Origin: Novipirellula galeiformis
GTDB taxonomy: Bacteria > Planctomycetota > Planctomycetia > Pirellulales > Pirellulaceae
Assembly: GCF_007860095.1 (NCBI RefSeq)
Contig: NZ_SJPT01000008.1
Span: 233,461 to 297,460, forward strand
Length of the DNA: 64,000 nt
Direction: 5' to 3'
The position numbers and the translations under genes were made by a program. The notes beneath the pieces were generated by a model that made no database searches, was not told the DNA's origin, and was given only the letters and a program-made list of their open reading frames with translations. This document shows, one piece after another, positions 1 to 64,000 of this stretch (position 1 is its first letter; the number at the start of each line of letters is the position of its first letter).

Positions 1-476
1 ACGTGTTGAGCAAGCTGCGGCAAACACAGAAGCGTCTGACACAAGATTTGCGTCGTGAACCGACCTATGAAGAGATTGCCTTGGCAACCGAAGTGCCATT
101 GGAAGAAGTGCGCCGCGTGATGGACATCGGTCGGCATCCTGTCAGTTTGGATCGTCCGGTTGGCGAAGGGGAAGACAGTAGCTTCGGCGAGTTCATTCAA
201 GGCAGTGATGACGACAATCCCGTGCGAGCGGCCGCCGGAGGCATTCTGCGTAGCAAGATCGACGAATTGTTAAAAACGTTGACCTTCCGCGAGCGAGAAA
301 TCATCCGCCTGCGTTATGGTTTGGTGGATGGCTACAGCTACACGCTCGAAGAGTGTGGCCGGATTTTCAAGGTCACTCGAGAACGCGTTCGCCAGATTGA
401 GGCCAAGGCGGTTGCGAAACTGCAAAGTCCTTCGCGAGCGGATCGCTTGAGCGAGTTCTTGAAAACCGCTGCCTAG
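1..476 (+). CDS. rpoD: Primary RNA polymerase sigma factor RpoD/SigA, C-terminal part (5' end outside window)
   Basis: Housekeeping sigma-70 factor that directs core RNA polymerase to -35/-10 promoters. Only the last about 158 residues are present; the reading frame is already open at the window edge and its first full codon is base 3, so the GTG there is an internal codon. Region 3 is seen as KLRQTQKRLTQDLRREPTYE, and region 4 as LTFREREIIRLRYGL followed by the helix-turn-helix VTRERVRQIEAKAVAKL, the classic recognition helix of group 1 sigma factors. The strong region 3 and region 4.2 matches favour the primary factor, but a group 2 paralogue cannot be excluded without the N-terminus. A perfect-stem intrinsic terminator follows 56 bases after the stop codon. 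Confidence 0.93.
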   Translation, partial: VLSKLRQTQKRLTQDLRREPTYEEIALATEVPLEEVRRVMDIGRHPVSLDRPVGEGEDSSFGEFIQGSDDDNPVRAAAGGILRSKIDELLKTLTFREREIIRLRYGLVDGYSYTLEECGRIFKVTRERVRQIEAKAVAKLQSPSRADRLSEFLKTAA

Positions 477-531
477 TCGCACGGCGTCAACCCGCTCTGC
501 CCCGTAGCTCATCCCGGGGTTCCTAGCTTTA

Positions 532-564
532 AACGACGGACATCAAGGTCCGTCGTTTTTTTTT
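532..564 (+). terminator. Rho-independent terminator after the sigma factor gene
   Basis: A perfect 10-bp stem (AACGACGGAC at 532-541 with GTCCGTCGTT at 548-557), a 6-base loop and a run of nine T at 556-564. This is a textbook intrinsic terminator and closes the rpoD transcript. Confidence 0.92.
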
Positions 565-732
565 GATGCTTCAGCGCTCCTGAGCGAGTCGATGAGAGGC
601 TCGCGGCCACGGCCGGGGGCACGGCCCCGGTGGCACCGATGCGGTCGTTCCGGTGGTGTCGGATCGCACTCCAAAGCGATATGCTAACGGGGGTTCGCTC
701 TTCTTGCTTCGGTTCTCACGGGTCTTGTCGTT

Positions 733-1467
733 ATGTCTACTGGTTCGAACATCGAAATCAGCGCCCCATTGCTTCGCACGCTTCACCGGATTCACCGTCA
801 ATTGACGGATTTGCGTGGCCGGATTTCGCGGGGACCTCGCCAAATCAAGGCTGGCGAAGCGATGGTGCTTAAGGTCCAAACGGACATGGATGATCTGCAG
901 CAGAAACTCAAAAAGGCGAAGATTGCTTCGGACGAAAAACAGCTTCAGCTGCGGTCGCGCGAGGCCCGGATCGAGGAAATTAAAGTCAAGTTGAACACCG
1001 CGTCGAGCAATCGAGAATTCACGACGTGGAAGGAACAGATCGCGGCGGACGAGCAGGCCAATAGTGTGCTCAGTGACGAAATTCTCGAAGGGCTCGAGTC
1101 TCTCGATGAACTCGAAGCCGAGTTGAAGGCCCTCAAGTCCGAGCTGGAAAAGCAGGAATCAGAGCACGAGCAACGGGTGCAAGAGGTGCAAGCGAAGATG
1201 GAGTCGCTGCGTGGTGAGTTGGCACGAGTCGAAAACGAGCTCGTCGAAACCGAAAAGCAGATTCCCAGTGCGGTGCGAGCCGATTATGACCGGCTAACAA
1301 AGTCCAAAGGCGAAGAAGCATTGGCGCCGATCGACGGCGATTCGTGTGGTGGTTGCTATCAAACGCTGACGACCCAGGTGATGAGCCAATTGCAGCTATC
1401 GCGACTGGTTCGTTGTCCTAACTGTAACGCGTTCTTGTACTTACCTGAAAATCGCCGCGTAACCTAG
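733..1467 (+). CDS. Coiled-coil protein with C-terminal C4 zinc ribbon (CT398/DUF164-like)
   Basis: A 244-residue protein with no signal peptide. Residues about 25-190 are a long heptad-rich, Lys/Glu-rich helical hairpin; residues 205-235 form a zinc ribbon with two Cys pairs, CGGC and CPNC, about 25 residues apart. This matches the CT398-like coiled-coil hairpin plus zf-RING_7 architecture found widely in bacteria. The biochemical role of the family is not settled; members have been linked to transcription or flagellar/secretion components, so nucleic-acid or protein scaffolding is only an inference here. It stands alone between the rpoD terminator and coaE. The ATG at 733 lacks a clear Shine-Dalgarno sequence, which is common in this window. 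Confidence 0.85.
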   Translation: MSTGSNIEISAPLLRTLHRIHRQLTDLRGRISRGPRQIKAGEAMVLKVQTDMDDLQQKLKKAKIASDEKQLQLRSREARIEEIKVKLNTASSNREFTTWKEQIAADEQANSVLSDEILEGLESLDELEAELKALKSELEKQESEHEQRVQEVQAKMESLRGELARVENELVETEKQIPSAVRADYDRLTKSKGEEALAPIDGDSCGGCYQTLTTQVMSQLQLSRLVRCPNCNAFLYLPENRRVT

Positions 1468-1726
1468 TTACCATCCATGCACCGATGGCCCAGGGGGCAT
1501 GCTCTTCCGGCGAGGGGGACGTTTCCGTTGCGCGGGCGGGTGAGAGTGCGTCTCACGGAGCAGTCCCAATGGAGCGAGGATTTTTCTGTTAGTGGGGCGG
1601 TTGGCGGGAGGAAATTAAAAAAATGCAAATTTTTTTTGTCCGATTCCTGTGCCGGTATCACCCTCGTTTTCGCCGTCGCGCAAGGGTTGAAGGCGGTTTT
1701 TACCTCCATTTTTGAGTGAATTTCGC

Positions 1727-2377
1727 ATGCACATCGTTGGTATTGTGGGAGCTCCGGCGGGAGGGAAATCAACCGTTGCCCGCTATCTACAGGAGCTCGG
1801 GGCGACCTGGGTCAATGCGGACCTAATCGCTCGCGAGGTGCTCAATCGACCGCAGGTGGTGGCGAAGTTGGCGGAGCGATTTGGCGCCGAGATTGTCGAT
1901 CATGAGGGGCAAATCAACCGATTGCGACTGGCTGCGTTGGTTTTCGGGGATGACGATGCGAGTCGCGCCGCATTAAACTATTTGGAGTCACTGACCCATC
2001 CGTCGACTCGCAACGAAATCCAAGAACAAATCCGGCAATCGGAGGCCCAGGGCGTCCGAGTTTTGGTTCTCGATGTTCCGCTTCTATTCGAATCCAAGTG
2101 GGATCGAGCTTGTGACGAGATCTGGTGCGTCGATTCGCCGTGGGCAGATCGGCTCAAACGAGCGGAGGAGCGGGGTTGGGATGCAGCTCAGCTCTCCAAA
2201 CGCGAATCCAACCAACTTTCGATAGAAGAAAAACGTAGGCTTAGCCACCGCGTGATCTACAATGATGGATCCCTCAGCGATCTCCACGAGCAAGTTCGGT
2301 TGATCTACAGTAAGATAAATGATTGCAGTGGAGAGTCTTCCGAGGATTCACACGGTCGTGGTCTGGGGAATTCCTGA
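1727..2377 (+). CDS. coaE: Dephospho-CoA kinase CoaE
   Basis: Phosphorylates the 3'-hydroxyl of the ribose of dephospho-CoA, the last step of coenzyme A synthesis, in the cytoplasm. The P-loop is at the extreme N-terminus (GIVGAPAGGKST, residues about 4-15), followed by WVNADLIAREVL (CoA-binding lid start) and VLVLDVPLLFES, the family signature. Length is 216 residues, slightly above the usual about 200. The frame is open from a TTG at 1712, but the ATG at 1727 puts the P-loop at the usual distance from the start and is preferred. The C-terminal tail (GESSEDSHGRGLGNS) is not conserved, and the stop codon lies inside an 11-bp tandem repeat. Confidence 0.93.
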   Translation: MHIVGIVGAPAGGKSTVARYLQELGATWVNADLIAREVLNRPQVVAKLAERFGAEIVDHEGQINRLRLAALVFGDDDASRAALNYLESLTHPSTRNEIQEQIRQSEAQGVRVLVLDVPLLFESKWDRACDEIWCVDSPWADRLKRAEERGWDAAQLSKRESNQLSIEEKRRLSHRVIYNDGSLSDLHEQVRLIYSKINDCSGESSEDSHGRGLGNS

Positions 2378-2428
2378 ATCCGCCCTGAATCCGCCCTGAA
2401 TCCGCCCTGAATCCGCCCTGAATCCGCC
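2374..2428 (+). repeat. 11-bp tandem repeat, five copies, spanning the coaE stop codon
   Basis: Five perfect contiguous copies of CTGAATCCGCC. The TGA of the first copy is the coaE stop. The repeat unit is not a multiple of three and stops recur, so copy-number change would leave the protein end unaltered. Confidence 0.9.
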
Positions 2429-2441
2429 CTGCGTCTGAGTT

Positions 2442-2551
2442 CACTTTTCCCGCCTCAACGTCACTTCTGCTAACTCTTTTCCTTGCGACCTTTCCCCTTC
2501 CTTCCACCCTCTTTTCCTACCTTCCTTCCTGCTCATCCCGCGTGAGCGCGG
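2442..2551 (+). promoter_or_regulatory. C/T-rich, G-poor leader of rho (candidate rut-type autoregulatory region) ending in a hairpin
   Basis: About 100 bases immediately upstream of rho are almost only C, T and A, with very few G. They are followed by a 5-bp GC hairpin, CCGCG-TGAG-CGCGG at 2538-2551, ten bases before the rho start codon. C-rich, G-poor unstructured RNA is the known signature of Rho utilisation sites, and rho leaders in other bacteria are autoregulated by Rho-dependent attenuation. The regulatory role here is inferred from composition alone. Confidence 0.5.
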
Positions 2552-2561
2552 TCTAATCATC

Positions 2562-4073
2562 ATGCAATCCAATCGGCCATCTCGTGATCGCGATAATCGC
2601 GGCTCTAACGACAATAAGGGTCCGCGCGAGTATCGAAATTATCGGCAGCAAAACCATCGTCCTCGGCATCCCGATAAGGAGGTCGATCAGCGTATTCGGG
2701 AACTGGATGCGGAGCGCGATCCGCTCTCGTTGCCCGAGGAAATCGTTAGCGAAGCGAACAAGAGTGGCGAGAAGGTAGGGATCCCAAGCGGCGAACAAGA
2801 TGCCCCTCCGTTGAACATCGCTCAGTTGCAACAGATGCCTTACGAGGCGCTGACTGCGATGGCCGAAGCCGGAGGGATCGCCGAGGTCAGCGGCGGAGGA
2901 AAGCAGGAGCTGATCTTTTCGATCCTGAAGCATCGAATGAAGGTCAACGGATTGATGTTCGGTGAAGGAACGCTGGAGATCTTGCCCGATGGGTTTGGCT
3001 TCTTACGAAGTGCGCAATACCACTACGTTTCCTGTCCTGACGACATTTATGTTTCACCGAGCCAGATCCGTCGATTTGGGTTGCAGACGGGCAGTCACGT
3101 CGCGGGGCAAATTCGTCCTCCCAAGGAAAACGAACGTTACTTTGCCTTGCTGCGAATCGAAGCGATCAATCGTCGTGATCCGATGACGCGGCAAGCTCAA
3201 ATTCCGTTTGATGAGTTGACGCCACTGCATCCCGATCACCGCATCATGATGGAGCACAGTAGCAAAGAACTGAGTACGCGCGTCGTCGATATGTTGACTC
3301 CCGTCGGCTTTGGTCAGCGAGGTTTAATTGTCAGTCCGCCGCGAGCGGGCAAGACCATTCTGATGCAACAATTGGCACGGGCGGTGCTGAAGAATTATCC
3401 CGAAGCGTATGTCTTTGTGTTGTTGATCGACGAGCGACCCGAAGAGGTCACGGACATGGAACGCGAGGTCCGCGGTCCTCAGTGTGAGGTGATTAGCAGC
3501 ACCTTTGACGAGCCTGCTCAGCGGCACATTCAAGTCGCTCAGATGGTGATCGAAAAAGCCAAGCGCATGGTCGAAGCGGGTACCGATGTGGTTATCTTCT
3601 TGGACTCGATCACGCGTTTGTCGAGGGCTCACAACAGCGAAGGGGAATCGACCGGCAAACTGCTCTCCGGAGGGTTGGATGCTGGCGCGCTGCAGAAGCC
3701 GAAGGCATTGTTCGGCTCGGCACGGAAGGTGGAGGAAGGGGGATCGCTAACGATCTTGGCCACCGCCCTTGTCGATACCGGAAGCCGAATGGACGATGTG
3801 ATCTTCGAGGAATTCAAGGGAACGGGGAATTTGGAAATCGTGCTCGACCGCTCGCTGGTCGATCGCCGGATTTGGCCCGCCATCGATATCAGCCGTAGTG
3901 GCACCCGTCGTGAAGAGATGTTGATGGACCCCGAAGAATATCGCCGTATTTCAGCGATCCGCCGAGCTTTGGCTGAGCTATCGCCAGCCGACGCGATGCA
4001 AAACTTGATTTCTCAACTTGTAAAAACCCAGAATAACGCCGAATTTTTGATGAGTCTTAAGGATGTCGATTGA
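2562..4073 (+). CDS. rho: Transcription termination factor Rho
   Basis: Hexameric RNA helicase/ATPase that binds C-rich rut sites on nascent RNA and releases RNA polymerase. At 503 residues it is longer than the 419-residue E. coli enzyme because of a polar N-terminal extension (residues 1-75, rich in Asn, Arg, Asp and Gln). A Rho_N helical domain (about 82-125), a cold-shock RNA-binding domain with RNP1 GFGFLRS (about 144-150) and the ATPase core follow. Visible ATPase motifs are Walker A SPPRAGKT (about 259-266), Walker [17 protein letters not shown], and the R-loop region [19 protein letters not shown]. The ATG at 2562 follows the C/T-rich leader. The 3' end overlaps ribH by 11 bases in another frame, implying translational coupling. 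Confidence 0.97.
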
Positions 4074-4530
4074 ACTTAGTGGAGTGGACGGTCAGTTGCC
4101 TCAGGGGAAAATCGCGATCATCGCGAGCCGCTACAACGAATCGATTTGCGATTCCTTAGTCAAGGCTGCTGAAAACACGCTGTTGGAGGCTGGCTATGGC
4201 GCGGCAAGCATTGTGATCGTGCGGGTCCCCGGAGCTTGGGAATTGCCGCTCGTGGCTGCACAATTGCTGAAGCAACGTAAATGGCTTGCGGTGGTAACGC
4301 TGGGGTGCGTGATCAAGGGCGAGACGACGCATGACGAGCACATCAACCGTGCCGTCAGCGAGGCATTGATGCGGTTGTCAATCGAAACAGGTTCGCCAAT
4401 TGGGTTCGGTTTGTTGACCTGCAACACGGTTGAGCAAGCGCTTCAACGCAGCGGCGGCAACGTCGGCAATAAAGGCGAAGAGGCCGCTGCCGCCGTACTG
4501 GAAATGCTCCGACTCGAGCAAAAGCTTTAA
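4063..4530 (+). CDS. ribH: 6,7-dimethyl-8-ribityllumazine synthase RibH
   Basis: Condenses 5-amino-6-ribitylamino-uracil with 3,4-dihydroxy-2-butanone 4-phosphate, the penultimate step of riboflavin synthesis. Its 155 residues match the family length. Recognisable are [12 protein letters not shown] near the N-terminus, the [10 protein letters not shown] substrate loop, [19 protein letters not shown] with the catalytic His, and the C-terminal [23 protein letters not shown]. The gene begins inside the last codons of rho, and no other riboflavin gene is nearby, so the rho-ribH pairing is unrelated to pathway. Confidence 0.96.
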
Positions 4531-4564
4531 GTGCTGGGGAACATTCTGATTTTCTCTGGCTGCG

Positions 4565-6124
4565 TTAATCGTTGCTAATCAAGCTTCCCCACCATGTTGG
4601 ATTCGGGCTCCAGTCCGGTTCCAGCATCTTGGCATGCGAACGCTCGAGTTTTTGCTTGCCCGTTGTTTGGATTTGCATGAACTTCTGTTCGGTTTTCGCG
4701 GGATCGTAGCGTGGGTCGGGTTCGGGAAACTTAGCGTTCACGCCCTGTAACCAATCGAGAAGTTGTTTTTGCATCCGCGCGGTTCTTATCGGCATGGCGA
4801 GCGAAAGATCGCTTTGCTCGGAGGGGTCATCGGCGAGGTTGTAAAGTTCGTTTCGCCCGTCCTCGTAGTAATGGATGAGTTTCCATTGTCCCAGTCGGAT
4901 TAGCGAGCTCGGCTCTCCGCCTTGGTTGTCATAGTGCGGGTAGTGCCAATACAGCGGCCGCGGAGCAATGGATTCACCTTTCATTAGCGGCACCAAGCTA
5001 GTCCCACCCACGTGTTGCTGCCGCTCGAGCGGCAGGCCACACAATTCGAGCAGCGTGGGGAAGAAATCCGCTCCGGTGACCGGCGTCTCGGATGTCGATC
5101 CGGGAGTGATCCGTTGCGGATAGCGAATGTAGTACGGCTCGCGGATTCCCCCTTCCCATTGTCGTCCTTTGCCGCCCCGAAGCGGCAGGTTGCTGGTGGC
5201 GTAGGCGTCGCCCGACGAAACACCACCGTTGTCGCTGGTGAAGATCACGATCGTTGAATCACGTAGCCCTTTGCGGTCGAGCGTTGCTAGGACGTCGCCG
5301 ACTGCATTGTCGAGCGACTCCATCATCCCGGCGTAGACCGGGTGATCTTGGATTTGACGAACGGGTAGGGTACGGTCGATGCGGAAACGGCTTTGCTCAG
5401 GTTTTAGCGCGGGGGCTTTGTCTCGATACTTCTTCCAAAGTGCTTGTGAAGTTTGCACCGGTGCGTGGACGCTATAGAACGACAGCATTGCAAAAAAGGG
5501 TTGGTCTCGTTCTTGCTCGATGAAATCGGAGGTCTCCTTGGCAAGTCGTTGCGGCAGCGACTCGCCTGCGGGGCCATCGTTCATTTTGGGGTTATTGAAT
5601 GGAGCAAAAAAGCCTCCCGGAGGGCTGCCGGCGTGATGGCCACCCACGTTGATGTCATACCCGTGATCGGTAGGCAGCGACCCTTCACCGCCGAGGTGCC
5701 ATTTCCCCGCAAAGAACGTTCGGTACCCCGCCTGACGCATTGCTTCGGCAATCGTCGTGTCTTCGGCGGGCAGCGCGTGGGCGTACTCCGCGGGTAAAAG
5801 CCGATCGTTGCGGTTCCACTTCATCCCTGACGCAGCGCCAATCCAATTGGTCACGCCATGGCGGGCGGTGAATTTACCAATCTGGATGCTGGCTCGCGAT
5901 GGGCTGCAGACGCGGCTGTTTGCATAGCCGTGGGTGAATCGCATGCCATCGCGAGCGAGTTGGTCGATGTGCGGCGTCTCGTAAAACGTGCTGCCTTCGA
6001 TCGAGAGATCGTGAAGACCGAGGTCGTCGACAAGGATGAACAACACATTGGGGCGGTTAACGTCGCCCGCAAATCCCAATCGAGTCGCCAGTAGCAGGCC
6101 AAGGCAAATCGCAAGTGTTCGCAT
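4565..6124 (-). CDS. Secreted sulfatase (arylsulfatase A family)
   Basis: Hydrolyses sulfate esters, probably on sulfated polysaccharides as is typical of marine planctomycetes. The ATG at 6124 gives a clean signal peptide (MRTLAICLGLLLATRLGFAG) and 519 residues; an upstream in-frame ATG at 6157 would bury it and is disfavoured. Metal-binding LVDDLG is at residues 31-36. The formylglycine signature CSPSR starts at Cys73, the residue oxidised to formylglycine by FGE. Further matches are GKWHLGG, VIFTSDNGG and the C-terminal ELYNLADDPSEQSDL, all typical of Pfam Sulfatase proteins. The gene faces ribH convergently and is followed upstream by hisS. The exact substrate cannot be read from sequence. 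Confidence 0.93.
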   Translation of the reverse strand: MRTLAICLGLLLATRLGFAGDVNRPNVLFILVDDLGLHDLSIEGSTFYETPHIDQLARDGMRFTHGYANSRVCSPSRASIQIGKFTARHGVTNWIGAASGMKWNRNDRLLPAEYAHALPAEDTTIAEAMRQAGYRTFFAGKWHLGGEGSLPTDHGYDINVGGHHAGSPPGGFFAPFNNPKMNDGPAGESLPQRLAKETSDFIEQERDQPFFAMLSFYSVHAPVQTSQALWKKYRDKAPALKPEQSRFRIDRTLPVRQIQDHPVYAGMMESLDNAVGDVLATLDRKGLRDSTIVIFTSDNGGVSSGDAYATSNLPLRGGKGRQWEGGIREPYYIRYPQRITPGSTSETPVTGADFFPTLLELCGLPLERQQHVGGTSLVPLMKGESIAPRPLYWHYPHYDNQGGEPSSLIRLGQWKLIHYYEDGRNELYNLADDPSEQSDLSLAMPIRTARMQKQLLDWLQGVNAKFPEPDPRYDPAKTEQKFMQIQTTGKQKLERSHAKMLEPDWSPNPTWWGSLISND

Positions 6125-6185
6125 GATGAATTCGCCGCAGGTTGGTGTCAGGGGCATTTCTACACAGCGGACACAAATGTAGCGT

Positions 6186-7520
6186 TTACTTCAGCAGTTG
6201 GCGAATTCGATCCACCAAGGTGGAGGGGGCATCGTGGCTGTACGTGATTTGTTCGGCTTGCTTTGTTTTCAGTAGCTTCAATTGGCATTGCCCTTCGTTC
6301 CACTCGTTGCCGCCGGCGATGATCGCCATTTCGAAGCCATGGTTGTCGGCGTACTTCAGCTGGGCTCCGAGCTTTTTGGCTTCGGGGTAGACTTCGGTGC
6401 CGATTCCTGCGGCTCGCAAGTTGCTGGCAAGTCGTAGGTAGTCGTCGCGATAGGCTTCGTCAAAGTAAGCAACAAAAACCGACGCGGGGGTGGAGACGGT
6501 CGGCAGCAAGTTCAATTGCTCCATCGCGGCGATCAAACGATCCAGACCAAGCGAGGCACCGATCCCAGGCAGGTGTTGTTTGGTGTACAGTTCGGCCAAG
6601 TTGTCGTAGCGTCCGCCGCTACAAACGCTACCGATGGCGGGCAGATCATCGAGCACGGTTTCAAAAATCACGCCGGTGTAGTAATCCAGCCCGCGGGCGA
6701 TCGAAACGTCCAATCGTAGTCGGCGGCTGGGCACGCCCGATGCGAGCGCTCCTTCGTAAATGTTTTTAAGTCGTTCGATGCCCTGGGCCGCTTTCTCGTT
6801 GCCGCCGGTGATCTCGTGGAGTTTGGCAAAAACCGTATCTGCTTCACCGCTGCACTCGGCAAGCTGCAATACCGCCTCGGCTTGTTCGCTGTCGATCTCG
6901 GCGGTGCTGACCATTTCCTCGATCGTTTTCTCGCGACCGATTTTGGTCAATTTGTCGAGACTACGCAGCACCGGCACGCTGCGATCGGCCAAGCCGAGGT
7001 GATCGAGCAGACCGGTCAGGACGGCGCGGTTATTGATGCTGATTGTGAAGCGATCAAAACCAATCGTTTCGAGCAAGTTGTTGATGACCGCGACGGCTTC
7101 GATATCGGCCAACACGGACTCGGTTCCAATGGTGTCGAAATCGCATTGGATGAATTCGCGGTAGCGACCCGCTTGAGGGTTCTCGCCACGCCACACCGGA
7201 GCGATGTGGTAGCGTTTGAACGGTGTCCCCAGGGTGCCAATATGCTGGGCCGCAAATCGCGCCAGAGGAACGGTCAAGTCGAATCGCATTCCCACGTCGC
7301 GTTTGCCGTTGTCTTTGAAGCGATAGATCTGGCGGTCGGTCTCGTCGCTGCCCTTACCGGTTAGGATCTCCAAATGCTCCAGCGTCGGCGTGTCGATCGG
7401 TGCGAATCCGAAAGACCGAAATACCTCACGCGCCGTTTGCATGAGTTGCTCACGGGGGATCATGACCGCAGGGAGGTAATCGCGAAAACCTTTAAGTGTT
7501 CTTGGCTGGATGAGCGACAT
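6186..7520 (-). CDS. hisS: Histidyl-tRNA synthetase HisS
   Basis: Class II aminoacyl-tRNA synthetase charging tRNA-His. At 444 residues it has the bacterial length. Motif 2 is seen as RYHIAPVWRGENPQAGRYRE, the histidine-specific loops as GLDYYTGVIFE and CSGGRYDNLAELY, and motif 3 as PGIGASLGLDRL. A C-terminal anticodon-binding domain follows (VFVAYFDEAYRDDYLRLASN onward). Start ATG at 7520 gives MSLIQPRTLKGFRDYLP, the canonical N-terminus. A small 7-bp hairpin lies 32 bases upstream of the start. The 61-base spacing to the sulfatase gene allows co-transcription. Confidence 0.97.
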   Translation of the reverse strand: MSLIQPRTLKGFRDYLPAVMIPREQLMQTAREVFRSFGFAPIDTPTLEHLEILTGKGSDETDRQIYRFKDNGKRDVGMRFDLTVPLARFAAQHIGTLGTPFKRYHIAPVWRGENPQAGRYREFIQCDFDTIGTESVLADIEAVAVINNLLETIGFDRFTISINNRAVLTGLLDHLGLADRSVPVLRSLDKLTKIGREKTIEEMVSTAEIDSEQAEAVLQLAECSGEADTVFAKLHEITGGNEKAAQGIERLKNIYEGALASGVPSRRLRLDVSIARGLDYYTGVIFETVLDDLPAIGSVCSGGRYDNLAELYTKQHLPGIGASLGLDRLIAAMEQLNLLPTVSTPASVFVAYFDEAYRDDYLRLASNLRAAGIGTEVYPEAKKLGAQLKYADNHGFEMAIIAGGNEWNEGQCQLKLLKTKQAEQITYSHDAPSTLVDRIRQLLK

Positions 7521-7551
7521 GGTTTGGATTGATTCGGATTAAGTTTGGGAG

Positions 7552-7572
7552 CCGTCTGTGTTCGCCAGACGG
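7552..7572 (-). other. Small hairpin upstream of hisS
   Basis: A perfect 7-bp stem, CCGTCTG with CAGACGG, around a 7-base loop, between the end of the cysteine-cluster gene and the hisS start. No T tract follows on either strand, so it is not a standard terminator. Its role is unknown. Confidence 0.5.
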
Positions 7573-7618
7573 TGGTTGTAACAAAAGATTTTGTGGGAAT
7601 TCGGCGCCGATGTTGCGA

Positions 7619-8173
7619 CTACGCAATCACGGGCAACGATGTGGGGCGACGACTTCGCAACCAGTCTTGCTCCTTTCGGTCGGGCTCCGGAAATTGAGGC
7701 CCGAACATTGCGTCGGCATATTCGTCAATTTGTTCCGGAGTCTCGAAGTATTTTTCGTAGCACCAATCGTCTTCAAATTCGCATTCGTCGGTGGTGTAGT
7801 CCCGGCAAATTTGAGGGCGAGTTTCGTAGATGCCGCAGCGATAGTCGTCTTGTAAGTGTTTGCAGGTGCTGTAGACGAGCAAGTACCATGTTTCCCCCTC
7901 AACGAAGATCGTTGCCCCAGGGTGCACGAGGTACCAGCGGATGAAATCGAAATCTCGTCGATCGACCGGTTCGTCAATGGGCAAGGCAAAATAGTGGCAA
8001 CATTTCGCGGTGCATTGTTCACACAGGTTGGCTCCTGCGGGAAATTGGCTGCGTCGTTTCCCGGTCGGAATTTGGATGCTGGGGCTCACTCGGGAGAATC
8101 TCCTCACGGATATGGTGTTTCGTTCTCGCTGCTCGATGCTGTAGAAACTACCAAAGCATCGATTGTTCAACAA
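7619..8173 (-). CDS. YkgJ/UPF0153-family cysteine-cluster protein (putative zinc/iron chelating)
   Basis: About 184 residues. The core carries the CxxCxxxCC cluster of the CxxCxxCC family (CEQCTAKCC, residues 51-59), then CKHLQDDYRCGIYETRPQIC and further Cys in DECEFEDDWC, matching Pfam CxxCxxCC (YkgJ-like). Members bind zinc or an iron-sulfur unit, but the biological role is unknown. The long frame starts at a TTG (8173); internal TTG/GTG/ATA-type codons make the true start uncertain, and the first 40 residues are not family-like. It is divergent from purU, with 78 bases between the two starts, so a shared regulatory region is likely. Confidence 0.85.
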   Translation of the reverse strand: MLNNRCFGSFYSIEQRERNTISVRRFSRVSPSIQIPTGKRRSQFPAGANLCEQCTAKCCHYFALPIDEPVDRRDFDFIRWYLVHPGATIFVEGETWYLLVYSTCKHLQDDYRCGIYETRPQICRDYTTDECEFEDDWCYEKYFETPEQIDEYADAMFGPQFPEPDRKEQDWLRSRRPTSLPVIA

Positions 8174-8251
8174 AGCCCCTAGATTTGGTAAGGGCGTGTT
8201 TTAGGATAGTTCGGCTTTTAGCAGCCCTTGGGCTTTTGGAGAGATTAACCT

Positions 8252-9109
8252 GTGGAAGTTGTGATTACCGCACTGGGGCCCGATAACGTGGGTTTGGCCG
8301 ATCCGATTATTCATCATGTCACCGGGCGTGGGGCTCGGATCGCCGAAATCCAGATGTACGACCACGACGAAGAGCATCTGTTCGCGATGCTGTGCCGGAT
8401 CGATATTCCCGAAGCGGAATTCGATGGATTGTCCGACGCCATGCGTCAAATCGGTGAAGTGACGGGGCTTGCGATTCGTGTTTGGAGCAGTGAACGACGC
8501 GCCTCGCGGCCTCGCTTGGCGGTCTGTTGCACCTACCTTGAACACACCCCACGAGCCATTCTGCAGGCGGTCAAAGAGGGCACCATCAAAGCCGACGTCC
8601 CCGTGCTGATCTCGAATCGCAAAAAGCTCGCTCCCTTGGCCGAGGAGTTCGGGGCCGCGTTTGAGATGATTGGTGATGAGAATGGTGTTTCTGACGATGC
8701 TCAGATGGCCACGCTGCTCGACCGTTACGAAATCGACTATGTCATTTTGGCACGCTACATGCGAATCTTGCCCCCTGCGACGTGTTGGCAATTTGCCGGG
8801 GGACGAATTATCAATCTCCATCATGGATTGCTGCCCGGATTTCCAGGGTTTCGCCCTTATCATGATGCCTATGCCGCGCGGATGTTGACGTTCGGGGCAA
8901 CGTGTCACTTCATTATCCCCGAACTCGATGCGGGGAACCAAACGATCAATCAACGCACCTTTTCGGTAGCCCCAGGGACCAAGCTCAACGAGGTGATCGA
9001 CATCGGACAAACGGAGAACGAGCCAGCGTGTCTAACCGAAGGGGTTCGCCGCGTTGTCGATCGCGAAGTCTATTTGCATTTTCATCGCGTTGTCGCCCGC
9101 AATCGTTAA
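8252..9109 (+). CDS. purU: Formyltetrahydrofolate deformylase PurU
   Basis: Hydrolyses 10-formyl-THF to THF and formate, supplying formate for PurT-type purine synthesis and balancing one-carbon pools. The 285 residues comprise an N-terminal ACT domain (about 1-85, VVITALGPDNVGLADPII) and a C-terminal formyltransferase-like domain. The catalytic Asn-His pair is seen in IINLHHGLLPGFPGFRPYHD and the Asp in PELDAGNQTINQ, where the usual LDEGP is altered. The GTG start at 8252 is supported by GGAGAG about 10 bases upstream. No purine genes adjoin it. Confidence 0.92.
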   Translation: MEVVITALGPDNVGLADPIIHHVTGRGARIAEIQMYDHDEEHLFAMLCRIDIPEAEFDGLSDAMRQIGEVTGLAIRVWSSERRASRPRLAVCCTYLEHTPRAILQAVKEGTIKADVPVLISNRKKLAPLAEEFGAAFEMIGDENGVSDDAQMATLLDRYEIDYVILARYMRILPPATCWQFAGGRIINLHHGLLPGFPGFRPYHDAYAARMLTFGATCHFIIPELDAGNQTINQRTFSVAPGTKLNEVIDIGQTENEPACLTEGVRRVVDREVYLHFHRVVARNR

Positions 9110-9656
9110 GTTAACGGGGGATTGGCTTCCAGCTTGGGTGACGCTCAGGAGGGTCTCCGTTTAGCTTGCGTCCTCGGGTTGCGGTCGGAAGTAGGGTCGT
9201 CGGTACGTAATGGAAACGCCGTCGCCTATGGCTCGTTGCTAATCACAGTGACGTTGCTGATCGTGGTGAAACGTGCGGATACGAGTTGGCATCCTGTTCC
9301 CAAACGCAGCAAGTGAAAAATGGAATTTAGGGGGGGCCGTTTGACGGCCATGTCGAGGTTGTGGAGATCTCGATGCCAAGGTTGCTCGAAGACGTTGTTT
9401 GCGTTCGTTAACGCCGAGGTGTTCCGCTCGCACGAAGGTGGTCGGCAACTCGCCACAATGATCGCGGTTCTCCAACGCGAGTGGCGACCGCCTCATCAGC
9501 TTGCAGACACATTCCAGTGCACCACCACCGTCTTGCACTTGCGATCGGCATGACGAATCGCTTGGCAAGAGGTGTCATCGCAAAATCGTAAAGGAAGTCG
9601 CGATGACTTTGGGTTGCGCGGATCGCACCTGCCGGAGGCTATTGTGCAGGGGGCTA
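9110..9656. other. 547-base region without a convincing gene
   Basis: Between the convergent purU and msrA. Short frames on both strands overlap each other, lack family resemblance and have no ribosome-binding site. A small palindrome (GCCGTTTGACGGC near 9338) is present. No RNA gene was recognised. Confidence 0.6.
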
Positions 9657-10385
9657 CTACTGCGCACGGTGGCTGTGATTCTCAGCAGGACGAAGCATCG
9701 ACTCGGGCAGTTCGAGCGTTTTCGCTCGATCACCCCAGTGTTTTTCGATGAACGCATCGCGTCCAGACTTGTAACGGTAGAAGTCGTACTTGATCAAACT
9801 CTTGGAGTGGTAGTCCTGGTGATACGCTTCGGCAGGCCAAAACTTCTGCTCCGGTTGGACCGCGATCGCCAACTTTTTGTCGAACACATGCATGTCGTCT
9901 ACCGCCTTGATGACTTTTTCAGTCACCTTCTTCTGGCGATCGTTCTGGTAGTACACCACGGGGCGGTAAGGGTGGCCGCGATCGACGAACGAGCCGTTAG
10001 GGTCGGTCGGATCGCTATGCTTAATCAACCATTCGACCAGGCCTGCGAAGTTCACCTTTGACGGATCATAAGTGATCTTAACGACTTCGATGTGTCCTCG
10101 AGCGGCATAGGTTGCATACGTCGGATTTCGCGACCTGCCACCGCTGTAGCCGGACACAACGTCCGTCACGCCAGGCAGTTTTTCAAAATCGGATTCGACG
10201 CACCAGAAACAGCCGCCACCGAGGATCGCGGTATTGTCTTCGGCGGTGCCTTCGCCTTCGCCGATGCTTTGGGTGGAAACATGCCGCATTTCTACCGGTT
10301 CATTGAGGGGCACCGGCTCGGTTTGGCAGCCCGCAAACACGAACAGCACCGCTAAGGAGACATATCTCTTCGTTTGCACAAACAC
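9657..10385 (-). CDS. msrA: Peptide-methionine (S)-S-oxide reductase MsrA, lipoprotein form
   Basis: Reduces the S epimer of methionine sulfoxide in proteins. The catalytic motif GGGCFWC is at residues 56-62 (nucleophile Cys59), and FWPAEAYHQDY near residue 210 is the substrate-binding signature. Unlike cytosolic MsrA there is a lipoprotein signal, MFVQTKRYVSLAVLFVFAGC, with the lipobox ending at Cys20 and a 35-residue linker, so the enzyme is inferred to be anchored at an envelope membrane and to repair exported proteins. The 242-residue length fits this extra N-terminus. No MsrB domain or gene is beside it, and no resolving Cys is visible in the C-terminal tail. Confidence 0.95.
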   Translation of the reverse strand: MFVQTKRYVSLAVLFVFAGCQTEPVPLNEPVEMRHVSTQSIGEGEGTAEDNTAILGGGCFWCVESDFEKLPGVTDVVSGYSGGRSRNPTYATYAARGHIEVVKITYDPSKVNFAGLVEWLIKHSDPTDPNGSFVDRGHPYRPVVYYQNDRQKKVTEKVIKAVDDMHVFDKKLAIAVQPEQKFWPAEAYHQDYHSKSLIKYDFYRYKSGRDAFIEKHWGDRAKTLELPESMLRPAENHSHRAQ

Positions 10386-10844
10386 TCAAGATCTCCGTTT
10401 TGACTGGGCATTCGTTTTGACTAGGCATTGGTTGTCGTCGTTGGACTGGCCAGAGTCCAGACGCAGCGCCAATCTCGATGTCCGGCGACACAGGCTACGG
10501 GAAGATGGGGCACCCAAAATGCTACCGCCGACCTGACGCTTCCGATGCCTCTCATGATCCGATGCCTCTCATGAACTGGGCGGTATCCAATGACGGGTGC
10601 AAAATCCAATAACGGGAGCAAATCTTGAGCCGGTTTTTTGGGGTCGATTGGACTTTCATGGTCCGGTGTATCGGTACGGCTGGTGAATCGGTACGCGTTT
10701 TGCGGCTTTATTCTCAATAGCGCTCGTCGCCGAACGCTTCGTCGCGATCGTCGAAATGTTTGGCGGCTTTCTCTTCAGGTTCGGCACTCGATTTGCTCAG
10801 TCGTGTGTCCACTGGTTCGACTCGATGACGCAAAGGATCGCCGA
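10386..10844. other. 459-base intergenic region with short duplications
   Basis: No gene is supported. It holds two adjacent tandem duplications: CCGATGCCTCTCATGA at 10542-10557 and 10559-10574, then an imperfect duplicated 19-mer (ATCCAATGACGGGTGCAAA and ATCCAATAACGGGAGCAAA) from about 10585 to 10622. A 98-codon minus-strand frame covers the repeats and looks spurious. Confidence 0.6.
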
Positions 10845-11027
10845 ATGTTAGAAAAAAAAAGGCCCGAAGAAAGTGACTCAGACGTACCTCCTAGCGAACG
10901 CGGCAAAGGTGAGAATATGCCCTTGGACGAACGCTCACCGGACAGTGTGTTTGGGATTGTGGGACTAACGTATTTGCTGGTCCTGTTGCTTGTTGTCTTA
11001 GGGTTGGCATTGTGGATGTATCGATAG
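10845..11027 (+). CDS. Small single-span membrane protein, unknown
   Basis: A 60-residue product from the ATG at 10845, preceded by AAGGATCG. The frame is open further upstream to 10638, but that part is Arg-rich and unlike protein. The first 33 residues are polar and charged (MLEKKRPEESDSDVPPSERG), and the last 25 form one membrane helix (FGIVGLTYLLVLLLVVLGLA) ending in WMYR. No family was recognised. It lies 26 bases before the next gene and is probably co-transcribed with it. Confidence 0.55.
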   Translation: MLEKKRPEESDSDVPPSERGKGENMPLDERSPDSVFGIVGLTYLLVLLLVVLGLALWMYR

Positions 11028-11053
11028 GGCAAACCACCAACGGAGAAACGATC

Positions 11054-11632
11054 ATGCATGCGGCGTGTTTAGTTGCAGAATACGAGTCCCACAAAGGGGC
11101 AAAGATTGGTTTAGAAGTACTCCGAAAGTTTGACTTTCATGCCGATGCGGTTTCGGTTTGTTGGCGAGGGCATGTTAAAGCACTGGAGAAAGTGCATCGC
11201 AGTGACGAGGAGGAGGATAACTACGGCGCGGAAAAATCGATGGGCATCGGTGCCGCGATCGCCGCTCTCGCTGGCACTCCTTTGGCGGTTTCCTCCATCA
11301 TGGGGCCGATCATGATCGCTGGGCCGTTGGCAGCGGCGGCTGGCGGAGCAGCGCTGGCTGCAATGGCATCCGAAGGAGACTCCCTTTCAACTTTGCACCA
11401 CTCCTCCTCCGACCGTGTGGACTCACGGGGTTTGTTTGCGATGGCGAATCACTACGGGATCAACTCGCACAAGGCTGAGCACTACGAAGAGCGAATCCGT
11501 AACGGTGGGATCTTGATCATTGTCACAAGCACACCTCCTCGATTGGACGAAGCACAGCGAGGGTTGAAAACCACCAATCCCGCCAGCCTGCAGCGGTTCG
11601 CATATCGCCCCGCGGCCAATGCAGGGGAATAA
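11054..11632 (+). CDS. Hypothetical protein with glycine/alanine-rich membrane-like segment (DUF1269/GsiB-like fold possible)
   Basis: 192 residues from the ATG at 11054, preceded by GGAG 9 bases upstream. An upstream in-frame GTG-type start at 11012 would overlap the previous gene and lacks a ribosome site. The N-terminus (MHAACLVAEYESHKGAKIGL) and KFDFHADAVSVCWRG resemble alpha/beta sandwich proteins annotated as DUF1269 or general stress 17M-like. A Gly/Ala-rich hydrophobic stretch, about residues 62-105 (GIGAAIAALAGTPLAVSSIM), then a second alpha/beta part with ILIIVTSTPP, follow. This pattern, a flexible central glycine zipper between two half domains, fits that family, but the assignment is tentative. 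Function is unknown. Confidence 0.6.
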   Translation: MHAACLVAEYESHKGAKIGLEVLRKFDFHADAVSVCWRGHVKALEKVHRSDEEEDNYGAEKSMGIGAAIAALAGTPLAVSSIMGPIMIAGPLAAAAGGAALAAMASEGDSLSTLHHSSSDRVDSRGLFAMANHYGINSHKAEHYEERIRNGGILIIVTSTPPRLDEAQRGLKTTNPASLQRFAYRPAANAGE

Positions 11633-11913
11633 CGCGAACGTGTCGGCGTGCTCCACCGGTACGGGACTGTTTCAAGTAGAATGAATCGCTAGATGCGTTA
11701 ACGCCAGACGTTCGCCAGCTCACGCGCATCATCGATGCGCGCCTTTGGCTCACCGAAGTCAACCGTGTTGTCGATGCCAACGTCAGACGCGCCCGTATCC
11801 CCGATGATCCGTATTCCCCGATGATCCGCATCCCCGATGGAACGATCGGCGGTATTTGGAGCTGACGGGGATTTGGGATTCGTCTCATGGCAAGGCAACT
11901 TCCTTGCCACAGT

Positions 11914-13245
11914 CTACTCGTGTCGCAACGCTTCGATCGGATTCATGCGTGCGGCGCGGATTGCGGGATAGAGCCCACTGATCAAACCCACCGCAACGGC
12001 GATCAAGACTGCTAACGGAATGGTGCCGTAGACGATCGTGGGTTCCGCTTGGCGAATCGCATCGGGTAGCGCCGCAAACTTGTCGGGAAAGCCTGTCTGG
12101 ACTCCCCACATCATCGTGCTGTACATCGCGGGGCCGAGGAATCCAAGCAAGATCCCCAGCGTAGCGCCGGCGAAACTAAGCACGAGTGTTTCCGCCAAAA
12201 ATTGACGGACGATGTCTCCGCGTTTTGCACCTAGGGCGCGTCGAATTCCAATCTCGCGAGTGCGTTCGGTTACGCTGGCTAACATGATGTTCATGATCCC
12301 GATGCCACCGACGATCAAGGAGATGCAGGCGATCAAGATACCAATTCCGAGGAACATGATGCGCAAGTTTCGGGCTTGTTCAAGTAGTTCCAAGGGGACA
12401 ACCACCGCGATGTCGTTGGCCGACGCGTGTTTGGGTTCGAGCAGGTATTCGATCATGGCGGCGGTGCTGCGAACTTGATCGACCCGTTCGACTTGCAGGG
12501 TGATTTGGTTCAGTTCCATGATCTCGACTTGGAACTGGCCGCTTCGCCGCGTCACGATGGTATCGCCGACCCGTTTGCGGAGCGTTTGAATGGGGATGTA
12601 AATGTCCGCCGAGAAATCTTGAGAATCGAGCGATCCTCCGACCGCCGCGGAAGGATTGCGAGCTTCGAGCACTCCGACGATCTTGAAAAAATCGGAGCTC
12701 TCAGGCACGTAGACACGTTTGCCGAGCGGTTCTTCGTACGGGAACAAACGGTCCGCGACCCCAGCGGAAATGACACACACGGTCGCCGAGCGCAGACCAT
12801 CGGCGTCGGACAAGAAACGTCCCCCGTTGCTACGGATCTTCAAATGGTTGATCTCATCGTAGAGCGGGGTGCAGCCCACCAAGCGACCATCGATCATCCG
12901 GTCTCGGAAGCTGAATTGACGTCGGATTTCGCGGATCGGAATTGCCGCTTGGACGGTTGGGACCGTTCCCAGGATCAAATCCAAATCGCTGCGCAATAGG
13001 CCGTATTTGCTGGCTGACATCCCCGTCATTTTTTCATCGGGCGGTTTGACGCTGCGGACGATGATCGTGTTGGCACCGAGCGATTCAATTTGCTTTTGAA
13101 CTTGATCGCTCGCCCCTTGGCTGATCGCCGTTAAAACGATCACCGCCCATACGCCAATCAAGATCCCCAGCATCGTCAGACCGGTTCGCAACGGGTGCAG
13201 CGACAGGCTTTTGATTCCCAGTTGCCATGTTCTTAGCCAAAGCAT
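11914..13245 (-). CDS. MacB-like ABC transporter permease
   Basis: Inner-membrane permease of a MacB-type (type VII) ABC system that uses cytoplasmic ATP to work on periplasmic or membrane substrates. The 443 residues contain an N-terminal helix (LTMLGILIGVWAVIVLTAIS), a MacB periplasmic core (about 45-280) and three C-terminal FtsX helices with MLASVTERTREIGIRRALGA, the coupling-helix signature. It is the last gene of a three-gene operon, 2 bases after the ATPase gene. In E. coli, MacA, MacB and TolC form a tripartite pump; here the ATPase is a separate protein. Confidence 0.93.
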   Translation of the reverse strand: MLWLRTWQLGIKSLSLHPLRTGLTMLGILIGVWAVIVLTAISQGASDQVQKQIESLGANTIIVRSVKPPDEKMTGMSASKYGLLRSDLDLILGTVPTVQAAIPIREIRRQFSFRDRMIDGRLVGCTPLYDEINHLKIRSNGGRFLSDADGLRSATVCVISAGVADRLFPYEEPLGKRVYVPESSDFFKIVGVLEARNPSAAVGGSLDSQDFSADIYIPIQTLRKRVGDTIVTRRSGQFQVEIMELNQITLQVERVDQVRSTAAMIEYLLEPKHASANDIAVVVPLELLEQARNLRIMFLGIGILIACISLIVGGIGIMNIMLASVTERTREIGIRRALGAKRGDIVRQFLAETLVLSFAGATLGILLGFLGPAMYSTMMWGVQTGFPDKFAALPDAIRQAEPTIVYGTIPLAVLIAVAVGLISGLYPAIRAARMNPIEALRHE

Positions 13246-13247
13246 GG

Positions 13248-14066
13248 TTATGACTGCCTTGCTAGAAGTTGGAGCACATTTTCATGCTGGGTTGCGCGTG
13301 CCGCCGCACGGGTTTCTTCACTGATGATTTCGTCGCGATCAAGCATGCCGTCTTTTAATCGGATGACTCGTTTTGCACGTTCGGCAACATCGTCTTCGTG
13401 AGTCACCAAAATGATCGTTCGGCCTTCGTTATTTAGCTCATCGAAAATCCCGAGAATTTCTTCGGTGGTAACGGAATCCAGGTTACCGGTCGGTTCGTCG
13501 GCGAGGATAAAGAAAGGATCGTTGATCAGACTTCTCGCGATCGCAACGCGTTGCTGCTGACCTCCCGAGAGCTGGGAAGGCCGATGCCCTAATCGATCCG
13601 CCAACCCGACGCGGGCCGCCATTTTTTTCGCCCGTTCCAACTCAGTGGCACCGAGGCGGCCTTGGTAATAGAGCGGGACTTGGATGTTTTCAACGACGCT
13701 CAATTGTTGGATCAAGTTGTAGGATTGGAACACGAATCCAATCCGTTGGCTGCGAATATCGGCAAGTTGGTCATCGGTCAACGTGATGATGTCATCGTCC
13801 CCTAACAACAGGCTGCCGGAGGTGGGTTGGTCGAGGCAACCGAGCAGGTTCAAGAGGGTACTTTTTCCACTTCCCGAGGGGCCCATGATCGCTACATAGT
13901 CGCCTTCGGGTACGTCAAAGGAGACACCACGCAGCGCTCGCACTGTCTCGCTTTTCAGTACGTACTCTTTTTTTAAGTTGCGGATTGACGTTGCCATCCG
14001 TCGCGTTGGCTCGCTCGCCACATCGATGGGCACCGTTTGAGCCGAGTAGGCATCCTTCGTGCTCAT
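13248..14066 (-). CDS. ABC transporter ATP-binding protein (LolD/MacB class)
   Basis: ATPase partner of the following permease. Within 272 residues: Walker [10 protein letters not shown], the family insert [20 protein letters not shown], signature [15 protein letters not shown], Walker [13 protein letters not shown] and the H-loop ILVTHE. The Q-x-YNLI sequence is typical of the LolD/MacB/FtsE group. The first 30 residues and the last 20 are extra to the family. The start codon overlaps the adaptor stop as ATGA and the permease follows 2 bases downstream, so the three genes are tightly coupled. Confidence 0.96.
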
Positions 14067-15919
14067 CGCGGTCCTCCGCCCCCTTGTGACATGCGTTTCC
14101 GCATCGATTCGGTTAACTCGGCTTGGGTGACGCTGCCATCACCATCGGCGTCCGCTTCGCTAATCGAGCTGCGGCGTCGCTCATCGTCCACGCCGTCAAT
14201 TTCTTCTTTGGAAAGCTTGCCGTCGCCGTTGCGGTCGGCTTGTTCGATTCGCATCTTCGCGATCGTTGCAGGATCGGGACGCCCGCCTTCGGGGCCCGCT
14301 GCGCCACCACCCTGTTGAGGTCGCCCTCCTTCGGGTCGCCCTCCTTCAGGTCGTCCTCCTTCTCGGGGGCGACGACCGGCTTCGGGCGGTGCATCCTGGT
14401 CTGGCGTTGTGGCCTCCGAAGCGGTTCTCGCGGCCGCATCCTTAGCACGGTCGGCTGCGATTTCACGCATGTCGCTGTTGTCGCTCAGCTCGAGTTCTGG
14501 CAAATCCATGAGGGTCAAGTACGAACGTAGGTTCAAAACCACGGTCTCACCGGGCTCAAGCCCCTTGGTGATGCATGCCATCGTGTCATTGGTTGCGCGA
14601 ATGGATACTTGACGCGTCTCAAACGACTGGGGCCCTGTTTGTACGAGCGAGTACATTTTACCGCCGTGTTCGTACAAGCCTTGGATCGGAATTTGAATGG
14701 CGTCAGGGATTTGTTCGACAAAAATTTGCACCTCCGCAGTCATGCCGGTGCGAATGTTATCCGGGGGCTCAATGATCTCAACCCAAGTCCCATATTCCTT
14801 GATCGACGAGCTGAAAAAACTGCTGGGTTCGGCGTAGCGATTGACTTTGACGACCGCACCACGCAAACGCAGGTCGGCCACCGATTCGACGGAAATCTTC
14901 GCGGGCATTCCAGCGGAGATCAGCGTAATTCGGGACTCGTTGATTTTGCATTTGACTTGCATTCGGGTTGGATCGGGCAAGCGAATGATCGCTTGACGTT
15001 CGCGGACGGTCGCACCGGCCTCGACCACGAACTCCGCATTGCCGCCACGCGAACTGTAGCGATTCGCGTGAACGACGACGCCATCCGACGGAGCGACAAT
15101 GACGCAATTGTCTATTTGTCTTTGGACGTCCGCCAATTCCTGGCGTTCTTCGGACAACTCGCTTTCGACAGCGGCAAGTTTCGCCTTGGCTGCTTCGATA
15201 TCGCTGTCAAACTGGACCAACATTTTTCGCTTGGTCAGATCTCGCAAAACTTGCAGTCGCCCCTCGGCCGAATCGAGCTTGTTGTGAGCGTTGGCAACAG
15301 CATACTTGTCCGCGTCGAGCTGCAGCGATTTAATCAGCCCCTTGGCGACGAGTCGCTCGCTGCTTTGCAGCGCCAATTGGTTTTGGAGAAGCTCTTGCTC
15401 GGCGATCGCCTTTTCACTCAAAATCGCCTTTTCTTCGGTTTTGAAGACCCCCTCAAGGTACTCCTCACGGGCGATCGTCGCTTGCTCCACCATCGCGCGA
15501 GCGGTCGCCACATTGGCCTCCGCCGTGATCACTTGAATTCGGGATTCTTTGAACGTCAGTTCAAGTTGAGAAGCGTCAAGTTCAACCAGTTTTTCACCAG
15601 CGGAAACCCGAGTCCCCTCATCAATGACCCATAAAATCGGGGTGCCTCCACCATTTCCACGCGATTCGACCTTGCAGGTCACTTCGATGTTGCTGCTGCT
15701 TTCGATTTCGCCCTGTTCTAAAACAATGTGGTCAAACGGAGCGGTGGTGACCTCGGCGACAATCAAATCCTTGGTCGAAATGCTCGCACTACGATTGGTC
15801 AGGTAGGAGTAGGCAAACCACCCCGTTGTCGCCGCAATCGCCAGGAATACGAGAAATCCGGCGAGCAAGCTCCCACGTCGATGGCGGGCCGAAGCCAAGC
15901 GTGAAGCACGTTTCATCAT
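14063..15919 (-). CDS. MacA/HlyD-type periplasmic adaptor with C-terminal EF-hand pair
   Basis: Membrane-fusion subunit of the MacB-like exporter. Starting from the tandem ATG at 15919 it has 618 residues; a further in-frame ATG at 15958 is possible but gives a poor N-terminus. Order: membrane anchor (about 18-40, LLAGFLVFLAIAATTGWFAY), lipoyl-like half motif, a long coiled coil (about 105-255), a second biotinyl/lipoyl half with VIVAPSDGVVVHANRYSSRG, and a beta-barrel domain. Then comes an unusual tail: a Gly/Pro/Glu/Arg repeat (GGRPEGGRPEGGRPQQGGG) and two canonical EF-hand loops, DRNGDGKLSKEE and DADGDGSVTQAE (about residues 562-573 and 590-601). Typical MacA is about 370 residues without this tail. 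Calcium binding is inferred from the loop residues. Confidence 0.92.
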   Translation of the reverse strand: MMKRASRLASARHRRGSLLAGFLVFLAIAATTGWFAYSYLTNRSASISTKDLIVAEVTTAPFDHIVLEQGEIESSSNIEVTCKVESRGNGGGTPILWVIDEGTRVSAGEKLVELDASQLELTFKESRIQVITAEANVATARAMVEQATIAREEYLEGVFKTEEKAILSEKAIAEQELLQNQLALQSSERLVAKGLIKSLQLDADKYAVANAHNKLDSAEGRLQVLRDLTKRKMLVQFDSDIEAAKAKLAAVESELSEERQELADVQRQIDNCVIVAPSDGVVVHANRYSSRGGNAEFVVEAGATVRERQAIIRLPDPTRMQVKCKINESRITLISAGMPAKISVESVADLRLRGAVVKVNRYAEPSSFFSSSIKEYGTWVEIIEPPDNIRTGMTAEVQIFVEQIPDAIQIPIQGLYEHGGKMYSLVQTGPQSFETRQVSIRATNDTMACITKGLEPGETVVLNLRSYLTLMDLPELELSDNSDMREIAADRAKDAAARTASEATTPDQDAPPEAGRRPREGGRPEGGRPEGGRPQQGGGAAGPEGGRPDPATIAKMRIEQADRNGDGKLSKEEIDGVDDERRRSSISEADADGDGSVTQAELTESMRKRMSQGGGGPR

Positions 15920-16063
15920 TGCGAACAGGTGGGAAAGAGAGGGGAATGGGCGTGTCACCAGCCCCGCTTAGCACGGGGGCCCGCGTAAAACGGGGGCACT
16001 GTTTAAACCGCGGCAAGGGGCGAAGGTATCGCCGCATCGCAGAATTCAACCTCTTTATTGTAC

Positions 16064-17461
16064 TCAAGCGTCAAAATAGCGGTCCGCTTCAATCTGATAA
16101 TTCGCGGGAATCTTCTCCGCGATTTGTTCGGGAAATAGCGAATATCGTGGATGGATCTCGACTTTCACACCCTCAGCCACCTGCGCTCCGGCCGCTTCAA
16201 GCCAACGTCGGTGTTGGGCCACCATCGCAGCTTTCGCCAAAGCGGGGGTATCATTCTCGGCGCCATCGGCATTTTTGACTGGCGCAAATCCCTCACTCGG
16301 CAGCACTTCGACAACGAAGGCATTGTTCGCACTGGGTAGCAAATCGAAAATGAATTTCTCGAATTTAACCGCATTGGGCTCGCTGGGCTCCACCAGTGTT
16401 TGCTGAGAATTCAGATAAGGGACCTTTTTCAAGGCGCGATGAAACGGTAGCGATCCGGCGTCCTGGCTGACTCGGCACAGGAATTCGACATCGATCACAT
16501 GCACGCCAATGCTGCCTGCCCACAACTTGAATTGGCCGTCGGCGTCGGTCGCCTCGGCGGCTGATTGGGGTAGATCGCTGTACTCGATCACTTGGACTAC
16601 GCCATTGGCCAAAGCAATGATCCCCACTTTCTCTAGCGCATAGCGTTTGCGAATCACCTGTGTCGTCATCTCGCTTTGCGCCAGCAAATGGTGACCAATC
16701 AGCGTCGGGTCACCAACGTTGACCAAGGGGTTGTCGACTTGGAAATAAGAGAGGCATTGGATGCCGCGTTTTTTAGCGTCCTCCAGACAACCGCTGCGAG
16801 CGAGCGCGCCCACCGTGCCGCCGTGACCATCGGGGCTAAGGGCTAGCGAACTTTTCGAGGTCATCAATAATTTACCGGAACTCGCATCCACGGCCGGCAT
16901 CGTTCCTTGCCGAAAAATCCGCACATTCTCCGGTGCTAGGCCAAGGTAGTCATTGTCTTGAAAATAGGCTCGTGTTTCGGCGTCCGTTGCATCGCTGGTC
17001 ATGATGTAGAACGGAATGGCCACGCCGTACATGTTGCCGATCGCCAGCAATCGATCTGCAAAGATTTGGAATAGCGTCCGATTCGAGATCGGGCCCAGCG
17101 GGAACATGCCTTTGGGAAGGTCGAAGCCTAAACGCGTGCCTTGGCCACCTGCGACAAGGATGGCTCCGACTTGGCCGGCTCGCAGTGCCGCCTCGCCGCG
17201 CTCTCGGGCTTGGTCGACCGTCCACTCCGCTCCGCTGCCATCGGCGCGAACCGAGGGGGGGGTTACCGCGTTTTGCGCCAGCGAGTCGAAGTCAATTTTC
17301 TCGTCCGCACCGGCAACTAGAGTTGCAAGAGTTTGCAAATCGATGTCCTCGATCTGTGCCTTCAAGTTTTGACGCTCGCTCTCGGAAAGTTCATCCCAGA
17401 ATTGCAGGACATGCTCTTGAGAAAATTGAGCGAGTTTCGATTTCAAAGACTCGATATTCAT
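16064..17461 (-). CDS. UDP-N-acetylglucosamine/UDP-glucose pyrophosphorylase, eukaryotic-type (UAP1/UDPGP family)
   Basis: Makes a UDP-sugar from UTP and a sugar 1-phosphate for cell-envelope polysaccharides. Its 465 residues match the UDPGP family of UAP1/AGX type rather than bacterial GalU or GlmU. The nucleotide-binding signature GAILVAGGQGTRLGFDLPKG is near residues 100-119; SFQ-like LSYFQVDNPLVNVGDP and GSIGVHVIDVEFLCRV are also family motifs. The preference between GlcNAc-1-P and Glc-1-P cannot be fixed by eye, but the overall likeness to UAP1 favours GlcNAc/GalNAc-1-P. An ATG at 17461 follows a purine-poor leader. It may be the second gene after the lipoate ligase-like gene upstream, 160 bases away. 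Confidence 0.87.
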   Translation of the reverse strand: MNIESLKSKLAQFSQEHVLQFWDELSESERQNLKAQIEDIDLQTLATLVAGADEKIDFDSLAQNAVTPPSVRADGSGAEWTVDQARERGEAALRAGQVGAILVAGGQGTRLGFDLPKGMFPLGPISNRTLFQIFADRLLAIGNMYGVAIPFYIMTSDATDAETRAYFQDNDYLGLAPENVRIFRQGTMPAVDASSGKLLMTSKSSLALSPDGHGGTVGALARSGCLEDAKKRGIQCLSYFQVDNPLVNVGDPTLIGHHLLAQSEMTTQVIRKRYALEKVGIIALANGVVQVIEYSDLPQSAAEATDADGQFKLWAGSIGVHVIDVEFLCRVSQDAGSLPFHRALKKVPYLNSQQTLVEPSEPNAVKFEKFIFDLLPSANNAFVVEVLPSEGFAPVKNADGAENDTPALAKAAMVAQHRRWLEAAGAQVAEGVKVEIHPRYSLFPEQIAEKIPANYQIEADRYFDA

Positions 17462-17621
17462 TTTATGGAAGCAGGCAAAAGGAAGAGACGGGGAAGGGGG
17501 TGCTATGCGGGACGTTGACGGGGCAGCGGCCGCTAGTCAGCGAGCCGGTCGGGGTGAATCCCACCCAAATCGGCGGTGTACGCCAACACAAACCATGTGA
17601 AACCATGCAAACCTTAGACCG

Positions 17622-18368
17622 CTAACGCGAGAAATTCCATCCGGTATTCTCGTAACGCTCCTGACACAATGCATCGATGCGCTCTTGAGGAAGGCTCTCG
17701 TTCCACGTTTGGTGACCACCAAACACATCGATCAGGTCCGTTTTTAATTGCACGGGATCGACGTTGATATTTGTAATGAACTCGGCGTGTGCTCGTTCGG
17801 CACGGTAATCGGGTTGACGTGGCGCGTAACAAAGGCAGCGTGCAACGGTCGCTAGGTCAGCGTCGTACAGTAACGTGCCATGGTACAGCAAGTGATTCCG
17901 AGCCATACGCATGCTGTTTCCCGAGAACTTGCGATTGGCGAACGTCAAATCGCATGTGCCTTGAAATTGAGCCGTTTCCTCGGCGTCGCTAAATTGTCGA
18001 TTCACCGCCGTTTGCAAATGTTGCATGACGAATTGGTGAGTCACATCAATTCTGGCCAAGGCGGGACGCAGGCTCAGGTCGAGCACCACGCTATACATTA
18101 AACATCCCGGGCCACCGACGACCGTCGCTCCTCCGCTGCAACGACGGAAAATTGGAATCGCTTGGATGCGGCAAAAATCAACGTCCACCTCATCGTTGAC
18201 GCGCGAGGATCGTCCCACGATGACGGTGGGGTGATCGAATTCCCAGACGCGGATGAACTCAGACGCTCCTGCTTCGCTCGACGTGCGCTCTTCCGCGATC
18301 AGAAGTAACGCTTCGTCCAACGCAAGTTGATGCGCAGCCTGGGTGAGAGTAAAAGGAACAGTCCGCAT
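17622..18368 (-). CDS. Lipoate-protein ligase A family protein
   Basis: A biotin/lipoate A/B ligase-fold protein that transfers lipoate (or octanoate) to 2-oxoacid dehydrogenase or GcvH domains. In 248 residues: ALDEALLL near the N-terminus, RVWEFDHPTVIVGRSSRVNDEV, RRCSGGATVVGGPGCLMYSV with the RR-GGG-type loop, and NRKFSGNSMR with the invariant Lys that coordinates lipoyl-AMP, followed by LLYHGTLLYD. It lacks the C-terminal accessory domain, like LplA-short, LipM or LipL, so amidotransferase activity is equally possible. The stop of the FtsX permease gene upstream on this strand is 6 bases before the start, which suggests an operon. Confidence 0.85.
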   Translation of the reverse strand: MRTVPFTLTQAAHQLALDEALLLIAEERTSSEAGASEFIRVWEFDHPTVIVGRSSRVNDEVDVDFCRIQAIPIFRRCSGGATVVGGPGCLMYSVVLDLSLRPALARIDVTHQFVMQHLQTAVNRQFSDAEETAQFQGTCDLTFANRKFSGNSMRMARNHLLYHGTLLYDADLATVARCLCYAPRQPDYRAERAHAEFITNINVDPVQLKTDLIDVFGGHQTWNESLPQERIDALCQERYENTGWNFSR

Positions 18369-18374
18369 TCGTTT

Positions 18375-21300
18375 TTAGTCTCCGCGTAGCGATTCAAGGA
18401 GTGGCATTTTTGCGACTTGGCGTACCGCTAATAATCCTGCGAGTAACCCGAAGACAACAATGCCTAGGACAATGAGTAGAGGTTCGATCCACGGTGGATT
18501 GATGCCGCTTAACCAGCCATAGGGCAACACGGCGAGCATTGCACAGCTCGATCCACAGCCAATGCCGATCAGCAGCAGGATTGCGGTTTCTTGCAACACG
18601 ATCGCCGACAAGCGTTGACGCGTGAACCCAATCGCTCGCATCACGGCTAGTTCGCCTCGTCGCTCGAGCACGCTACGCAATTGAGCGATAGCGAGCCCCA
18701 CCGTTCCGAGCAGCAAGCCGAGAGCTCCTAGGCTCTGGAACGTCCGCAGGTAGGTGTTTTGTACCGCCATCATGCTTGATAAAACCGTTTCGGTTTCCGA
18801 AACATCCATGCCGATATCGCCCAGCCGGTTTTCTAAGACCGCTGCGGTTTTGGAGATCGTTTGTGCGTCCGAATCAATCAAGAAATAACGGTAGCCGCTG
18901 ATATTCGAGAACTGTTTTTCAAAATTGGCTTCGCCGATCATGAGCTTACCTTGCAAGAGCGTATTGGATAACAGCCCCACGACCTTGAAATAGATCGGTT
19001 GGCCCGGATCGAACTCAAACGCTTTTATTTCACCGATCCCCTGTTGCATCTGCAGGCTCCACATCGCCGTATTCAAATCAATGATCACAGGAATCGGGTC
19101 TTGTGGGGTCCCCTCGGCATTGCTCGATAACAGCTCCCACGGCGATTGCCCTTCGTCGAGTTTGGCAAATTTTGCCCACTCGAATCCCGGCAAGCGGTCG
19201 GGGTGTGCGCTGAAAAGAGGGGCAAAGGAGGCTGGGACACCAAGCACGGTCGGGCTGGTCGCTTGGTAAAGGTTGTTGCAGCTGGCGTCTTGTCCCGCTC
19301 GCATCCGCATCGGGGCGACGAGTGCCGCGGAGAGCTCGGCCGCATCGGGGCCCATCAATTCGGAGCGGATCCGAGGGTTGGCAAAGTCTCGATAGAGCGG
19401 TTGTGCGGTTTGCGCTACGAGATCAAATCCGCCGCTGCCCGCTTCGGTAGGGCGCAATCGAAATGCGGTGATCGCGATGATTAAAAAAGCCGCCGTCGCC
19501 ATTAAGCCGATCGTCAAGGTGCTGCGCAAGGGATGTCGCGCCGCGTTGCGAGTCGCCAGCGAACGATACGAACCCAGCGTTGCGTCATGAGAGGACGTGC
19601 TCCAGCGTGGTTGCGTCAGTCGGCTGTAGACAAACGTCAATGCCGCGATCAAAAGCAGCATGCCACCGCCGACGAACCCACCCGCTGCCGCTTGGCCTCC
19701 CGCTTGCGCCCCCAACGCGGCAACCCCGACGGCGACGATGCCGATCGAGATCGCAATCCAACGCAGTCGCGATACGCGGTTCGGTTTTCCCGATTGATCC
19801 GACGCGGTCGCAGTTTGATCTTGGTCGGTCCCCGTTAACAAACTGCGGACGTTGACGCGCACGATCGAGCGAACCGTGACCGCGAGCGTGGTCATGGCAA
19901 CGATCCAGCTCACGAGTGAACCGATCGCCAAACTTCGCAACGTCCAGTGGAATGTCAAAAACGGAACGGTGACCGCGCCAACCCACCACGACCGTAACGC
20001 CCACAGCACAAACATCGCATAGCCGATGCCTGCGGCGATCCCCAGCACAACGCCGATTGTTGCGATCAAGCCACCTTCGCTGAGCACCAGTCGTCCCAGA
20101 CGCCGGGGCGTCCATCCGATCGCCAACAGGGTGCCGAACTGTTTTAGCCGTTGTGTCAGTCCGAGTCGGAACAGCATCGCGATCAACATCACTGCCGCTA
20201 AAATGACAAAGAAGCTCAGCGACAAGAACAGGGCATCAAACGGGGTGGTGCCTCGGGATGCGTTGAGTTGTTGCTCGCGAATGCGGTGAATCGACCAACC
20301 CAGGTCGTCAAACGTCGGTTGGAGCGCCGCGTGAATTTTGGCTTCCAATTGGACGTCGCTCTCGTCTGCGACCGCCTTGATGCGCAAGCCGGTGGTTTGA
20401 CCGAACCGGCTACCGAACAAGCGTTGGCCATCGGCCAGCGGCAGGAACGCTTTGGGCGTCAAACGGAAATCGTTCCAATACTCGTCATCGGCGGACGAAA
20501 TCTCTCGAGTCAGTTTGAAGGGCAGATCCCAATTGCTGATCGAATCTTGGTCCGTTACCCCAGGCACGGTGGGGGTCAAGTCCGGATCATTGTAAACCGT
20601 TGGCGGTTGGTCAAAGACCGCTTCGCGTGATCGGCGATAGGGTTTTGCCGGCCGCGTGATCGGCACAATGTCGGTCACGATGGCAGGAAAGGTACGCTCG
20701 ATTTCGTTGCCGTTTTCCACTTCGGGTTCGTAGTAAGCGACGCGAAGCGGCGTGCCAATCTCCGCTTGCAATGCTTTCGCCGTCCAATCGTTCAGCACCA
20801 GTGGCACGATTTGCGAAGCGTTATCGGAGTCCGCGGGAAGGCGATTCGCGGTCGTAGGAAGCGAATAATTCAGCGGTAATTCAGCCGTCGAATCGATCGC
20901 GGTGATCGTGCTGTAGGGGACCGAAGCAATGACCTTTCCACTTTCATCCACACGCTCGATCGCGTTAGCCAGATAGGTGCACACGGGGGTAACCCGGGCA
21001 CGGCCTAACGCGTTGATGACTGCGTCAACGGCTTTCTCAGGTAACAGCAATTGATCGCTTGTTAGCGATGCATAATGGAAAATCAGGTTGCCTTTGGCCG
21101 AGGCCTCAGCGTTGTCCGGGAAACTTCGTTTGATTTGCTTTAGATCGAGACCTAATGCATCCAACGTGATCGTCAAATCGGATTGTTTCACGGCCGAGTC
21201 AAATAGCAGTAGGTTGGCTTGCCCGTCGCGTTGTAGCGTTTCGGCAACGGTGGCGCGGCGCAGGTAGACGTTCATCGGTGCCGCTTGGCTGGGAGCGAGT

Positions 21301-21986
21301 GAGAATCGCCCCAGGCCTCGATCGGGAATGATGCTCAACACCTTCATTCGCGGCAGACCTTCGCTTTGCGTATCGCGGCGACCCAGCGGGCTGTCGGCCG
21401 GGACGGCCGCTTCGACCGGCAGTCGTACGGTGACCAAGTCTCCCATCGTTACGCCCAGTTCGGTCGCGGTCGCCTGGTTGAGCACGACTCCATCATCGCT
21501 TGGCAGCACGTCGGGACGAACGGCGTGCACGCCGAGGTCCCAGAAGTTGTCGTCGCATCCGATCAATTGAACCGATCCGGCACGACGGGCAATCTCACCC
21601 TGTTTGGATTGCGATTCGACAATGCCCGCAGGAAAAAAAATCAAAGCGACCGCTTCGGTCGATTCCCCCGGCACGGATTCAGCCGGCATGGATTCACCCG
21701 GCACGGATCGACTCGTCACTTCGGCACTGTTGAAAAAATGCCCTGGGGCGACCATCGAGTCGGTTTGTCCGAGCCGCTCGATGGTTAATTCGCGTAGGCT
21801 GCCGCGCATCGAATCGCCCACCAACAATGCACCCACGATCACGGCCGTCGCGGTGGCAACCCCGATCGCGACGCAAACGGAGACTCGCCACGAATGGCGT
21901 ACCGAGCCGATGACCATCGTTTTCATGCCAAACGAGGTCGCAGGGATGCGGGCGGTCGCGGTTTCGTGTTCGATTTCCATGGTCAT
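18375..21986 (-). CDS. Large FtsX-family ABC transporter permease
   Basis: A 1203-residue inner-membrane permease with two FtsX modules, resembling YbbP-type export permeases. An N-terminal helix (about 33-58) precedes a very large extracytoplasmic part; a first FtsX helix bundle begins near residue 595 (LFLSLSFFVILAAVMLIAML), a second periplasmic domain follows, and a final three-helix bundle ends with LLAGLLAVRQVAKMPLLESL. A small 5-residue repeat (ESMPAESVPGEST, about 107-120) is coded by a 15-bp DNA repeat. No ATP-binding gene adjoins it: the neighbours are lplA-like and, divergently, a TolC-type gene, so its ATPase must be encoded elsewhere. The start ATG at 21986 is one of several nearby in-frame candidates. 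Confidence 0.88.
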   Translation of the reverse strand: MTMEIEHETATARIPATSFGMKTMVIGSVRHSWRVSVCVAIGVATATAVIVGALLVGDSMRGSLRELTIERLGQTDSMVAPGHFFNSAEVTSRSVPGESMPAESVPGESTEAVALIFFPAGIVESQSKQGEIARRAGSVQLIGCDDNFWDLGVHAVRPDVLPSDDGVVLNQATATELGVTMGDLVTVRLPVEAAVPADSPLGRRDTQSEGLPRMKVLSIIPDRGLGRFSLAPSQAAPMNVYLRRATVAETLQRDGQANLLLFDSAVKQSDLTITLDALGLDLKQIKRSFPDNAEASAKGNLIFHYASLTSDQLLLPEKAVDAVINALGRARVTPVCTYLANAIERVDESGKVIASVPYSTITAIDSTAELPLNYSLPTTANRLPADSDNASQIVPLVLNDWTAKALQAEIGTPLRVAYYEPEVENGNEIERTFPAIVTDIVPITRPAKPYRRSREAVFDQPPTVYNDPDLTPTVPGVTDQDSISNWDLPFKLTREISSADDEYWNDFRLTPKAFLPLADGQRLFGSRFGQTTGLRIKAVADESDVQLEAKIHAALQPTFDDLGWSIHRIREQQLNASRGTTPFDALFLSLSFFVILAAVMLIAMLFRLGLTQRLKQFGTLLAIGWTPRRLGRLVLSEGGLIATIGVVLGIAAGIGYAMFVLWALRSWWVGAVTVPFLTFHWTLRSLAIGSLVSWIVAMTTLAVTVRSIVRVNVRSLLTGTDQDQTATASDQSGKPNRVSRLRWIAISIGIVAVGVAALGAQAGGQAAAGGFVGGGMLLLIAALTFVYSRLTQPRWSTSSHDATLGSYRSLATRNAARHPLRSTLTIGLMATAAFLIIAITAFRLRPTEAGSGGFDLVAQTAQPLYRDFANPRIRSELMGPDAAELSAALVAPMRMRAGQDASCNNLYQATSPTVLGVPASFAPLFSAHPDRLPGFEWAKFAKLDEGQSPWELLSSNAEGTPQDPIPVIIDLNTAMWSLQMQQGIGEIKAFEFDPGQPIYFKVVGLLSNTLLQGKLMIGEANFEKQFSNISGYRYFLIDSDAQTISKTAAVLENRLGDIGMDVSETETVLSSMMAVQNTYLRTFQSLGALGLLLGTVGLAIAQLRSVLERRGELAVMRAIGFTRQRLSAIVLQETAILLLIGIGCGSSCAMLAVLPYGWLSGINPPWIEPLLIVLGIVVFGLLAGLLAVRQVAKMPLLESLRGD

Positions 21987-22232
21987 TTTGGCCCCGCAGG
22001 ATCCCTCACAATTGGCACAATCGGTGTTTTCATCATGGTGACGGTTGTGCGGTGTTTAGCAATCCCGCATCTCGAGTTTGAGTCACGGTTGCCACGCAAC
22101 CGATTTACCACAGCATACAGCGAAACGGATTTTGCTGATGCACCGGTACATGAGCCTCTCGTTTTAGATCGAGTCGCGGCCGGAGAACTACCCCCGATTT
22201 TGGGGAACTCGCGGCGAAAGGATGAGCCTCGC

Positions 22233-24293
22233 TTGGCAACACAGCAAGAAACGAAACGATGTCGCTTGAGCATCGCGCTCGGCTTGTTGATGATCAGCGG
22301 TGGCTGTGCCGGTGTCGATTCCGCTCGTCTTCCCAAAAAAAACTTGGGAGAATCGGTTCCGCGGTTCGGGCAAAATTCGCAGCCCCGCGCGATCGTAGCA
22401 GACTCGCCGTTTCAATTGGCCGGCCATCGCAGTGATCGCGATCCTACGTCAAGCCTCGAAATGTCGGACGACCTGAGGACGTTGACCGACCAAGTCGAAA
22501 CGACGCTACGGCAATCCAGTTCCGTCGCCTTGGTCCACGAGTCACCGCGTCGCTTGGAAGCGGGGGAACACGCATTGCCACTCGCATCGCCACGCGAATG
22601 GCCACTCGCGGATCATTCACCCTTGCACTTATCCCCGCCTCAACAAGTCGAGGTCCGCCCCGCCCAACTTGATCCGTCGCCTTCGCAAGAATTGTCTCCG
22701 CCGCACGACGCCACTTCTCAAAACCGCGTTAGCAGCTTGGTAACGCGGTCGATCACCGAAAGTGAAATGTTGCAATGGGCATTGGCGCAAAGTCCGGTCC
22801 TTCGTCCTCTTGGGCTGCGGATCCTTGAGGCCCCCGAGGCGGCGGCGACGATATTTGATCGTAGCATTACCGCTAGCGATCCTTTCTTTGGTCCCCAGGC
22901 GGCGCTCGCCGCCTTCGATAGCTCGCTATTCGCCAATGCGACCGCCCAGAACAATGATCGCGTGTTCAACAACGCCACGCTCGGCGGCGATGTGCAAGAG
23001 TTGAATCAAGATTTCGTCAACTTCAACGCCGGGATCCAGAAACGAACCTACTCGGGGGCCACCTGGGATCTGACCAGCCGTAAGCAGTACGACGGAAACA
23101 ATCGGGCTGGCAATCGCTTTCCCAATTACTGGGAAACTCAACTCGAAGCCGGAGTTCGCCAGCCGTTGTTGCGTGGGGCGGGAAAGCAATTCAATTCGAT
23201 CGCGGGACCCAATGCGCAACCAGGTTTCAATTTTTCCAACGGGATCCTGATCGCGCGATTGAACGACCGCATCAGCGAAGCGGAATTTGAAGTGGCGATG
23301 CGCCGCTTTGTACGCGACCTGTATACGGTGTACTGGGACTTGAAACGGCAATACCGAAGTTACGAAAGTATCATTGCCGCACGCGATCTTGCCTATCGAA
23401 CTTGGCAAAGCGCGTTGGCACGTCGCGAAGCCAATCTCGATGGCGGCGAGGCAAATAAAGAAGCTCAATCACGAGCGAAATATTACCGCTATTGCCGGGA
23501 AGCGGAGATTGCGTTGGGAGGCGGTGATTCGCAGAGTGGTTTGTGGGCGACCGAGCGGCGCTTGCGACGCATGATCGGTTTGCCGAGCGAAGAAGGGCAA
23601 TTGTTGCGCCCCGCCGATGACGCGGTGGCCCCCGAGTTCCACTTTGATTTCGATAGCGTTTTTAGTCGCGCGTTGGCCAATCGAACCGAGTTGACTAAGC
23701 AAAGCTTGAAGGTCCAGCAACAACAGCTCAAACTCGTGGCGTCAAAGAACTTCTTGTTGCCGCAAATGGATCTGATTGGCCGTTATCGACTACGTGGCTT
23801 CGGCGATGATTTGACCGGCGATGGCGATCGATTTAGCAGTGCTTACCAGGACTTTTTCTCACTCGAGCATCAAGAGTGGGAATTTGGTCTCGAAATGGGG
23901 GTGACCGCAGGCCGCCGACAAGCCCACGCAGCAGTGCGCAATGCCACGTTGCAATTGAACAAAGAGCGGAGTCTTCTTGCCGAGCAACAGCGAACGCTGC
24001 ACTTTGAAATCAAAGATGCGATCTCTGAGGTCCATTCCGCCTACGTCGCCTTGACGTTTTCGAAACTGCAATTCGAGGCCGCGCAGGACCGCTTGCGTTC
24101 CTCGCAGGTCCTATTCGAGTCGGACAAGATTCAAATTGAATTCTTGTTGGATGCTCAGGAAGAGCTTTTGCAGGTTCAGCGTCAATACGCGGCCGATCTG
24201 ACTCGCTACTCACTCTCCCTTGTTTCCATCAGCGCCCAGTCGGGAACGCTGTTGCAAGACATCGGTATTTATCTGCAAAACGACTCGATCTAG
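22233..24293 (+). CDS. TolC-family outer-membrane efflux lipoprotein
   Basis: Outer-membrane channel of tripartite efflux or type I secretion. The frame is open from 21894, but the TTG at 22233 has AAAGGA about 10 bases upstream and yields a proper lipoprotein signal, RCRLSIALGLLMISGGCAG, whereas upstream starts overlap the divergent permease gene. This gives 686 residues. After a proline-rich low-complexity stretch (to about residue 165), two OEP repeats of long helices and strands are visible, including IQKRTYSGATWDLTSRKQ, GVRQPLLRGAG and SAYVALTFSKLQFEAAQDRL. Divergent from the FtsX permease and 6 kb from the MacB-like operon, it is a plausible outer-membrane partner for either. Confidence 0.88.
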   Translation: MATQQETKRCRLSIALGLLMISGGCAGVDSARLPKKNLGESVPRFGQNSQPRAIVADSPFQLAGHRSDRDPTSSLEMSDDLRTLTDQVETTLRQSSSVALVHESPRRLEAGEHALPLASPREWPLADHSPLHLSPPQQVEVRPAQLDPSPSQELSPPHDATSQNRVSSLVTRSITESEMLQWALAQSPVLRPLGLRILEAPEAAATIFDRSITASDPFFGPQAALAAFDSSLFANATAQNNDRVFNNATLGGDVQELNQDFVNFNAGIQKRTYSGATWDLTSRKQYDGNNRAGNRFPNYWETQLEAGVRQPLLRGAGKQFNSIAGPNAQPGFNFSNGILIARLNDRISEAEFEVAMRRFVRDLYTVYWDLKRQYRSYESIIAARDLAYRTWQSALARREANLDGGEANKEAQSRAKYYRYCREAEIALGGGDSQSGLWATERRLRRMIGLPSEEGQLLRPADDAVAPEFHFDFDSVFSRALANRTELTKQSLKVQQQQLKLVASKNFLLPQMDLIGRYRLRGFGDDLTGDGDRFSSAYQDFFSLEHQEWEFGLEMGVTAGRRQAHAAVRNATLQLNKERSLLAEQQRTLHFEIKDAISEVHSAYVALTFSKLQFEAAQDRLRSSQVLFESDKIQIEFLLDAQEELLQVQRQYAADLTRYSLSLVSISAQSGTLLQDIGIYLQNDSI

Positions 24294-24304
24294 TGACCAT
24301 GCGT

Positions 24305-24763
24305 CTAGTGGCCATGCGTCGTATGCGGAACGGCATCGATGTGCGTGGTTGTGTGAGGAACCGCATCAATGTGGTTGCCATGTCGATAGTAATCGATGTG
24401 CGTTTGCGTGTGCGGCACGTAATCGATGTGTGTCGACGGATAGGTGGAGCGATACGTCGATTGAACTCCATTTGGAAGGCCGTAATAGGTTCGGTATCCA
24501 CTGCGGTATTGCGGCTGGCCATATTGGATCACCGGACGTCGGCTCTGGTAGGGAACGCTGTTGTAGTGCGGCCCATTGTGATAGACCGGGTCGACGTGGG
24601 TGGTCGTGTGGGGCACCGCGTGCAGGTGATTTCCGTGGCGGTAGTAATCGATGTGCGTTTGCGTATGTGGCACGTAGTCAATGTGCCCCCATTGCGCAGC
24701 GGCCTGCTCGCTTGTGATCAGCATGGCTGAAACGGCTAGCGTTGCCAAAATGAAGTGTCTCAT
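24305..24763 (-). CDS. Secreted histidine-rich repeat protein, unknown function
   Basis: 152 residues with a signal peptide, MRHFILATLAVSAMLITSEQ, cleaved after AAA. The mature part is mostly His, Tyr, Thr and Pro. A module of about 30 residues occurs near both ends of the mature chain: HIDYVPHTQTHIDYYRHGNH followed by AVPHTTTH. Between the copies lies a Tyr/Gln/Ser-rich stretch (PQYRSGYRTYYGLPNG). The last residues, VPHTTHGH, repeat the module again. The density of His suggests metal (zinc, copper or nickel) binding in the periplasm, by composition only. Similar short His/Tyr-rich secreted proteins occur in planctomycetes without known function. Its 3' end faces the TolC-type gene with an 11-base gap. 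Confidence 0.75.
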   Translation of the reverse strand: MRHFILATLAVSAMLITSEQAAAQWGHIDYVPHTQTHIDYYRHGNHLHAVPHTTTHVDPVYHNGPHYNSVPYQSRRPVIQYGQPQYRSGYRTYYGLPNGVQSTYRSTYPSTHIDYVPHTQTHIDYYRHGNHIDAVPHTTTHIDAVPHTTHGH

Positions 24764-25211
24764 CCGATTGTCCTCGAAAAGGTGGATGGAAGGCGAGGGA
24801 ACGCTCGGTCAGCGTTGAAATGGCTTCGTCCTCTATCCTCAGTTTAATGCTTTTCTAGCGTGGAAACGGCAATTTTTTCCTGAGTTACTGCTTTCATGAG
24901 CGGTGCCAACTCCTACGGTGATGGTTGCATGCCGCAGCTAGGTTTACGCCCTTTCGCCAACGCAGCCTGGTTCAAATCTGGGGCGGTGACCAGTGTTGAG
25001 CGGTTGGCAATGGGGAACATTTTTCCAGCGATCGAGCGAGATCGGTTGACCCGCCGGGATGCGGCTACTAGAATCCGCGTTAGCTTGTTGAGACTCGTTC
25101 TCAATAGGCAGGTCAAGCCAGCCAAATTTTAGAGCCAGCCAGACAGACCCTCCCGTTCGCAACCTTGATTGCGACTACGCCCCCTGTCACTCGCTCTAGA
25201 GATCTCTACCT
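24764..25211. other. 448-base divergent intergenic region
   Basis: Lies between the divergent His-rich and DUF1559 genes. It should hold both promoters, but no clear -35/-10 pair stands out. Short frames on both strands here look spurious. Confidence 0.5.
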
Positions 25212-26309
25212 ATGGCTGCCAACGCCCCCGTTCCCAGCGCGGTGTCCCGCCGCGGATTTACGCTCGTCGAACTCCTTGTGGTTATCGCAATTATCGGCGT
25301 ACTGGTCGGTTTATTGCTGCCTGCGGTGCAAGCGGCACGCGAAGCTGCTCGCCGTCTTCAATGCAAAAACAACGTCAAGCAGATCGCCTTGGGGATGTCG
25401 ATGTTTGAACACACCTTCGGGCATTACCCCTATTCGCGAACGGGGTCGCTGTGGCGAATCATGGCCTTTGTCGAGCAGCCCGAGTTGGCCGAGAGGTTCA
25501 GTGCCGCAAGGCATCCGAACTTCAATGATCCCTCGGCGAGCGAGTACAAGTGGGGATACAACGGCAGCATGGCAACGGTGTGGAGTAATCAAGCCGTTTT
25601 AGAGGAGGTTGTGGGGACGCAATTGCCGGTATTTCAGTGCCCCAGTCGCACGGGCTCGGCAACCACGTTTGACGGCAGCATTGAGATGGGGGTTGCGGAC
25701 TACACGACGCCTCGCATTCCCGCGCTTCGTCCCCAAGGACACCCGCTCTATTACCAAGGCGGGGAGCCACAGATGCAGTTCAGCACGGCAATGACTCCTG
25801 CCTCCGGGTCTCGAAATCGTGATCCGAACAACAAAGGCGGCAAGGCGCGTGATGTTACCGATGGCATGAGTAACACGTTGATGTACTACGAGTGCATTGG
25901 TAGCCCCGAGCTGTTTGTACGCGGCCAAGTGGTGGCGGCGACCGGTGGCGCAGGCCTCGCCTGGGCGGGCAGTGGCGACGGGGTGAAAATGCGAGCCTAT
26001 ACGGCCGACAACATGACCGCGGATACTTCCAATTCCAATCGCGGCAAGTCGACCTCCGGCAACCCCTCCATTCCGGATAGCCCCACGGATTGCAGCATGA
26101 CCTCGGCGTGGGAGGCAACCATTGATACGTGTGGCACCTACCGAGCGCTGAACCACACCAATAAAAGCCAACCGTACAGCTTCCATTCGGGCACGGTGAA
26201 CGTCGGGCTTTGCGATGGTTCTTCTCGCACGATCTCGGACTCGATCGATATCGGAGTCTTTCTGAATCTGATGTTACGTGACGACGGTCAAGTTTTAGGC
26301 GAATATTGA
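25212..26309 (+). CDS. DUF1559 domain protein with type IV prepilin-like N-terminus
   Basis: Planctomycete pseudopilin-like surface protein of 365 residues. A short leader ends in RRG, and the prepilin peptidase motif [20 protein letters not shown] runs straight into [20 protein letters not shown], the diagnostic junction of the DUF1559 (SBP_bac_10) family. The C-terminus carries the family H-x-G-x-x-x-x-x-x-x-DGS pattern in [20 protein letters not shown]. These proteins are highly multiplied in Pirellulaceae and presumed to be exported and processed by PilD, but their role is unknown. The central part (about 90-290) is variable. Confidence 0.93.
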
Positions 26310-26448
26310 GCTTCCCGGCGGTGGGATTTGCTCTGTGTGTTGACGGTGAATGCGGTCAAGCCACATTCGATTCCAACGCAGAACGGTTGCACTCTATGTA
26401 ACAATCGAACGCAACCGTGCGTGATGAATCGATTGCTGAAATCTCATT

Positions 26449-27156
26449 TTGTCTCTCCCTTTGAAGTCCAATCAATATTCCGTGACGAAACCACCAATCC
26501 AAGCGAATCCTAGCGGTACGAGCTTGCCAATCGCAACCAGCGAGCGAGGCTATCGACGTGGTTTTTGGATGCGCACGATGGTTCAATGGCATTGGATCAG
26601 CTCTGCGGTCTGTTTGGTCGCGATGTTGATGTTCGCGATCACGGGCATCACGCTCAACCATGCCGCTCAGATTGAAACCACACCCGTGGTGGAGAATCAA
26701 ATCGTGACAGTACCCGAGTCGCTTTTGAGCGGTGCCACGCTCGACTCGGCGACCGAGGCGTCTCCCTTGCCATCCGAATTGGCGCAATGGTTAAGTGACC
26801 AATTGGCGATCTCGATCGGAACGCGTCAAGCGGAATGGAGTGAGGAGGAAATCTATTTGTCGATGCCCGCGCCGGGGAGCGACGCATGGCTGAGTATCGA
26901 TCGCGCGAGCGGTGACGTTGAATATGAACGAACGAGCCGTGGATGGGTGGCGTTCTTTAATGATTTGCACAAAGGTCGCAACACGGGTGCCGCTTGGAAA
27001 TGGTTGATGGATGTGTTTGCCGTGGCCACGCTTGTGTTCTGTTTTTCTGGTTTGTTCCTGCTCGTCGCTCATGCGCGTCAACGCCGCATGACATGGCCGT
27101 TGGTGGGGCTTGGTTTCGTCGTACCTGCCTTGGTCGTTTTGCTGTTGATTCACTAG
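26449..27156 (+). CDS. PepSY-associated transmembrane helix protein
   Basis: First gene of a four-gene cluster. A polar N-terminus of about 45 residues precedes [20 protein letters not shown] (helix 1, with ITGITLNHA). An extracytoplasmic PepSY-like domain (about 75-165, ending [20 protein letters not shown]) follows, then two further helices ([20 protein letters not shown] and [18 protein letters not shown]). HW near helix 1 and DLHKGR before helix 2 are the conserved parts of the PepSY_TM family found beside siderophore receptors and ferric reductases. The frame opens at a TTG at 26449 with no clear ribosome site; a GTG at 26482 is an alternative. The His in helix-flanking positions could bind heme, an inference. 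Confidence 0.85.
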
Positions 27157-27213
27157 CGATCGGTCGCTTCACCGTCCAACGATTCCGTTCCTTTTTTCAA
27201 AGAGTTTCACAAC

Positions 27214-27744
27214 ATGGTTCGCTGTTTTTTCTCTGCATTAGCAGGCTTGATGCTGGCGTATTGCTCCTGTGCCACAACCCAGGCTGAGCAGCTGAGTGTG
27301 TCGGTCGAGATTCCGCAGTTGAATGTTTCGGAATACCACCGTCCGTATGTGGCGATATGGATCGAAGAGCCAAGCTCAAAAACGGTTCGTGATCTTTCGG
27401 TTTGGTACCAAATGCGTCAAGGCAAAGAGGGGCATGGGACGAAGTGGTTACCCGATTTGCGGCAATGGTGGCGTCGCTCGGGACGTTACCTCGAAATGCC
27501 CGTCGATGGAGTCACGTCGGCAACGCGTCCGGTCGGCAAGCATGTGCTCGAATTTTCGCACGAGCAAGCACCGCTAAAGGATCTTCCCGCAGGTTCTTAC
27601 ACGCTTGTGGTGGAAGCGGTGCGCGAAGTTGGTGGCCGCGAACTGGTCAAAATCCCGTTCCAATGGCCTGTCGATGCGCCTCAGACCAAGGATGCAAAAG
27701 GCGATAGCGAACTCGGTGGGGTGTCACTCACGCTAAAGCCGTAG
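27214..27744 (+). CDS. DUF2271 domain protein, secreted
   Basis: 176 residues with signal peptide MVRCFFSALAGLMLAYCSCA. The mature part fits DUF2271: SVSVEIPQLNVSEYHRPYVA, VAIWIEEPSSKTVRDLSVWY, WLPDLRQWWRRSGR and DGVTSATRPVGKHVL. The family is periplasmic and of unknown biochemical function, but is repeatedly encoded between PepSY and DUF4198 genes in iron-related clusters, exactly as here. It begins 57 bases after the PepSY gene. A metal-delivery or flavin-transfer role is an inference from context. Confidence 0.9.
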   Translation: MVRCFFSALAGLMLAYCSCATTQAEQLSVSVEIPQLNVSEYHRPYVAIWIEEPSSKTVRDLSVWYQMRQGKEGHGTKWLPDLRQWWRRSGRYLEMPVDGVTSATRPVGKHVLEFSHEQAPLKDLPAGSYTLVVEAVREVGGRELVKIPFQWPVDAPQTKDAKGDSELGGVSLTLKP

Positions 27745-27883
27745 CAATTGCAAAGACTCCTTCGCGGAGGTCACCTGAAATCATTTCACTGGAATTCACT
27801 TCACCTGAATTCGCCCCCAATCTTGCTCTTTCCCCATCCTGCCCTCTCTCCCCTCTTATTTCACCCTTACTCGGATTACCAAA

Positions 27884-28690
27884 ATGGTTCGTTTTTGCCT
27901 ACTCACCATCGTGTTTGCTTGTCTGGTGCCGCTGACGGCATCGGCTCACAAAGTTTGGCTGCTTCCGTCGCAAACCACGCTTTCAGGAAATGATCCGTGG
28001 GTCACGGTGGATGCGGCGGTGTCCAACGACTTGTTCTATTTCAATCACGTTCCGCTGCGTCTGGACAATCTTCAGATCATTGCGCCCGACGGAAGTCCCG
28101 CGGAAGCTCAAAACCAAGCGACCGGAAAATATCGCAGCGTTTTTGATCTGCAATTGCAACAATCGGGAACCTACCGCATCGCGGTGGTGAACAACGGCTT
28201 GTTTGCGACTTGGGAGGTCGATGGCCAGCGCAAGCGATGGCGTGGGAATCGCGAAGCCTTTGCCAGCGAGGTCCCTCAGGATGCCAAGGATTTGAAAGTG
28301 ACCGAAAGCGTGGGGCGAATCGAAACCTTTGTGACCAATGGCGTCCCCAATGAAACCGCACTTCAGCCTACGGGAGTCGGGATCGAGGTGGTCTCGTTGA
28401 CTCACCCCAATGACCAATACGCTGGCGAGGAAAGTCGCTTTCGAGTGTTGGTTGACGGAGAACCCGCGGCCGGATTGGCGTTCGAAATTGTTCGTGGTGG
28501 AACGCGATATCGAAATGCCTTGGATGAGACCACGGTGACGACCGACGAAAAAGGCGAGTTCGCTGTAACGTGGGCCGAGCCCGGGATGTATTGGCTTGAA
28601 ACCTCCAAGCAAGATAACAAGGTGCAAGGGACACTCGCTTCGACGCGTCGTTTGAGCTACGCAGCAACCTTGGAAGTATTGCCTCAGTGA
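27884..28690 (+). CDS. DUF4198 domain protein, secreted
   Basis: 268 residues with signal peptide [20 protein letters not shown] followed by AHKVWLLPS, the conserved His-containing N-terminus of DUF4198. Two beta-sandwich parts follow ([20 protein letters not shown] and [20 protein letters not shown] ... [19 protein letters not shown]). DUF4198 proteins are linked to nickel or iron uptake in annotations; experimental support is limited. The stop codon overlaps the next gene's GTG start as GTGA, so the two are translationally coupled. The 139-base leader is C/T-rich and G-poor, like that of rho. Confidence 0.9.
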
Positions 28691-30363
28691 TTCCGTTATT
28701 GACCGACGCCCGTGTGCAACGCAACGCACCCCGATGGCGTTCGTTGCCCAAGTTGGGCAATGCAGCCGTTGTTTTGTTATTGGCATTCATCGCGGGGGTG
28801 TTGTGGCGTGCAACGAGCGGTCCGTGGTGGATTGCGATGCCGCTTGCCGAGCGTTGGTGGATGGCGGGAATGTTGGTGGTCGTTTATTTGCTCGGTTGCG
28901 GATGGATTTGGTTTCGCGATCCACGCCGCAGGGCCTCTTCGTTTGGTAGGGTAGCGATCGATGACACCTCGACGGTCGTGGTGGCTTATGCGAGCCAGAC
29001 GGGGATGGCATTTGAGTTGGCGCAACAAACGGCCGAGGCATTAAATGCCGCCGGAATCTCAGCCTACTTTACCGCAATCGATCGCATCCATCGCGATCGG
29101 TTTGCCCAAGGAGGTCGCTTGTTGATTGTGGCCAGCACCACCGGCCAGGGAGACCCACCCGATCATGCGATCGGCTTTTTACGAGAGGTCATGGACCGGC
29201 CTCTCTCGCTCGAATCCTTGCGATATGCGGTGTTGGCATTGGGGGATCGTAGCTACGAGCAATTTTGTGCTTTCGGGCACCAATTGGATCGATGGTTACA
29301 AGCTCAGCAAGCCCAGCGATTGTTTCCTGTGGTCGAGGTCGACAATGCGGATCCGTTGGCGCTGCGGCATTGGCAAACGCAAGTTGCCGAGGTCTGCGAA
29401 GCCGATAATGGGATCGCATGGCAGTCGACGCAGTCGGATGATTGGTCGCTTGATTCACGCATCGAACTCAATGCAAACGGGTGCGCCAGCAGCGTCTTTC
29501 ATCTGACAATGACGCCGCCCCAATCGAAGCTCCCGCAATGGCAGGCAGGCGATATTGCGGAGGTCTATCCTCGTCATTCGCCACGCTTGGTTGCCGAATG
29601 GTTAGAGACCATGGGTTTCGAGGGTGCCGCGATCGTTCAACGGCAGGGACGCAGGGTGACATTGGAGTCGGTGCTTGCGGAGTCACAGTTGCCGAAACTA
29701 AACTCCATCGGCGAAATTGGGGCGTTTGACGCACAATCGCTCGCGGATCGGTTACAACCGCTGCAATGTCGTGAATATTCGATCGCATCGCTCCCCAGCG
29801 AAGGCAATTTGCAACTATTGGTACGCCGTGCAGTGCGCGTCGATGGGACAATCGGCCTGTGCAGTGGATGGTTATGCGATTCGTTGCAACCGACGGAAAA
29901 GGTCAAGCTTCGCATTCGCAGCAATCCAAACTTTCATTCTCAAGCAAGTGATCGACCTTTGATTCTGATTGGAAACGGAACCGGGCTTGCGGGTTTACGT
30001 GGACATTTGTTGGAACGATTGGAGTCGGGGTATCATGAAAATTGGTTGCTGTTTGGCGAGCGCAATATGGCCCATGATTTCCATCTTCGCGAAGAGATCC
30101 AAGCGTGGCGGGACCAGGGAGTGATCAAACGTTTGGATCTCGCATTTTCGCGTGACCAAGCCGAACGCGTCTACGTACAAGACAAACTGCGAGAAGCCGC
30201 CGACGAGCTTCAGCAATGGGTTCGTAACGGTGCTGCGATCTACGTTTGTGGCAGCTTGGTAGGGATGGCTCCCGCAGTGGATTCCGTCCTGCGTCGCGTG
30301 CTTGGCGATGCGATAGTCGACGACCTGTTGGTTGACGGACGCTATCGACGAGATGTCTACTGA
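28687..30363 (+). CDS. Membrane-anchored flavodoxin/FAD/NADPH reductase (CysJ-like; PepSY-cluster type)
   Basis: 558-residue flavoprotein that should pass electrons from NADPH via FAD and FMN to a membrane or periplasmic acceptor. Two N-terminal helices (about 25-45 and 58-78) precede a flavodoxin domain ([20 protein letters not shown] ... [32 protein letters not shown]). Then come the FAD-binding motif [20 protein letters not shown], the NADPH-binding [20 protein letters not shown] and the C-terminal IYVCGS ... DGRYRRDVY that ends like sulfite reductase CysJ. The membrane anchor and genomic partners distinguish it from assimilatory CysJ. The GTG start overlaps the DUF4198 stop. The likely job is ferric or other metal reduction, inferred from the cluster. 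Confidence 0.92.
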
Positions 30364-30430
30364 CGCGGAACCATGGCGGCGTTTCTCGCCCAGTCCCTTG
30401 TTCCGTCGCGAATCAATGGTGTTCCGGGCA

Positions 30431-32077
30431 TCAGTGGCTGTTTTGCACAAACCGTTCGCACCACTTTAGGAGTGCCTCGGATGCTGTGCCTTCCTCGCTC
30501 ACGACGCTGTTCGCACCGGCTCGCCTCATCGCGGCGACATTGCCTTGGTAACGACAGCGTACGACGATGGTGGAATTTGAGTTCAGACTTCGTAGTGCAC
30601 TGACGATTTCATTGGCGTTCTGGTCATCGGGAACACAGACGACCGACAAGTTACAGTTGCTCGCGTCAGCACGCTGCAGCACTTCTGGATCTCGAGCGTC
30701 CCCCGCCACGGTCTGAAAACCCTGTTGTGCGAACGGGTGCAAGTTGATGGAGCTGAAATCCAGCAGCCGAACATCGACTCCTTTCATTTCCAATTGGGAA
30801 CTGATTTGCCGTCCGATCATCCCAATGCCAATCACGAGCGCGTGGCGGCCGAGATCGTGATGTAGCCCATGACCGTCCGCTTCATCGTGTTCGCTTTTTT
30901 CAGCGCCGGCCCTTTCATCACTGGTCCAACGGAGCCCATATCGGATCAACTGCGGTGTTAAGATCAGCGTTCCTAGTGCGATGAATAGCATGCGGTTGTA
31001 ATTCGCGTGGCTAAACAACCCTTGCTTCACTCCTGCGGAGAGCAGTAGGAATGAAAATTCACCCATTTGAGCGAGACCTAGGCCCATGCCGATCGCGGCT
31101 TTGGGGTGAAGTCCGACGGAGCGAAGTGCGATCGCGGCCGCCGTGCCCTTGATCAAGATAATGAACACCAGACCGAAACTGAGCAGCAACGGTTCGTCGA
31201 TGAATTGACCTGGATTGAGTAGCGTTCCGAGGGTGACAAAGAAAATCGCAGCAAAGATTTCGCGAAAGGGTAAAACGATCGTATCGATTTGTTTGCTAAT
31301 TCGTGTGCCGCTCAGAATGATTCCGGCGGCCAAGGCTCCGACTGCCGATGGCAATCCCATCTGGTAAGCGGTCCAGCTAACGCCGCCTAGCAAGCAGACG
31401 GCAAACAAAATAACAAGCTCGACACTGCGAAGTCGTGCGAGCCCAGGAACGAGCCAGCGGCGGAAAATAGAGTGGACGCAGCAAACGCCAATCACAAAAA
31501 CCAATGATTTGCCACCTAGAATTCCATAAGCGGCCAACGTTGGCGGTTCACCACTGTGGGTCAACAAGGGAACCAAGAGCATCAGCGGTACCAGCGCCAC
31601 GTCTTGGAACAACAGAATGCCGATGGCGCGGCGGCCATGGGGAGATGCGGTTTGCCCCCATTCCGCAAGCGCCTTGAAGGTCAGCACCGTGGAGCTCAGG
31701 GCGACAGCGGAACCGGCCAACAACGACGCATTCAATTCCATGCCTAAGGCGATACAAACAAACGTCACTGGGATCGCCACCAGCGTCATTTGGATGATCC
31801 CACCAAGCAAAAAGAACCGGCTCAAGCGAATCAACTCTCCTAAGGAAAATTCAATGCCTACTGAAAACAGGAGCAGCAAGGCACCGAGGTGCGCGATTCG
31901 TTCGAGTTCGTGGTTTTCTTGATTGACAAAACCTAGAACCCCTTCGCCAATCAAACCACCCACAATCAAATAGCCGACCAGCATGGAAACGCCGATCCGT
32001 TTACAGACGGCACCCGCGATCAGCCCTGCGGTAAGCACGATCAGCAGATCAGCAGTGAGTTGAGAGATATCATCCAT
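30431..32077 (-). CDS. Kef-type monovalent cation:proton antiporter (CPA2) with TrkA-N domain
   Basis: 548 residues. About twelve membrane helices (1-385) form the Na_H_exchanger domain, including LLLFSVGIEFSLGEL, SAVALSSTVLTFKALAEWGQ, GILLFQDVALVPLMLLVPLL (the QD motif of CPA2) and GLAQMGEFSFLLLSAG. A linker rich in His, Asp and Glu (HDEADGHGLHHDLG) leads to a TrkA-N/RCK domain with the NAD-binding HALVIGIGMIGRQISSQLEM. This architecture fits KefB/KefC-like or RosB-type K+/H+ exchange at the inner membrane gated by nucleotide binding. No KefF/KefG subunit gene is nearby. Start ATG at 32077. Confidence 0.93.
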   Translation of the reverse strand: MDDISQLTADLLIVLTAGLIAGAVCKRIGVSMLVGYLIVGGLIGEGVLGFVNQENHELERIAHLGALLLLFSVGIEFSLGELIRLSRFFLLGGIIQMTLVAIPVTFVCIALGMELNASLLAGSAVALSSTVLTFKALAEWGQTASPHGRRAIGILLFQDVALVPLMLLVPLLTHSGEPPTLAAYGILGGKSLVFVIGVCCVHSIFRRWLVPGLARLRSVELVILFAVCLLGGVSWTAYQMGLPSAVGALAAGIILSGTRISKQIDTIVLPFREIFAAIFFVTLGTLLNPGQFIDEPLLLSFGLVFIILIKGTAAAIALRSVGLHPKAAIGMGLGLAQMGEFSFLLLSAGVKQGLFSHANYNRMLFIALGTLILTPQLIRYGLRWTSDERAGAEKSEHDEADGHGLHHDLGRHALVIGIGMIGRQISSQLEMKGVDVRLLDFSSINLHPFAQQGFQTVAGDARDPEVLQRADASNCNLSVVCVPDDQNANEIVSALRSLNSNSTIVVRCRYQGNVAAMRRAGANSVVSEEGTASEALLKWCERFVQNSH

Positions 32078-32403
32078 GGTGAGGATTGGTAGCGAGATCG
32101 TCGTTGGTGGCTGGTGGAAAAGAGGGGATACGATAAGTGTCGTGCAGGTTTCATGTTAGGAGTTGAGGGGAAATACCTTGGTTGTTTTTTCATGCTTTTG
32201 TCTCTTTTTTTTCTCCCGCTCCACGTCCCCCCGGAAGGCGGTCGTGTGGTGAGCCATCACGATGGACGCCTAGTCGATTGTGTTTACCAGGCCGTATGGC
32301 TCAGGGTGGGGCGCACCGACGCCAAAGCGATTCAGCGTGAACCGTAGCGATAATGGCCGGAATCCGAGCCGGATCGGATCGGGTTGGCTGGCACGAGCTC
32401 GAC
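32078..32403. other. 326-base intergenic region
   Basis: Upstream of the antiporter gene. A 77-codon plus-strand frame here has no ribosome site or family resemblance and is rejected. Presumed to hold the antiporter promoter. Confidence 0.5.
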
Positions 32404-34572
32404 TCAATCGGCCGTTTCGGTTGTTTCAAAGAATTGGCGGGCGGCGCGATGAAATGCGAGGCCCTGCCACTCGGCGGCGTGTTTGCGTGGGATCATCCCG
32501 ATGCATAAGGTCGGCGGTTCGTACAACGTTTGCAGCGTTGCCGTGACCAATTCGGACGGAGTGTCGGTTCGGGCCGCCAGAAACGCCGTGGTTCCGACCG
32601 ATGCAATGCCTTCGGCGGGGATATCGATTCCCGGATAATCGCGGGACTCAATTGTCATCGGACGTAGGGTTGGGTGTTGCAGCGAGATTTGGATGGGAGT
32701 CGGGATCGACATTAGTTGCCAGCGATGGTGACGGATTAAGTTTGCGACCAATGGGCTGCCCAATCCAATGCAGATCACAGCCACATCGGGCGCGGTATCG
32801 GATTGAAGATCTTCCCACGCCAAGACTTCGCGAACCGCCATCTCGGGAGTGATGTTGAGCGATTCGAAGACCATCTCGGTCGTCGCTCGCGATCCGCTTC
32901 CCAATGGGCCGACCGCGACGCGATGTCCATTGAGATCGCTGAGCGTGTTGACGTTCGCGTCCTGACGCACCAAGAAGTGCACGACTTCGAAAAACAAAGG
33001 GGCGACGACGCACAGCGGATCTCCGCTGATTGCCGAAGCCTGCACGGGCGCAAGGTGAACCTCGCCACGAAGTAGACGCGTTCGATTGTCGAGAGATCCG
33101 TTGCTGCTAGCGACCGCCGTGGTCACTTTGTATTTAGCCTGCAATCGCTTGGCAATCGAGTTCGATACCGTGTTGTAAACGCCGTTTTCGTGTCCGCCTG
33201 CGAACCGCACAATGCGGGGCATCGATTCTTTGTGTTGTTGCCAAAGCAGGGCAAGGCCGGTGGCGATAAAGGGAGTCATTAAGAGCAGGAGCAGCATCGC
33301 GGCTTGGAAGCGACGATGTGACAACGATGCGCTGACCATGCGTCGGCCCGAGACCGCAGCAACCAAGGGGACGCCTTCGAGCCAATGCCATATTCTCACG
33401 GGCATCGACCGCGGTCGTGCCGTGATGGGACGATCGTCAAGAAATGCATCGAGGTCGTCGGCGAGTTGTCCTGCGGATGCGTAGCGCTTCTGTGGATTTT
33501 TTTCTAAGCACTTCGCAATGATCGTCTCCAGATCGACCGGGGCATCCGAGCGAAACGAACGCACCGGAGGCGCCGGATTGTGAACGACGTCCAGCAACGT
33601 TTGCATGACAGTCTCTGCGGCGATCGGAGGTCGCCCGGTCAGACAGGCGAATAGGATCGCACCCATGGCGTACACATCGCTCTGACGATTCGCCCGGTCG
33701 CTGAGTCCGCCAGCCTGCTCGGGAGCCATGTAATGAGGCGTTCCCAGAGCGGCCCCCGTTCCCGTCACGCTGCTATCGCCATCCATATGTTTGGCTAAAC
33801 CAAAGTCGGTCACATGGACTTGGTCTTGTTCGTCAATCAGGACGTTAGCCGGTTTTAGATCGCGATGCAGGACGCCCTTGTGATGAGCGTGGTCAATCGC
33901 GCGGGCCACATCACGAACGTAGCGTGCGGCTTGTTTAGGGTCCAGGCATTCTGCGTACAACTTGCGCTGCAAGTCGCTGCCACAAATGTACGCCATGGAA
34001 AAGAAATGATGTCCCGCGCGTTGACCAAATTGATAGACCGGAACGATACCGGGATGGTTCAATCTCGCTACCGCCTGGGCTTCGGTATAGAAACGTCGCA
34101 CATCGGATTCATCGGCTAGCATGCCGCCGCGAATCATTTTGACCGCCACCATCCGGTTCAATTGTTTCTGATTTGCCAAATAGACAATGCCCATCCCTCC
34201 TTTGCCGAGGACGTGTTGCAGTTCGTAGTCGCCCAGGTCAAACGGCAGCGTCGGTCCAGGATCGTTCTTGGCGCGCGGGGCCATCGGCAGCGTGATGGCG
34301 GGGTCGACGTTGGATTGTTCTCCCTCGGCGAGGTTGAGAGCAACCGTTTTGGCGCCGTGGTCGGCGACCCGTTGGCTGCTAGATAACCCTGATGCCAAGG
34401 TCACTTGGCCAAGCAAGTCAGCCGCTTCCATCAACTGCTTTAATTGGTCTGCGACACCGGGAAACTGCTTTAAAAAATCTTCTCGGCTTGTTAATTCACC
34501 CGCATCACATGATCGCAGATAGGCCGCAAAGGCCTCGTCAACAGGATCTGCAGTAGGGTCGTTCTCAGCCAT
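32404..34572 (-). CDS. Transmembrane Ser/Thr protein kinase with extracytoplasmic TAXI (TRAP-type) solute-binding domain
   Basis: Receptor-type kinase, 722 residues from the ATG at 34572 (an upstream ATG at 34635 adds 21 low-complexity residues). N-terminal planctomycete motif DEAFAAYLRSCDAGELTSRE is followed by a Hanks kinase domain (about 115-382): glycine loop LGKGGMGIVY, VAVKMI, the catalytic loop HRDLKPANVL, DFGLAK and APEQ. One membrane helix (about 423-446, FQAAMLLLLLMTPFIATGLA) comes next. The remaining about 270 residues match TAXI solute receptors: RFAGGHENGVYNTVSNSIAK, GEVHLAPVQASAIS, SDLNGHRVAVGPLGSGSRAT. PASTA or WD40 sensors are the usual C-terminal parts; a TAXI domain suggests ligand (e.g. 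carboxylate) sensing. An ECF sigma factor gene lies 158 bases upstream on the same strand. Confidence 0.92.
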   Translation of the reverse strand: MAENDPTADPVDEAFAAYLRSCDAGELTSREDFLKQFPGVADQLKQLMEAADLLGQVTLASGLSSSQRVADHGAKTVALNLAEGEQSNVDPAITLPMAPRAKNDPGPTLPFDLGDYELQHVLGKGGMGIVYLANQKQLNRMVAVKMIRGGMLADESDVRRFYTEAQAVARLNHPGIVPVYQFGQRAGHHFFSMAYICGSDLQRKLYAECLDPKQAARYVRDVARAIDHAHHKGVLHRDLKPANVLIDEQDQVHVTDFGLAKHMDGDSSVTGTGAALGTPHYMAPEQAGGLSDRANRQSDVYAMGAILFACLTGRPPIAAETVMQTLLDVVHNPAPPVRSFRSDAPVDLETIIAKCLEKNPQKRYASAGQLADDLDAFLDDRPITARPRSMPVRIWHWLEGVPLVAAVSGRRMVSASLSHRRFQAAMLLLLLMTPFIATGLALLWQQHKESMPRIVRFAGGHENGVYNTVSNSIAKRLQAKYKVTTAVASSNGSLDNRTRLLRGEVHLAPVQASAISGDPLCVVAPLFFEVVHFLVRQDANVNTLSDLNGHRVAVGPLGSGSRATTEMVFESLNITPEMAVREVLAWEDLQSDTAPDVAVICIGLGSPLVANLIRHHRWQLMSIPTPIQISLQHPTLRPMTIESRDYPGIDIPAEGIASVGTTAFLAARTDTPSELVTATLQTLYEPPTLCIGMIPRKHAAEWQGLAFHRAARQFFETTETAD

Positions 34573-34730
34573 AGCGGGTCGTGGCGTGTGAGGGGATAAA
34601 GGAGAGAGGCGTGCGGTCGATTCTAACGCAGGCACAAGCCGAAGCCCCAGCGGGGCGCTGCAATTGCAAGGAGGGATCCGCAGGGGGAGCTTTCCTTTCC
34701 TAGCCCGTTACGTCTCCGTAACCCGCTTGT

Positions 34731-35378
34731 TTAGAGCCAGGGGCTCATGTCTTGGTCTAAAATCGTACGAAGTTTTTGTAGCCCTCGTTTCAGTAAACCA
34801 GCCACGGCGGTGTCGCTCTTGCCCATGCGTTCGACAATTTCGGCTAAAGGAAGGCCTTCCATATAACGCAGACGAATCGCTTCGGCTTGAGTCTCCGGCA
34901 ATTCGTGAAGTGCTTCTAATAACGCGATCGTGGCTTCGTCGCGAATCGCAACCCCACTCGGGCTGGTCGTGCTGCCGGGAAGCTGTTGAATCCAGCCAGC
35001 GCCACCGGAATCGTTGGGGGAGGGCCGGTTTCCGTCGACCTCGCGCCGGAGCGATCGCTTTTGCGTGGTGACATGGCGTGTGACGGCGGTAGCGACATTG
35101 TTTTTCAAGACACCGCGTAGCCAACCCGAAAATTCGGCGGGGCTGGTGCCGCGAAAGGACGCCAAATCCCGTTTGGCTTCTAAAAAGGTCAACTGGACGA
35201 TGTCCGCAGGATCAATGCGACGGCGCAATCGTTCCGACAGGAAGCGATGGGCTAACATCAATAGGTATCCTCGGTAACGCTCCAAAAGGAGTCCAAGCGC
35301 ATCGTTGTTGCCCTCTTTTGAGGCAACGACGAGTTGAGTAGTTGATTCGAATCGCTCCACGCTCAGATCGCCTGTCAT
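34731..35378 (-). CDS. ECF-type RNA polymerase sigma factor, planctomycete kinase-associated group
   Basis: 215-residue sigma factor. The ATG at 35378 is preceded by GAGGAACGA and excludes the Cys/Ala-rich upstream part of the open frame, which overlaps the opposite gene. Region 2 includes LLLERYRGYLLMLAHRFLSE and DPADIVQLTFLEAKRDLASF; region 4 is LHELPETQAEAIRLRYMEGL with helix-turn-helix PLAEIVERMGKSDTAVAGLL. A linker of about 45 residues separates the two. No anti-sigma gene is adjacent. Instead a receptor kinase gene follows on the same strand, as in known ECF groups controlled by Ser/Thr kinases, so phosphorylation control is a reasonable inference. Confidence 0.9.
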   Translation of the reverse strand: MTGDLSVERFESTTQLVVASKEGNNDALGLLLERYRGYLLMLAHRFLSERLRRRIDPADIVQLTFLEAKRDLASFRGTSPAEFSGWLRGVLKNNVATAVTRHVTTQKRSLRREVDGNRPSPNDSGGAGWIQQLPGSTTSPSGVAIRDEATIALLEALHELPETQAEAIRLRYMEGLPLAEIVERMGKSDTAVAGLLKRGLQKLRTILDQDMSPWL

Positions 35379-35531
35379 TCGTTCCTCGAAAACCTTTGCT
35401 GGAAGGCTGTACACGCAACGCATCGACGTCGGTACAATCAGTTTCTCGCCGCCAACATCGTGCTTCGCTGCTGCCGCATGTGCTTTGCATGCGGCATGCA
35501 TGGTGGGCACACGGAACCTGATTATAGAAGA

Positions 35532-36365
35532 ATGAAAGAACCTCGGATGGCCAAGAATCAATTAAACAGTTGCTTTTCGCATTCTCGACCCAATCGCTTG
35601 AATTTACTGGCGTTGGCGATGGGGTTTGCCATCGTCGGGTGTGGAGAAAAGGGGACCGAAACGCCCGCCGATGCACCGACGCAAACCTCGGCGGTGGCAC
35701 CATCGGAACCACAAACGGTGACCGAGGGCGCGGCCGCGACCGATTCGGGCAAGTCGCAGCAGGCGTCCGAAGCGCCTGGGAGTCTGGAATTGCCTCCGGG
35801 CGATCTGCCTGCGGCGGAACCGAATTCACCATCCCCCAAAGGTAGCGGGGGGATGGAGATGCCCGACGTCCAAGTCAGTCGCAAGCCGCCTCTGCAATCT
35901 TCCGCAGAATCCGCTGCCTCGGAGGTGGTCTATGGATCGTTACAAGAGGTCCAGGATCGGGTTGCCAAGACGGGCAAGGTAACCATCGTCGACTTTTGGT
36001 CGCTGTCCTGCCAACCCTGTTTGGAAGAGTTCCCAGGCTTGGTTCGTTTGCAGAAGCAGTTTCCTGCGAAAGTTCAATGTTTCTCCGTCGATATTGATTT
36101 TGATGGCCGGAAATCGCGTCCTCCAAAGTACTACGAAGAACGCGTTGCCGCGTTTGTTAGCAGCGTCGGAGCGACGTTTCCCAACTACATCAGCAGCACC
36201 CCGAGCGACGAAATTTATGCCAAGTTAGAGCTCGATTCGATCCCGGCGGTCTTGATCTACGATGCCGAAGGCAAGTTGGTCAAAAAGTTTGTCGATGCCG
36301 GCGATACCGCAGGTTTCAGCTATGACGACGATGTCATTCCGTTTGTCAAACAAATGATGGAATAA
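35532..36365 (+). CDS. Thioredoxin-like (TlpA/ResA-type) lipoprotein
   Basis: 277 residues from the ATG at 35532 (ATG at 35547 is also possible; upstream codons overlap the sigma factor's promoter side). Signal sequence with lipobox LALAMGFAIVGC, then about 100 residues rich in Ala, Pro, Ser and Glu. The thioredoxin fold begins near VVYGSLQEVQDRVAKTGKVT, with active site CQPC in VDFWSLSCQPCLEEFPGLVR and the cis-Pro in LDSIPAVLIYD. CxPC is less usual than CEPC in TlpA or ResA and CGPC in thioredoxin. An envelope-anchored reductase or oxidase of protein or cytochrome thiols is likely. Divergent from the sigma factor, with 153 bases between starts. Confidence 0.9.
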   Translation: MKEPRMAKNQLNSCFSHSRPNRLNLLALAMGFAIVGCGEKGTETPADAPTQTSAVAPSEPQTVTEGAAATDSGKSQQASEAPGSLELPPGDLPAAEPNSPSPKGSGGMEMPDVQVSRKPPLQSSAESAASEVVYGSLQEVQDRVAKTGKVTIVDFWSLSCQPCLEEFPGLVRLQKQFPAKVQCFSVDIDFDGRKSRPPKYYEERVAAFVSSVGATFPNYISSTPSDEIYAKLELDSIPAVLIYDAEGKLVKKFVDAGDTAGFSYDDDVIPFVKQMME

Positions 36366-36431
36366 GCGAATCAGCGTGAATGATCGTTGATCACGCGACG
36401 ATCGAAATGTCGGTTCACAGCACCAACGCCC

Positions 36432-37298
36432 TCACGCGTTTGGCGGCAACCGTTCGAACACGTACTCATTACATCCCCAGCCGTTGCCCACCGTTTTCAA
36501 CGCGTTCAGGACGAACCCCTTGCGGCGTAACGGCACGATGATGTCCTCGGGCTTTGCCACTTCAAAAGGTAGCCCGCCGATCCAATCCACCCAGTCGTGC
36601 CAAGGCGACATGCCGCGATCCTCTCGTTTAGCTCGCCAATCGTTGAGGGGTGACGGGTTTTGAAAACGAGCCAATCTCGCCAACGCGAATTTGGCTTCGT
36701 ACCACGAGGCGACCGCGATTACCAAACCGGGACGCACCCATCCAGGTAAACGATGGTAAGTCTGTTTGATTCGCAACCATCGGCGACTCGCTCCCCCTTG
36801 GTCGTTGTAAATCGCTAGAAAGAATTGGCCGCGAGGCTTGGTCGAATCGGCCGCGATTTCAATCGCTCGATGCATCTCACCGGTGTGATGCAAGACGCCC
36901 CACGAGTAGACGATGTCAAACGCGCCGAGCGATTCGATCCACGGCCGGTCCAATACCGATCCTTGAATGATCTGCCAACTCGTTTGGTCGTTTGCAAATC
37001 GCCGCTTCAGCTCTTCCGTGCATCCGACGCTGTCGTGGTCATAGTCGAGCGAAACCACTTCGGCGCCGAGCCGGTGTGCGGCGAGCGAGAACAAGCCGCT
37101 ACCGCTGCCGATATCCAATAGCCGTTTACCCGCCAAGGAGTCGGTGCCGAGCATTTCTCTCAGCGATTTTTCGGCTTGCGAAATGCGCTCGTCATCAAGG
37201 TTTTCGAGGAATGAACGCCAATTTTTTCCAAACCTAAAACGTGGCTGTTCTTCTTCGCTGATCGCAGGGGTCGGTGACACAGAAACGCCTAGCATCAA
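36432..37298 (-). CDS. SAM-dependent class I methyltransferase
   Basis: 288 residues. SAM-binding motif I is RLLDIGSGSGLFSLAAHRLG (about 59-78), motif II VVSLDYDHDSVGC, and motif IV FDIVYSWGVLHHTG. The N-terminal FRFGKNWRSFLENLDDERIS and the C-terminal WVDWIGGLPFEVAKPEDIIV are features of Methyltransf_11/23-type enzymes found beside glycan and lipid genes. The acceptor cannot be named. Two adjacent ATG codons start the gene. Convergent with the thioredoxin-like gene. Confidence 0.88.
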   Translation of the reverse strand: MMLGVSVSPTPAISEEEQPRFRFGKNWRSFLENLDDERISQAEKSLREMLGTDSLAGKRLLDIGSGSGLFSLAAHRLGAEVVSLDYDHDSVGCTEELKRRFANDQTSWQIIQGSVLDRPWIESLGAFDIVYSWGVLHHTGEMHRAIEIAADSTKPRGQFFLAIYNDQGGASRRWLRIKQTYHRLPGWVRPGLVIAVASWYEAKFALARLARFQNPSPLNDWRAKREDRGMSPWHDWVDWIGGLPFEVAKPEDIIVPLRRKGFVLNALKTVGNGWGCNEYVFERLPPNA

Positions 37299-37684
37299 AA
37301 GAGGGGGGAAGTGGATGTCAGTACCTCACCCACCCCACCCCCCGAGGCTTGTTTTTCAGAGGCATGTTTTTAATGGAGGGAAGCGGGATGTCGTGATCTT
37401 AGGACGGGTGAGAAAGACGGGTAAAACAGTGGAAGTATTTATTGGGGGGGAGTGCTCAACAGCCTCGAGGCGGGTGGCATTCGCTATGTCATGGCTAAGC
37501 GTTACAGGCAGGCTACAGCGATCAGCACCTAGCTCCGACACAGGGCCTATCATCCTTCACCCCAACCCTCAAGTCGACACGTTCTTGGCCAAAAAGCCCG
37601 CGGGGAAGGCTTTGCTGGATCGATAGCAGTAGGGTTGGAGTCCGCCTCGAGTTGAGAGCACACTGAAGGAATATCAAGCAAACA
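37299..37684. other. 386-base region without a convincing gene
   Basis: Between the divergent methyltransferase and outer-membrane protein genes. It has a G7 run near 37444 and a long-range inverted pair (CCAACCCT near 37562 and AGGGTTGG near 37630). A plus-strand frame covering 37144-37626 mostly overlaps the methyltransferase and has no family resemblance. Confidence 0.5.
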
Positions 37685-38569
37685 ATGCGTAAGTTTTTAG
37701 CGTTCATTTTGTTGGTCGTCGCCACATCCGCCGCGCGTGAGGTGGACGCCCAGAGCACCATTAGCCAATCGCCCTTTGAGCTGACCGCCAGCACTGGGGG
37801 GTGGGTTGCATCGCTTCCCGATTATCAACTTGGCACCAGCGCCAGTGGTGGATCGGCGTTTCGCGACAATCTCGATGACTTGGGAGGCATCGTGCGAATC
37901 GATGCCGTTCGTCGTGCCTTGGGGACACGGACAAGTTTCGAAGCCAATCTTTTCTATGCGTTTGCCGATTCATCGAGTGACGGACGTGTTGGCGACATCG
38001 ATCTTCCCAATCCTTCGAGCGGCGCGAGTGTCGCGCTGACGGGGGCCTCGCCACGACTCCACAGCGATGTCCAGCACTACGGTGGCGATTTGGTGATCCG
38101 CGACACCTGGAAAACTCGCTTTGGGGGACTGTCCGCCGGGGTGGCGTACAGCTTGATGGCGTTCGACCAAGACTTTGATCTCGATAACGGCTCGCTACGT
38201 CTATTCAACGAAGAGCTCGATACTGATTTCCAAGGTGGAAAAGTGGTCACCGGTTGGGATGGGTATCTGTTCGGGCGTGCAAGTAATCTGAACTTGAATG
38301 TCGGAATCTACGATATGAACGCCGACTATCGGGCAACCCCGTCCGCCGTCCCCACCAGCTATCGCGAGGAACTTAGCAAGACCACCTACACGATCGAGAC
38401 CGCCTTTACGACTCGCGGCCAACTTCGCGGCTACGGAGTGGGGGCGACCGTCGGTGTCACTTACTTTGCTGACATGCCCACGATCAATCACAACGTCGGC
38501 TCGGCAGCAACGCTCGGAACCGACGACGCGGTGACCGTGTCGCTGATGTTCGACATCCTGTTGCGGTAG
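37685..38569 (+). CDS. Putative outer-membrane beta-barrel protein, unknown
   Basis: 294 residues with signal peptide MRKFLAFILLVVATSAAREV, cleaved near VDAQ. The mature protein is alternating amphipathic strands with many Gly and aromatic residues (FEANLFYAFADSSSDGRVGD, YSLMAFDQDFDLDNGSLRLF, YGVGATVGVTYFADMPTINH) and ends in SLMFDILLR, close to the C-terminal signature of barrels though the last residue is Arg rather than Phe. No named family is recognised. It appears monocistronic. Confidence 0.6.
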   Translation: MRKFLAFILLVVATSAAREVDAQSTISQSPFELTASTGGWVASLPDYQLGTSASGGSAFRDNLDDLGGIVRIDAVRRALGTRTSFEANLFYAFADSSSDGRVGDIDLPNPSSGASVALTGASPRLHSDVQHYGGDLVIRDTWKTRFGGLSAGVAYSLMAFDQDFDLDNGSLRLFNEELDTDFQGGKVVTGWDGYLFGRASNLNLNVGIYDMNADYRATPSAVPTSYREELSKTTYTIETAFTTRGQLRGYGVGATVGVTYFADMPTINHNVGSAATLGTDDAVTVSLMFDILLR

Positions 38570-38589
38570 GCGCAGGAGTCTCTTGGGGG

Positions 38590-39642
38590 CTACTGCGATT
38601 GCTCTTTGTTGCAATGGTTGTCCATCGCAGTGGCTTCGCCCACGACATCCACCGGATGCGTGTACAGATAACGCCAAACATCTTCGTGCATGAATTCGCC
38701 GGTTGCTTTATCTTTGTAAGCCCGGCTGCCTGGCTGAACGCTGCTGTGAGCGGCGTTGGCATTGCCGTTGACATCAAAGTCGGTGACCAGCCGACGGGTG
38801 TTTTCGTAAGGGAATTTTACTTTGTCGACATTCACGATCGGGCCAAACTTGTGCATCCCGATCAACTCCCAGCTACGGCAATAGTGGTCGGCGGTCCAGC
38901 CACCATCGAGCACATGCGAGAAACCAAAGTAGCGGTTCTCAGGTGTTGCCGAAGGTAACGCTTGCCACGATTGATGTTGGTCTCGTGGACCGCATAAGGC
39001 AACGACGCGGGCCACCTTGACCTGTTTGGCAAACCGCGCCGCGGTGGTGGAGCCGTGGGACGACCCGGAAATGATCACCTTGTCCCAACGAAGGTCCTTG
39101 CCGTCTTCGCTAAGGAATTGTTCCCACTTGCCTTGCGGATGTTTTTTGGCCAGCCATTTCACGTATTGATAAGCACGCTCCATCATCCCATCGGGCTTGG
39201 GAATCTCCACCTCGTCGCTAAAGTCTTCACCGGTTGCGGCTTCCAATCGAATGTCGCCACGGCAATGATCGCTGACGGGTTTTTCTTGACAACAAATGCT
39301 GAACCACTTGTTGGCGTAGTGGACTTGCATCGCGTGCAGTCCATAGCCATTCAGCCGATCGAAGAGACCGCGGTTTGCCCCCATTAACCAAATCACCAAT
39401 TCGCCTCGTGGGGCAACCCGAGTGTCGACCGATGCAAATTGCAGGTCGGCAGGTTTGCCTTGATCCGATTCAAGCAAAAAGTTGATTTCCGGATGCGATT
39501 GGACTCGCGGGTCAATCTCGCTAGCACGCGTCGAAAATTTGTAGTGTTGAGGATTTGGGTCGTCAAATGATGGCGGTGCTGCCATCCCGGTCGAATAACA
39601 AACGAGAAAACTCAGGGACGCAGCGATGCAGCAAAGTCTCAT
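38590..39642 (-). CDS. BPSS1187-like alpha/beta hydrolase, secreted
   Basis: 350 residues with signal peptide MRLCCIAASLSFLVCYSTGM. The nucleophile elbow is GSSHGS in DKVIISGSSHGSTTAARFAK, following a strand, with ELVIWLMGANRG as the probable oxyanion-hole region. Late Asp and His candidates lie in DFDVNGNANAAHSSVQPGSR and MHEDVWRYLYTHPVDVVGEA. This fits the BPSS1187 family of alpha/beta hydrolase-like proteins, whose substrates are unknown. Several Cys (CCQEKPVSDHC) may form a disulfide in the periplasm. Convergent with the barrel protein gene. Confidence 0.8.
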   Translation of the reverse strand: MRLCCIAASLSFLVCYSTGMAAPPSFDDPNPQHYKFSTRASEIDPRVQSHPEINFLLESDQGKPADLQFASVDTRVAPRGELVIWLMGANRGLFDRLNGYGLHAMQVHYANKWFSICCQEKPVSDHCRGDIRLEAATGEDFSDEVEIPKPDGMMERAYQYVKWLAKKHPQGKWEQFLSEDGKDLRWDKVIISGSSHGSTTAARFAKQVKVARVVALCGPRDQHQSWQALPSATPENRYFGFSHVLDGGWTADHYCRSWELIGMHKFGPIVNVDKVKFPYENTRRLVTDFDVNGNANAAHSSVQPGSRAYKDKATGEFMHEDVWRYLYTHPVDVVGEATAMDNHCNKEQSQ

Positions 39643-39707
39643 AAAACGCCTTGAACAAAGGGAGGCAATGGAAGGATTGGGGAGGGGGCGACCGCAGCAG
39701 CCCGTTG

Positions 39708-41723
39708 TTATTGGGTCTCTAAGGCTAACATCATAATCGCAAGGGGCGGAATGTTTAGCTCTAAGCTGAACGGGCGACCGTGACTCGCTTGGTCGTGTGT
39801 TGTCAATGAACCGGGGTTCCCGATGTTGCTGCCGCCGTAGACCTCCGCATCGCTATTGAGGATTTCGACATAGTTTCCAGACTCGGGGACTCCGACACGG
39901 TAATGGGTATGGGGCGTGGGGGTGAAATTCGCTACCACGACGATGGATTGCTGCGCACGCGATGTTCGACAAAACGTGTAGATGCTTTTTGCGGCATCGT
40001 CCGCGGCGATCCATGAAAAGCCGGTGGGATCGCAATCGAGTTCATGCAGGGCAGGGTGATCTTTGTAAAACCGGTTGAGATCGGCGACAAAGTGTTGCAA
40101 GCCTTCGTGCGGCGGGTACTGTTGCAGGGTCCAGTCGAGTTCGCCGTCATATTTCCATTCCGACCACTGACCAAACTCGCACCCCATGAAGATCAATTTC
40201 TTGCCTGGAATCGCATATTGGTATCCATAAAGTAAACGCAGGTTGGCAAACTTTTGCCAATCATCCCCTGGCATCCCCGAGATCAGTGACCCTTTGCCGT
40301 GTACGACTTCGTCATGAGACAGCGGTAACATGAAGTTTTCGCTATAGGCATAGACCGAGCGAAAGGTCAGTTCGTTTTGGTGGTACTTGCGATGGATGGG
40401 ATCGCGTTTGATGTATCGCAACGTGTCGTGCATCCACCCCATGTCCCACTTGAAACTAAAGCCCAATCCACCGCTATACACGGGCCGTGACACACCGCCA
40501 TACGACGTCGACTCTTCGGCAAACGTCATCACGCCAGGGAAGTCGGCATGCAGATGCGTGTTCAATTCTTTCATGAAATGAATAGCATCGAAATTTTCGT
40601 TGCCACCAAAGCAATTGGGCACCCACTCGCCATCGTTGCGTGAATAATCCAAGTACAACATCGAAGCGACGGCATCGACTCGAAGCCCATCGATGTGATA
40701 CTCCTTGAGCCAAAAACGAGCGTTTGCGTTCAGGAAATCACGGACTTCATGGCGTCCGTAATTGAAAATGTGGGTTTGCCAATCGGGATGGAAACCTTGC
40801 TTCGGGTCATCGTGCTCGTAAAGCCCCGTGCCATCGAATCTCGCCAAGCCATGCGAGTCGTACGGAAAGTGCGCAGGCACCCAGTCCATGATCACGCCAA
40901 TGTCGTGTTGGTGACAATAGTCGACGAAATAACGAAACTCATCCGGTTCACCGAATCGGCTTGTCGGTGCGAAATAGCTCGTCACTTGATAGCCCCACGA
41001 ACCGTCGTAGGGAAACTCGGCAATCGGCATCAATTCGATGTGCGTGAAGCCAAGCGATTGAACGTACTCGACTAACATTTCGGCGAGTTCGCGATAACTA
41101 TGGTAGCGTCGTCCATCCCAAGGACGTTTCCAAGAGGGAAGATGAACTTCGTAAATCGACACCGGGCTGTGGAGTGCGTCAGTGTCGCTACGCTTCCGCA
41201 TCCATTGGGCATCGGACCATTGGTATCGATCCAGGTCATAGACGATCGATGCTGTCGCCGGAGGATGTTCGGCGTAAAACGAAAAGGGGTCAGCCTTGTG
41301 GAGTAGCTCGCCTTGCTTGGTGCGGATTCCGTACTTGTAGCTCGTGCCATGGGTCACGCCCGGTACAAAGCCGCTCCAGATCCCCGAGTCGCTACCGGAG
41401 AGCCAATCCGAACCGTGTTGCCATCCGTTGCCATCGGTCAACACACTCACTTCGGTTGCGTTGGGGGCCCACACCGCAAAGCGTGTTCCCGCAACATTGT
41501 CTTGGGTCTCGAGGTGGGCGCCGAGCCAGTGGTAACGCTCATCCGCCGCCACGCTGGAGTGGGCGACATCAACGCGTTGTACTGTATCACCGCGTTGCAC
41601 AGTATCACCGGGGTGCACTGTATCACCGGGGTGTGCGGTAGGGTTCGTTTTTGCACCGGCAGCGGCTGGGGAAGAGGTTTGGGCTTGGGGCGTTGGCTTT
41701 TGCGTCATTACGGGAACTCTCAT
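39708..41723 (-). CDS. glgB: 1,4-alpha-glucan branching enzyme GlgB
   Basis: Introduces alpha-1,6 branches in glycogen. 671 residues: a 65-residue low-complexity N-terminus with GDTV repeats ([20 protein letters not shown], from a 15-bp DNA repeat), a CBM48 domain ([11 protein letters not shown] ... [16 protein letters not shown]), the GH13 barrel, and a C-terminal beta domain. GH13 catalytic elements are visible: nucleophile Asp in [17 protein letters not shown], acid/base Glu in [12 protein letters not shown], and [14 protein letters not shown]. The length is shorter than the 730-residue E. coli enzyme because only one N-terminal CBM is present. An ATG at 41708 is an alternative start. No other glg gene is near. 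Confidence 0.96.
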
Positions 41724-42113
41724 GCAAAAAGAGGGTTGAGCGTCAGTGGGGCAGTGGGGATGAGTGACCGATTGTGGGGGCGAGTGCCCGGTTTCCTGGC
41801 GTCATGGGGATAGGCGTGTTCGATACCGACCCTCTTAAAATAACGTTTTCCGCAGCGTTGCATGTAAAGAAAATGACCCGCTTTTGGACGGTCGAGATTT
41901 CGCCGCCATTGCGAAAGGGGAGAGTTCTGGAGCGTTTTCTTTGCTTGATCCCCCGATCCATCTGGTCCGTGGTACGCTTGACGCACCTGGCCTCTGAGCA
42001 TTTTGATTTGAGGTTGGGATGTTTGAGCATGAAATGCTCGGTTCCCTGTTAGAATATGCCGCCATGCTATGGCGGTCGGGCGTGTCACGTTTTTACCATC
42101 ACAGAGTGTTACG
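41724..42113. other. 390-base divergent intergenic region
   Basis: Separates glgB from the SRPBCC gene and should carry both promoters. Several short overlapping frames on both strands have no family resemblance. No RNA gene was recognised. Confidence 0.5.
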
Positions 42114-43046
42114 ATGCCTGCTTTTCATGTTTCTCGATCGCTTGAGATTGCATCGCCACCCGAGGTGGTTTTTGATTATGTCGCCGATTTTGGGAACTGG
42201 ACGAAGTGGTCGCCTTGGCTTGGTATCGATCCCGATGCGGTGGTCACTGTGAGCTCCAATCCAAATTCCGTCGGTTCGATTTACCGCTGGAAGGGAGATC
42301 TCGTTGGCCAAGGAGAGGTCGAACACTTGCACCTGGAGCCCGCTTGCCGAATCGAAGAAGAGATTCGGTTTGTGAAGCCGTTCAAGTCGAAGTCGAAAGT
42401 TCGTTTCGTATTTGAACCGGCTCCATCAGGCACCGTTGTGAGTTGGCAGATGGATGGCAAGTTGCCGTGGTTCATGTTCTGGATGCGGTCGAGCATGGAG
42501 ACCTACGTTGGCATGGACTACGATCGCGGGCTGAAAATGTTGCGTGAGCAACTCGAAACGGGCGAGGTGCTCTCGAAAACGGAAGTTCACGGGGTCGAGT
42601 CGGTTCCGCCAATCGATTTTTACGGGCTTAGTGATACTTGCCCTATTAGTGAAGTCGGTCCCGCGATGGATCGCATTTTCTCCAAGATCCAGATGCGGCT
42701 CACCGAGGTTGATGTTGCGATCGATGCTTCGATGCTGAGCGCGTATCATCCCTGCGATTTGAAGCAGCATGAATTTCGATTCACCAGCGGATATGCGGTT
42801 GGCGAAGACGAGGGGATGGCAGCGGGGTTAGCGCATTGTCATTTGCGGGGTGGCAGCGCGCTGCACGTCCGGCATATCGGCAGCTACGAGAATCTAGGCA
42901 ATGCGTGGAGCGGTGCGTATCAGTACGCTCGCTACAAAAAACTGAAGGTGCTTCGCCAGGATGCCTATGAAATCTATCGAAATGATCCACACTCGACGCC
43001 ACCATGCGATCGGATTACCGATATCTACCTGCCCGTCAAGTCGTAA
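42114..43046 (+). CDS. SRPBCC (polyketide cyclase-like) domain fused to GyrI-like effector-binding domain
   Basis: 310 residues from the ATG at 42114; the frame is open from 42069 but the extra residues are not protein-like. Residues 1-145 form an SRPBCC/START-like fold (RSLEIASPPEVVFDYVADFG, WSPWLGIDPDA, GSIYRWKGDLVGQG, WMRSSMETYVGMDYDRGLKM). Residues 155-310 resemble the AraC-effector/GyrI-like domain (SEVGPAMDRIFSKI, HVRHIGSYENLGNAWSGAYQ, IYRNDPHSTPPCDRITDIYL). Both halves bind small hydrophobic ligands in other proteins. There is no DNA-binding domain, so a ligand-binding or detoxifying role is inferred. Confidence 0.88.
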   Translation: MPAFHVSRSLEIASPPEVVFDYVADFGNWTKWSPWLGIDPDAVVTVSSNPNSVGSIYRWKGDLVGQGEVEHLHLEPACRIEEEIRFVKPFKSKSKVRFVFEPAPSGTVVSWQMDGKLPWFMFWMRSSMETYVGMDYDRGLKMLREQLETGEVLSKTEVHGVESVPPIDFYGLSDTCPISEVGPAMDRIFSKIQMRLTEVDVAIDASMLSAYHPCDLKQHEFRFTSGYAVGEDEGMAAGLAHCHLRGGSALHVRHIGSYENLGNAWSGAYQYARYKKLKVLRQDAYEIYRNDPHSTPPCDRITDIYLPVKS

Positions 43047-43091
43047 GGCAAACAAGTCGTAGCGTAAAAAGGGGCATTCATTGTTGCCACG

Positions 43092-43442
43092 CTAGCGGCT
43101 CGTGATCAGCATCAGCAGCAACGGGAATACGACAAGAAAGAACCAGCCCATCATGGATACGACGATCGGCGGCGACTTTTTATCGATGAAGGGCCCGTGA
43201 ATGAAGCCGGTGTAGTTGCCCCAATATTCAGGGAACCCGATGAATGACAGCGGCCACAAGAGCACGAGCACAAAGGCGAAGGTTCCGCTGTAAATGGAGA
43301 TTCCCACGGCGATGACGATCGCGACGATCTTCGCCGAGGTGAACCGAAATCGTTCGGTCATCATGAAAGGGTAGATGACGAGGCCCGCTACGCAGAACAC
43401 AAAGACCACGAACAGCGCCCACGGATTATCGATTTGGATCAC
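43092..43442 (-). CDS. Small membrane protein, unknown
   Basis: 116 residues with three membrane segments (about 8-28, 38-68 and 92-113) and a polar loop GFPEYWGNYTGFIHGPFIDK. No known family was recognised. The ATG at 43442 is the first Met of the frame (MIQIDNPWALFVVFVFCVAG). Converges on the SRPBCC gene with a 45-base gap. Confidence 0.6.
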   Translation of the reverse strand: MIQIDNPWALFVVFVFCVAGLVIYPFMMTERFRFTSAKIVAIVIAVGISIYSGTFAFVLVLLWPLSFIGFPEYWGNYTGFIHGPFIDKKSPPIVVSMMGWFFLVVFPLLLMLITSR

Positions 43443-43534
43443 GGCACGCGTGGACCTTGCTCGTGTAACGGGAGAGGCGGTTGATCGTGAGTCGAGTGAA
43501 AGTCGTTGCCAGCCAGAAAAGTGTACAAGCAGAC

Positions 43535-43972
43535 TTAGTCAGAAATCGACGCCTTGGTGGGTGACGCTTTGTCCGTTGCTGCAAACTGCTCTTTGTTCAG
43601 CGACCTTGCCCTCCCATCCGCAAACGCAACGTAGCCACCCGATGTCGGTACGTCTCTGTGATACGCCAAAATCACCGACTCATTTCGTTGAAGGTCTTCC
43701 GCAATATTGTAAGACCAGATAACCACGTAATTACCTGATCGAAGCGAGGTCGTGCACTGCGACGACACCGTTGCGTTCCCCTGCAACCAACCAAATGGGG
43801 CTTCGAATTCGGCAAGCTCGTCGATGTGGGTCGGTGGTTCCCGATGCTCGCCCACGTACTGGTGATATTGTAGGACAATCGAGCCGAGATCTGCCTTAGC
43901 TTGCGCACTTTCCGCAGGCGGCTTCGTACAACCCGTCAACGTCAAAATCACGAATGCGGATATGACTCTCAT
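43535..43972 (-). CDS. Small lipoprotein with DUF1559-like C-terminal motif, unknown
   Basis: 145 residues with a short lipoprotein signal, MRVISAFVILTLTGC, lipobox LTLTGC ending at Cys15. The body contains LGSIVLQYHQYVGEHREPPT, a helix resembling the start of pseudopilin-like sequences, and ends with SGGYVAFADGRARSLNKEQF, close to the G-x-x-V-x-F-x-DG-x pattern seen at the end of planctomycete pilin-like proteins. Function is unknown. It lies next to the first attC-like site and may be a cassette gene in reverse orientation. Confidence 0.6.
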   Translation of the reverse strand: MRVISAFVILTLTGCTKPPAESAQAKADLGSIVLQYHQYVGEHREPPTHIDELAEFEAPFGWLQGNATVSSQCTTSLRSGNYVVIWSYNIAEDLQRNESVILAYHRDVPTSGGYVAFADGRARSLNKEQFAATDKASPTKASISD

Positions 43973-43995
43973 GCTTCGGCCTCAACAAGCTGAAC

Positions 43996-44139
43996 CCATC
44001 ACGGGAGGTTTTTACGTCACCGCCCTGAACGAAGCGAGGATGCCCTGAACTAGATTTGATTGTATAATGACAGCGAGCCCGACACCACATCGAAGGTGTG
44101 CCCGCAGGGCCTTTGCGTAAAAACCATGTTGTGTGACCC
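43996..44139 (+). repeat. attC-like imperfect palindrome A (putative integron recombination site)
   Basis: About 144 bases with complementary ends: ATCACGGGAGGTTTTTACG at 43998-44016, and GCGTAAAAACCATGTTGTG onward at 44115-44139. Internal arms GCCCTG (44022-44027) and CAGGGC (44105-44110) also pair. The right end holds a G/TTGTGTG core like the attC R' box. Length falls at the upper end of known attC sites. The left R'' box is degenerate. Confidence 0.6.
44063..44068 (+). promoter_or_regulatory. Possible -10 promoter element for the ParD/ParE cassette
   Basis: TATAAT inside attC-like site A, 95 bases upstream of the parD start. No good -35 element is at the right distance, so this is weak. 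Confidence 0.25.
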
Positions 44140-44162
44140 GGCAGCCCCAGTTGGAGGAATCG

Positions 44163-44405
44163 ATGAATGTACAACTTAGCCCCGATTCGATGCAATTCGT
44201 AGAGGGCTTGGTGGCGTCAGGACAGTTCGAATCTACAGAGGCCGCGGTTGCCGCGGGCGTGCAGTTATTGAAGAGTCAGCAGCTGTTGCGAGCGGAAATT
44301 CAAAAGGGAATTGATGAACTAGACGCGGGTCAGGGAATCGACGGAGATGTCGTGTTCAGCGAACTGCGAGAGCGCGCAAAGAAGGCGATGGAGTCAGCCG
44401 AGTAA
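44163..44405 (+). CDS. parD: ParD-family antitoxin
   Basis: 80-residue antitoxin of a type II toxin-antitoxin pair, from the ATG at 44163 with GGAGGA just upstream; the in-frame ATG at 44133 lies inside the attC-like site and is rejected. MNVQLSPDSMQFVEGLVASG and FESTEAAVAAGVQLLKSQQL are the ribbon-helix-helix of the CopG/ParD (RHH_1) family, followed by a disordered acidic tail (EIQKGIDELDAGQGIDGDVV) that would wrap the toxin. The ParD dimer normally represses its own operon. The stop codon overlaps the ParE start as TAATG. Confidence 0.9.
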   Translation: MNVQLSPDSMQFVEGLVASGQFESTEAAVAAGVQLLKSQQLLRAEIQKGIDELDAGQGIDGDVVFSELRERAKKAMESAE

Positions 44406-44689
44406 TGCCGAGGTTGATAATTGCACCGTCCGCGCAACAGGACTTGTCGGACATCTGCGATTACATCGCACGCGACAAACCCATTGCGGCGGCTAATTGG
44501 GTCGAGAAAATCGAAGCGAAGTGCAATCTCATCGCGACAACGCCAGAATTAGGAGAACGGCGGCCTGAGTACGGTCGCGACATTCGCAGTAGTGTGGTTG
44601 GTCGCTACGTAATATTCTTCAGGCCAATCAAGGACGGTATCCAGGTCGCACGAGTGATCGCCGGGGACCGCGACATCCGTTCACTCTAG
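44405..44689 (+). CDS. parE: ParE-family toxin
   Basis: 94-residue RelE/ParE-superfamily toxin: LIIAPSAQQDLSDICDYIAR, AANWVEKIEAKCNLIATTPE, LGERRPEYGRDIRSSVVGRY, VIFFRPIKDGIQVARVIAGD, all in the family order. ParE toxins poison DNA gyrase, whereas RelE relatives cleave mRNA; the ParE-type sequence favours gyrase, but this is not proven here. The start overlaps the antitoxin stop by one base. Its stop codon touches the left end of attC-like site B, as is usual for a cassette gene. Confidence 0.92.
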   Translation: MPRLIIAPSAQQDLSDICDYIARDKPIAAANWVEKIEAKCNLIATTPELGERRPEYGRDIRSSVVGRYVIFFRPIKDGIQVARVIAGDRDIRSL

Positions 44690-44906
44690 GGTCACACAAC
44701 GGAAGGTTTTTACGACACCGCTTCTCTCCAAAGCCAATAAGCGTCGCAACACAAAACAGTTTACCAAAAAGAAACCGCGTTGCCAAAGAGTCGGTGTCCG
44801 CGGCGTGGCAAACCAAAACGCGTCACCGAAATGGAGCAACATGCCAAACCAAACGAGTCTCCAACGACGAAGCCGCGGCCTTGCGTAAAAACCATGTTGT
44901 GCGACC
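44689..44906 (+). repeat. attC-like imperfect palindrome B (putative integron recombination site)
   Basis: Complementary ends: GGGTCACACAACGGAAGG then TTTTTACG at 44689-44714, and GCGTAAAAACCATGTTGTGC then GACC at 44883-44906. The arms differ by two extra bases on the left, like the bulges of real attC hairpins. The right core is G/TTGTGC at 44896-44902. At 218 bases it is longer than classical attC sites and may contain a fused or internal element. Confidence 0.6.
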
Positions 44907-44924
44907 GGAACCTGACGGAGCGAG

Positions 44925-45212
44925 TTAGCCCCAGAGTCGATATGCAGCGATCCCCAGTGCGAAAATCGCCGACAGATAGGCAAACATCGCGAGCATATCG
45001 AAGGCCTGATGGAACCCGCGGAGAAACCAGCGTCGTCCAGTAACTGTCCAAACGACAACCACCGTAAGGGCCGCAAGGATTAGCCAGATGTTGTGTCGGA
45101 AATAGCACAAAAGGCCCAACGATGTGATGGAAACGATGAAGAGGAACCACAGGGCAAGCGTCGATGGCCGCCAAGCATGCGCGGTTTCGATTGTAGGGCG
45201 CTCGGCCATCAC
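44925..45212 (-). CDS. Small membrane protein in putative cassette, unknown
   Basis: 95 residues with two to three membrane segments (about 18-35 LALWFLFIVSITSLGLLCYF, 36-52 IWLILAALTVVVVWTV, and 70-92 FDMLAMFAYLSAIFALGIAA). The polar N-terminus is MMAERPTIETAHAWRPSTLA. No family was recognised. It sits between attC-like sites B and C and is transcribed toward B, opposite to the ParD/ParE genes. Confidence 0.55.
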   Translation of the reverse strand: MMAERPTIETAHAWRPSTLALWFLFIVSITSLGLLCYFRHNIWLILAALTVVVVWTVTGRRWFLRGFHQAFDMLAMFAYLSAIFALGIAAYRLWG

Positions 45213-45225
45213 TGTATTTACGCTA

Positions 45226-45263
45226 GGTCACACAACGAGGTTATGTACGACAGGGTGTCGTAC
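45226..45263 (+). repeat. attC-like half-site C with compact hairpin (truncated)
   Basis: GGTCACACAACGAGGTTATG at 45226-45245 matches the left end of site B. It runs into a perfect 8-bp hairpin, GTACGACA-GGG-TGTCGTAC, at 45245-45263. No right-hand GTTGTGYGACC core follows, so it looks like a decayed site at the end of the array. Confidence 0.5.
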
Positions 45264-45743
45264 TATACGGAGGCGAGGATCCACGTTGGAAGCTCGTCGT
45301 TTTTATTCACGGATTGTAATCGAGTTTCCGCATACCTACGTCACTTGTTGCTGCAAAATGTTCGGCAACCGAAATCCCTTTTGGCGGGTAAGTCGTTGCG
45401 GCGACGAAGTGGAGCTCGCTTGTTGTAAGGACAAGGTTGAGACTGGACTTTTGCCGGCATTGCCTGCACTCGAGGGTTGCTCCTGCTGACGTGGGAGGCC
45501 AGTGCGGCAATCTCGCTTGGTAACCTCTTGAAATACTCGGCGGTCGCAAACCGCCCAAGCTGCCAGCAGGGTGAAGCGGCAGGGTGAAGCAGCAGGGTGA
45601 AGCAGCGGCGGGAGGGCAAGTGGGTTCGTCTTTACTCGTAGGGGTGCCTTTTTATATACCTGTCGATTGCCGCAGAAGAACGGCAATGGGGACTTCGCCA
45701 GTGGAGGTCTCCTGCATTCGATGGGTTAAGAAAGGATTCCGCT
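45264..45743. other. About 480-base intergenic region with a 13-bp tandem repeat
   Basis: No gene is supported between the cassette remnant and the MscS gene. It holds three near-perfect tandem copies of GCAGGGTGAAGCR at 45566-45604. The last 100 bases should carry the MscS promoter. Confidence 0.55.
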
Positions 45744-46757
45744 ATGGTTGAAGGCACTGAGACGATCGTTCCCGAGGGTACCGCTACCGCTCCCCGCGTC
45801 AGTTTTTCTGAAGCGACCGAGCAAGTGATTGGGAATTTGACCAGCGGCGAGGGGGACATGGTGAGCGTGGTGGATTACGCGACCCAACATTTAGCTCCCC
45901 AGTTGTTTCTCGCTGCGATCGGCTTGGGCATTGTCTTTATTGGCTACCTAGCGGCGAGTTACTTGTCGCGTGTGATCAGCAAACCAATCTGTCGACGTGT
46001 TGATGAAACGTTTGGCATCTTCGTTGGCAAAATCGTTTTCTACAGCATCATGTTTGGAGTGGTCGGAGCGGTCTTGTCCAAGATGGGGGCTCCGCTCGGT
46101 GGTTTAGCAGCGATGCTGACCGCGGCTGGTTTTGCTATCGGTTTGGCGTTTCAGGGAACCCTTAGCAATTTCGCGTCGGGTGTATTGATGTTGGTGTTTC
46201 GTCCCTTCAAAGTCGGCGACGTGGTCAACGCGGCTGGCGTGATGGGAAAAGTCAACGAAATCGATCTATTTACCACCACTTTAGACACGCCGGACAATCG
46301 CCGCATCATCGTTCCGAACAGTTCGATTTCGGGCGGAACGATTGAAAATATCAGCCACCATGCTCATCGGCGCGTCGAAGTTCCGGTCGGAGTGGCTTAC
46401 GCGGCCGATATCGACATGACTCGTGCCGCATTGACTGCTGCGGTGATGACGTTCGAGAGTGAGTTCATTCCGGGCGAGAAACGCGGGTATGCCGTGATTA
46501 TGAGCAATTTGGGGGCAAGTTCCGTCGATTGGCTGGTGCGAATGTGGGTTCCATCGAAAGACTTTTTCCGGCTCAAAGAATCCTTGACGGTCGAAATCAA
46601 GCGTCAACTTGATGCTCACGAGATCAGCATTCCGTTCCCACAACTCGATGTGCATCTGCGTCGTGACGAGGGGGACGAGGAAGTGCTCTTCCAACGTCCC
46701 CGCGTCCGCCCAATGCGGCGAAACGCAGCGGAACCCTCGTTTCCGCATGCGTCGTAG
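45744..46757 (+). CDS. Small-conductance mechanosensitive channel (MscS family)
   Basis: 337-residue channel that opens under membrane tension to release solutes on hypo-osmotic shock. Three helices: about 53-75 (LFLAAIGLGIVFIGYLAASY), 92-112, and the pore helix TM3 in GGLAAMLTAAGFAIGLAFQG then TLSNFASGVLML. This is followed by the beta domain start FRPFKVGDVVNAAGVMGKVN and NRRIIVPNSSISGGTIENIS, the classic MscS signature. The C-terminal alpha/beta domain ends with ISIPFPQLDVHLRR plus a 25-residue charged tail. The length is a little above the 286 residues of E. coli MscS. Monocistronic. Confidence 0.95.
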   Translation: MVEGTETIVPEGTATAPRVSFSEATEQVIGNLTSGEGDMVSVVDYATQHLAPQLFLAAIGLGIVFIGYLAASYLSRVISKPICRRVDETFGIFVGKIVFYSIMFGVVGAVLSKMGAPLGGLAAMLTAAGFAIGLAFQGTLSNFASGVLMLVFRPFKVGDVVNAAGVMGKVNEIDLFTTTLDTPDNRRIIVPNSSISGGTIENISHHAHRRVEVPVGVAYAADIDMTRAALTAAVMTFESEFIPGEKRGYAVIMSNLGASSVDWLVRMWVPSKDFFRLKESLTVEIKRQLDAHEISIPFPQLDVHLRRDEGDEEVLFQRPRVRPMRRNAAEPSFPHAS

Positions 46758-46966
46758 CGATCTGTCTGAAAATGGCCTAAATGCCCTCTGCGAAAAATTT
46801 TCGAATGCCCAACCCGGCGTCCGCAGAAGCGATTATGATGACCCCGACTTAAAGTGGTTCACATAATCATCCATCGCTGAATCGTTTCATTTCACACCCT
46901 AGCGACGCTCGTTAGGACGCTGGGGAAACATCGCGATTGGAACAGGGACGAGGGAGCTAGACGAGC

Positions 46967-47692
46967 ATGTGGCACACCAGCCGGGGGGATCGGACGCTAC
47001 GAGGCAGCGAAGCAACATTAGTGAGTCTTGCCATCGATACGATGATCGATGCGTTGTTGGTTCATTTGGATGACGAAGATGATGCCTCGATGGCGCCGGA
47101 ATGCCAATCGGGGATCGCCGTTTATGATGCCTTGGCCGCGTCGCAACGAATCGGCCTGTTGCACGATGTTGCACGCTATCTGTTGACCGAGACGGAATCG
47201 GTCCTACCGTTGTCCGCCGCGACCGAAGCTGCGATTGCCGCGATCTATGTTGAAGTGCGTGATCAGGTGGCGATCGAGATTGATCTTTACAGCGAGAATG
47301 CCGAGGGCGATTGCTTTAACGACGGGGCGACTTGGCGAAATTTGGTGTTGGATGCCTATCAATTACTCTTTCGCGAGGCGGAACCGGGGCAGGATTTTTA
47401 TCGCGAATCGGACGCCTGCTTCGACCCGTCCTGGCAACCCGAGCCTACGTCGGATGACCTTGAGCATTGGGAGACGTTAATCGAACGGTTGACCGATGCG
47501 GTGTTGTGGGATCGCGATTTCGAAATGGCCGATTCCTTCCTGGATGTTGATCCTGGGGTCTCGGATCGTCGTCGACGATTGCTGGGGATCGACGCCGATT
47601 ATTTTACCTACGTGGCTCCCGATCCACGTCCCGAGCAAATGATGCGTTTGGTTTGGGATACACGCGACATCGTGCGTTCCAAACCGCGGTAA
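46967..47692 (+). CDS. Conserved hypothetical acidic protein
   Basis: 241 residues, strongly acidic (DDEDDASMAPE, DLYSENAEGDCFNDGATWRN), without signal peptide or membrane segment. The pattern is mostly helical, with motifs LLHDVARYLLTETESVLPLS and DRDFEMADSFLDVDPGVSDR and a terminal WDTRDIVRSKPR. No named family was recognised; such proteins occur singly in planctomycete genomes by my reading, which is not checked. It is transcribed toward the phospholipase C-like gene, 117 bases upstream of it. Confidence 0.6.
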   Translation: MWHTSRGDRTLRGSEATLVSLAIDTMIDALLVHLDDEDDASMAPECQSGIAVYDALAASQRIGLLHDVARYLLTETESVLPLSAATEAAIAAIYVEVRDQVAIEIDLYSENAEGDCFNDGATWRNLVLDAYQLLFREAEPGQDFYRESDACFDPSWQPEPTSDDLEHWETLIERLTDAVLWDRDFEMADSFLDVDPGVSDRRRRLLGIDADYFTYVAPDPRPEQMMRLVWDTRDIVRSKPR

Positions 47693-47809
47693 CCGGCGTT
47701 CCACGTTAGATTCATCTTGCCACCGCCCGTGGAAAGTCGGCACACTAAGCTGACGTCCCCCCTTCCGCATCTTCGGGCCTGTGTTTGGTTACCCGCTTGA
47801 GTTGCCAAA

Positions 47810-49393
47810 ATGATGAATCCGCTACGTTCCCTGTTGCGCGCTACCCATTGTCGTAGCACGCACCATTTCTTTGCGCTTGACGCATTGCCGTTGGTGGCTA
47901 CCCAAAGCGGTGAACGTCTCAAGCGTCTGTTGCTTCGTTACCATCATCGCTATTTAGTCGGCGCGACCGATCCAGACGTCCGCTTTCGCGACTTCCAAAA
48001 TCACGTCGTTCACGTGAACGAGGGCTATTGGGGCGGAGCGCCGCGCGTGGCCCACCAATGGTACGACCGCTTGCAAAAGTATCTACGTACCGATCGTTGG
48101 GCGGATGCTGCTCATGCCGCGGGGGTGTTGAGTCACTATTTCACTGATCCAATGCAACCCTTGCACACCGCGCATTGCGACCGCGAGCGCATTCTGCATC
48201 GACCCATCGAGTGGAGTATTCGAGAATCCTATCGCGAGATTCACCAGTCTTGGGTGGACAGCGATTTGAGCGTGGTTTTTCAGCTTTCCGATCGCCCCGG
48301 TTGGCTTGGCGAGGCGATTCTTCACGGTGCTCGCCATGCGAATCAAAAATACGAGCTGCTGGTCAATCATTACCATTTAGACAAAGCGGTGCGTCATCGC
48401 CAGTCGGGATTCGACGAGGTCACACGCGACGTGCTGGTCGAATTGTTCGGGATCTCGATTACCGGTTGGGCGCGAGTTCTCGAGCGAGTTGCCATGGATG
48501 CAGAACGTACACGCGGCGAGCGATTGCCCACGTTCTCTTCGCTGCAACCGTTGTTGACGGCCACGCTCAAAACTCCCTTGCATTGGTGGATCGGCCGCGT
48601 TGAATCGAACTTGCTTCACGACAAGGTTAAGTGTCTGTATGAAGAGGTCGAGCGGACGGGACAGTTGCGCCGGCATCTGCCGACCGAAGTCGATATCGTT
48701 CATCGCGTCACCCAAATTCATCGGGACGAGCAGCGCTGGAATGAGCAGCGAGAGCAACGGCTTGCTTCACGCCACACTGCGATCGGGGTGGTCAAGCCGA
48801 CCTCAGGGGACAAGCCGGCCGAAGCAGATGCGGAGACGCCGGTGTCGCTTCCCTTCATCCCGCAACTAACGCCCGCACTTCACTCAACCGGCGAGGAGGT
48901 TGCTGGGCTGTCTCACGCCGCTGAGATGATCCATGCCCCGTCGATGGATCCCGAAACAACGAGTCGACTAAGCGAGCTTGGGATTCGATCGGTCGCAGAC
49001 TTTTTGGCGGCTTCGCCGCAGGACGTGGCCGCTCGTTGGGGCTCCGATTCGATCTCAAGCGAAACCGTTGCCTTGTGGCAGACTCAAGCAACGCTGATGT
49101 GCGAAGTGCCTGGGTTGCGTCACTGCGACGCACAATTGTTAGCCGGAATTGGCTGCAGCGGGGCGGATGATTTGGCGGCGTTTGTCTCGGATCAAAATGG
49201 TTGGGATGAAAATCGTTTGCACGCGTTCTACGTCGCGCTTTTGCAATACGCGGAAAGTTCGGCCGGGCGTCGTTATTTGTGCGACGATCCGGTTCCGTCA
49301 CCCGCCGCCTTGTTAGGCTGGGTGCAACGAGTCAGGGAACAACGGGCGTTGTCTCCGCGGGGGCGTCAGAGGCCACATCGGGCTGCGGCGTAA
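47810..49393 (+). CDS. Zinc-dependent phospholipase C-like domain fused to DUF4332
   Basis: 527 residues. The N-terminal about 230 residues resemble the zinc-dependent phospholipase C / S1-P1 nuclease fold: HHFFALDALPLV, FQNHVVHVNEGYWGGAPRVA, and the metal-site helix AGVLSHYFTDPMQPLHTAHC with paired His and Asp. No signal peptide is present, unlike secreted phospholipases. After a charged linker (about 300-370), residues 375-510 have repeated helix-hairpin-helix-like units (DPETTSRLSELGIRSVADFL, VPGLRHCDAQLLAGIGCSGA) matching DUF4332, a predicted DNA-binding-type HhH domain. The combination is unusual; membrane lipid or nucleic-acid phosphodiester cleavage are both conceivable. Confidence 0.82.
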   Translation: MMNPLRSLLRATHCRSTHHFFALDALPLVATQSGERLKRLLLRYHHRYLVGATDPDVRFRDFQNHVVHVNEGYWGGAPRVAHQWYDRLQKYLRTDRWADAAHAAGVLSHYFTDPMQPLHTAHCDRERILHRPIEWSIRESYREIHQSWVDSDLSVVFQLSDRPGWLGEAILHGARHANQKYELLVNHYHLDKAVRHRQSGFDEVTRDVLVELFGISITGWARVLERVAMDAERTRGERLPTFSSLQPLLTATLKTPLHWWIGRVESNLLHDKVKCLYEEVERTGQLRRHLPTEVDIVHRVTQIHRDEQRWNEQREQRLASRHTAIGVVKPTSGDKPAEADAETPVSLPFIPQLTPALHSTGEEVAGLSHAAEMIHAPSMDPETTSRLSELGIRSVADFLAASPQDVAARWGSDSISSETVALWQTQATLMCEVPGLRHCDAQLLAGIGCSGADDLAAFVSDQNGWDENRLHAFYVALLQYAESSAGRRYLCDDPVPSPAALLGWVQRVREQRALSPRGRQRPHRAAA

Positions 49394-49562
49394 GGGGGGA
49401 CACGGTTTCGCTCGTCCCCCACGGGAGGAGTCAGCCTCCGACGGGGTGGGGCTCCCCATCACGAAGTGCTTCGAACGTGGTATCCTGAGCGGCGGATGGA
49501 ATTGTTGATCATTCATTTAGCGATTAGAGGTGCATCCTCTAACACGCGAAGGAGACAGGCGG

Positions 49563-50807
49563 ATGCGAGCGTTCGAGGCGACGCAAATCTTTTTTAATGC
49601 TGCTGCGGATCATCTCAGTATCGAACCGTCGTTGCGTGAGACGTTGTTGATGCCCAGCCGCGAGGTCCAGGTTCAAGTGACGATTGAACGCGACGATGGT
49701 AGTTTGGGGAACTACGTCGGCTTTCGCGTCCAACACAACAACAGCCGGGGGCCGATGAAGGGCGGTTTGCGTTACCATCCGCAGGTCGATCTAGACGAGG
49801 TGCGGGCGTTGGCCAGTTTGATGACCTGGAAAACAGCGGTCGTCGATTTGCCCTACGGGGGCGCCAAAGGTGGCATCGGGGTCGACCCTTCGAAAATGTC
49901 CAAGCGTGAAATCGAGCGACTCACGCGCGCCTTTGTGGACCAGATCCATGACATCGTCGGACCGGATACCGATATCCCGGCACCCGACATGGGGACCGAT
50001 CACCAAGTCATGTCATGGTTTCGTAACCAGTGGGAAAAGTACCACGGTTTCAACCCTGCCGTGATTACGGGAAAGCCGGTCGAAGAGTACGGCGCCCGTG
50101 GACGTGAAGAGGCAACCGGACGTGGGGTCGGAGCGTTAACGGTCAAGTTGACCAAGCGACTCGGGCTCAAACCGGAAGCGGCGAAAACCGCTATTCAAGG
50201 CTTCGGAAACGTCGGCACCCATGCAGCTAAATTTTTGCAGGAGGCTCAGTTTCCGATCATCGCGGTGAGCGATTTGACCGGCACCTATTACGATCCCAAT
50301 GGATTGAATATTTCGGAAGTGCTGCGGCACAAGTTGAATCATCCCAAGGGGCTGCTCGAAGGCTATCCTCACTGCGATTGTTTGCCGGTGGATGCGCTGA
50401 TGAGTTTGCCCGACGTGAAAGTCTTGATCCCCGCGGCGCTGGGCGGTGTGATCACCGCAAAGAACGTGGACGGCATTCAGGCTTCGATCATTGTCGAAGC
50501 GGCCAATGGGCCGATCGATCCCGAGGCTGATGCGGTGTTACAAAAGAAAGGCGTGACCATCCTGCCTGACATTTTGGCGAACGCAGGGGGAGTGACGGTC
50601 AGTTATTTCGAATGGGTCCAGAACCGCCAACACTACCGTTGGACGCTCGATCGTGTCCGCCAGGAACTCGATCACACCATGAGCGAAGCGTTCGAACACG
50701 TCTGGCAAACCGCACAGCAGAACAACGTCTCGTTGCGCATCGCGGCTTATATGATCGGGATCAAGCGTGTCCGCCGAGCGGCCGAGTTGGCCGGGCTGGC
50801 CTCGTAG
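49563..50807 (+). CDS. gdhA: Glutamate dehydrogenase (Glu/Leu/Phe/Val dehydrogenase family)
   Basis: Reversible oxidative deamination of glutamate to 2-oxoglutarate, linking carbon and nitrogen metabolism. 414 residues from the ATG at 49563, chosen because AAGGAG ends 10 bases before it; the frame is open from a GTG at 49530. Visible are the substrate Lys in GPMKGGLRYHPQVD, the catalytic YGGAKGGIGVDP, the NAD(P) Rossmann motif QGFGNVGTHAAKF, and GPIDPEADAVLQKKGVTILPD then NAGGVTVSYFEW. The length and GGAKGG sequence fit the short hexameric (class II, NAD-type) enzymes. Leucine dehydrogenase specificity is less likely given the length. Confidence 0.93.
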   Translation: MRAFEATQIFFNAAADHLSIEPSLRETLLMPSREVQVQVTIERDDGSLGNYVGFRVQHNNSRGPMKGGLRYHPQVDLDEVRALASLMTWKTAVVDLPYGGAKGGIGVDPSKMSKREIERLTRAFVDQIHDIVGPDTDIPAPDMGTDHQVMSWFRNQWEKYHGFNPAVITGKPVEEYGARGREEATGRGVGALTVKLTKRLGLKPEAAKTAIQGFGNVGTHAAKFLQEAQFPIIAVSDLTGTYYDPNGLNISEVLRHKLNHPKGLLEGYPHCDCLPVDALMSLPDVKVLIPAALGGVITAKNVDGIQASIIVEAANGPIDPEADAVLQKKGVTILPDILANAGGVTVSYFEWVQNRQHYRWTLDRVRQELDHTMSEAFEHVWQTAQQNNVSLRIAAYMIGIKRVRRAAELAGLAS

Positions 50808-51016
50808 CCTCAACGCGATCGAGCCGCTCCTAGCGGCTCGGAACCCCACTCAAACTTTGCAACTCGCTCCCGCCACACCAAGGCGAACCGGTCGATCGAA
50901 TCATCCGGCCGACTCGCGTGCTTAAGTGGCGACGGGCCAAACGCTCCCTGCAAAATTAGCTTTCAAAACGCTTCGAGCGTGACTGATCATTTTTTTTTAC
51001 TCATAAGGATTTAACG

Positions 51017-51745
51017 TTGGAAATTTGGCCTGCCATTGATCTCCGCCACGGCAAACCCGTTCGGCTCAAACAGGGTGATTACGATCGCCAAACCGTCTTC
51101 GGTGACGACCCCGTCGAGTTCGCAAAACGATGGCAAGATGCCGGGGCGAAACGATTGCACTTGGTGGACCTCGATGCCGCCCGGGGCGACGACCCCCAAC
51201 CCAACCGCGAAGCGGCGAAGCGGATCGTTCAAGCCACCGGATTGCCGTGTCAGCTCGGGGGCGGCGTTCGTGATGAAGCGACCATTGAACTGTTGCTCTC
51301 CGTTGGGCTCGCTCGTTTGGTGGTCGGCTCTCAAGCTTTGAAGCAGCCCGAGTGGTTCGCCTCGATGTGCGATCGCTATCCCGGCAAATTGGCCGCGGGA
51401 ATCGATGCCCGCGATGGCATGGTCGCGACCGATGGTTGGTTGGAAACCAGCACGACCCCCGCGATCGAGTTGGCCCAAGATCTGCGTGAGCGAACGAGCA
51501 ATATTGCCGCGATCATTTACACGGACATCGCCCGTGATGGGATGATGAGTGGCCCGAACTTTGCGGGGCTTGCCGAAATGGCCTCGGCGACCGACATCCC
51601 GCTTGTCGCGAGCGGAGGCGTGACGACGCTCGAGGATGTACGTCAGCTTGTCGAGATGAAGATGCCCGCAGCGATCATCGGGCGGTCCTTGTACGACGGA
51701 GCCATGAAGTTAGAAGACGTGGTGGAAATCGCCAGCGATCATTAG
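51017..51745 (+). CDS. hisA: HisA, 1-(5-phosphoribosyl)-5-[(5-phosphoribosylamino)methylideneamino]imidazole-4-carboxamide isomerase
   Basis: Fourth step of histidine biosynthesis, a TIM-barrel isomerase. 242 residues; the TTG at 51017 is supported by AAGGAT about 9 bases upstream and gives the canonical N-terminus EIWPAIDLRHGKPVRLKQGD with the catalytic Asp. Other matches are LHLVDLDAARGDDP, QLGGGVRDEATIELLLSVGL, IYTDIARDGMMSGPNF with the second catalytic Asp, and IPLVASGGVTTLEDV. No other his genes are adjacent (hisS is 44 kb away and unrelated to the pathway). Confidence 0.95.
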   Translation: MEIWPAIDLRHGKPVRLKQGDYDRQTVFGDDPVEFAKRWQDAGAKRLHLVDLDAARGDDPQPNREAAKRIVQATGLPCQLGGGVRDEATIELLLSVGLARLVVGSQALKQPEWFASMCDRYPGKLAAGIDARDGMVATDGWLETSTTPAIELAQDLRERTSNIAAIIYTDIARDGMMSGPNFAGLAEMASATDIPLVASGGVTTLEDVRQLVEMKMPAAIIGRSLYDGAMKLEDVVEIASDH

Positions 51746-51774
51746 CAACGATATGAGTTAGCAACGATAGGTAG

Positions 51775-53805
51775 GTGCGTCGGATGAGCCGTCTTGGTTT
51801 GAAGCTGCTGGTTCCCGTTTTTGTGTTGTTCTTCATCAGCCAGTGGCAGGCTGTGGCAGACGCACAAGGCTACAAGCAATTGCCTCCGGCTGGGATTGAA
51901 ATCAATCCTGCTGTCAAACGCGAATTGGCGGCTCGAGTCGCTCAGTTAGAAAAGGAAGTCGAGGTATTCGCTGCGACCTCGACCGAGTCGTCGCGTTGGG
52001 TTCCCGATATTCTGGTGCTCACCCGCGCGGTGCGTCTGGCGATCAATCAAGATCGTTTTTACCGCAAATCCGAAACCGCCGACGCCGCCAAACTACTGGA
52101 CGAAGCGAGTCGCCGGTTGACTGCCGTGAAAGCAGGAACTCAAGGCTTGCTGCTCTTGGGGTTGGCGGCAGAAAGCGTCGACAAGCCGCAATTGTTGGTC
52201 GGCGGATTTGTTTCCGAAATCGATGACTCCGTCCAACCTTATGGCTTGGTGATCCCTGCGGGGTTCCAGCTGAGGATGACCACGCCGTACCGCGTGGATG
52301 TGTGGTTACACGGTCGCGGCGATGCCAAGACGGAGATTGCGTTTTTGACCGAGCGAATGAGCAAGCTGGGCACCTACGCGCCTGACGATACGATCGTGCT
52401 GCACCCCTTCGGTCGGCATTGCAATGCGTTCAAGTTCGCCGGGGAAACGGACGTCTATGAAGCGATTAGCCACACCCAGCGGATTGTCCCCGTGGACCCC
52501 CAACGGATCGCCATTCGTGGCTTCTCGATGGGCGGTGCGGGGGCTTGGCACTTGGCCGTTCACGATCCGACTCGCTGGTTTGCCGCTAATCCGGGCGCGG
52601 GGTTTGTCGATTCGATCGTCTATCAAGGTTGGGACAAAAAGCCACCTTTTGAATTTGATCCCACGCGTCAAAAGCTGTTGCGTTGGTACGACGTCTTACC
52701 TTGGGTCACCAACTTGCAAAACACCCACACGATCGCGTACAGCGGGGAAGTCGATAAGCAAAGACAGGCCGCCGATCGTGTTGTCGCTGCGGCTCAGGAG
52801 GCTGGGTTTGAATTCCCTTACGTGATCGGTGCCAAGATGGGGCACAAGGTGGATGACAACTCGATCGTCGAAATCGATCGGCAACTAGCCGGCATTGCAT
52901 CGGAACCCAAATCAGCGCCCCGTAAACAGATCGATTTTGTCACCTACACCACCAAGTATTCCACCGCGGATTGGTTGCGGGTCACCGGGTTGGTTGAGCA
53001 TTGGACCGCGGGCCGAGTGAAAGCCCGAATCGTCGCCCAGGATCGCTTGGTGGTACACACCGAGGGAGTGACGCATTTAGAATTCGATTTTCGCCAATCG
53101 GCGTGGCCCACTGGATCACGTGATGTCGATTTGATCATCGATGGAGGGCGATTTTTGGTGCCGGACCTTAGTGATTCACCGGGGTGGCAATGCCAATTGG
53201 TGCGGACCCATGGCGAGTGGAACATCGATATTGCCGATCCCAAGCGGCTGAGGAAACGTCCTGGCATGCAAGGCCCGATCGATGATGCGTTCTGTGATCG
53301 ATTTCTGTTTGTGTTGCCGACTCGCCCAGCGACGCACGGGGAAGTGCAACGTTGGGTCAATCGCGAGCAACTTTACGCTCAACGGCGATGGCGTGAATTG
53401 ATGCGTGGCGACGTTCGCGTGGTCAAGGATGTCGATCTCAGCGAAGAGCAAATCAAGAATAACCATCTGATCTGCTTCGGCGATTTCGCGAGCAATCGGT
53501 ACCTGCGTGAAATCCGAAGCGAGTTGCCGATCGAGTGGACCAAGGAAACATTGAAGGTTGGGGATCAGGTGTTTGATCCGGCGACCCACGCGGTCGCGTT
53601 CTGTTATCCCAATCCCAAAAACGCTGGCAAGTATGTGGTGGTCAATAGCGGGATGACGTTCCGAGAATTTTCCAACGTCAGCAATTCGCGTCAAATCGCG
53701 ATGCTTCCCGATTGGGCGGTCATCGACGTGCAAGCCGAAGATGACAGTATCTTCCCAGGCAAAATCGCTGCCGAAGGATTCTTCGACGAGGCCTGGGGGC
53801 TCTAA
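51775..53805 (+). CDS. Secreted alpha/beta hydrolase (prolyl-oligopeptidase/esterase-like)
   Basis: 676 residues with a signal peptide (LKLLVPVFVLFFISQWQAVA). A helical N-terminal part (about 40-130) precedes a hydrolase core: YRVDVWLHGRGDAKTE, the nucleophile elbow GFSMGG in RIAIRGFSMGGAGAWHLAVH, and a late His in VIGAKMGHKVDD. The remaining about 290 residues are beta-rich (VTGLVEHWTAGRVKARIVAQ) plus a C-terminal domain with ICFGDFASNRYLREIR and AFCYPNPKNAGKYVVVNSGM, as seen in planctomycete peptidase-like proteins. Substrate unknown. Begins 29 bases after hisA, possibly co-transcribed. Confidence 0.87.
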   Translation: MRRMSRLGLKLLVPVFVLFFISQWQAVADAQGYKQLPPAGIEINPAVKRELAARVAQLEKEVEVFAATSTESSRWVPDILVLTRAVRLAINQDRFYRKSETADAAKLLDEASRRLTAVKAGTQGLLLLGLAAESVDKPQLLVGGFVSEIDDSVQPYGLVIPAGFQLRMTTPYRVDVWLHGRGDAKTEIAFLTERMSKLGTYAPDDTIVLHPFGRHCNAFKFAGETDVYEAISHTQRIVPVDPQRIAIRGFSMGGAGAWHLAVHDPTRWFAANPGAGFVDSIVYQGWDKKPPFEFDPTRQKLLRWYDVLPWVTNLQNTHTIAYSGEVDKQRQAADRVVAAAQEAGFEFPYVIGAKMGHKVDDNSIVEIDRQLAGIASEPKSAPRKQIDFVTYTTKYSTADWLRVTGLVEHWTAGRVKARIVAQDRLVVHTEGVTHLEFDFRQSAWPTGSRDVDLIIDGGRFLVPDLSDSPGWQCQLVRTHGEWNIDIADPKRLRKRPGMQGPIDDAFCDRFLFVLPTRPATHGEVQRWVNREQLYAQRRWRELMRGDVRVVKDVDLSEEQIKNNHLICFGDFASNRYLREIRSELPIEWTKETLKVGDQVFDPATHAVAFCYPNPKNAGKYVVVNSGMTFREFSNVSNSRQIAMLPDWAVIDVQAEDDSIFPGKIAAEGFFDEAWGL

Positions 53806-54063
53806 CTCTTGATCCAACACATCTCATGACGAATGGTTTTCGATCCTATCCCGATGGGGGTGGAGGAGATTCGAGCAATTTTAAAATTGACGTGGGATCC
53901 AAGCCGTAGCTGCGTTCGCAAGATCGTGGTCCACCGTCTGGCGACACGAGCTACATCAAAATTGATGTGGGATGATTGGCCGGTGGGAACCGGCCCTACG
54001 ATTAAAATCCCTCTCGGGATTGAGCTAAAAAAATTGGATGCCAGAGTCGAAGTCTCTGCGCAC
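53806..54063. other. Convergent intergenic region with a palindromic repeat
   Basis: No gene is supported. It contains a dispersed palindromic element (separately listed) and a direct repeat around AAAATTGACGTGGGAT (near 53883) and AAAATTGATGTGGGAT (near 53958). Confidence 0.55.
53978..54000. repeat. Dispersed palindromic element, copy 1
   Basis: GGCCGGT-GGGA-ACCGGCC with a CTACG flank. The same palindrome with the flank inverted recurs at 59442-59463. It is a short intergenic repeat family. Confidence 0.7.
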
Positions 54064-54099
54064 AAAAAAAGCGACGCGATCGTGACATCGCGTCGCTTT
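54064..54099 (-). terminator. Rho-independent terminator of the helix-turn-helix regulator gene
   Basis: A perfect 13-bp stem (AAAGCGACGCGAT with ATCGCGTCGCTTT) and 6-base loop, followed on the minus strand by a run of seven T. It lies 16 bases after the regulator stop. Confidence 0.93.
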
Positions 54100-54114
54100 G
54101 ATTGCATTCGTGTT

Positions 54115-55260
54115 CTATCGCTTGGACAGACGTCGCTCGAGCGCTTTTCGCGACAGCGGCATGATCTGAGCCGCACCGCCTGGGTTGTACAGCAAATCGT
54201 CGCGGCTGGGTTTCGTATCGGTGTTCTCGTACTGAACCAAGTAGGCACCGACTTGCATCCCGCCGTGCTCGTAAACCGGTGGCCAAAATTCTTCGCCACG
54301 AATTGCCAAGGTCTTGGCAAGCAAGCGAGTCGCTCGGCCGGAGAATCCGCTTAATACCATGTCCAAGCGTCCCAGGGCTTCGCGGAAGATGTAGAACACC
54401 AATGCCGAGTCTTTGCCTTTGCCGCCCGCATAGGCCCACGTGCCATCGTCTTTTTCGTAGTAGAAGCCTGGTTCCGGAGCATCTTCGTTCTTGCTCAAGC
54501 GTACGCCCGCCGATGCAGCACCCGGCTTCGGATCGCTGTCGCGGTAGCGAAGAAAGAAGGGGCATGAGCGAGCCGAGACATCGTCGACATCGTCTTCGGT
54601 GACAAACGGAGTGCAGCCGAAGGCGTCCGAAAACATCAGTTCGACCACCGGGTTGCTCTTCACGCTGCCGATACATACCAGTCCCCGGTCGCCGGTAGCT
54701 TCGACGAAGCCTTCGAAGACTTCGGTTGCCCGTTCACGAGCGTCCTCGAGGGTGACTTGGCCGGGGCTCCAAACCAAGGTTTGTTGTAATCGATCCGGCA
54801 TCGGCACTTCAGCCGGCTTGCCGTCTTCGCCTTCGACGTTCGTTTTATGCTTGGCGGCACCACCAAGGGTGGACACTCCATTGAGTAGTTCGCCGAACAA
54901 GACCGAATCGCTTGCCACCACGGTCGCATTCTCAGGAGAGTCGTCGCCATCGTTTTGGCGAACGCCAATCACGATCTCAATGTCGCCCCGGCGAGCGAGC
55001 AGCTCCCAAAAGTTCTCAGCGTTGATTTGGAACAAGGCGCCCGGCAATTGGTCGGCCGTGGCGTAACCATGGTCAATCAAGTAGTCGCATAACCGAGAAA
55101 GCGCGTCCAGCGGAATGTATTTTGCTTCGTTCTTTAACAGCGAAGCTACTTGATGTCGATCGAGTCCTGTGTGTTCAACAATGGACTTGATCGTTCCTGG
55201 GCGCTTGCGTCGGTCGGGGGTGTGTCCAAGTAATTCCGCAAGTCGGAATGCATATCTCAT
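54115..55260 (-). CDS. Helix-turn-helix regulator with long unknown effector region
   Basis: 381 residues. Residues 1-70 form a Cro/XRE-type helix-turn-helix: MRYAFRLAELLGHTPDRRKR, TIKSIVEHTGLDRHQVASLL, YIPLDALSRLCDYLIDHGYA. The remaining 300 residues are alpha/beta with no recognised family: VIGVRQNDGDDSPENATVVA, VLFGELLNGVSTLGGAAKHK, DRGLVCIGSVKSNPVVELMF, FYIFREALGRLDMVLSGFSG and FWPPVYEHGGMQVGAYLVQY. The pattern of strands and GD/SV loops suggests a Rossmann-like ligand domain. The start ATG at 55260 is followed by a strong terminator downstream, so it is a monocistronic unit. Confidence 0.8.
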   Translation of the reverse strand: MRYAFRLAELLGHTPDRRKRPGTIKSIVEHTGLDRHQVASLLKNEAKYIPLDALSRLCDYLIDHGYATADQLPGALFQINAENFWELLARRGDIEIVIGVRQNDGDDSPENATVVASDSVLFGELLNGVSTLGGAAKHKTNVEGEDGKPAEVPMPDRLQQTLVWSPGQVTLEDARERATEVFEGFVEATGDRGLVCIGSVKSNPVVELMFSDAFGCTPFVTEDDVDDVSARSCPFFLRYRDSDPKPGAASAGVRLSKNEDAPEPGFYYEKDDGTWAYAGGKGKDSALVFYIFREALGRLDMVLSGFSGRATRLLAKTLAIRGEEFWPPVYEHGGMQVGAYLVQYENTDTKPSRDDLLYNPGGAAQIMPLSRKALERRLSKR

Positions 55261-55579
55261 TAGGGAACGTCGAAAATGAGGAGTGAAGTGGAGGAGTGTC
55301 GATCGTCGATTCAGGTCTATAGTGTAGCAAGAATCGGCGTTAATCTCGCCTAGGGGTTACGGCGCGAATTTGCATCCTTGTCGAGGGAGCTGTCGAATGG
55401 AGTGGTTAGCGCGGTTGTGCCAACCGGGGCGGATTAGCCGGCGGGGGGGCTCTTGATCTAAAATAGAGAAATGACCGTGTCGTGGGCGCGTTCGCGTATC
55501 GAGCACGCGAATTCCATGCCCGCTGAGCTATACTGAAACAAAGCTAATATCCTCGTTCGAACGAGTCTCATCGAATTCA
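55261..55579. other. 319-base divergent intergenic region
   Basis: Between the regulator and the large DUF4175-like gene; it should hold both promoters. No gene or RNA was recognised. If the regulator is autoregulatory its operator would be here. Confidence 0.5.
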
Positions 55580-58500
55580 ATGTCGCTCTCTACCACTGCA
55601 TCACCGACGCCTCCGCCATCCACCCCACGCGAGCCAAATGCGTTTGATAGTGTGGCGGCGTTGGTCGAATCACGCATCGGCGAAGCGCAGAAGGCGTTGT
55701 GGTGGGCCGAGCTGATTCGCAGCCTGTTGCGGATCTTAATCGGAGCCGTCGTCGCGGTTCTCGTCTGGGTGGTTGTCGACCAGTGGCTCTACTCGCCAGG
55801 GCGGGGCGCCCGCATCGTCGGCTTTATCGCATTGCTATCATGGGTGGTTTCCCAGACGTTGCTTCGGGTGGTGCCCGTGCTGCGAGGAGCGATTCGTCCC
55901 GAGTACGCCGCTTACTCGCTGGAGCGTGACGTTCCGGAAATGCGGCAAGAGTTGACCAGCTACGTTACGCTGCGCGACCAGAAAGATGCTCCTGGGTTGC
56001 GAGGGAAGGTCATCCGTTCGATCGGGGCTCATGCGGCCAGCCGGTTGCGCACTCATGACGCGTTGCCGATCGAAGCAACCGGAATGATTCGTTGGTGGCT
56101 CGTCACCGCGGGGTTAATGGCAATCTTTTTCCTCTACGCTGCATTGTCGCCCAAGGACAGTTTCCAATCGGCAAGTCGATTGGTGATGCCGATCGCGTCG
56201 ATCGATCCTGCGAAACGGGTGATGATTCGCGACGTGCTGCCGGGCAATGTCGAAACGCTCGCCGGACGAACCCTCGAGATCTCTGCGGTCGTCGAGGGGC
56301 TGCGTCAAGACGAGCCTGTGATTTGTCGTTGGCAGGCTCAGGATCGTGAAGTCGAGACCCCGTTGCAACGCGATGCGAGTTCAGGACGTTACCTTGGTGA
56401 GATCACGCTCGAACACGCTTCCTCGGGTCAGGTGCCTTACCAAATCGAAGCGGGCGATAATCTTGCAGGCCCGTTCTACTTGACCGTTCAAGACGTTCCG
56501 GTCGTTGCCGTTCAATCGATTCGTTATGTGCCGCCGTCCTACACTCAAAAGCAACCTCACACCAGCAGTAGTGCGGCGATCACGGCGCTTGACGGAACGC
56601 AGGTCACCGTTTCGGCGCGAACGAACCGTCCGATTGAAAAAGCAACGATCCAGTTCAACCCCAAGCCGCTCGGCGATACGGTGCATGCGACCGCAGGCAG
56701 TATGGAGATGCAAGTGGATGAGTCGGGGACGTTGATCACGTTTTCGTTTCCCGTTCGTTATGCGCGTGAGCGATCGTCGGCCGTGCAATTGGAAAGTTAT
56801 CGCATCAAGGTTTGGGACAAGAGCGGCCAGACCAATCCAGCGCCGATCGTTTATCCGATTCGCGTGATCGCGGATCTGTCGCCCGAAGTCACGATCGTGA
56901 TGCCGCAGCAATCGCCCAAAAGTATTCCGATTGATGCTCAGCAAATCATCGAAATTCATGCGGCCGATGCGGATTATGGACTGCAGCGAATCGAGCTAGA
57001 GATCCGTCGCGGGATTGAGGTGCTTGAGCGTGCCACGTTGTGGAAGGACGATGTCGGTCGGAAGGGGAACCAGATTGCCGAGTATCGTTTTCGACCTCAC
57101 GAACACTTCCTGCGAGTCGGCGACGCGGTCCAAGTCACCGCGATCGCAACCGATAATCGCGGTGACGTAATGGATCCGTTAGTGGAACCCAATGTGGCTA
57201 AAACGGATCCTGTCGAACTTCGCATCACGATGAGCGAACCGGTGCCGAAAGAGCCAGTCGCCGGAGAGGGGCTGTCGGCTCCCGATAAAAAGCCGGCGGC
57301 AAGTCCCGATGCGGGGGAATCCGCGGGCCAAGGAGAGCAGGGCGGTGCAAGCGGTGGCGCATCTCAATCAGGTGGGAAATCGAAATCGGGAGAACAATCC
57401 GGCGGTTCGTCTGGCGGAACCGGGGGCGAGTCGGGCGAGCAACAGGACTCTGACCCCGAAAACCAGTCCGGTTCCTCGGGGGGATCCGGCACGCAGCCTC
57501 CATCCGATGCAGAGGATTCGCAAGGAGAGGGAGACAACAAGGATGCTTCCGGCGGTGGAGCCTCGTCGGGGGCCAGCCAAGATAGCGGCGAAAGCCGAGA
57601 CGATTCCGGTGGCGAGATGAAGGACTCCCAACCGGGAGATTCCCAGCCCTCGGACTCGAAGTCAGGGAATTCCCAGCCCGGTGATTCTAAACAGGGGGAT
57701 TCACCTCAAGGTGATTCGAAGCCAAACGACGCGAAGTCGGGCGATGCGAAGTCGAGTGATGCGAAGTCGAGTGATGCGAAGTCGGGTGATGCGAAGTCGG
57801 GTGAAGACGGGGCGGGAGGCAATTCTGCCGGAGCAGGCCAAGACGGAGGAGATCCGTCTGGAGGAGCCAAGCCGAAGGGGCGAGAAAACTCAAATTCCAA
57901 GCAAACGGATTCGGCAACCGGTTCGAAGCAGGGAGAGTCAGGCCCGAACGAAACAGGCCAGGGCGAAACAGGCCAGGGCGGGGCAGAGCAGGGGATGTCG
58001 GATCCGTCCCAGTCGACAGACGGAAGTCAGCAGGGATCCGAGCAAGGCCAGGGATCCGAGCAAAACCAAAGTGGATCGGCCGAACGCGAGCCCCCCAAGC
58101 ATGATGGCGAAGCATTCGAGCGTATTCGTGACTACCTCGATCAGAAGAAACAGCAGCAATCAGGCCAGGGCTCACAAGGTGATTCCGCTGCGAAGCCGGA
58201 TTCAAACTCCGATGCCGGAAGCGAACGCCAATCGAGCGCGGACGCCAACGATCCAAATCAAATGAATGAATCGGGATCGGGAGAGGACTCCACCGCGGAC
58301 GCAACCAATTCCGCGAAACAATCTACGGGCCAGGACGCTCAGAATAACAAGCCCGCCGGCGCTGAATCCGGTGCAGGCAAATCAGGCGAGGAACAGCCCC
58401 AAACTCCCCCCAGCTCAAAGCCAGCGGATTCAAAGCAGGGAGATACAGAGAAGTCTGGCGATGGATCCGGTGAGAAATCGGGCGAGGGTGCGGCTAAAGA

Positions 58501-59407
58501 TGGAGCGGCCAAAGACGAGACGTCTCCGCAGGGCGATGCGAAGGCCAATGAGCAAGGTTCGCAAAACGATGCCGAAAATGGTTCCAGTAGCGATTCGATG
58601 AATCCGCAAGATGGCGGCGAACAGGGTGCAGGCAAACAAGGTGCAGGCAAACAAGGTGCAGGCAACGAGGGGGCTGCAAACTCCAGCGATACGTCCGATG
58701 CGAGTGCGTCACCCCAGGGCAACAAGGACGCCAATCAAGCAGCACCCGACGCTTCGGAATCCCAAGACCAAGCTAATCAAGACCAAGCTAATCAAGACCA
58801 AGCTAATCAAGACCAAGCTAATCAAGGCGAAGCGAAATCCAGAGACGAAGCCAAGTCCAAAGGTAGCGATCCACAGAGCGGCCAACCGCGTGATTCGGCG
58901 TCCGAGCCGACGCCCTCCTCCGAGTCCGGAGAGCCACGTCGTCAGGCGCCGGATGGCTCGGGAGCGGGGAGTAATGGCTCGGGCTCGGGAGCGGATTCGG
59001 GTAATGCTGTCGATTCCTTGCCACCCACATCCGATCCCGTCGATCTCGATTACGCTAAAAAGTCGACCGACATGGTGCTGGACTATCTCAATGAAACGCG
59101 TGACAAGCCGGACCAAGATTTGCTTGAAAAACTAAACTGGACCGATGCGGATTTACAGCGTTTTGCGGAGCGATGGAAACAGGTTCGCGAGCTCGATCAA
59201 ACCGGCGCGTCCGATCCCTCCAAACAGCAGGAGCTTCGCGAAGCACTCGAAAGTTTGGGGATGCGTCCACCGACCCAGGCGACAAGCCAACGCCGCGAAC
59301 AAGCCGATGCGTTGCGAGGACTGCGTGACGCTGGGAATCGCACGCCGCCACCGGCCGCTTACCAAGATGCCTTTGACTCCTTCCGCCGAGCCATCGGCGG
59401 AAAGTAG
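55580..59407 (+). CDS. Large membrane protein, DUF4175-like N-terminus, with 600-residue low-complexity region
   Basis: 1275 residues. Three membrane helices in the first 200 residues (about 48-70, 78-98 and 173-192) with SLERDVPEMRQELTSYVTLR between them, as in DUF4175-type proteins. An extracytoplasmic region of beta-sandwich type (about 195-550) follows. Residues about 555-1155 are low complexity (Ser, Gly, Gln, Asp, Lys, Glu, Asn), with in-frame 15-bp DNA repeats giving GDAKS, DQANQ and GAGKQ units. The last 120 residues are again ordered (VDLDYAKKSTDMVLDYLNET ... AYQDAFDSFRRAIGGK), as in planctomycete homologues. The ordered ends and tolerated repeats suggest a long spacer. Function unknown. 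Confidence 0.75.
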   Translation: MSLSTTASPTPPPSTPREPNAFDSVAALVESRIGEAQKALWWAELIRSLLRILIGAVVAVLVWVVVDQWLYSPGRGARIVGFIALLSWVVSQTLLRVVPVLRGAIRPEYAAYSLERDVPEMRQELTSYVTLRDQKDAPGLRGKVIRSIGAHAASRLRTHDALPIEATGMIRWWLVTAGLMAIFFLYAALSPKDSFQSASRLVMPIASIDPAKRVMIRDVLPGNVETLAGRTLEISAVVEGLRQDEPVICRWQAQDREVETPLQRDASSGRYLGEITLEHASSGQVPYQIEAGDNLAGPFYLTVQDVPVVAVQSIRYVPPSYTQKQPHTSSSAAITALDGTQVTVSARTNRPIEKATIQFNPKPLGDTVHATAGSMEMQVDESGTLITFSFPVRYARERSSAVQLESYRIKVWDKSGQTNPAPIVYPIRVIADLSPEVTIVMPQQSPKSIPIDAQQIIEIHAADADYGLQRIELEIRRGIEVLERATLWKDDVGRKGNQIAEYRFRPHEHFLRVGDAVQVTAIATDNRGDVMDPLVEPNVAKTDPVELRITMSEPVPKEPVAGEGLSAPDKKPAASPDAGESAGQGEQGGASGGASQSGGKSKSGEQSGGSSGGTGGESGEQQDSDPENQSGSSGGSGTQPPSDAEDSQGEGDNKDASGGGASSGASQDSGESRDDSGGEMKDSQPGDSQPSDSKSGNSQPGDSKQGDSPQGDSKPNDAKSGDAKSSDAKSSDAKSGDAKSGEDGAGGNSAGAGQDGGDPSGGAKPKGRENSNSKQTDSATGSKQGESGPNETGQGETGQGGAEQGMSDPSQSTDGSQQGSEQGQGSEQNQSGSAEREPPKHDGEAFERIRDYLDQKKQQQSGQGSQGDSAAKPDSNSDAGSERQSSADANDPNQMNESGSGEDSTADATNSAKQSTGQDAQNNKPAGAESGAGKSGEEQPQTPPSSKPADSKQGDTEKSGDGSGEKSGEGAAKDGAAKDETSPQGDAKANEQGSQNDAENGSSSDSMNPQDGGEQGAGKQGAGKQGAGNEGAANSSDTSDASASPQGNKDANQAAPDASESQDQANQDQANQDQANQDQANQGEAKSRDEAKSKGSDPQSGQPRDSASEPTPSSESGEPRRQAPDGSGAGSNGSGSGADSGNAVDSLPPTSDPVDLDYAKKSTDMVLDYLNETRDKPDQDLLEKLNWTDADLQRFAERWKQVRELDQTGASDPSKQQELREALESLGMRPPTQATSQRREQADALRGLRDAGNRTPPPAAYQDAFDSFRRAIGGK
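57731..57805 (+). repeat. 15-bp tandem repeat, five copies, in the low-complexity gene
   Basis: Five in-frame units of GCGAAGTCGRGYGAT, coding AKSGD or AKSSD. Being a multiple of three, copy-number change keeps the frame. Confidence 0.9.
58763..58822 (+). repeat. 15-bp tandem repeat, four copies, in the low-complexity gene
   Basis: Four perfect units of CAAGACCAAGCTAAT, coding QDQAN. A three-copy GGTGCAGGCAAACAA-type repeat lies 130 bases before it. Confidence 0.9.
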
Positions 59408-59441
59408 TGGATCATTGCTAATGAGTCCTGAGTCCTGAGTC

Positions 59442-59463
59442 CGTAGGGCCGGTGGAACCGGCC
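59442..59463. repeat. Dispersed palindromic element, copy 2
   Basis: CGTAGGGCCGGT-GGA-ACCGGCC, the inverted-flank counterpart of the copy at 53978-54000. It lies at the end of the convergent nucleotidyltransferase gene. Confidence 0.7.
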
Positions 59464-60576
59464 TCACTCAAACATCTCGTCAAGCTGTTCGATGTAGTCC
59501 AATGCCGCTTCGGGAGTTTCCACTTCCATTCCCGGAACGCGTCCGGCGCGATCGCATTCCCCTAACAGACATAAGTCATCAAACCACGGGTGGGCAGCAA
59601 GCCGTTTGCGACGTCGCGCTCCAATCGTACGTTCATGGATTTTGTGAGCTTCCATGTGGTGCCTGATCAACCATGCGGTGCGCTCCGAAATGAACCCCTC
59701 GAGAGCTTCTAGGCTGCTGCAGACGTGGTTCTGCGGATCGATTGCTTTGCCGATGTCATGTAACAACGCCGCCAACAAAAACTCTTCATCATACGGCATC
59801 AAGTCTTTCGCTAATGCAAAGACTTGCATGCTGTGAAACAACGCATCCCCTTCCGGATGGTAATGCGGACTTTGCCGCACGTTTTCCAATGGAATCAACA
59901 GCGACAAGAAAACGTTTGCACGATCCGGACACAGATCCATTGCGGATAATTGCTCGACTTGAGCGTTTGCATCGACGTCGTGCTCCATTGCGATCATACG
60001 TTCCAATTCTGCAATCCCGACGCGTTCGATCGCTTTGCCGGTAATCGAACTGCGAAATCGAAATCCGAGTAATGAAGGGTGATAGACCGTTAGTTCGATC
60101 GGAAACGTGTCGCGCACATGTAAGTGGGTAAACACACGTTGCTCGCCATGTTTTTCGACCCGTTTACGCTGCATGTGATAGAAAACGCCCAGTTCATCGA
60201 GCGCGATTGCAATCGATTGAGGCGACGCGGCAAACACATGGATATCAATGTCCGAGCCTTCGCGAATGCTGCCGGTCAGCACGCTGCCGATCAATTTGGG
60301 GTGAAACGGCGTCAGTTTTCGCAGCCACCATGCGGCCCGCAATCGCATCTCCAGCAGCCGTTTGGAATAGCCCTGGTCGCCTTCGCTGATTCGGGCCAGC
60401 AATTGCACTTGTTCGCGAATTTCGGCGTTGGTGGGCAAGTCGGCTGGTTTGATCCAGCCTCGATAGATTCGGCGAGCGGCTTTTTGTTTGGCAGTGAAGT
60501 ACTCGCTACATTCACGCGAGTACATCAAGCGTGCCGCTTCCCAAGCAATCTGGCGGCGAAGTTTTGGCGATGACAT
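59464..60576 (-). CDS. Nucleotidyltransferase-HD domain fusion protein
   Basis: 370 residues. An N-terminal Arg/Lys-rich helical part (1-90) leads to a nucleotidyltransferase active site, GSVLTGSIREGSDIDIHVF (97-115), with the G-S and D-x-D of the polymerase beta superfamily, and ELTVYHPS as its third-strand Asp/Glu region. Residues 235-330 form an HD phosphohydrolase: HSMQVF (His248), AALLHDIGK (His273-Asp274) and RHHMEAH. The C-terminus is LDYIEQLDEMFE. The pairing recalls CCA-adding enzymes and (p)ppGpp/oligoadenylate-type proteins, but the HD is class-specific and the specificity unknown. It converges on the low-complexity gene. Confidence 0.87.
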   Translation of the reverse strand: MSSPKLRRQIAWEAARLMYSRECSEYFTAKQKAARRIYRGWIKPADLPTNAEIREQVQLLARISEGDQGYSKRLLEMRLRAAWWLRKLTPFHPKLIGSVLTGSIREGSDIDIHVFAASPQSIAIALDELGVFYHMQRKRVEKHGEQRVFTHLHVRDTFPIELTVYHPSLLGFRFRSSITGKAIERVGIAELERMIAMEHDVDANAQVEQLSAMDLCPDRANVFLSLLIPLENVRQSPHYHPEGDALFHSMQVFALAKDLMPYDEEFLLAALLHDIGKAIDPQNHVCSSLEALEGFISERTAWLIRHHMEAHKIHERTIGARRRKRLAAHPWFDDLCLLGECDRAGRVPGMEVETPEAALDYIEQLDEMFE

Positions 60577-60902
60577 TCAAAAGGTTTGGCGATGCAAACC
60601 GAGAAAGATCGAGCAACGAAGGGTCAGGTCACCTCTTCAGTCTTCGTCGTTTGGCCCCGAATGTCAAACGTTTTTCTGCAGGGCCCACCGCCCCAGGCGG
60701 TCCGTACTCCATTCTTCCCGTGCATCCACACGACATTTGTCATCTTTTTTTATGTTCGATAGGGGGGGGGGCATTAGTAATGGCGTCGCGATGATTGTAG
60801 CGATTAAAGGTTGCAAACCCGTGCGGCTGTATTATTTGGCACATTTGGCACGATAGATGTAGAGTCCATTCGTCCACCTTTCGAGACCTCGGGTAACTTT
60901 GC
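60577..60902. other. 326-base divergent intergenic region containing a G10 tract
   Basis: Between the nucleotidyltransferase-HD gene and the autotransporter-type gene. The G10 homopolymer at 60762-60771 is the only striking element. Confidence 0.55.
60762..60771 (+). repeat. G10 homopolymer upstream of outer-membrane protein gene
   Basis: Ten consecutive G bases, about 130 bases before the start of the autotransporter-type gene and between two divergent starts. Homopolymers this long are prone to slippage. Confidence 0.85.
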
Positions 60903-62318
60903 ATGTTCCGATTTTTGACCACGATGACGCTGATCGTCTGTGTGACAACAGCACAAGCGGCATCCCCCATCCTTATTAACTCGTCTAATACGACGCTGAC
61001 GCAAGCTGACGGAGGTAATGGTTATGCAACCGTTACGGTGGGGGCTGGCGAGTCGATCTCGGCGATCAATGTGAGTACCAACAGTAGCTATTTTCATATG
61101 GGGATGAGTGGAGGCGGTGAAAATTGGCACCGAGATTGGAACAACGAGATTGGCAATCTGCTGGATTTTGGAACCGCATCCACAGCTGACCCTGGCTCCT
61201 ACATCTTCGACTGGGATTTGTATTCTGGTGAATTCACCATCAACTTCATCTTTGAGCTGCCCTCGTTTGAAGCGGGCCAATTGCTCGGCAGCACCTCGCA
61301 GGCTCAGTTCCAGAACCAAAACTATCAGTTCCAATCGCTGAGCCGTCAAATCACCGGCATGGCAGGTAGCTTCGCTGGCGGTGCAGGCTCGATGGACCAT
61401 GTCACGCTCACTGCTCCGCCACGTACCTCTAGCGGTGATTACGCACCGGTTAGTCTGGTCAGTTACGAGGAACCGGCCGTCCAGCAGATCAGCTACCGAA
61501 GTGCGCCGCTGACGCGAGGCGGTTGGGGTGGTTGGATGCAAGGCTACGGGATCGGCGGCAGCGCCGATGGCCATCTCGGAGTGGCGGGATTCGACTACGG
61601 TGCCGCAGGCACGCAACTGGGGCTCTTCCGCCACGTTGATGCTCATACGATGGTGGGCTTCTATGGCACGTACGGCTATCAAAACGTCAGCACGGACAAC
61701 GGTTCCGAAGCGGACGTCAACAGCGGGATGATTGGCACATTCTTGCACCGCAACGATCACGATGGCAACTACTACACGTTGGCCGGCAACGCGGCGTACG
61801 ACGACTACGACACATCCCGCATCGGTGGCATCACCGGCAACTTTGACGGCGTGCAAACTGGCACCTACCTGGAACGCGGTTGGAATCGCACCCTCGGTGG
61901 CGTGAAGGTTCAACCCAATGTTGCCCTGCAATACGTGTGGGTCCACCAAGACGACCATGTGGAGTCCGGTGGAGCATCGATCGACGATGTCGATGCCCAT
62001 TCGCTCCGCAGCATGGTTGGCTCGAACTTTTATGGCAACCGTCACCTGAACGGCTATTACGGTTGGCGTTGGACACCCAATGCCCGGGCTTCGTGGATGC
62101 ATGAGTATCTGGATCCATCGACCAGCGTCACCGGCACCCAGAGCGGATCGAGTTTTGCAACCAACGGCTTGGACCTGGGCCGCGACTGGGCATTGGTAGG
62201 CATCGGGTTGCAAGGCAATCGCAACGCGGCGCTAACGCTATACGGCAACTATGATCTGCAGGTCAACGACCGTAGCCAATTCCACACCGGCAGCGCCGGC
62301 GTGGTTTGGACGCGATAA
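60903..62318 (+). CDS. Autotransporter-type outer-membrane beta-barrel protein
   Basis: 471 residues with signal peptide MFRFLTTMTLIVCVTTAQAA. A short passenger part (about 20-195) holds Ser/Asn/Gly-rich strands (GESISAINVSTNSSYFHMGM). From about residue 205 an autotransporter barrel domain starts: RGGWGGWMQGYGIGGSADGH, then alternating strands (MVGFYGTYGYQNVSTDNGSE, YYTLAGNAAYDDYDTSRIGG, LHP-free loops, VKVQPNVALQYVWVHQDDHV) to TGSAGVVWTR. Autotransporter barrels often end in an aromatic; here it ends in Trp-Thr-Arg. The passenger has no recognised enzyme domain, so adhesion or structural roles are guesses. Confidence 0.85.
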   Translation: MFRFLTTMTLIVCVTTAQAASPILINSSNTTLTQADGGNGYATVTVGAGESISAINVSTNSSYFHMGMSGGGENWHRDWNNEIGNLLDFGTASTADPGSYIFDWDLYSGEFTINFIFELPSFEAGQLLGSTSQAQFQNQNYQFQSLSRQITGMAGSFAGGAGSMDHVTLTAPPRTSSGDYAPVSLVSYEEPAVQQISYRSAPLTRGGWGGWMQGYGIGGSADGHLGVAGFDYGAAGTQLGLFRHVDAHTMVGFYGTYGYQNVSTDNGSEADVNSGMIGTFLHRNDHDGNYYTLAGNAAYDDYDTSRIGGITGNFDGVQTGTYLERGWNRTLGGVKVQPNVALQYVWVHQDDHVESGGASIDDVDAHSLRSMVGSNFYGNRHLNGYYGWRWTPNARASWMHEYLDPSTSVTGTQSGSSFATNGLDLGRDWALVGIGLQGNRNAALTLYGNYDLQVNDRSQFHTGSAGVVWTR

Positions 62319-62372
62319 GAGAGCGTCATTCGGGCCAGCAAATACAATGAAAAACCGAACGCCACGCCGACA

Positions 62373-62425
62373 TCGTCGAATCGTTAGAGAAACGTTGTTC
62401 AAGCTGGCGCAGAATCGAGATCAAA
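62373..62425 (+). repeat. Imperfect dispersed repeat, copy 1
   Basis: Starts CGTCGAATCGTTAGAG and includes AACGTTGTTCAAGCTGG. Resembles the sequence at 62797-62850 over about 50 bases by eye. Confidence 0.6.
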
Positions 62426-62796
62426 CTGGCTGGATCAGTCACGAAGTGACGACAGGCAATAGCCACGGACGCGAGTCCGTGGTTGACGGCCGACCCGGAT
62501 TGGGACAGTCGCAACGCGACGACATGTGTCATTACCGAACGATTGCATTGCCTTGAACAGACAGAAAACATTCAGGCTGCACCTAGCGTCAAATTTGCTG
62601 GCGGGCACCAATCACCGGTCATTTTTTAATCTTCCATTTTTTAACCTCGCTTACCTGCCAATCGGCATCGGCACGATGCAAGCGACTGGCACGGCCGAGA
62701 TCATTCTCGATCGTGAGCCAATGCAATACGACCTAGCGCGGAGTAACAGGAGGTTAAAAGATGGGGTGGTAAAAAAATCCGAGCGGCAAGCTTACC

Positions 62797-62850
62797 TCGT
62801 TGAATCCTTTGAGGAAACTTTGTTCAAGCTGGGGCAAGTACGAGATTGAT
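62797..62850 (+). repeat. Imperfect dispersed repeat, copy 2
   Basis: Starts CGTTGAATCCTTTGAG and includes AACTTTGTTCAAGCTGG. Partner of the copy at 62373-62425. Confidence 0.6.
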
Positions 62851-63036
62851 CCGTCTGACGCGTTCGCCGAAGGATTTCGACCACTTACCACATTGTCTCT
62901 TTGGTGAGTTCTCACGCTAGCGATTTCAGTTGAAACCCGAGGTTGCCCCAGTCGCGAAGCGTCTCCAAAGTAAGTGCGATGTCCCCAGACGTTTTTTCTC
63001 CCTAGCGATTTGCTCTGTCTCCCGGTATTAGTCCCC

Positions 63037-63078
63037 AGGCATTAGGCATTAGGCATTAGGCATTAGGCATTAGGCATT
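63037..63078 (+). repeat. 7-bp tandem repeat AGGCATT, six copies
   Basis: Six perfect contiguous copies of AGGCATT, flanked on both sides by GTCCCCAGGCATT-like sequence. Too short a unit and no spacers, so not a CRISPR. Confidence 0.9.
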
Positions 63079-63369
63079 TCCGTCCCCAGGCATTTCTGTG
63101 GGGGACGCCGGTAACTTCGGATTACAATTGCATGTGGCATCCCGTTTGTCTTTTTGGCATAGCAGCCGTAGAAGAGTTCGGTACTGAATCCGTGGATTGC
63201 AGATGGAGTGGTTCCAGCCATCGTCAGACCGAGTTGATTGGTCCTGTGCGGGGAAAAAATTGCATCTTTGGGTTGCCAAGTTAAAGAAATTGCAAAGGCC
63301 TGCGACTGGGGCTTTGTCTGTCGAAAGAGATCTCTGGAAAGTACACCTCGCTGAGCGAAAGATAAAATT

Positions 63370-64000
63370 ATGACGAACCGTATGCAGTGTTGCCGGGTTT
63401 TCGGGTTGGTCGTTTTTATCGCGTGCGGGTTAGGGCTGCCTGCAGACACGTTGCAAAATTGCTGGGGGCAAGACGTACCCGAGGATGTCGCGACAGATGC
63501 TCAAGGACAGCAAACGGAGCCGACCAAGGCCCTATTGATTGAAACCTTGAACAAGGTCTTGAGCCTGCTGGAAAAGGAAGATTACGTTTCCGCATCGGCG
63601 CATTTTGTACTGCCACCGAATTTTCGCCCCGAGATGTTGGATGGATTTATCAAACGAAGCGAAATTTCGCGGGCGGGGATTGAGGTGTTAGCACAGGACG
63701 GGGTGTTTGGTAACGCCGAACAGACCTTCGGCGCCGAACGAGCGGCCAGCCATGCAGAACGTGCCAAAGTCGATCGCGAGCAGTGCTATGGTTTCTATCA
63801 CACTACCGAAGATGCGACCGGCGAGGTGATGGCGTTTTGGGACGGTTCAGGATTCCGAATTGTGCGGCTAGATGACGTTGGGAAACTGTCCGCAACCAGC
63901 GGCGGCGCGGATCCTGAACCTGCTAGTCCCAGCACGAAAGCGTTGCCCAATATGGCTGCCAACCTAGCCACAAAGGATGCCGCCGCGGTACCCGTCGGGG
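63370..64000 (+). CDS. Secreted hypothetical protein (3' end outside window)
   Basis: The frame stays open from the ATG at 63370 to the window edge, at least 210 residues. The signal peptide is MTNRMQCCRVFGLVVFIACG then LGLPAD. The mature part has EPTKALLIETLNKVLSLLEK, YVSASAHFVLPPNFRPEMLD, and a compact domain ERAKVDREQCYGFYHTTEDA followed by GEVMAFWDGSGFRIVRLDDV, then a Ser/Pro/Ala-rich stretch. This resembles the small secreted proteins with terminal beta hairpins common in planctomycetes. No family was recognised and the C-terminus is missing. Confidence 0.7.
   Translation, partial: MTNRMQCCRVFGLVVFIACGLGLPADTLQNCWGQDVPEDVATDAQGQQTEPTKALLIETLNKVLSLLEKEDYVSASAHFVLPPNFRPEMLDGFIKRSEISRAGIEVLAQDGVFGNAEQTFGAERAASHAERAKVDREQCYGFYHTTEDATGEVMAFWDGSGFRIVRLDDVGKLSATSGGADPEPASPSTKALPNMAANLATKDAAAVPVG

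Follow-up and report, generated by a model that had tools for sequence, protein, structure and literature searches.

A kinase-TAXI receptor is kept together with one ECF sigma factor in many planctomycetes, and in the window (the whole stretch of 64,000 nucleotides of Novipirellula galeiformis DNA that we analysed) the C-terminal segment of this receptor is a true TAXI solute-binding domain. We consider it an even call whether receptor and sigma factor form a signalling pair in which an external ligand acts through the kinase on the sigma factor, most likely by direct phosphorylation. If they do, a transporter binding protein would have been recruited as the sensor of a Ser/Thr kinase.

Architecture of the receptor and its locus

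The receptor gene (32404..34572, reverse strand) encodes 722 amino acids from an ATG at 34572; its open reading frame (32404-34635, reverse strand) would alternatively give 743 amino acids from a GTG start. Upstream on the same strand lies the ECF sigma factor gene (34731..35378, reverse strand; 215 amino acids, ATG at 35378), a match to TIGR02984 (Sig-70_plancto1). Assuming the ATG start of the receptor and with the sigma stop at 34731, the gap between the genes comprises 158 bases (34573..34730, reverse strand), the distance given in the first-pass annotation. That annotation had also remarked on the absence of an anti-sigma gene. In agreement, a Pfam scan of three neighbours, a thioredoxin-like protein, a methyltransferase and a Na/H exchanger-TrkA protein (the sole transporter among them), gives no match to an anti-sigma family. 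Our scan lists no terminator-like site on the reverse strand within the gap and one on the forward strand, at 34707-34722; the promoter and terminator scan gave nothing exceeding shuffles.

The Hanks kinase domain (residues 116-365; 33478..34227, reverse strand) matches Pkinase in Pfam at 6.2e-50. It carries K145, E164, HRDLKPAN at 236-243, DFG at 256-258 and the activation-loop residues T270 and T278, and thus has the hallmarks of a Hanks receptor kinase (VAxK lysine, HRD, DFG, activation-loop Thr). K145, E164, H236, R237, D238, K240, N243, D256, G258, T270 and T278 are found in all 94 aligned receptors, and F257 of the DFG in 93 rows, the remaining row having an unknown letter. All 40 members of alignment A3 match both Pkinase and NMT1_3. 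The kinase is separated from the sensor by a single membrane helix at about residues 425-443 (33244..33300, reverse strand; mean hydropathy 2.29), which spans 417-449 in the structural model; by hydropathy (at least 1.6 in this region) the helix is present in 94/94 rows. Ten of the 94 receptors have a further hydrophobic window elsewhere, among them the window's receptor, in which two weaker hydrophobic stretches both fall within the TAXI domain.

The TAXI domain (residues 453-722; 32407..33216, reverse strand) is predicted to lie outside the membrane. It scores 77.3 bits against NMT1_3 (PF16868; cut-off 27) and 95.2 bits against TRAP_TAXI (TIGR02122; cut-off 84.35; residues 449-707 of 743). 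AlphaFold models this part with a pLDDT of 92.7 and a pTM of 0.90, and the top seven PDB rows in Foldseek (1us4, 9ibo, 8u79, 9ibp with two chains, 8s4j and 4ddd) all belong to proteins which the TAXI profile likewise retrieves from sequence. The match to 1us4 has an E-value of 8.6e-22 and a TMq of 0.88; the eighth Foldseek row reaches only 2.2e-9. Profile and fold thus both place the C-terminal half in the TAXI family rather than in an unrelated fold, the outcome against which the first-pass annotation had warned, and its reading of a Hanks kinase, a membrane helix and a TAXI segment in one protein is borne out. The receptor is the only PF16868 match of its genome at E ≤0.001, and for DctM this genome holds a marginal match only.

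Five residues of the domain, Y466, S493, Q511, E529 and G560, are the equivalents of VcGluP Y45, S75, Q93, E125 and G156, which hold glutamate according to the accessible part of the source (PMC11574862). The window protein has all five motif positions (Y, S/T, Q, E/D, G), and 88 of the 94 receptors keep them, despite an identity of only 24-73% between the other TAXI domains and that of the window's receptor (40-row alignment). Most of the ligand motif is lost in the second copies L178 and L179. Moreover, the ligand-flanking Y200 of VcGluP has an aliphatic equivalent in 93 of the 94 receptors, whose ligand may therefore be a different one, and a loop of about 15 residues in the aligned solved TAXI proteins is missing after Q511 in the window's receptor. 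The receptor probably senses an amino-acid-like molecule outside the cell.

Linkage and co-inheritance of receptor and sigma factor

In our sample of 199 genomes of the family, 23 genera contribute a total of 95 distinct kinase-TAXI genes, once three duplicates (L001, L060 and L115) have been removed from 98. One gene (L176) was left out of the kinase tree and the 94-row alignment on length. Two contig-cut kinases (L174 and L177, the latter with only the kinase part of the match seen) are present in the genome table and stand outside the 95-gene count; a 953-residue ORF with a TAXI match and no kinase match (L056) was not counted.

The kinase-TAXI-ECF neighbourhood, for which a scan of planctomycete genomes had been suggested, is widespread: the sigma gene lies directly upstream on the same strand of 62/95 kinase-TAXI genes, covering 17 of the 23 genera, and overlaps the kinase gene in 17 of these 62 loci. 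The linkage label changes 5 times on the kinase tree, compared to a mean of 26.8 after shuffling. The 33 genes at which the sigma was not called adjacent include 4 that lie no more than 700 bases from a contig end and one (L172) whose overlapping sigma was missed by the gap rule. At the 16 fetched loci where the genes lie apart (L114, L118-L123 and L185-L193), no kinase ORF is found downstream of the sigma. A divergent thioredoxin-like gene stands beside the sigma in 32/95 loci from 6 genera.

Both genes occur in 91 of the 199 genomes, the kinase only in 4, the sigma only in 5 and neither in 99, an odds ratio of 450 that is computed over genomes which are not independent samples and with a sigma score line of 245 bits chosen after the gap from 245.8 to 224.3 had been seen. 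This is the opposite of homologues that never co-occur with the sigma, the finding that was to count against the initial reading. In unlinked genera, sigma and kinase are usually both still present in the genome, and in all 9 genomes of genus g3 and all 13 of genus g46 the presence of each gene tracks that of the other. The two genomes of genus g59 carry the kinase but no sigma that closely matches the window's.

Searching the phylum for the kinase-TAXI fusion at 1e-150, with the two best candidates per genome scored, gave 2/392 genomes, both of them family members. A TAXI-only profile has matches in 69/392 phylum genomes. Apart from the two receptors, 20 frames of at least 600 amino acids were listed, and 14 of them fall in the 20 places that we fetched; at none of these places does one ORF combine kinase and TAXI matches. 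For other phyla, one strict peptide scan returned two near relatives.

Features of the sigma factor

The window's sigma scores 214.9-215.1 bits against TIGR02984 (cut-off 183.75), which 23/23 aligned sigmas match at E ≤0.001. The FastTree tree does not resolve the high-scoring sigmas as a clean monophyletic group, with four low-scoring sigmas inside the best split (support 0.72); for this tree and for the residue counts the partial ORF L159 was left out and L172 treated as linked. The linked sigmas retain the acidic DxxD of region 2.2 (D56 in 61/62, D59 in 62/62). This rules out a direct copy of ECF43-type activation at region 2.2, and the ECF43 mechanism is therefore not simply transferable. 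At position 63, also in region 2.2, the window's sigma is missing a further acidic residue.

A conserved Ser or Thr that the kinase might target had been proposed as something to look for, and S109, in a KRS motif close to where the sigma2-sigma4 linker begins (35052..35054, reverse strand), is a candidate phosphorylation site of this kind: the position is S/T in 82/84 sigmas of the group, and S (4), D (6), N (2) or A (1) in 13 paralogues. Since 3 of the 6 Asp-bearing paralogues also precede a kinase, Asp at this position is no marker of kinase-free sigmas. The S139-P140-S141 stretch of the linker was rejected as a specific site; it is nearly invariant in the group, yet common in paralogues.

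The anchor motif is present at 53 of the 62 linked sigma genes, and upstream of these we found no shared -35/-10 dyad exceeding shuffles by genera: the best dyads occur in 3 genera, the same as in shuffles, and in up to 8 loci, near relatives included, versus 3 shuffled. The analysis thus yields neither a signal of autoregulation nor a regulon.

Proposed mechanism and alternatives

In the proposed signalling pair, the TAXI domain, outside the cytoplasmic membrane, would close around its ligand, a small organic molecule that is most likely a glutamate/glutamine-type amino acid or a close analogue. Closure would act on the intracellular N-terminal Hanks kinase by altering its state, probably with respect to dimerisation. 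That kinase would then switch the co-inherited ECF sigma, most likely through direct phosphorylation with S109 as the foremost candidate site, and the sigma would redirect RNA polymerase to a regulon. The proposal is favoured by the TAXI identity from both profile and fold, the retained pocket, the invariant catalytic residues, the upstream linkage with its few changes on the tree, the co-occurrence, the co-presence in g3 and g46 and in unlinked genomes, and the precedents PknS/EcfK and PknT/EcfP. Against it stand the retained DxxD, the motif loss in L178 and L179, the change at the Y200 position and the lack of a promoter motif; moreover, the g59 kinase without a close sigma and the separation of the genes in several genera argue against a simple obligate pair. 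The first-pass annotation had likewise suggested a small-molecule sensor signalling by phosphorylation to the sigma factor. Receptor make-up, catalytic core, pocket, linkage and co-inheritance agree with this; ligand control and sigma phosphorylation are what we infer from them.

A narrower version, which we put forward tentatively and consider doubtful, makes the receptor a glutamate-type chemoreceptor kinase: the transporter-derived TAXI domain would bind an external amino acid, the kinase would gate the sigma via a phosphate on S109, and the missing acidic residue at position 63 would make the sigma dependent on this switch. The switch would then sit in the sigma2-sigma4 linker, because S109 occupies the place of Asp in several paralogues; that half of these Asp paralogues also precede a kinase argues against S109 as the site.

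The two genes might also be functionally paired through an indirect link, the kinase phosphorylating a third protein (an unlinked anti-sigma, an FHA protein or RNA polymerase) while the sigma is constitutively competent. The retained DxxD, with which the sigma may bind core without a phosphate, fits this explanation, and so does the survival of the kinase in g59, where it lacks a close sigma, and in several genera that have the two genes at separate loci. However, most clades show no third gene beside the pair, the thioredoxin-like gene being confined to its 6 genera, and the partner that tracks the kinase is the sigma itself. We regard an indirect link as possible, if somewhat unlikely. We think it improbable that the TAXI domain has given up small-molecule binding for a protein-protein or structural role, through which the receptor would sense a periplasmic partner or the state of the cell envelope: the loop missing after Q511, the changed ligand-facing residue on the domain-2 side of the pocket and the two paralogues without the ligand motif point in that direction, but the five motif positions have been kept in 88/94 receptors across diverged TAXI domains.

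Finally, the adjacency could reflect a habit that is general in planctomycetes, with ECF sigmas placed ahead of kinases, and the co-occurrence the shared ancestry of two clade-specific genes with no functional link. At least three other above-cut-off TIGR02984 sigmas in the window's genome do precede a kinase, and the dependence among genomes and the late choice of the 245-bit line weaken the statistic. The retention of both genes when unlinked and their joint loss or presence within g3 and g46 nevertheless make mere habit and ancestry a very improbable account. For the signalling pair that we prefer, input, kinase and output are directly testable in one gene pair because the TAXI family has solved amino-acid complexes, and the conserved linker residue S109 offers a concrete candidate site for kinase gating of sigmas outside ECF43.

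Comparison with known systems

The literature matches listed, which came mostly from outside subscription journals, contain no description of a kinase-TAXI receptor controlling an ECF factor, in line with the first-pass annotation, which knew of none. Iyer et al. 2020 reportedly surveyed the extracytoplasmic domains of ECF43-linked kinases.

A Hanks receptor kinase gene beside an ECF sigma gene, as in the window, is also found in the ECF43 systems PknS-EcfK of Xanthomonas citri (PMC13147305) and PknT-EcfP of Vibrio parahaemolyticus (PMC8999054), where the accessible parts of the reports describe direct phosphorylation of the sigma by the adjacent kinase. PknS has periplasmic TPR repeats, as far as the available text of its report goes (PMC13147305), whereas the window's kinase has a solute-binding domain instead. 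ECF43 sigmas are without the acidic DxxD; the window's sigma shares with them the place beside a Hanks kinase but keeps the DxxD.

The TAXI proteins TT1099 (1us4/8u79), VcGluP (8s4j/9ibo) and BP0403 have the same fold as the window's domain, which keeps the VcGluP pocket. In contrast to these proteins, which, in the accessible portion of the source, work with transporters or are assigned to them (TRAP, with GltS in the case of BP0403; PMC12344293), the window's domain is not a free or lipid-anchored protein but is fused to a kinase, and it is without the loop after Q511. A binding protein as input to a Ser/Thr kinase, as we propose for the receptor, is described for GlnH-GlnX-PknG of Corynebacterium glutamicum, in which a periplasmic Asp/Glu-binding protein controls the kinase (PMC9769921, in the part available). 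There, however, binding protein, membrane protein and kinase are separate and the target is the metabolic protein OdhI, with no fusion and no sigma mentioned in that part of the source.

Within planctomycetes, several groups of kinase-linked ECF sigmas exist. ECF59, ECF61, ECF62 and ECF217 are linked to STPK, with ECF62 and ECF217 exemplified by Rhodopirellula, in the accessible sections of PMC8999054, and resemble the window in having an ECF sigma beside a Ser/Thr kinase; here the sensor comes from a ligand-binding family. Kinase-linked ECF sigmas are an already known kind, and the TAXI sensor is the new part.

The receptor gene and its TAXI domain

The receptor gene (32404-34572, minus strand) encodes a protein of 722 amino acids from the ATG, or of 743 amino acids if an upstream GTG is used. 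Both sequences quoted in the first-pass annotation are present in this protein. In Pfam it matches protein kinase at 6.2e-50 and NMT1_3/PF16868 at 77.3 bits (cut-off 27), NCBIfam detects TRAP_TAXI (TIGR02122, 95.2 bits, cut-off 84.35), and a hydrophobic stretch at residues 425-443 lies between the kinase and TAXI halves. The ECF sigma gene (34731-35378, minus strand; TIGR02984, 215.1 bits, cut-off 183.75) precedes it on the same strand at a distance of 158 bases. In the N. galeiformis genome (30 contigs, 7.4 Mb) the receptor is the single match to PF16868, and the TRAP permease family DctM has one match, which is marginal.

The C-terminal half had been read as a TAXI domain, and it is a true one, as borne out by PF16868, TIGR02122, PDB profile matches and Foldseek. 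A profile built from 40 receptor TAXI domains matches seven distinct PDB sequences at E ≤ 0.001, the best being the TAXI protein TT1099 (1us4, 2.8e-39). Several of the seven are named TAXI in the PDB; the rest are called 'immunogenic protein' or, for 1us4, 'GluR0 ligand binding core'. In a Foldseek search with the domain's AlphaFold model (pLDDT 92.7, pTM 0.90), the first seven rows all come from this profile-matched set (1us4: E 8.6e-22, TMq 0.88), and the row that follows has an E-value of only 2.2e-9. The model of the whole receptor has a mean pLDDT of 81.2; at a pTM of 0.53, however, its domain arrangement is unreliable.

A conserved receptor family in Pirellulaceae

We searched 199 genomes of Pirellulaceae with a whole-receptor profile of 40 rows. 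Every row that reaches 653 bits represents a kinase-TAXI gene or a fragment of one truncated at a contig end; scores then drop to 539 bits, and in the rows listed from there downward the kinase part alone is matched. With domain profiles, and after removal of 3 duplicates from 98 rows, we obtained 95 distinct kinase-TAXI genes, which come from 23 of the 68 sampled genera. All 40 alignment members individually match both Pkinase and NMT1_3 in Pfam. Among 392 genomes of the phylum, in each of which the two best candidates were scored, two matched (1e-150), both of them Pirellulaceae; none was found outside this family. In the genome search, the genes of G006 and G072 (genus g7; L136, L138) and of G141 (genus g46; L129) have one in-frame stop within the matched region.

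Elsewhere in the phylum, the top scorers with the receptor TAXI profile are proteins of about 440 amino acids without a kinase match (L206-L212; e.g., L207:3539-4909, minus strand, and L209:4223-5527, plus strand). By eye, three of them (L206, L207, L209) consist of an N-terminal hydrophobic stretch, the TAXI domain, a second hydrophobic stretch and a helical-looking tail. A protein of 636 amino acids (L214:3349-5256, minus strand) combines TAXI (residues 41-325) with PF02932 (residues 528-607, 5.3e-11), the Pfam family for the membrane part of neurotransmitter-gated ion channels, and might possibly be a TAXI-gated channel. Proteins of about 1300 amino acids contain either three PF16868 stretches each (L215:2832-6701, plus strand; L216:3155-7075, minus strand) or a trypsin-like domain, TPR repeats and TAXI (L218:1064-5212, plus strand).

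Kinase and sigma factor are linked and co-inherited

A sigma profile match lies directly upstream, on the same strand, of 62 of the 95 kinase-TAXI genes, in 17 of the 23 genera. The arrangement seen in the first-pass annotation is confirmed, and it is shared by a conserved family of genes. In 17 of these pairs the sigma gene overlaps the kinase start as called, and L172 is probably a 63rd pair whose kinase start is miscalled. On the kinase tree, presence of an adjacent sigma gene requires 5 changes, versus a mean of 26.8 after shuffling, which ignores relatedness. The 33 receptors without an adjacent sigma gene belong to g11 (13), g23 (9), g28 (4), g25 (2), g59 (2) and g32, g37 and g44 (one each); four of them have a contig end within 700 bases.

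What speaks most strongly for a functional pair is co-inheritance. The same 199 genomes were searched with a sigma profile; the scores jump from 224.3 to 245.8 bits, and the score line was placed in this gap after it had been seen. The sigma factor is found in 96 genomes and the kinase in 95, two of the latter contig-cut: 91 genomes have both, 4 the kinase only, 5 the sigma factor only and 99 neither (odds ratio 450, Fisher p 1.4e-44, with genomes treated as independent). Presence also varies within genera: g3 (both 3, neither 6), g46 (both 11, neither 2), g23 (both 10, sigma only 2, neither 1) and g38 (both 2, one each of kinase only, sigma only and neither). In two kinase-only genomes (G044, G127) the sigma gene beside the kinase is divergent or partial, and the other two (G059, G098; g59) are without a close sigma. 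Among the sigma-only genomes, the sigma gene of G138 stops 90 bases short of a contig end, as does one of the two copies in G024 at 200 bases; in G031 the sigma gene precedes a kinase without TAXI match, and in G136 and G189 no kinase was found near it. In g11, g23, g25, g28 and one g37 genome both genes are retained, with the sigma gene located away from the kinase; the orthology of these unlinked sigmas is based on score and a tree with moderate support. None of 16 such unlinked loci inspected has a kinase ORF downstream of the sigma gene; at L120 a short kinase-like ORF lies about 2.8 kb upstream of it.

As for other neighbours, a thioredoxin-like gene (35460-36365, plus strand) is divergent from the sigma gene, and a homologue is kept in 32 of the 95 loci, in six genera. 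In g36, g46, g12 and g55 the receptor is followed on the same strand by a histidine kinase of the HAMP/HATPase type in 19 loci and likewise by a receiver-GGDEF-EAL regulator in 19-20 loci, as assigned by Pfam on examples (L145:7705-9846, plus strand; L071:7770-11962, plus strand; L117:1163-5196, minus strand). A link to cyclic-di-GMP signalling is possible. In the N. galeiformis genome, a search without positive control gave no match to this histidine kinase at 1e-20.

The ligand pocket

According to the available text on the TAXI glutamate-binding protein VcGluP (PMC11574862), glutamate contacts include Y45, S75, Q93, E125 and the G156 main chain, and Gln and Tyr are named as critical pocket residues. 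Profile alignment plus counting along the chain equates these five with receptor Y466, S493, Q511, E529 and G560. In 94 aligned receptors we find Tyr at 466 (91), Ser/Thr at 493 (89), Gln at 511 (92), Glu/Asp at 529 (93) and Gly at 560 (91); 88 have the full motif. Two of the six exceptions (L178 in G153, L179 in G025) are second kinase-TAXI copies in which most of the motif is gone; these copies also share a separate long branch on the kinase tree. The equivalent of VcGluP Y200 is I600, a position occupied by I, V, A or L in 93 of 94 receptors. In the profile alignment the receptor also lacks, after its Q511, some 15 residues that form a loop in solved TAXI proteins. Therefore, the core that grips an amino acid is retained, while the opposite ligand wall is different. 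The ligand would probably be of the amino-acid type.

Comparison with known sigma-kinase systems

In the ECF43 group, according to the available text of PMC13147305, region 2.2 has other residues in place of its acidic DxxD, and the charge comes from a Thr that is phosphorylated; for EcfK, a Thr in the linker is important as well. The sigmas linked to kinase-TAXI genes, in contrast, keep DxxD (D56 in 61 and D59 in 62 of 62 linked sigmas). Residue 63 is acidic in none of 84 group sigmas (62 linked, 22 unlinked) versus 7 of 13 paralogues. S109 lies near the linker start in a KR[ST] motif: this position is Ser/Thr in 82 of the 84 and acidic in none, and in the 13 paralogues it is S (4), D (6), N (2) or A (1). 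Phosphosites can show such a Ser/Asp exchange, and S109 is proposed as no more than a candidate phosphorylation site. Against it, the paralogue sample is small and mixed, and 8 of the 13 precede kinases, including 3 of the 6 with Asp.

The matches listed in the literature on TAXI with kinase terms (titles and abstract openings) contain no description of a kinase-TAXI receptor. A text search of the planctomycete kinase paper PMC11032199 for NMT1, TAXI and solute gave nothing in its available part, and kinases are unmentioned in that of the TAXI papers PMC12344293 and PMC11574862. It is plausible that the receptor senses a ligand and signals to the sigma factor. In the N. galeiformis genome five sigmas score above the TIGR02984 cut-off, and a Hanks kinase directly follows four of them, the window's included; a kinase also follows the L094 sigma, a weaker match. 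Thus, a sigma gene followed by a kinase gene is a common arrangement. Of the three other sigma-linked kinases, two contain TPR repeats and the third has kinase-like Pfam domains alone. This order agrees with the STPK-linked ECF groups catalogued in the available text of PMC8999054. The sigma-kinase chassis is already known, and the new element is the TAXI sensor.
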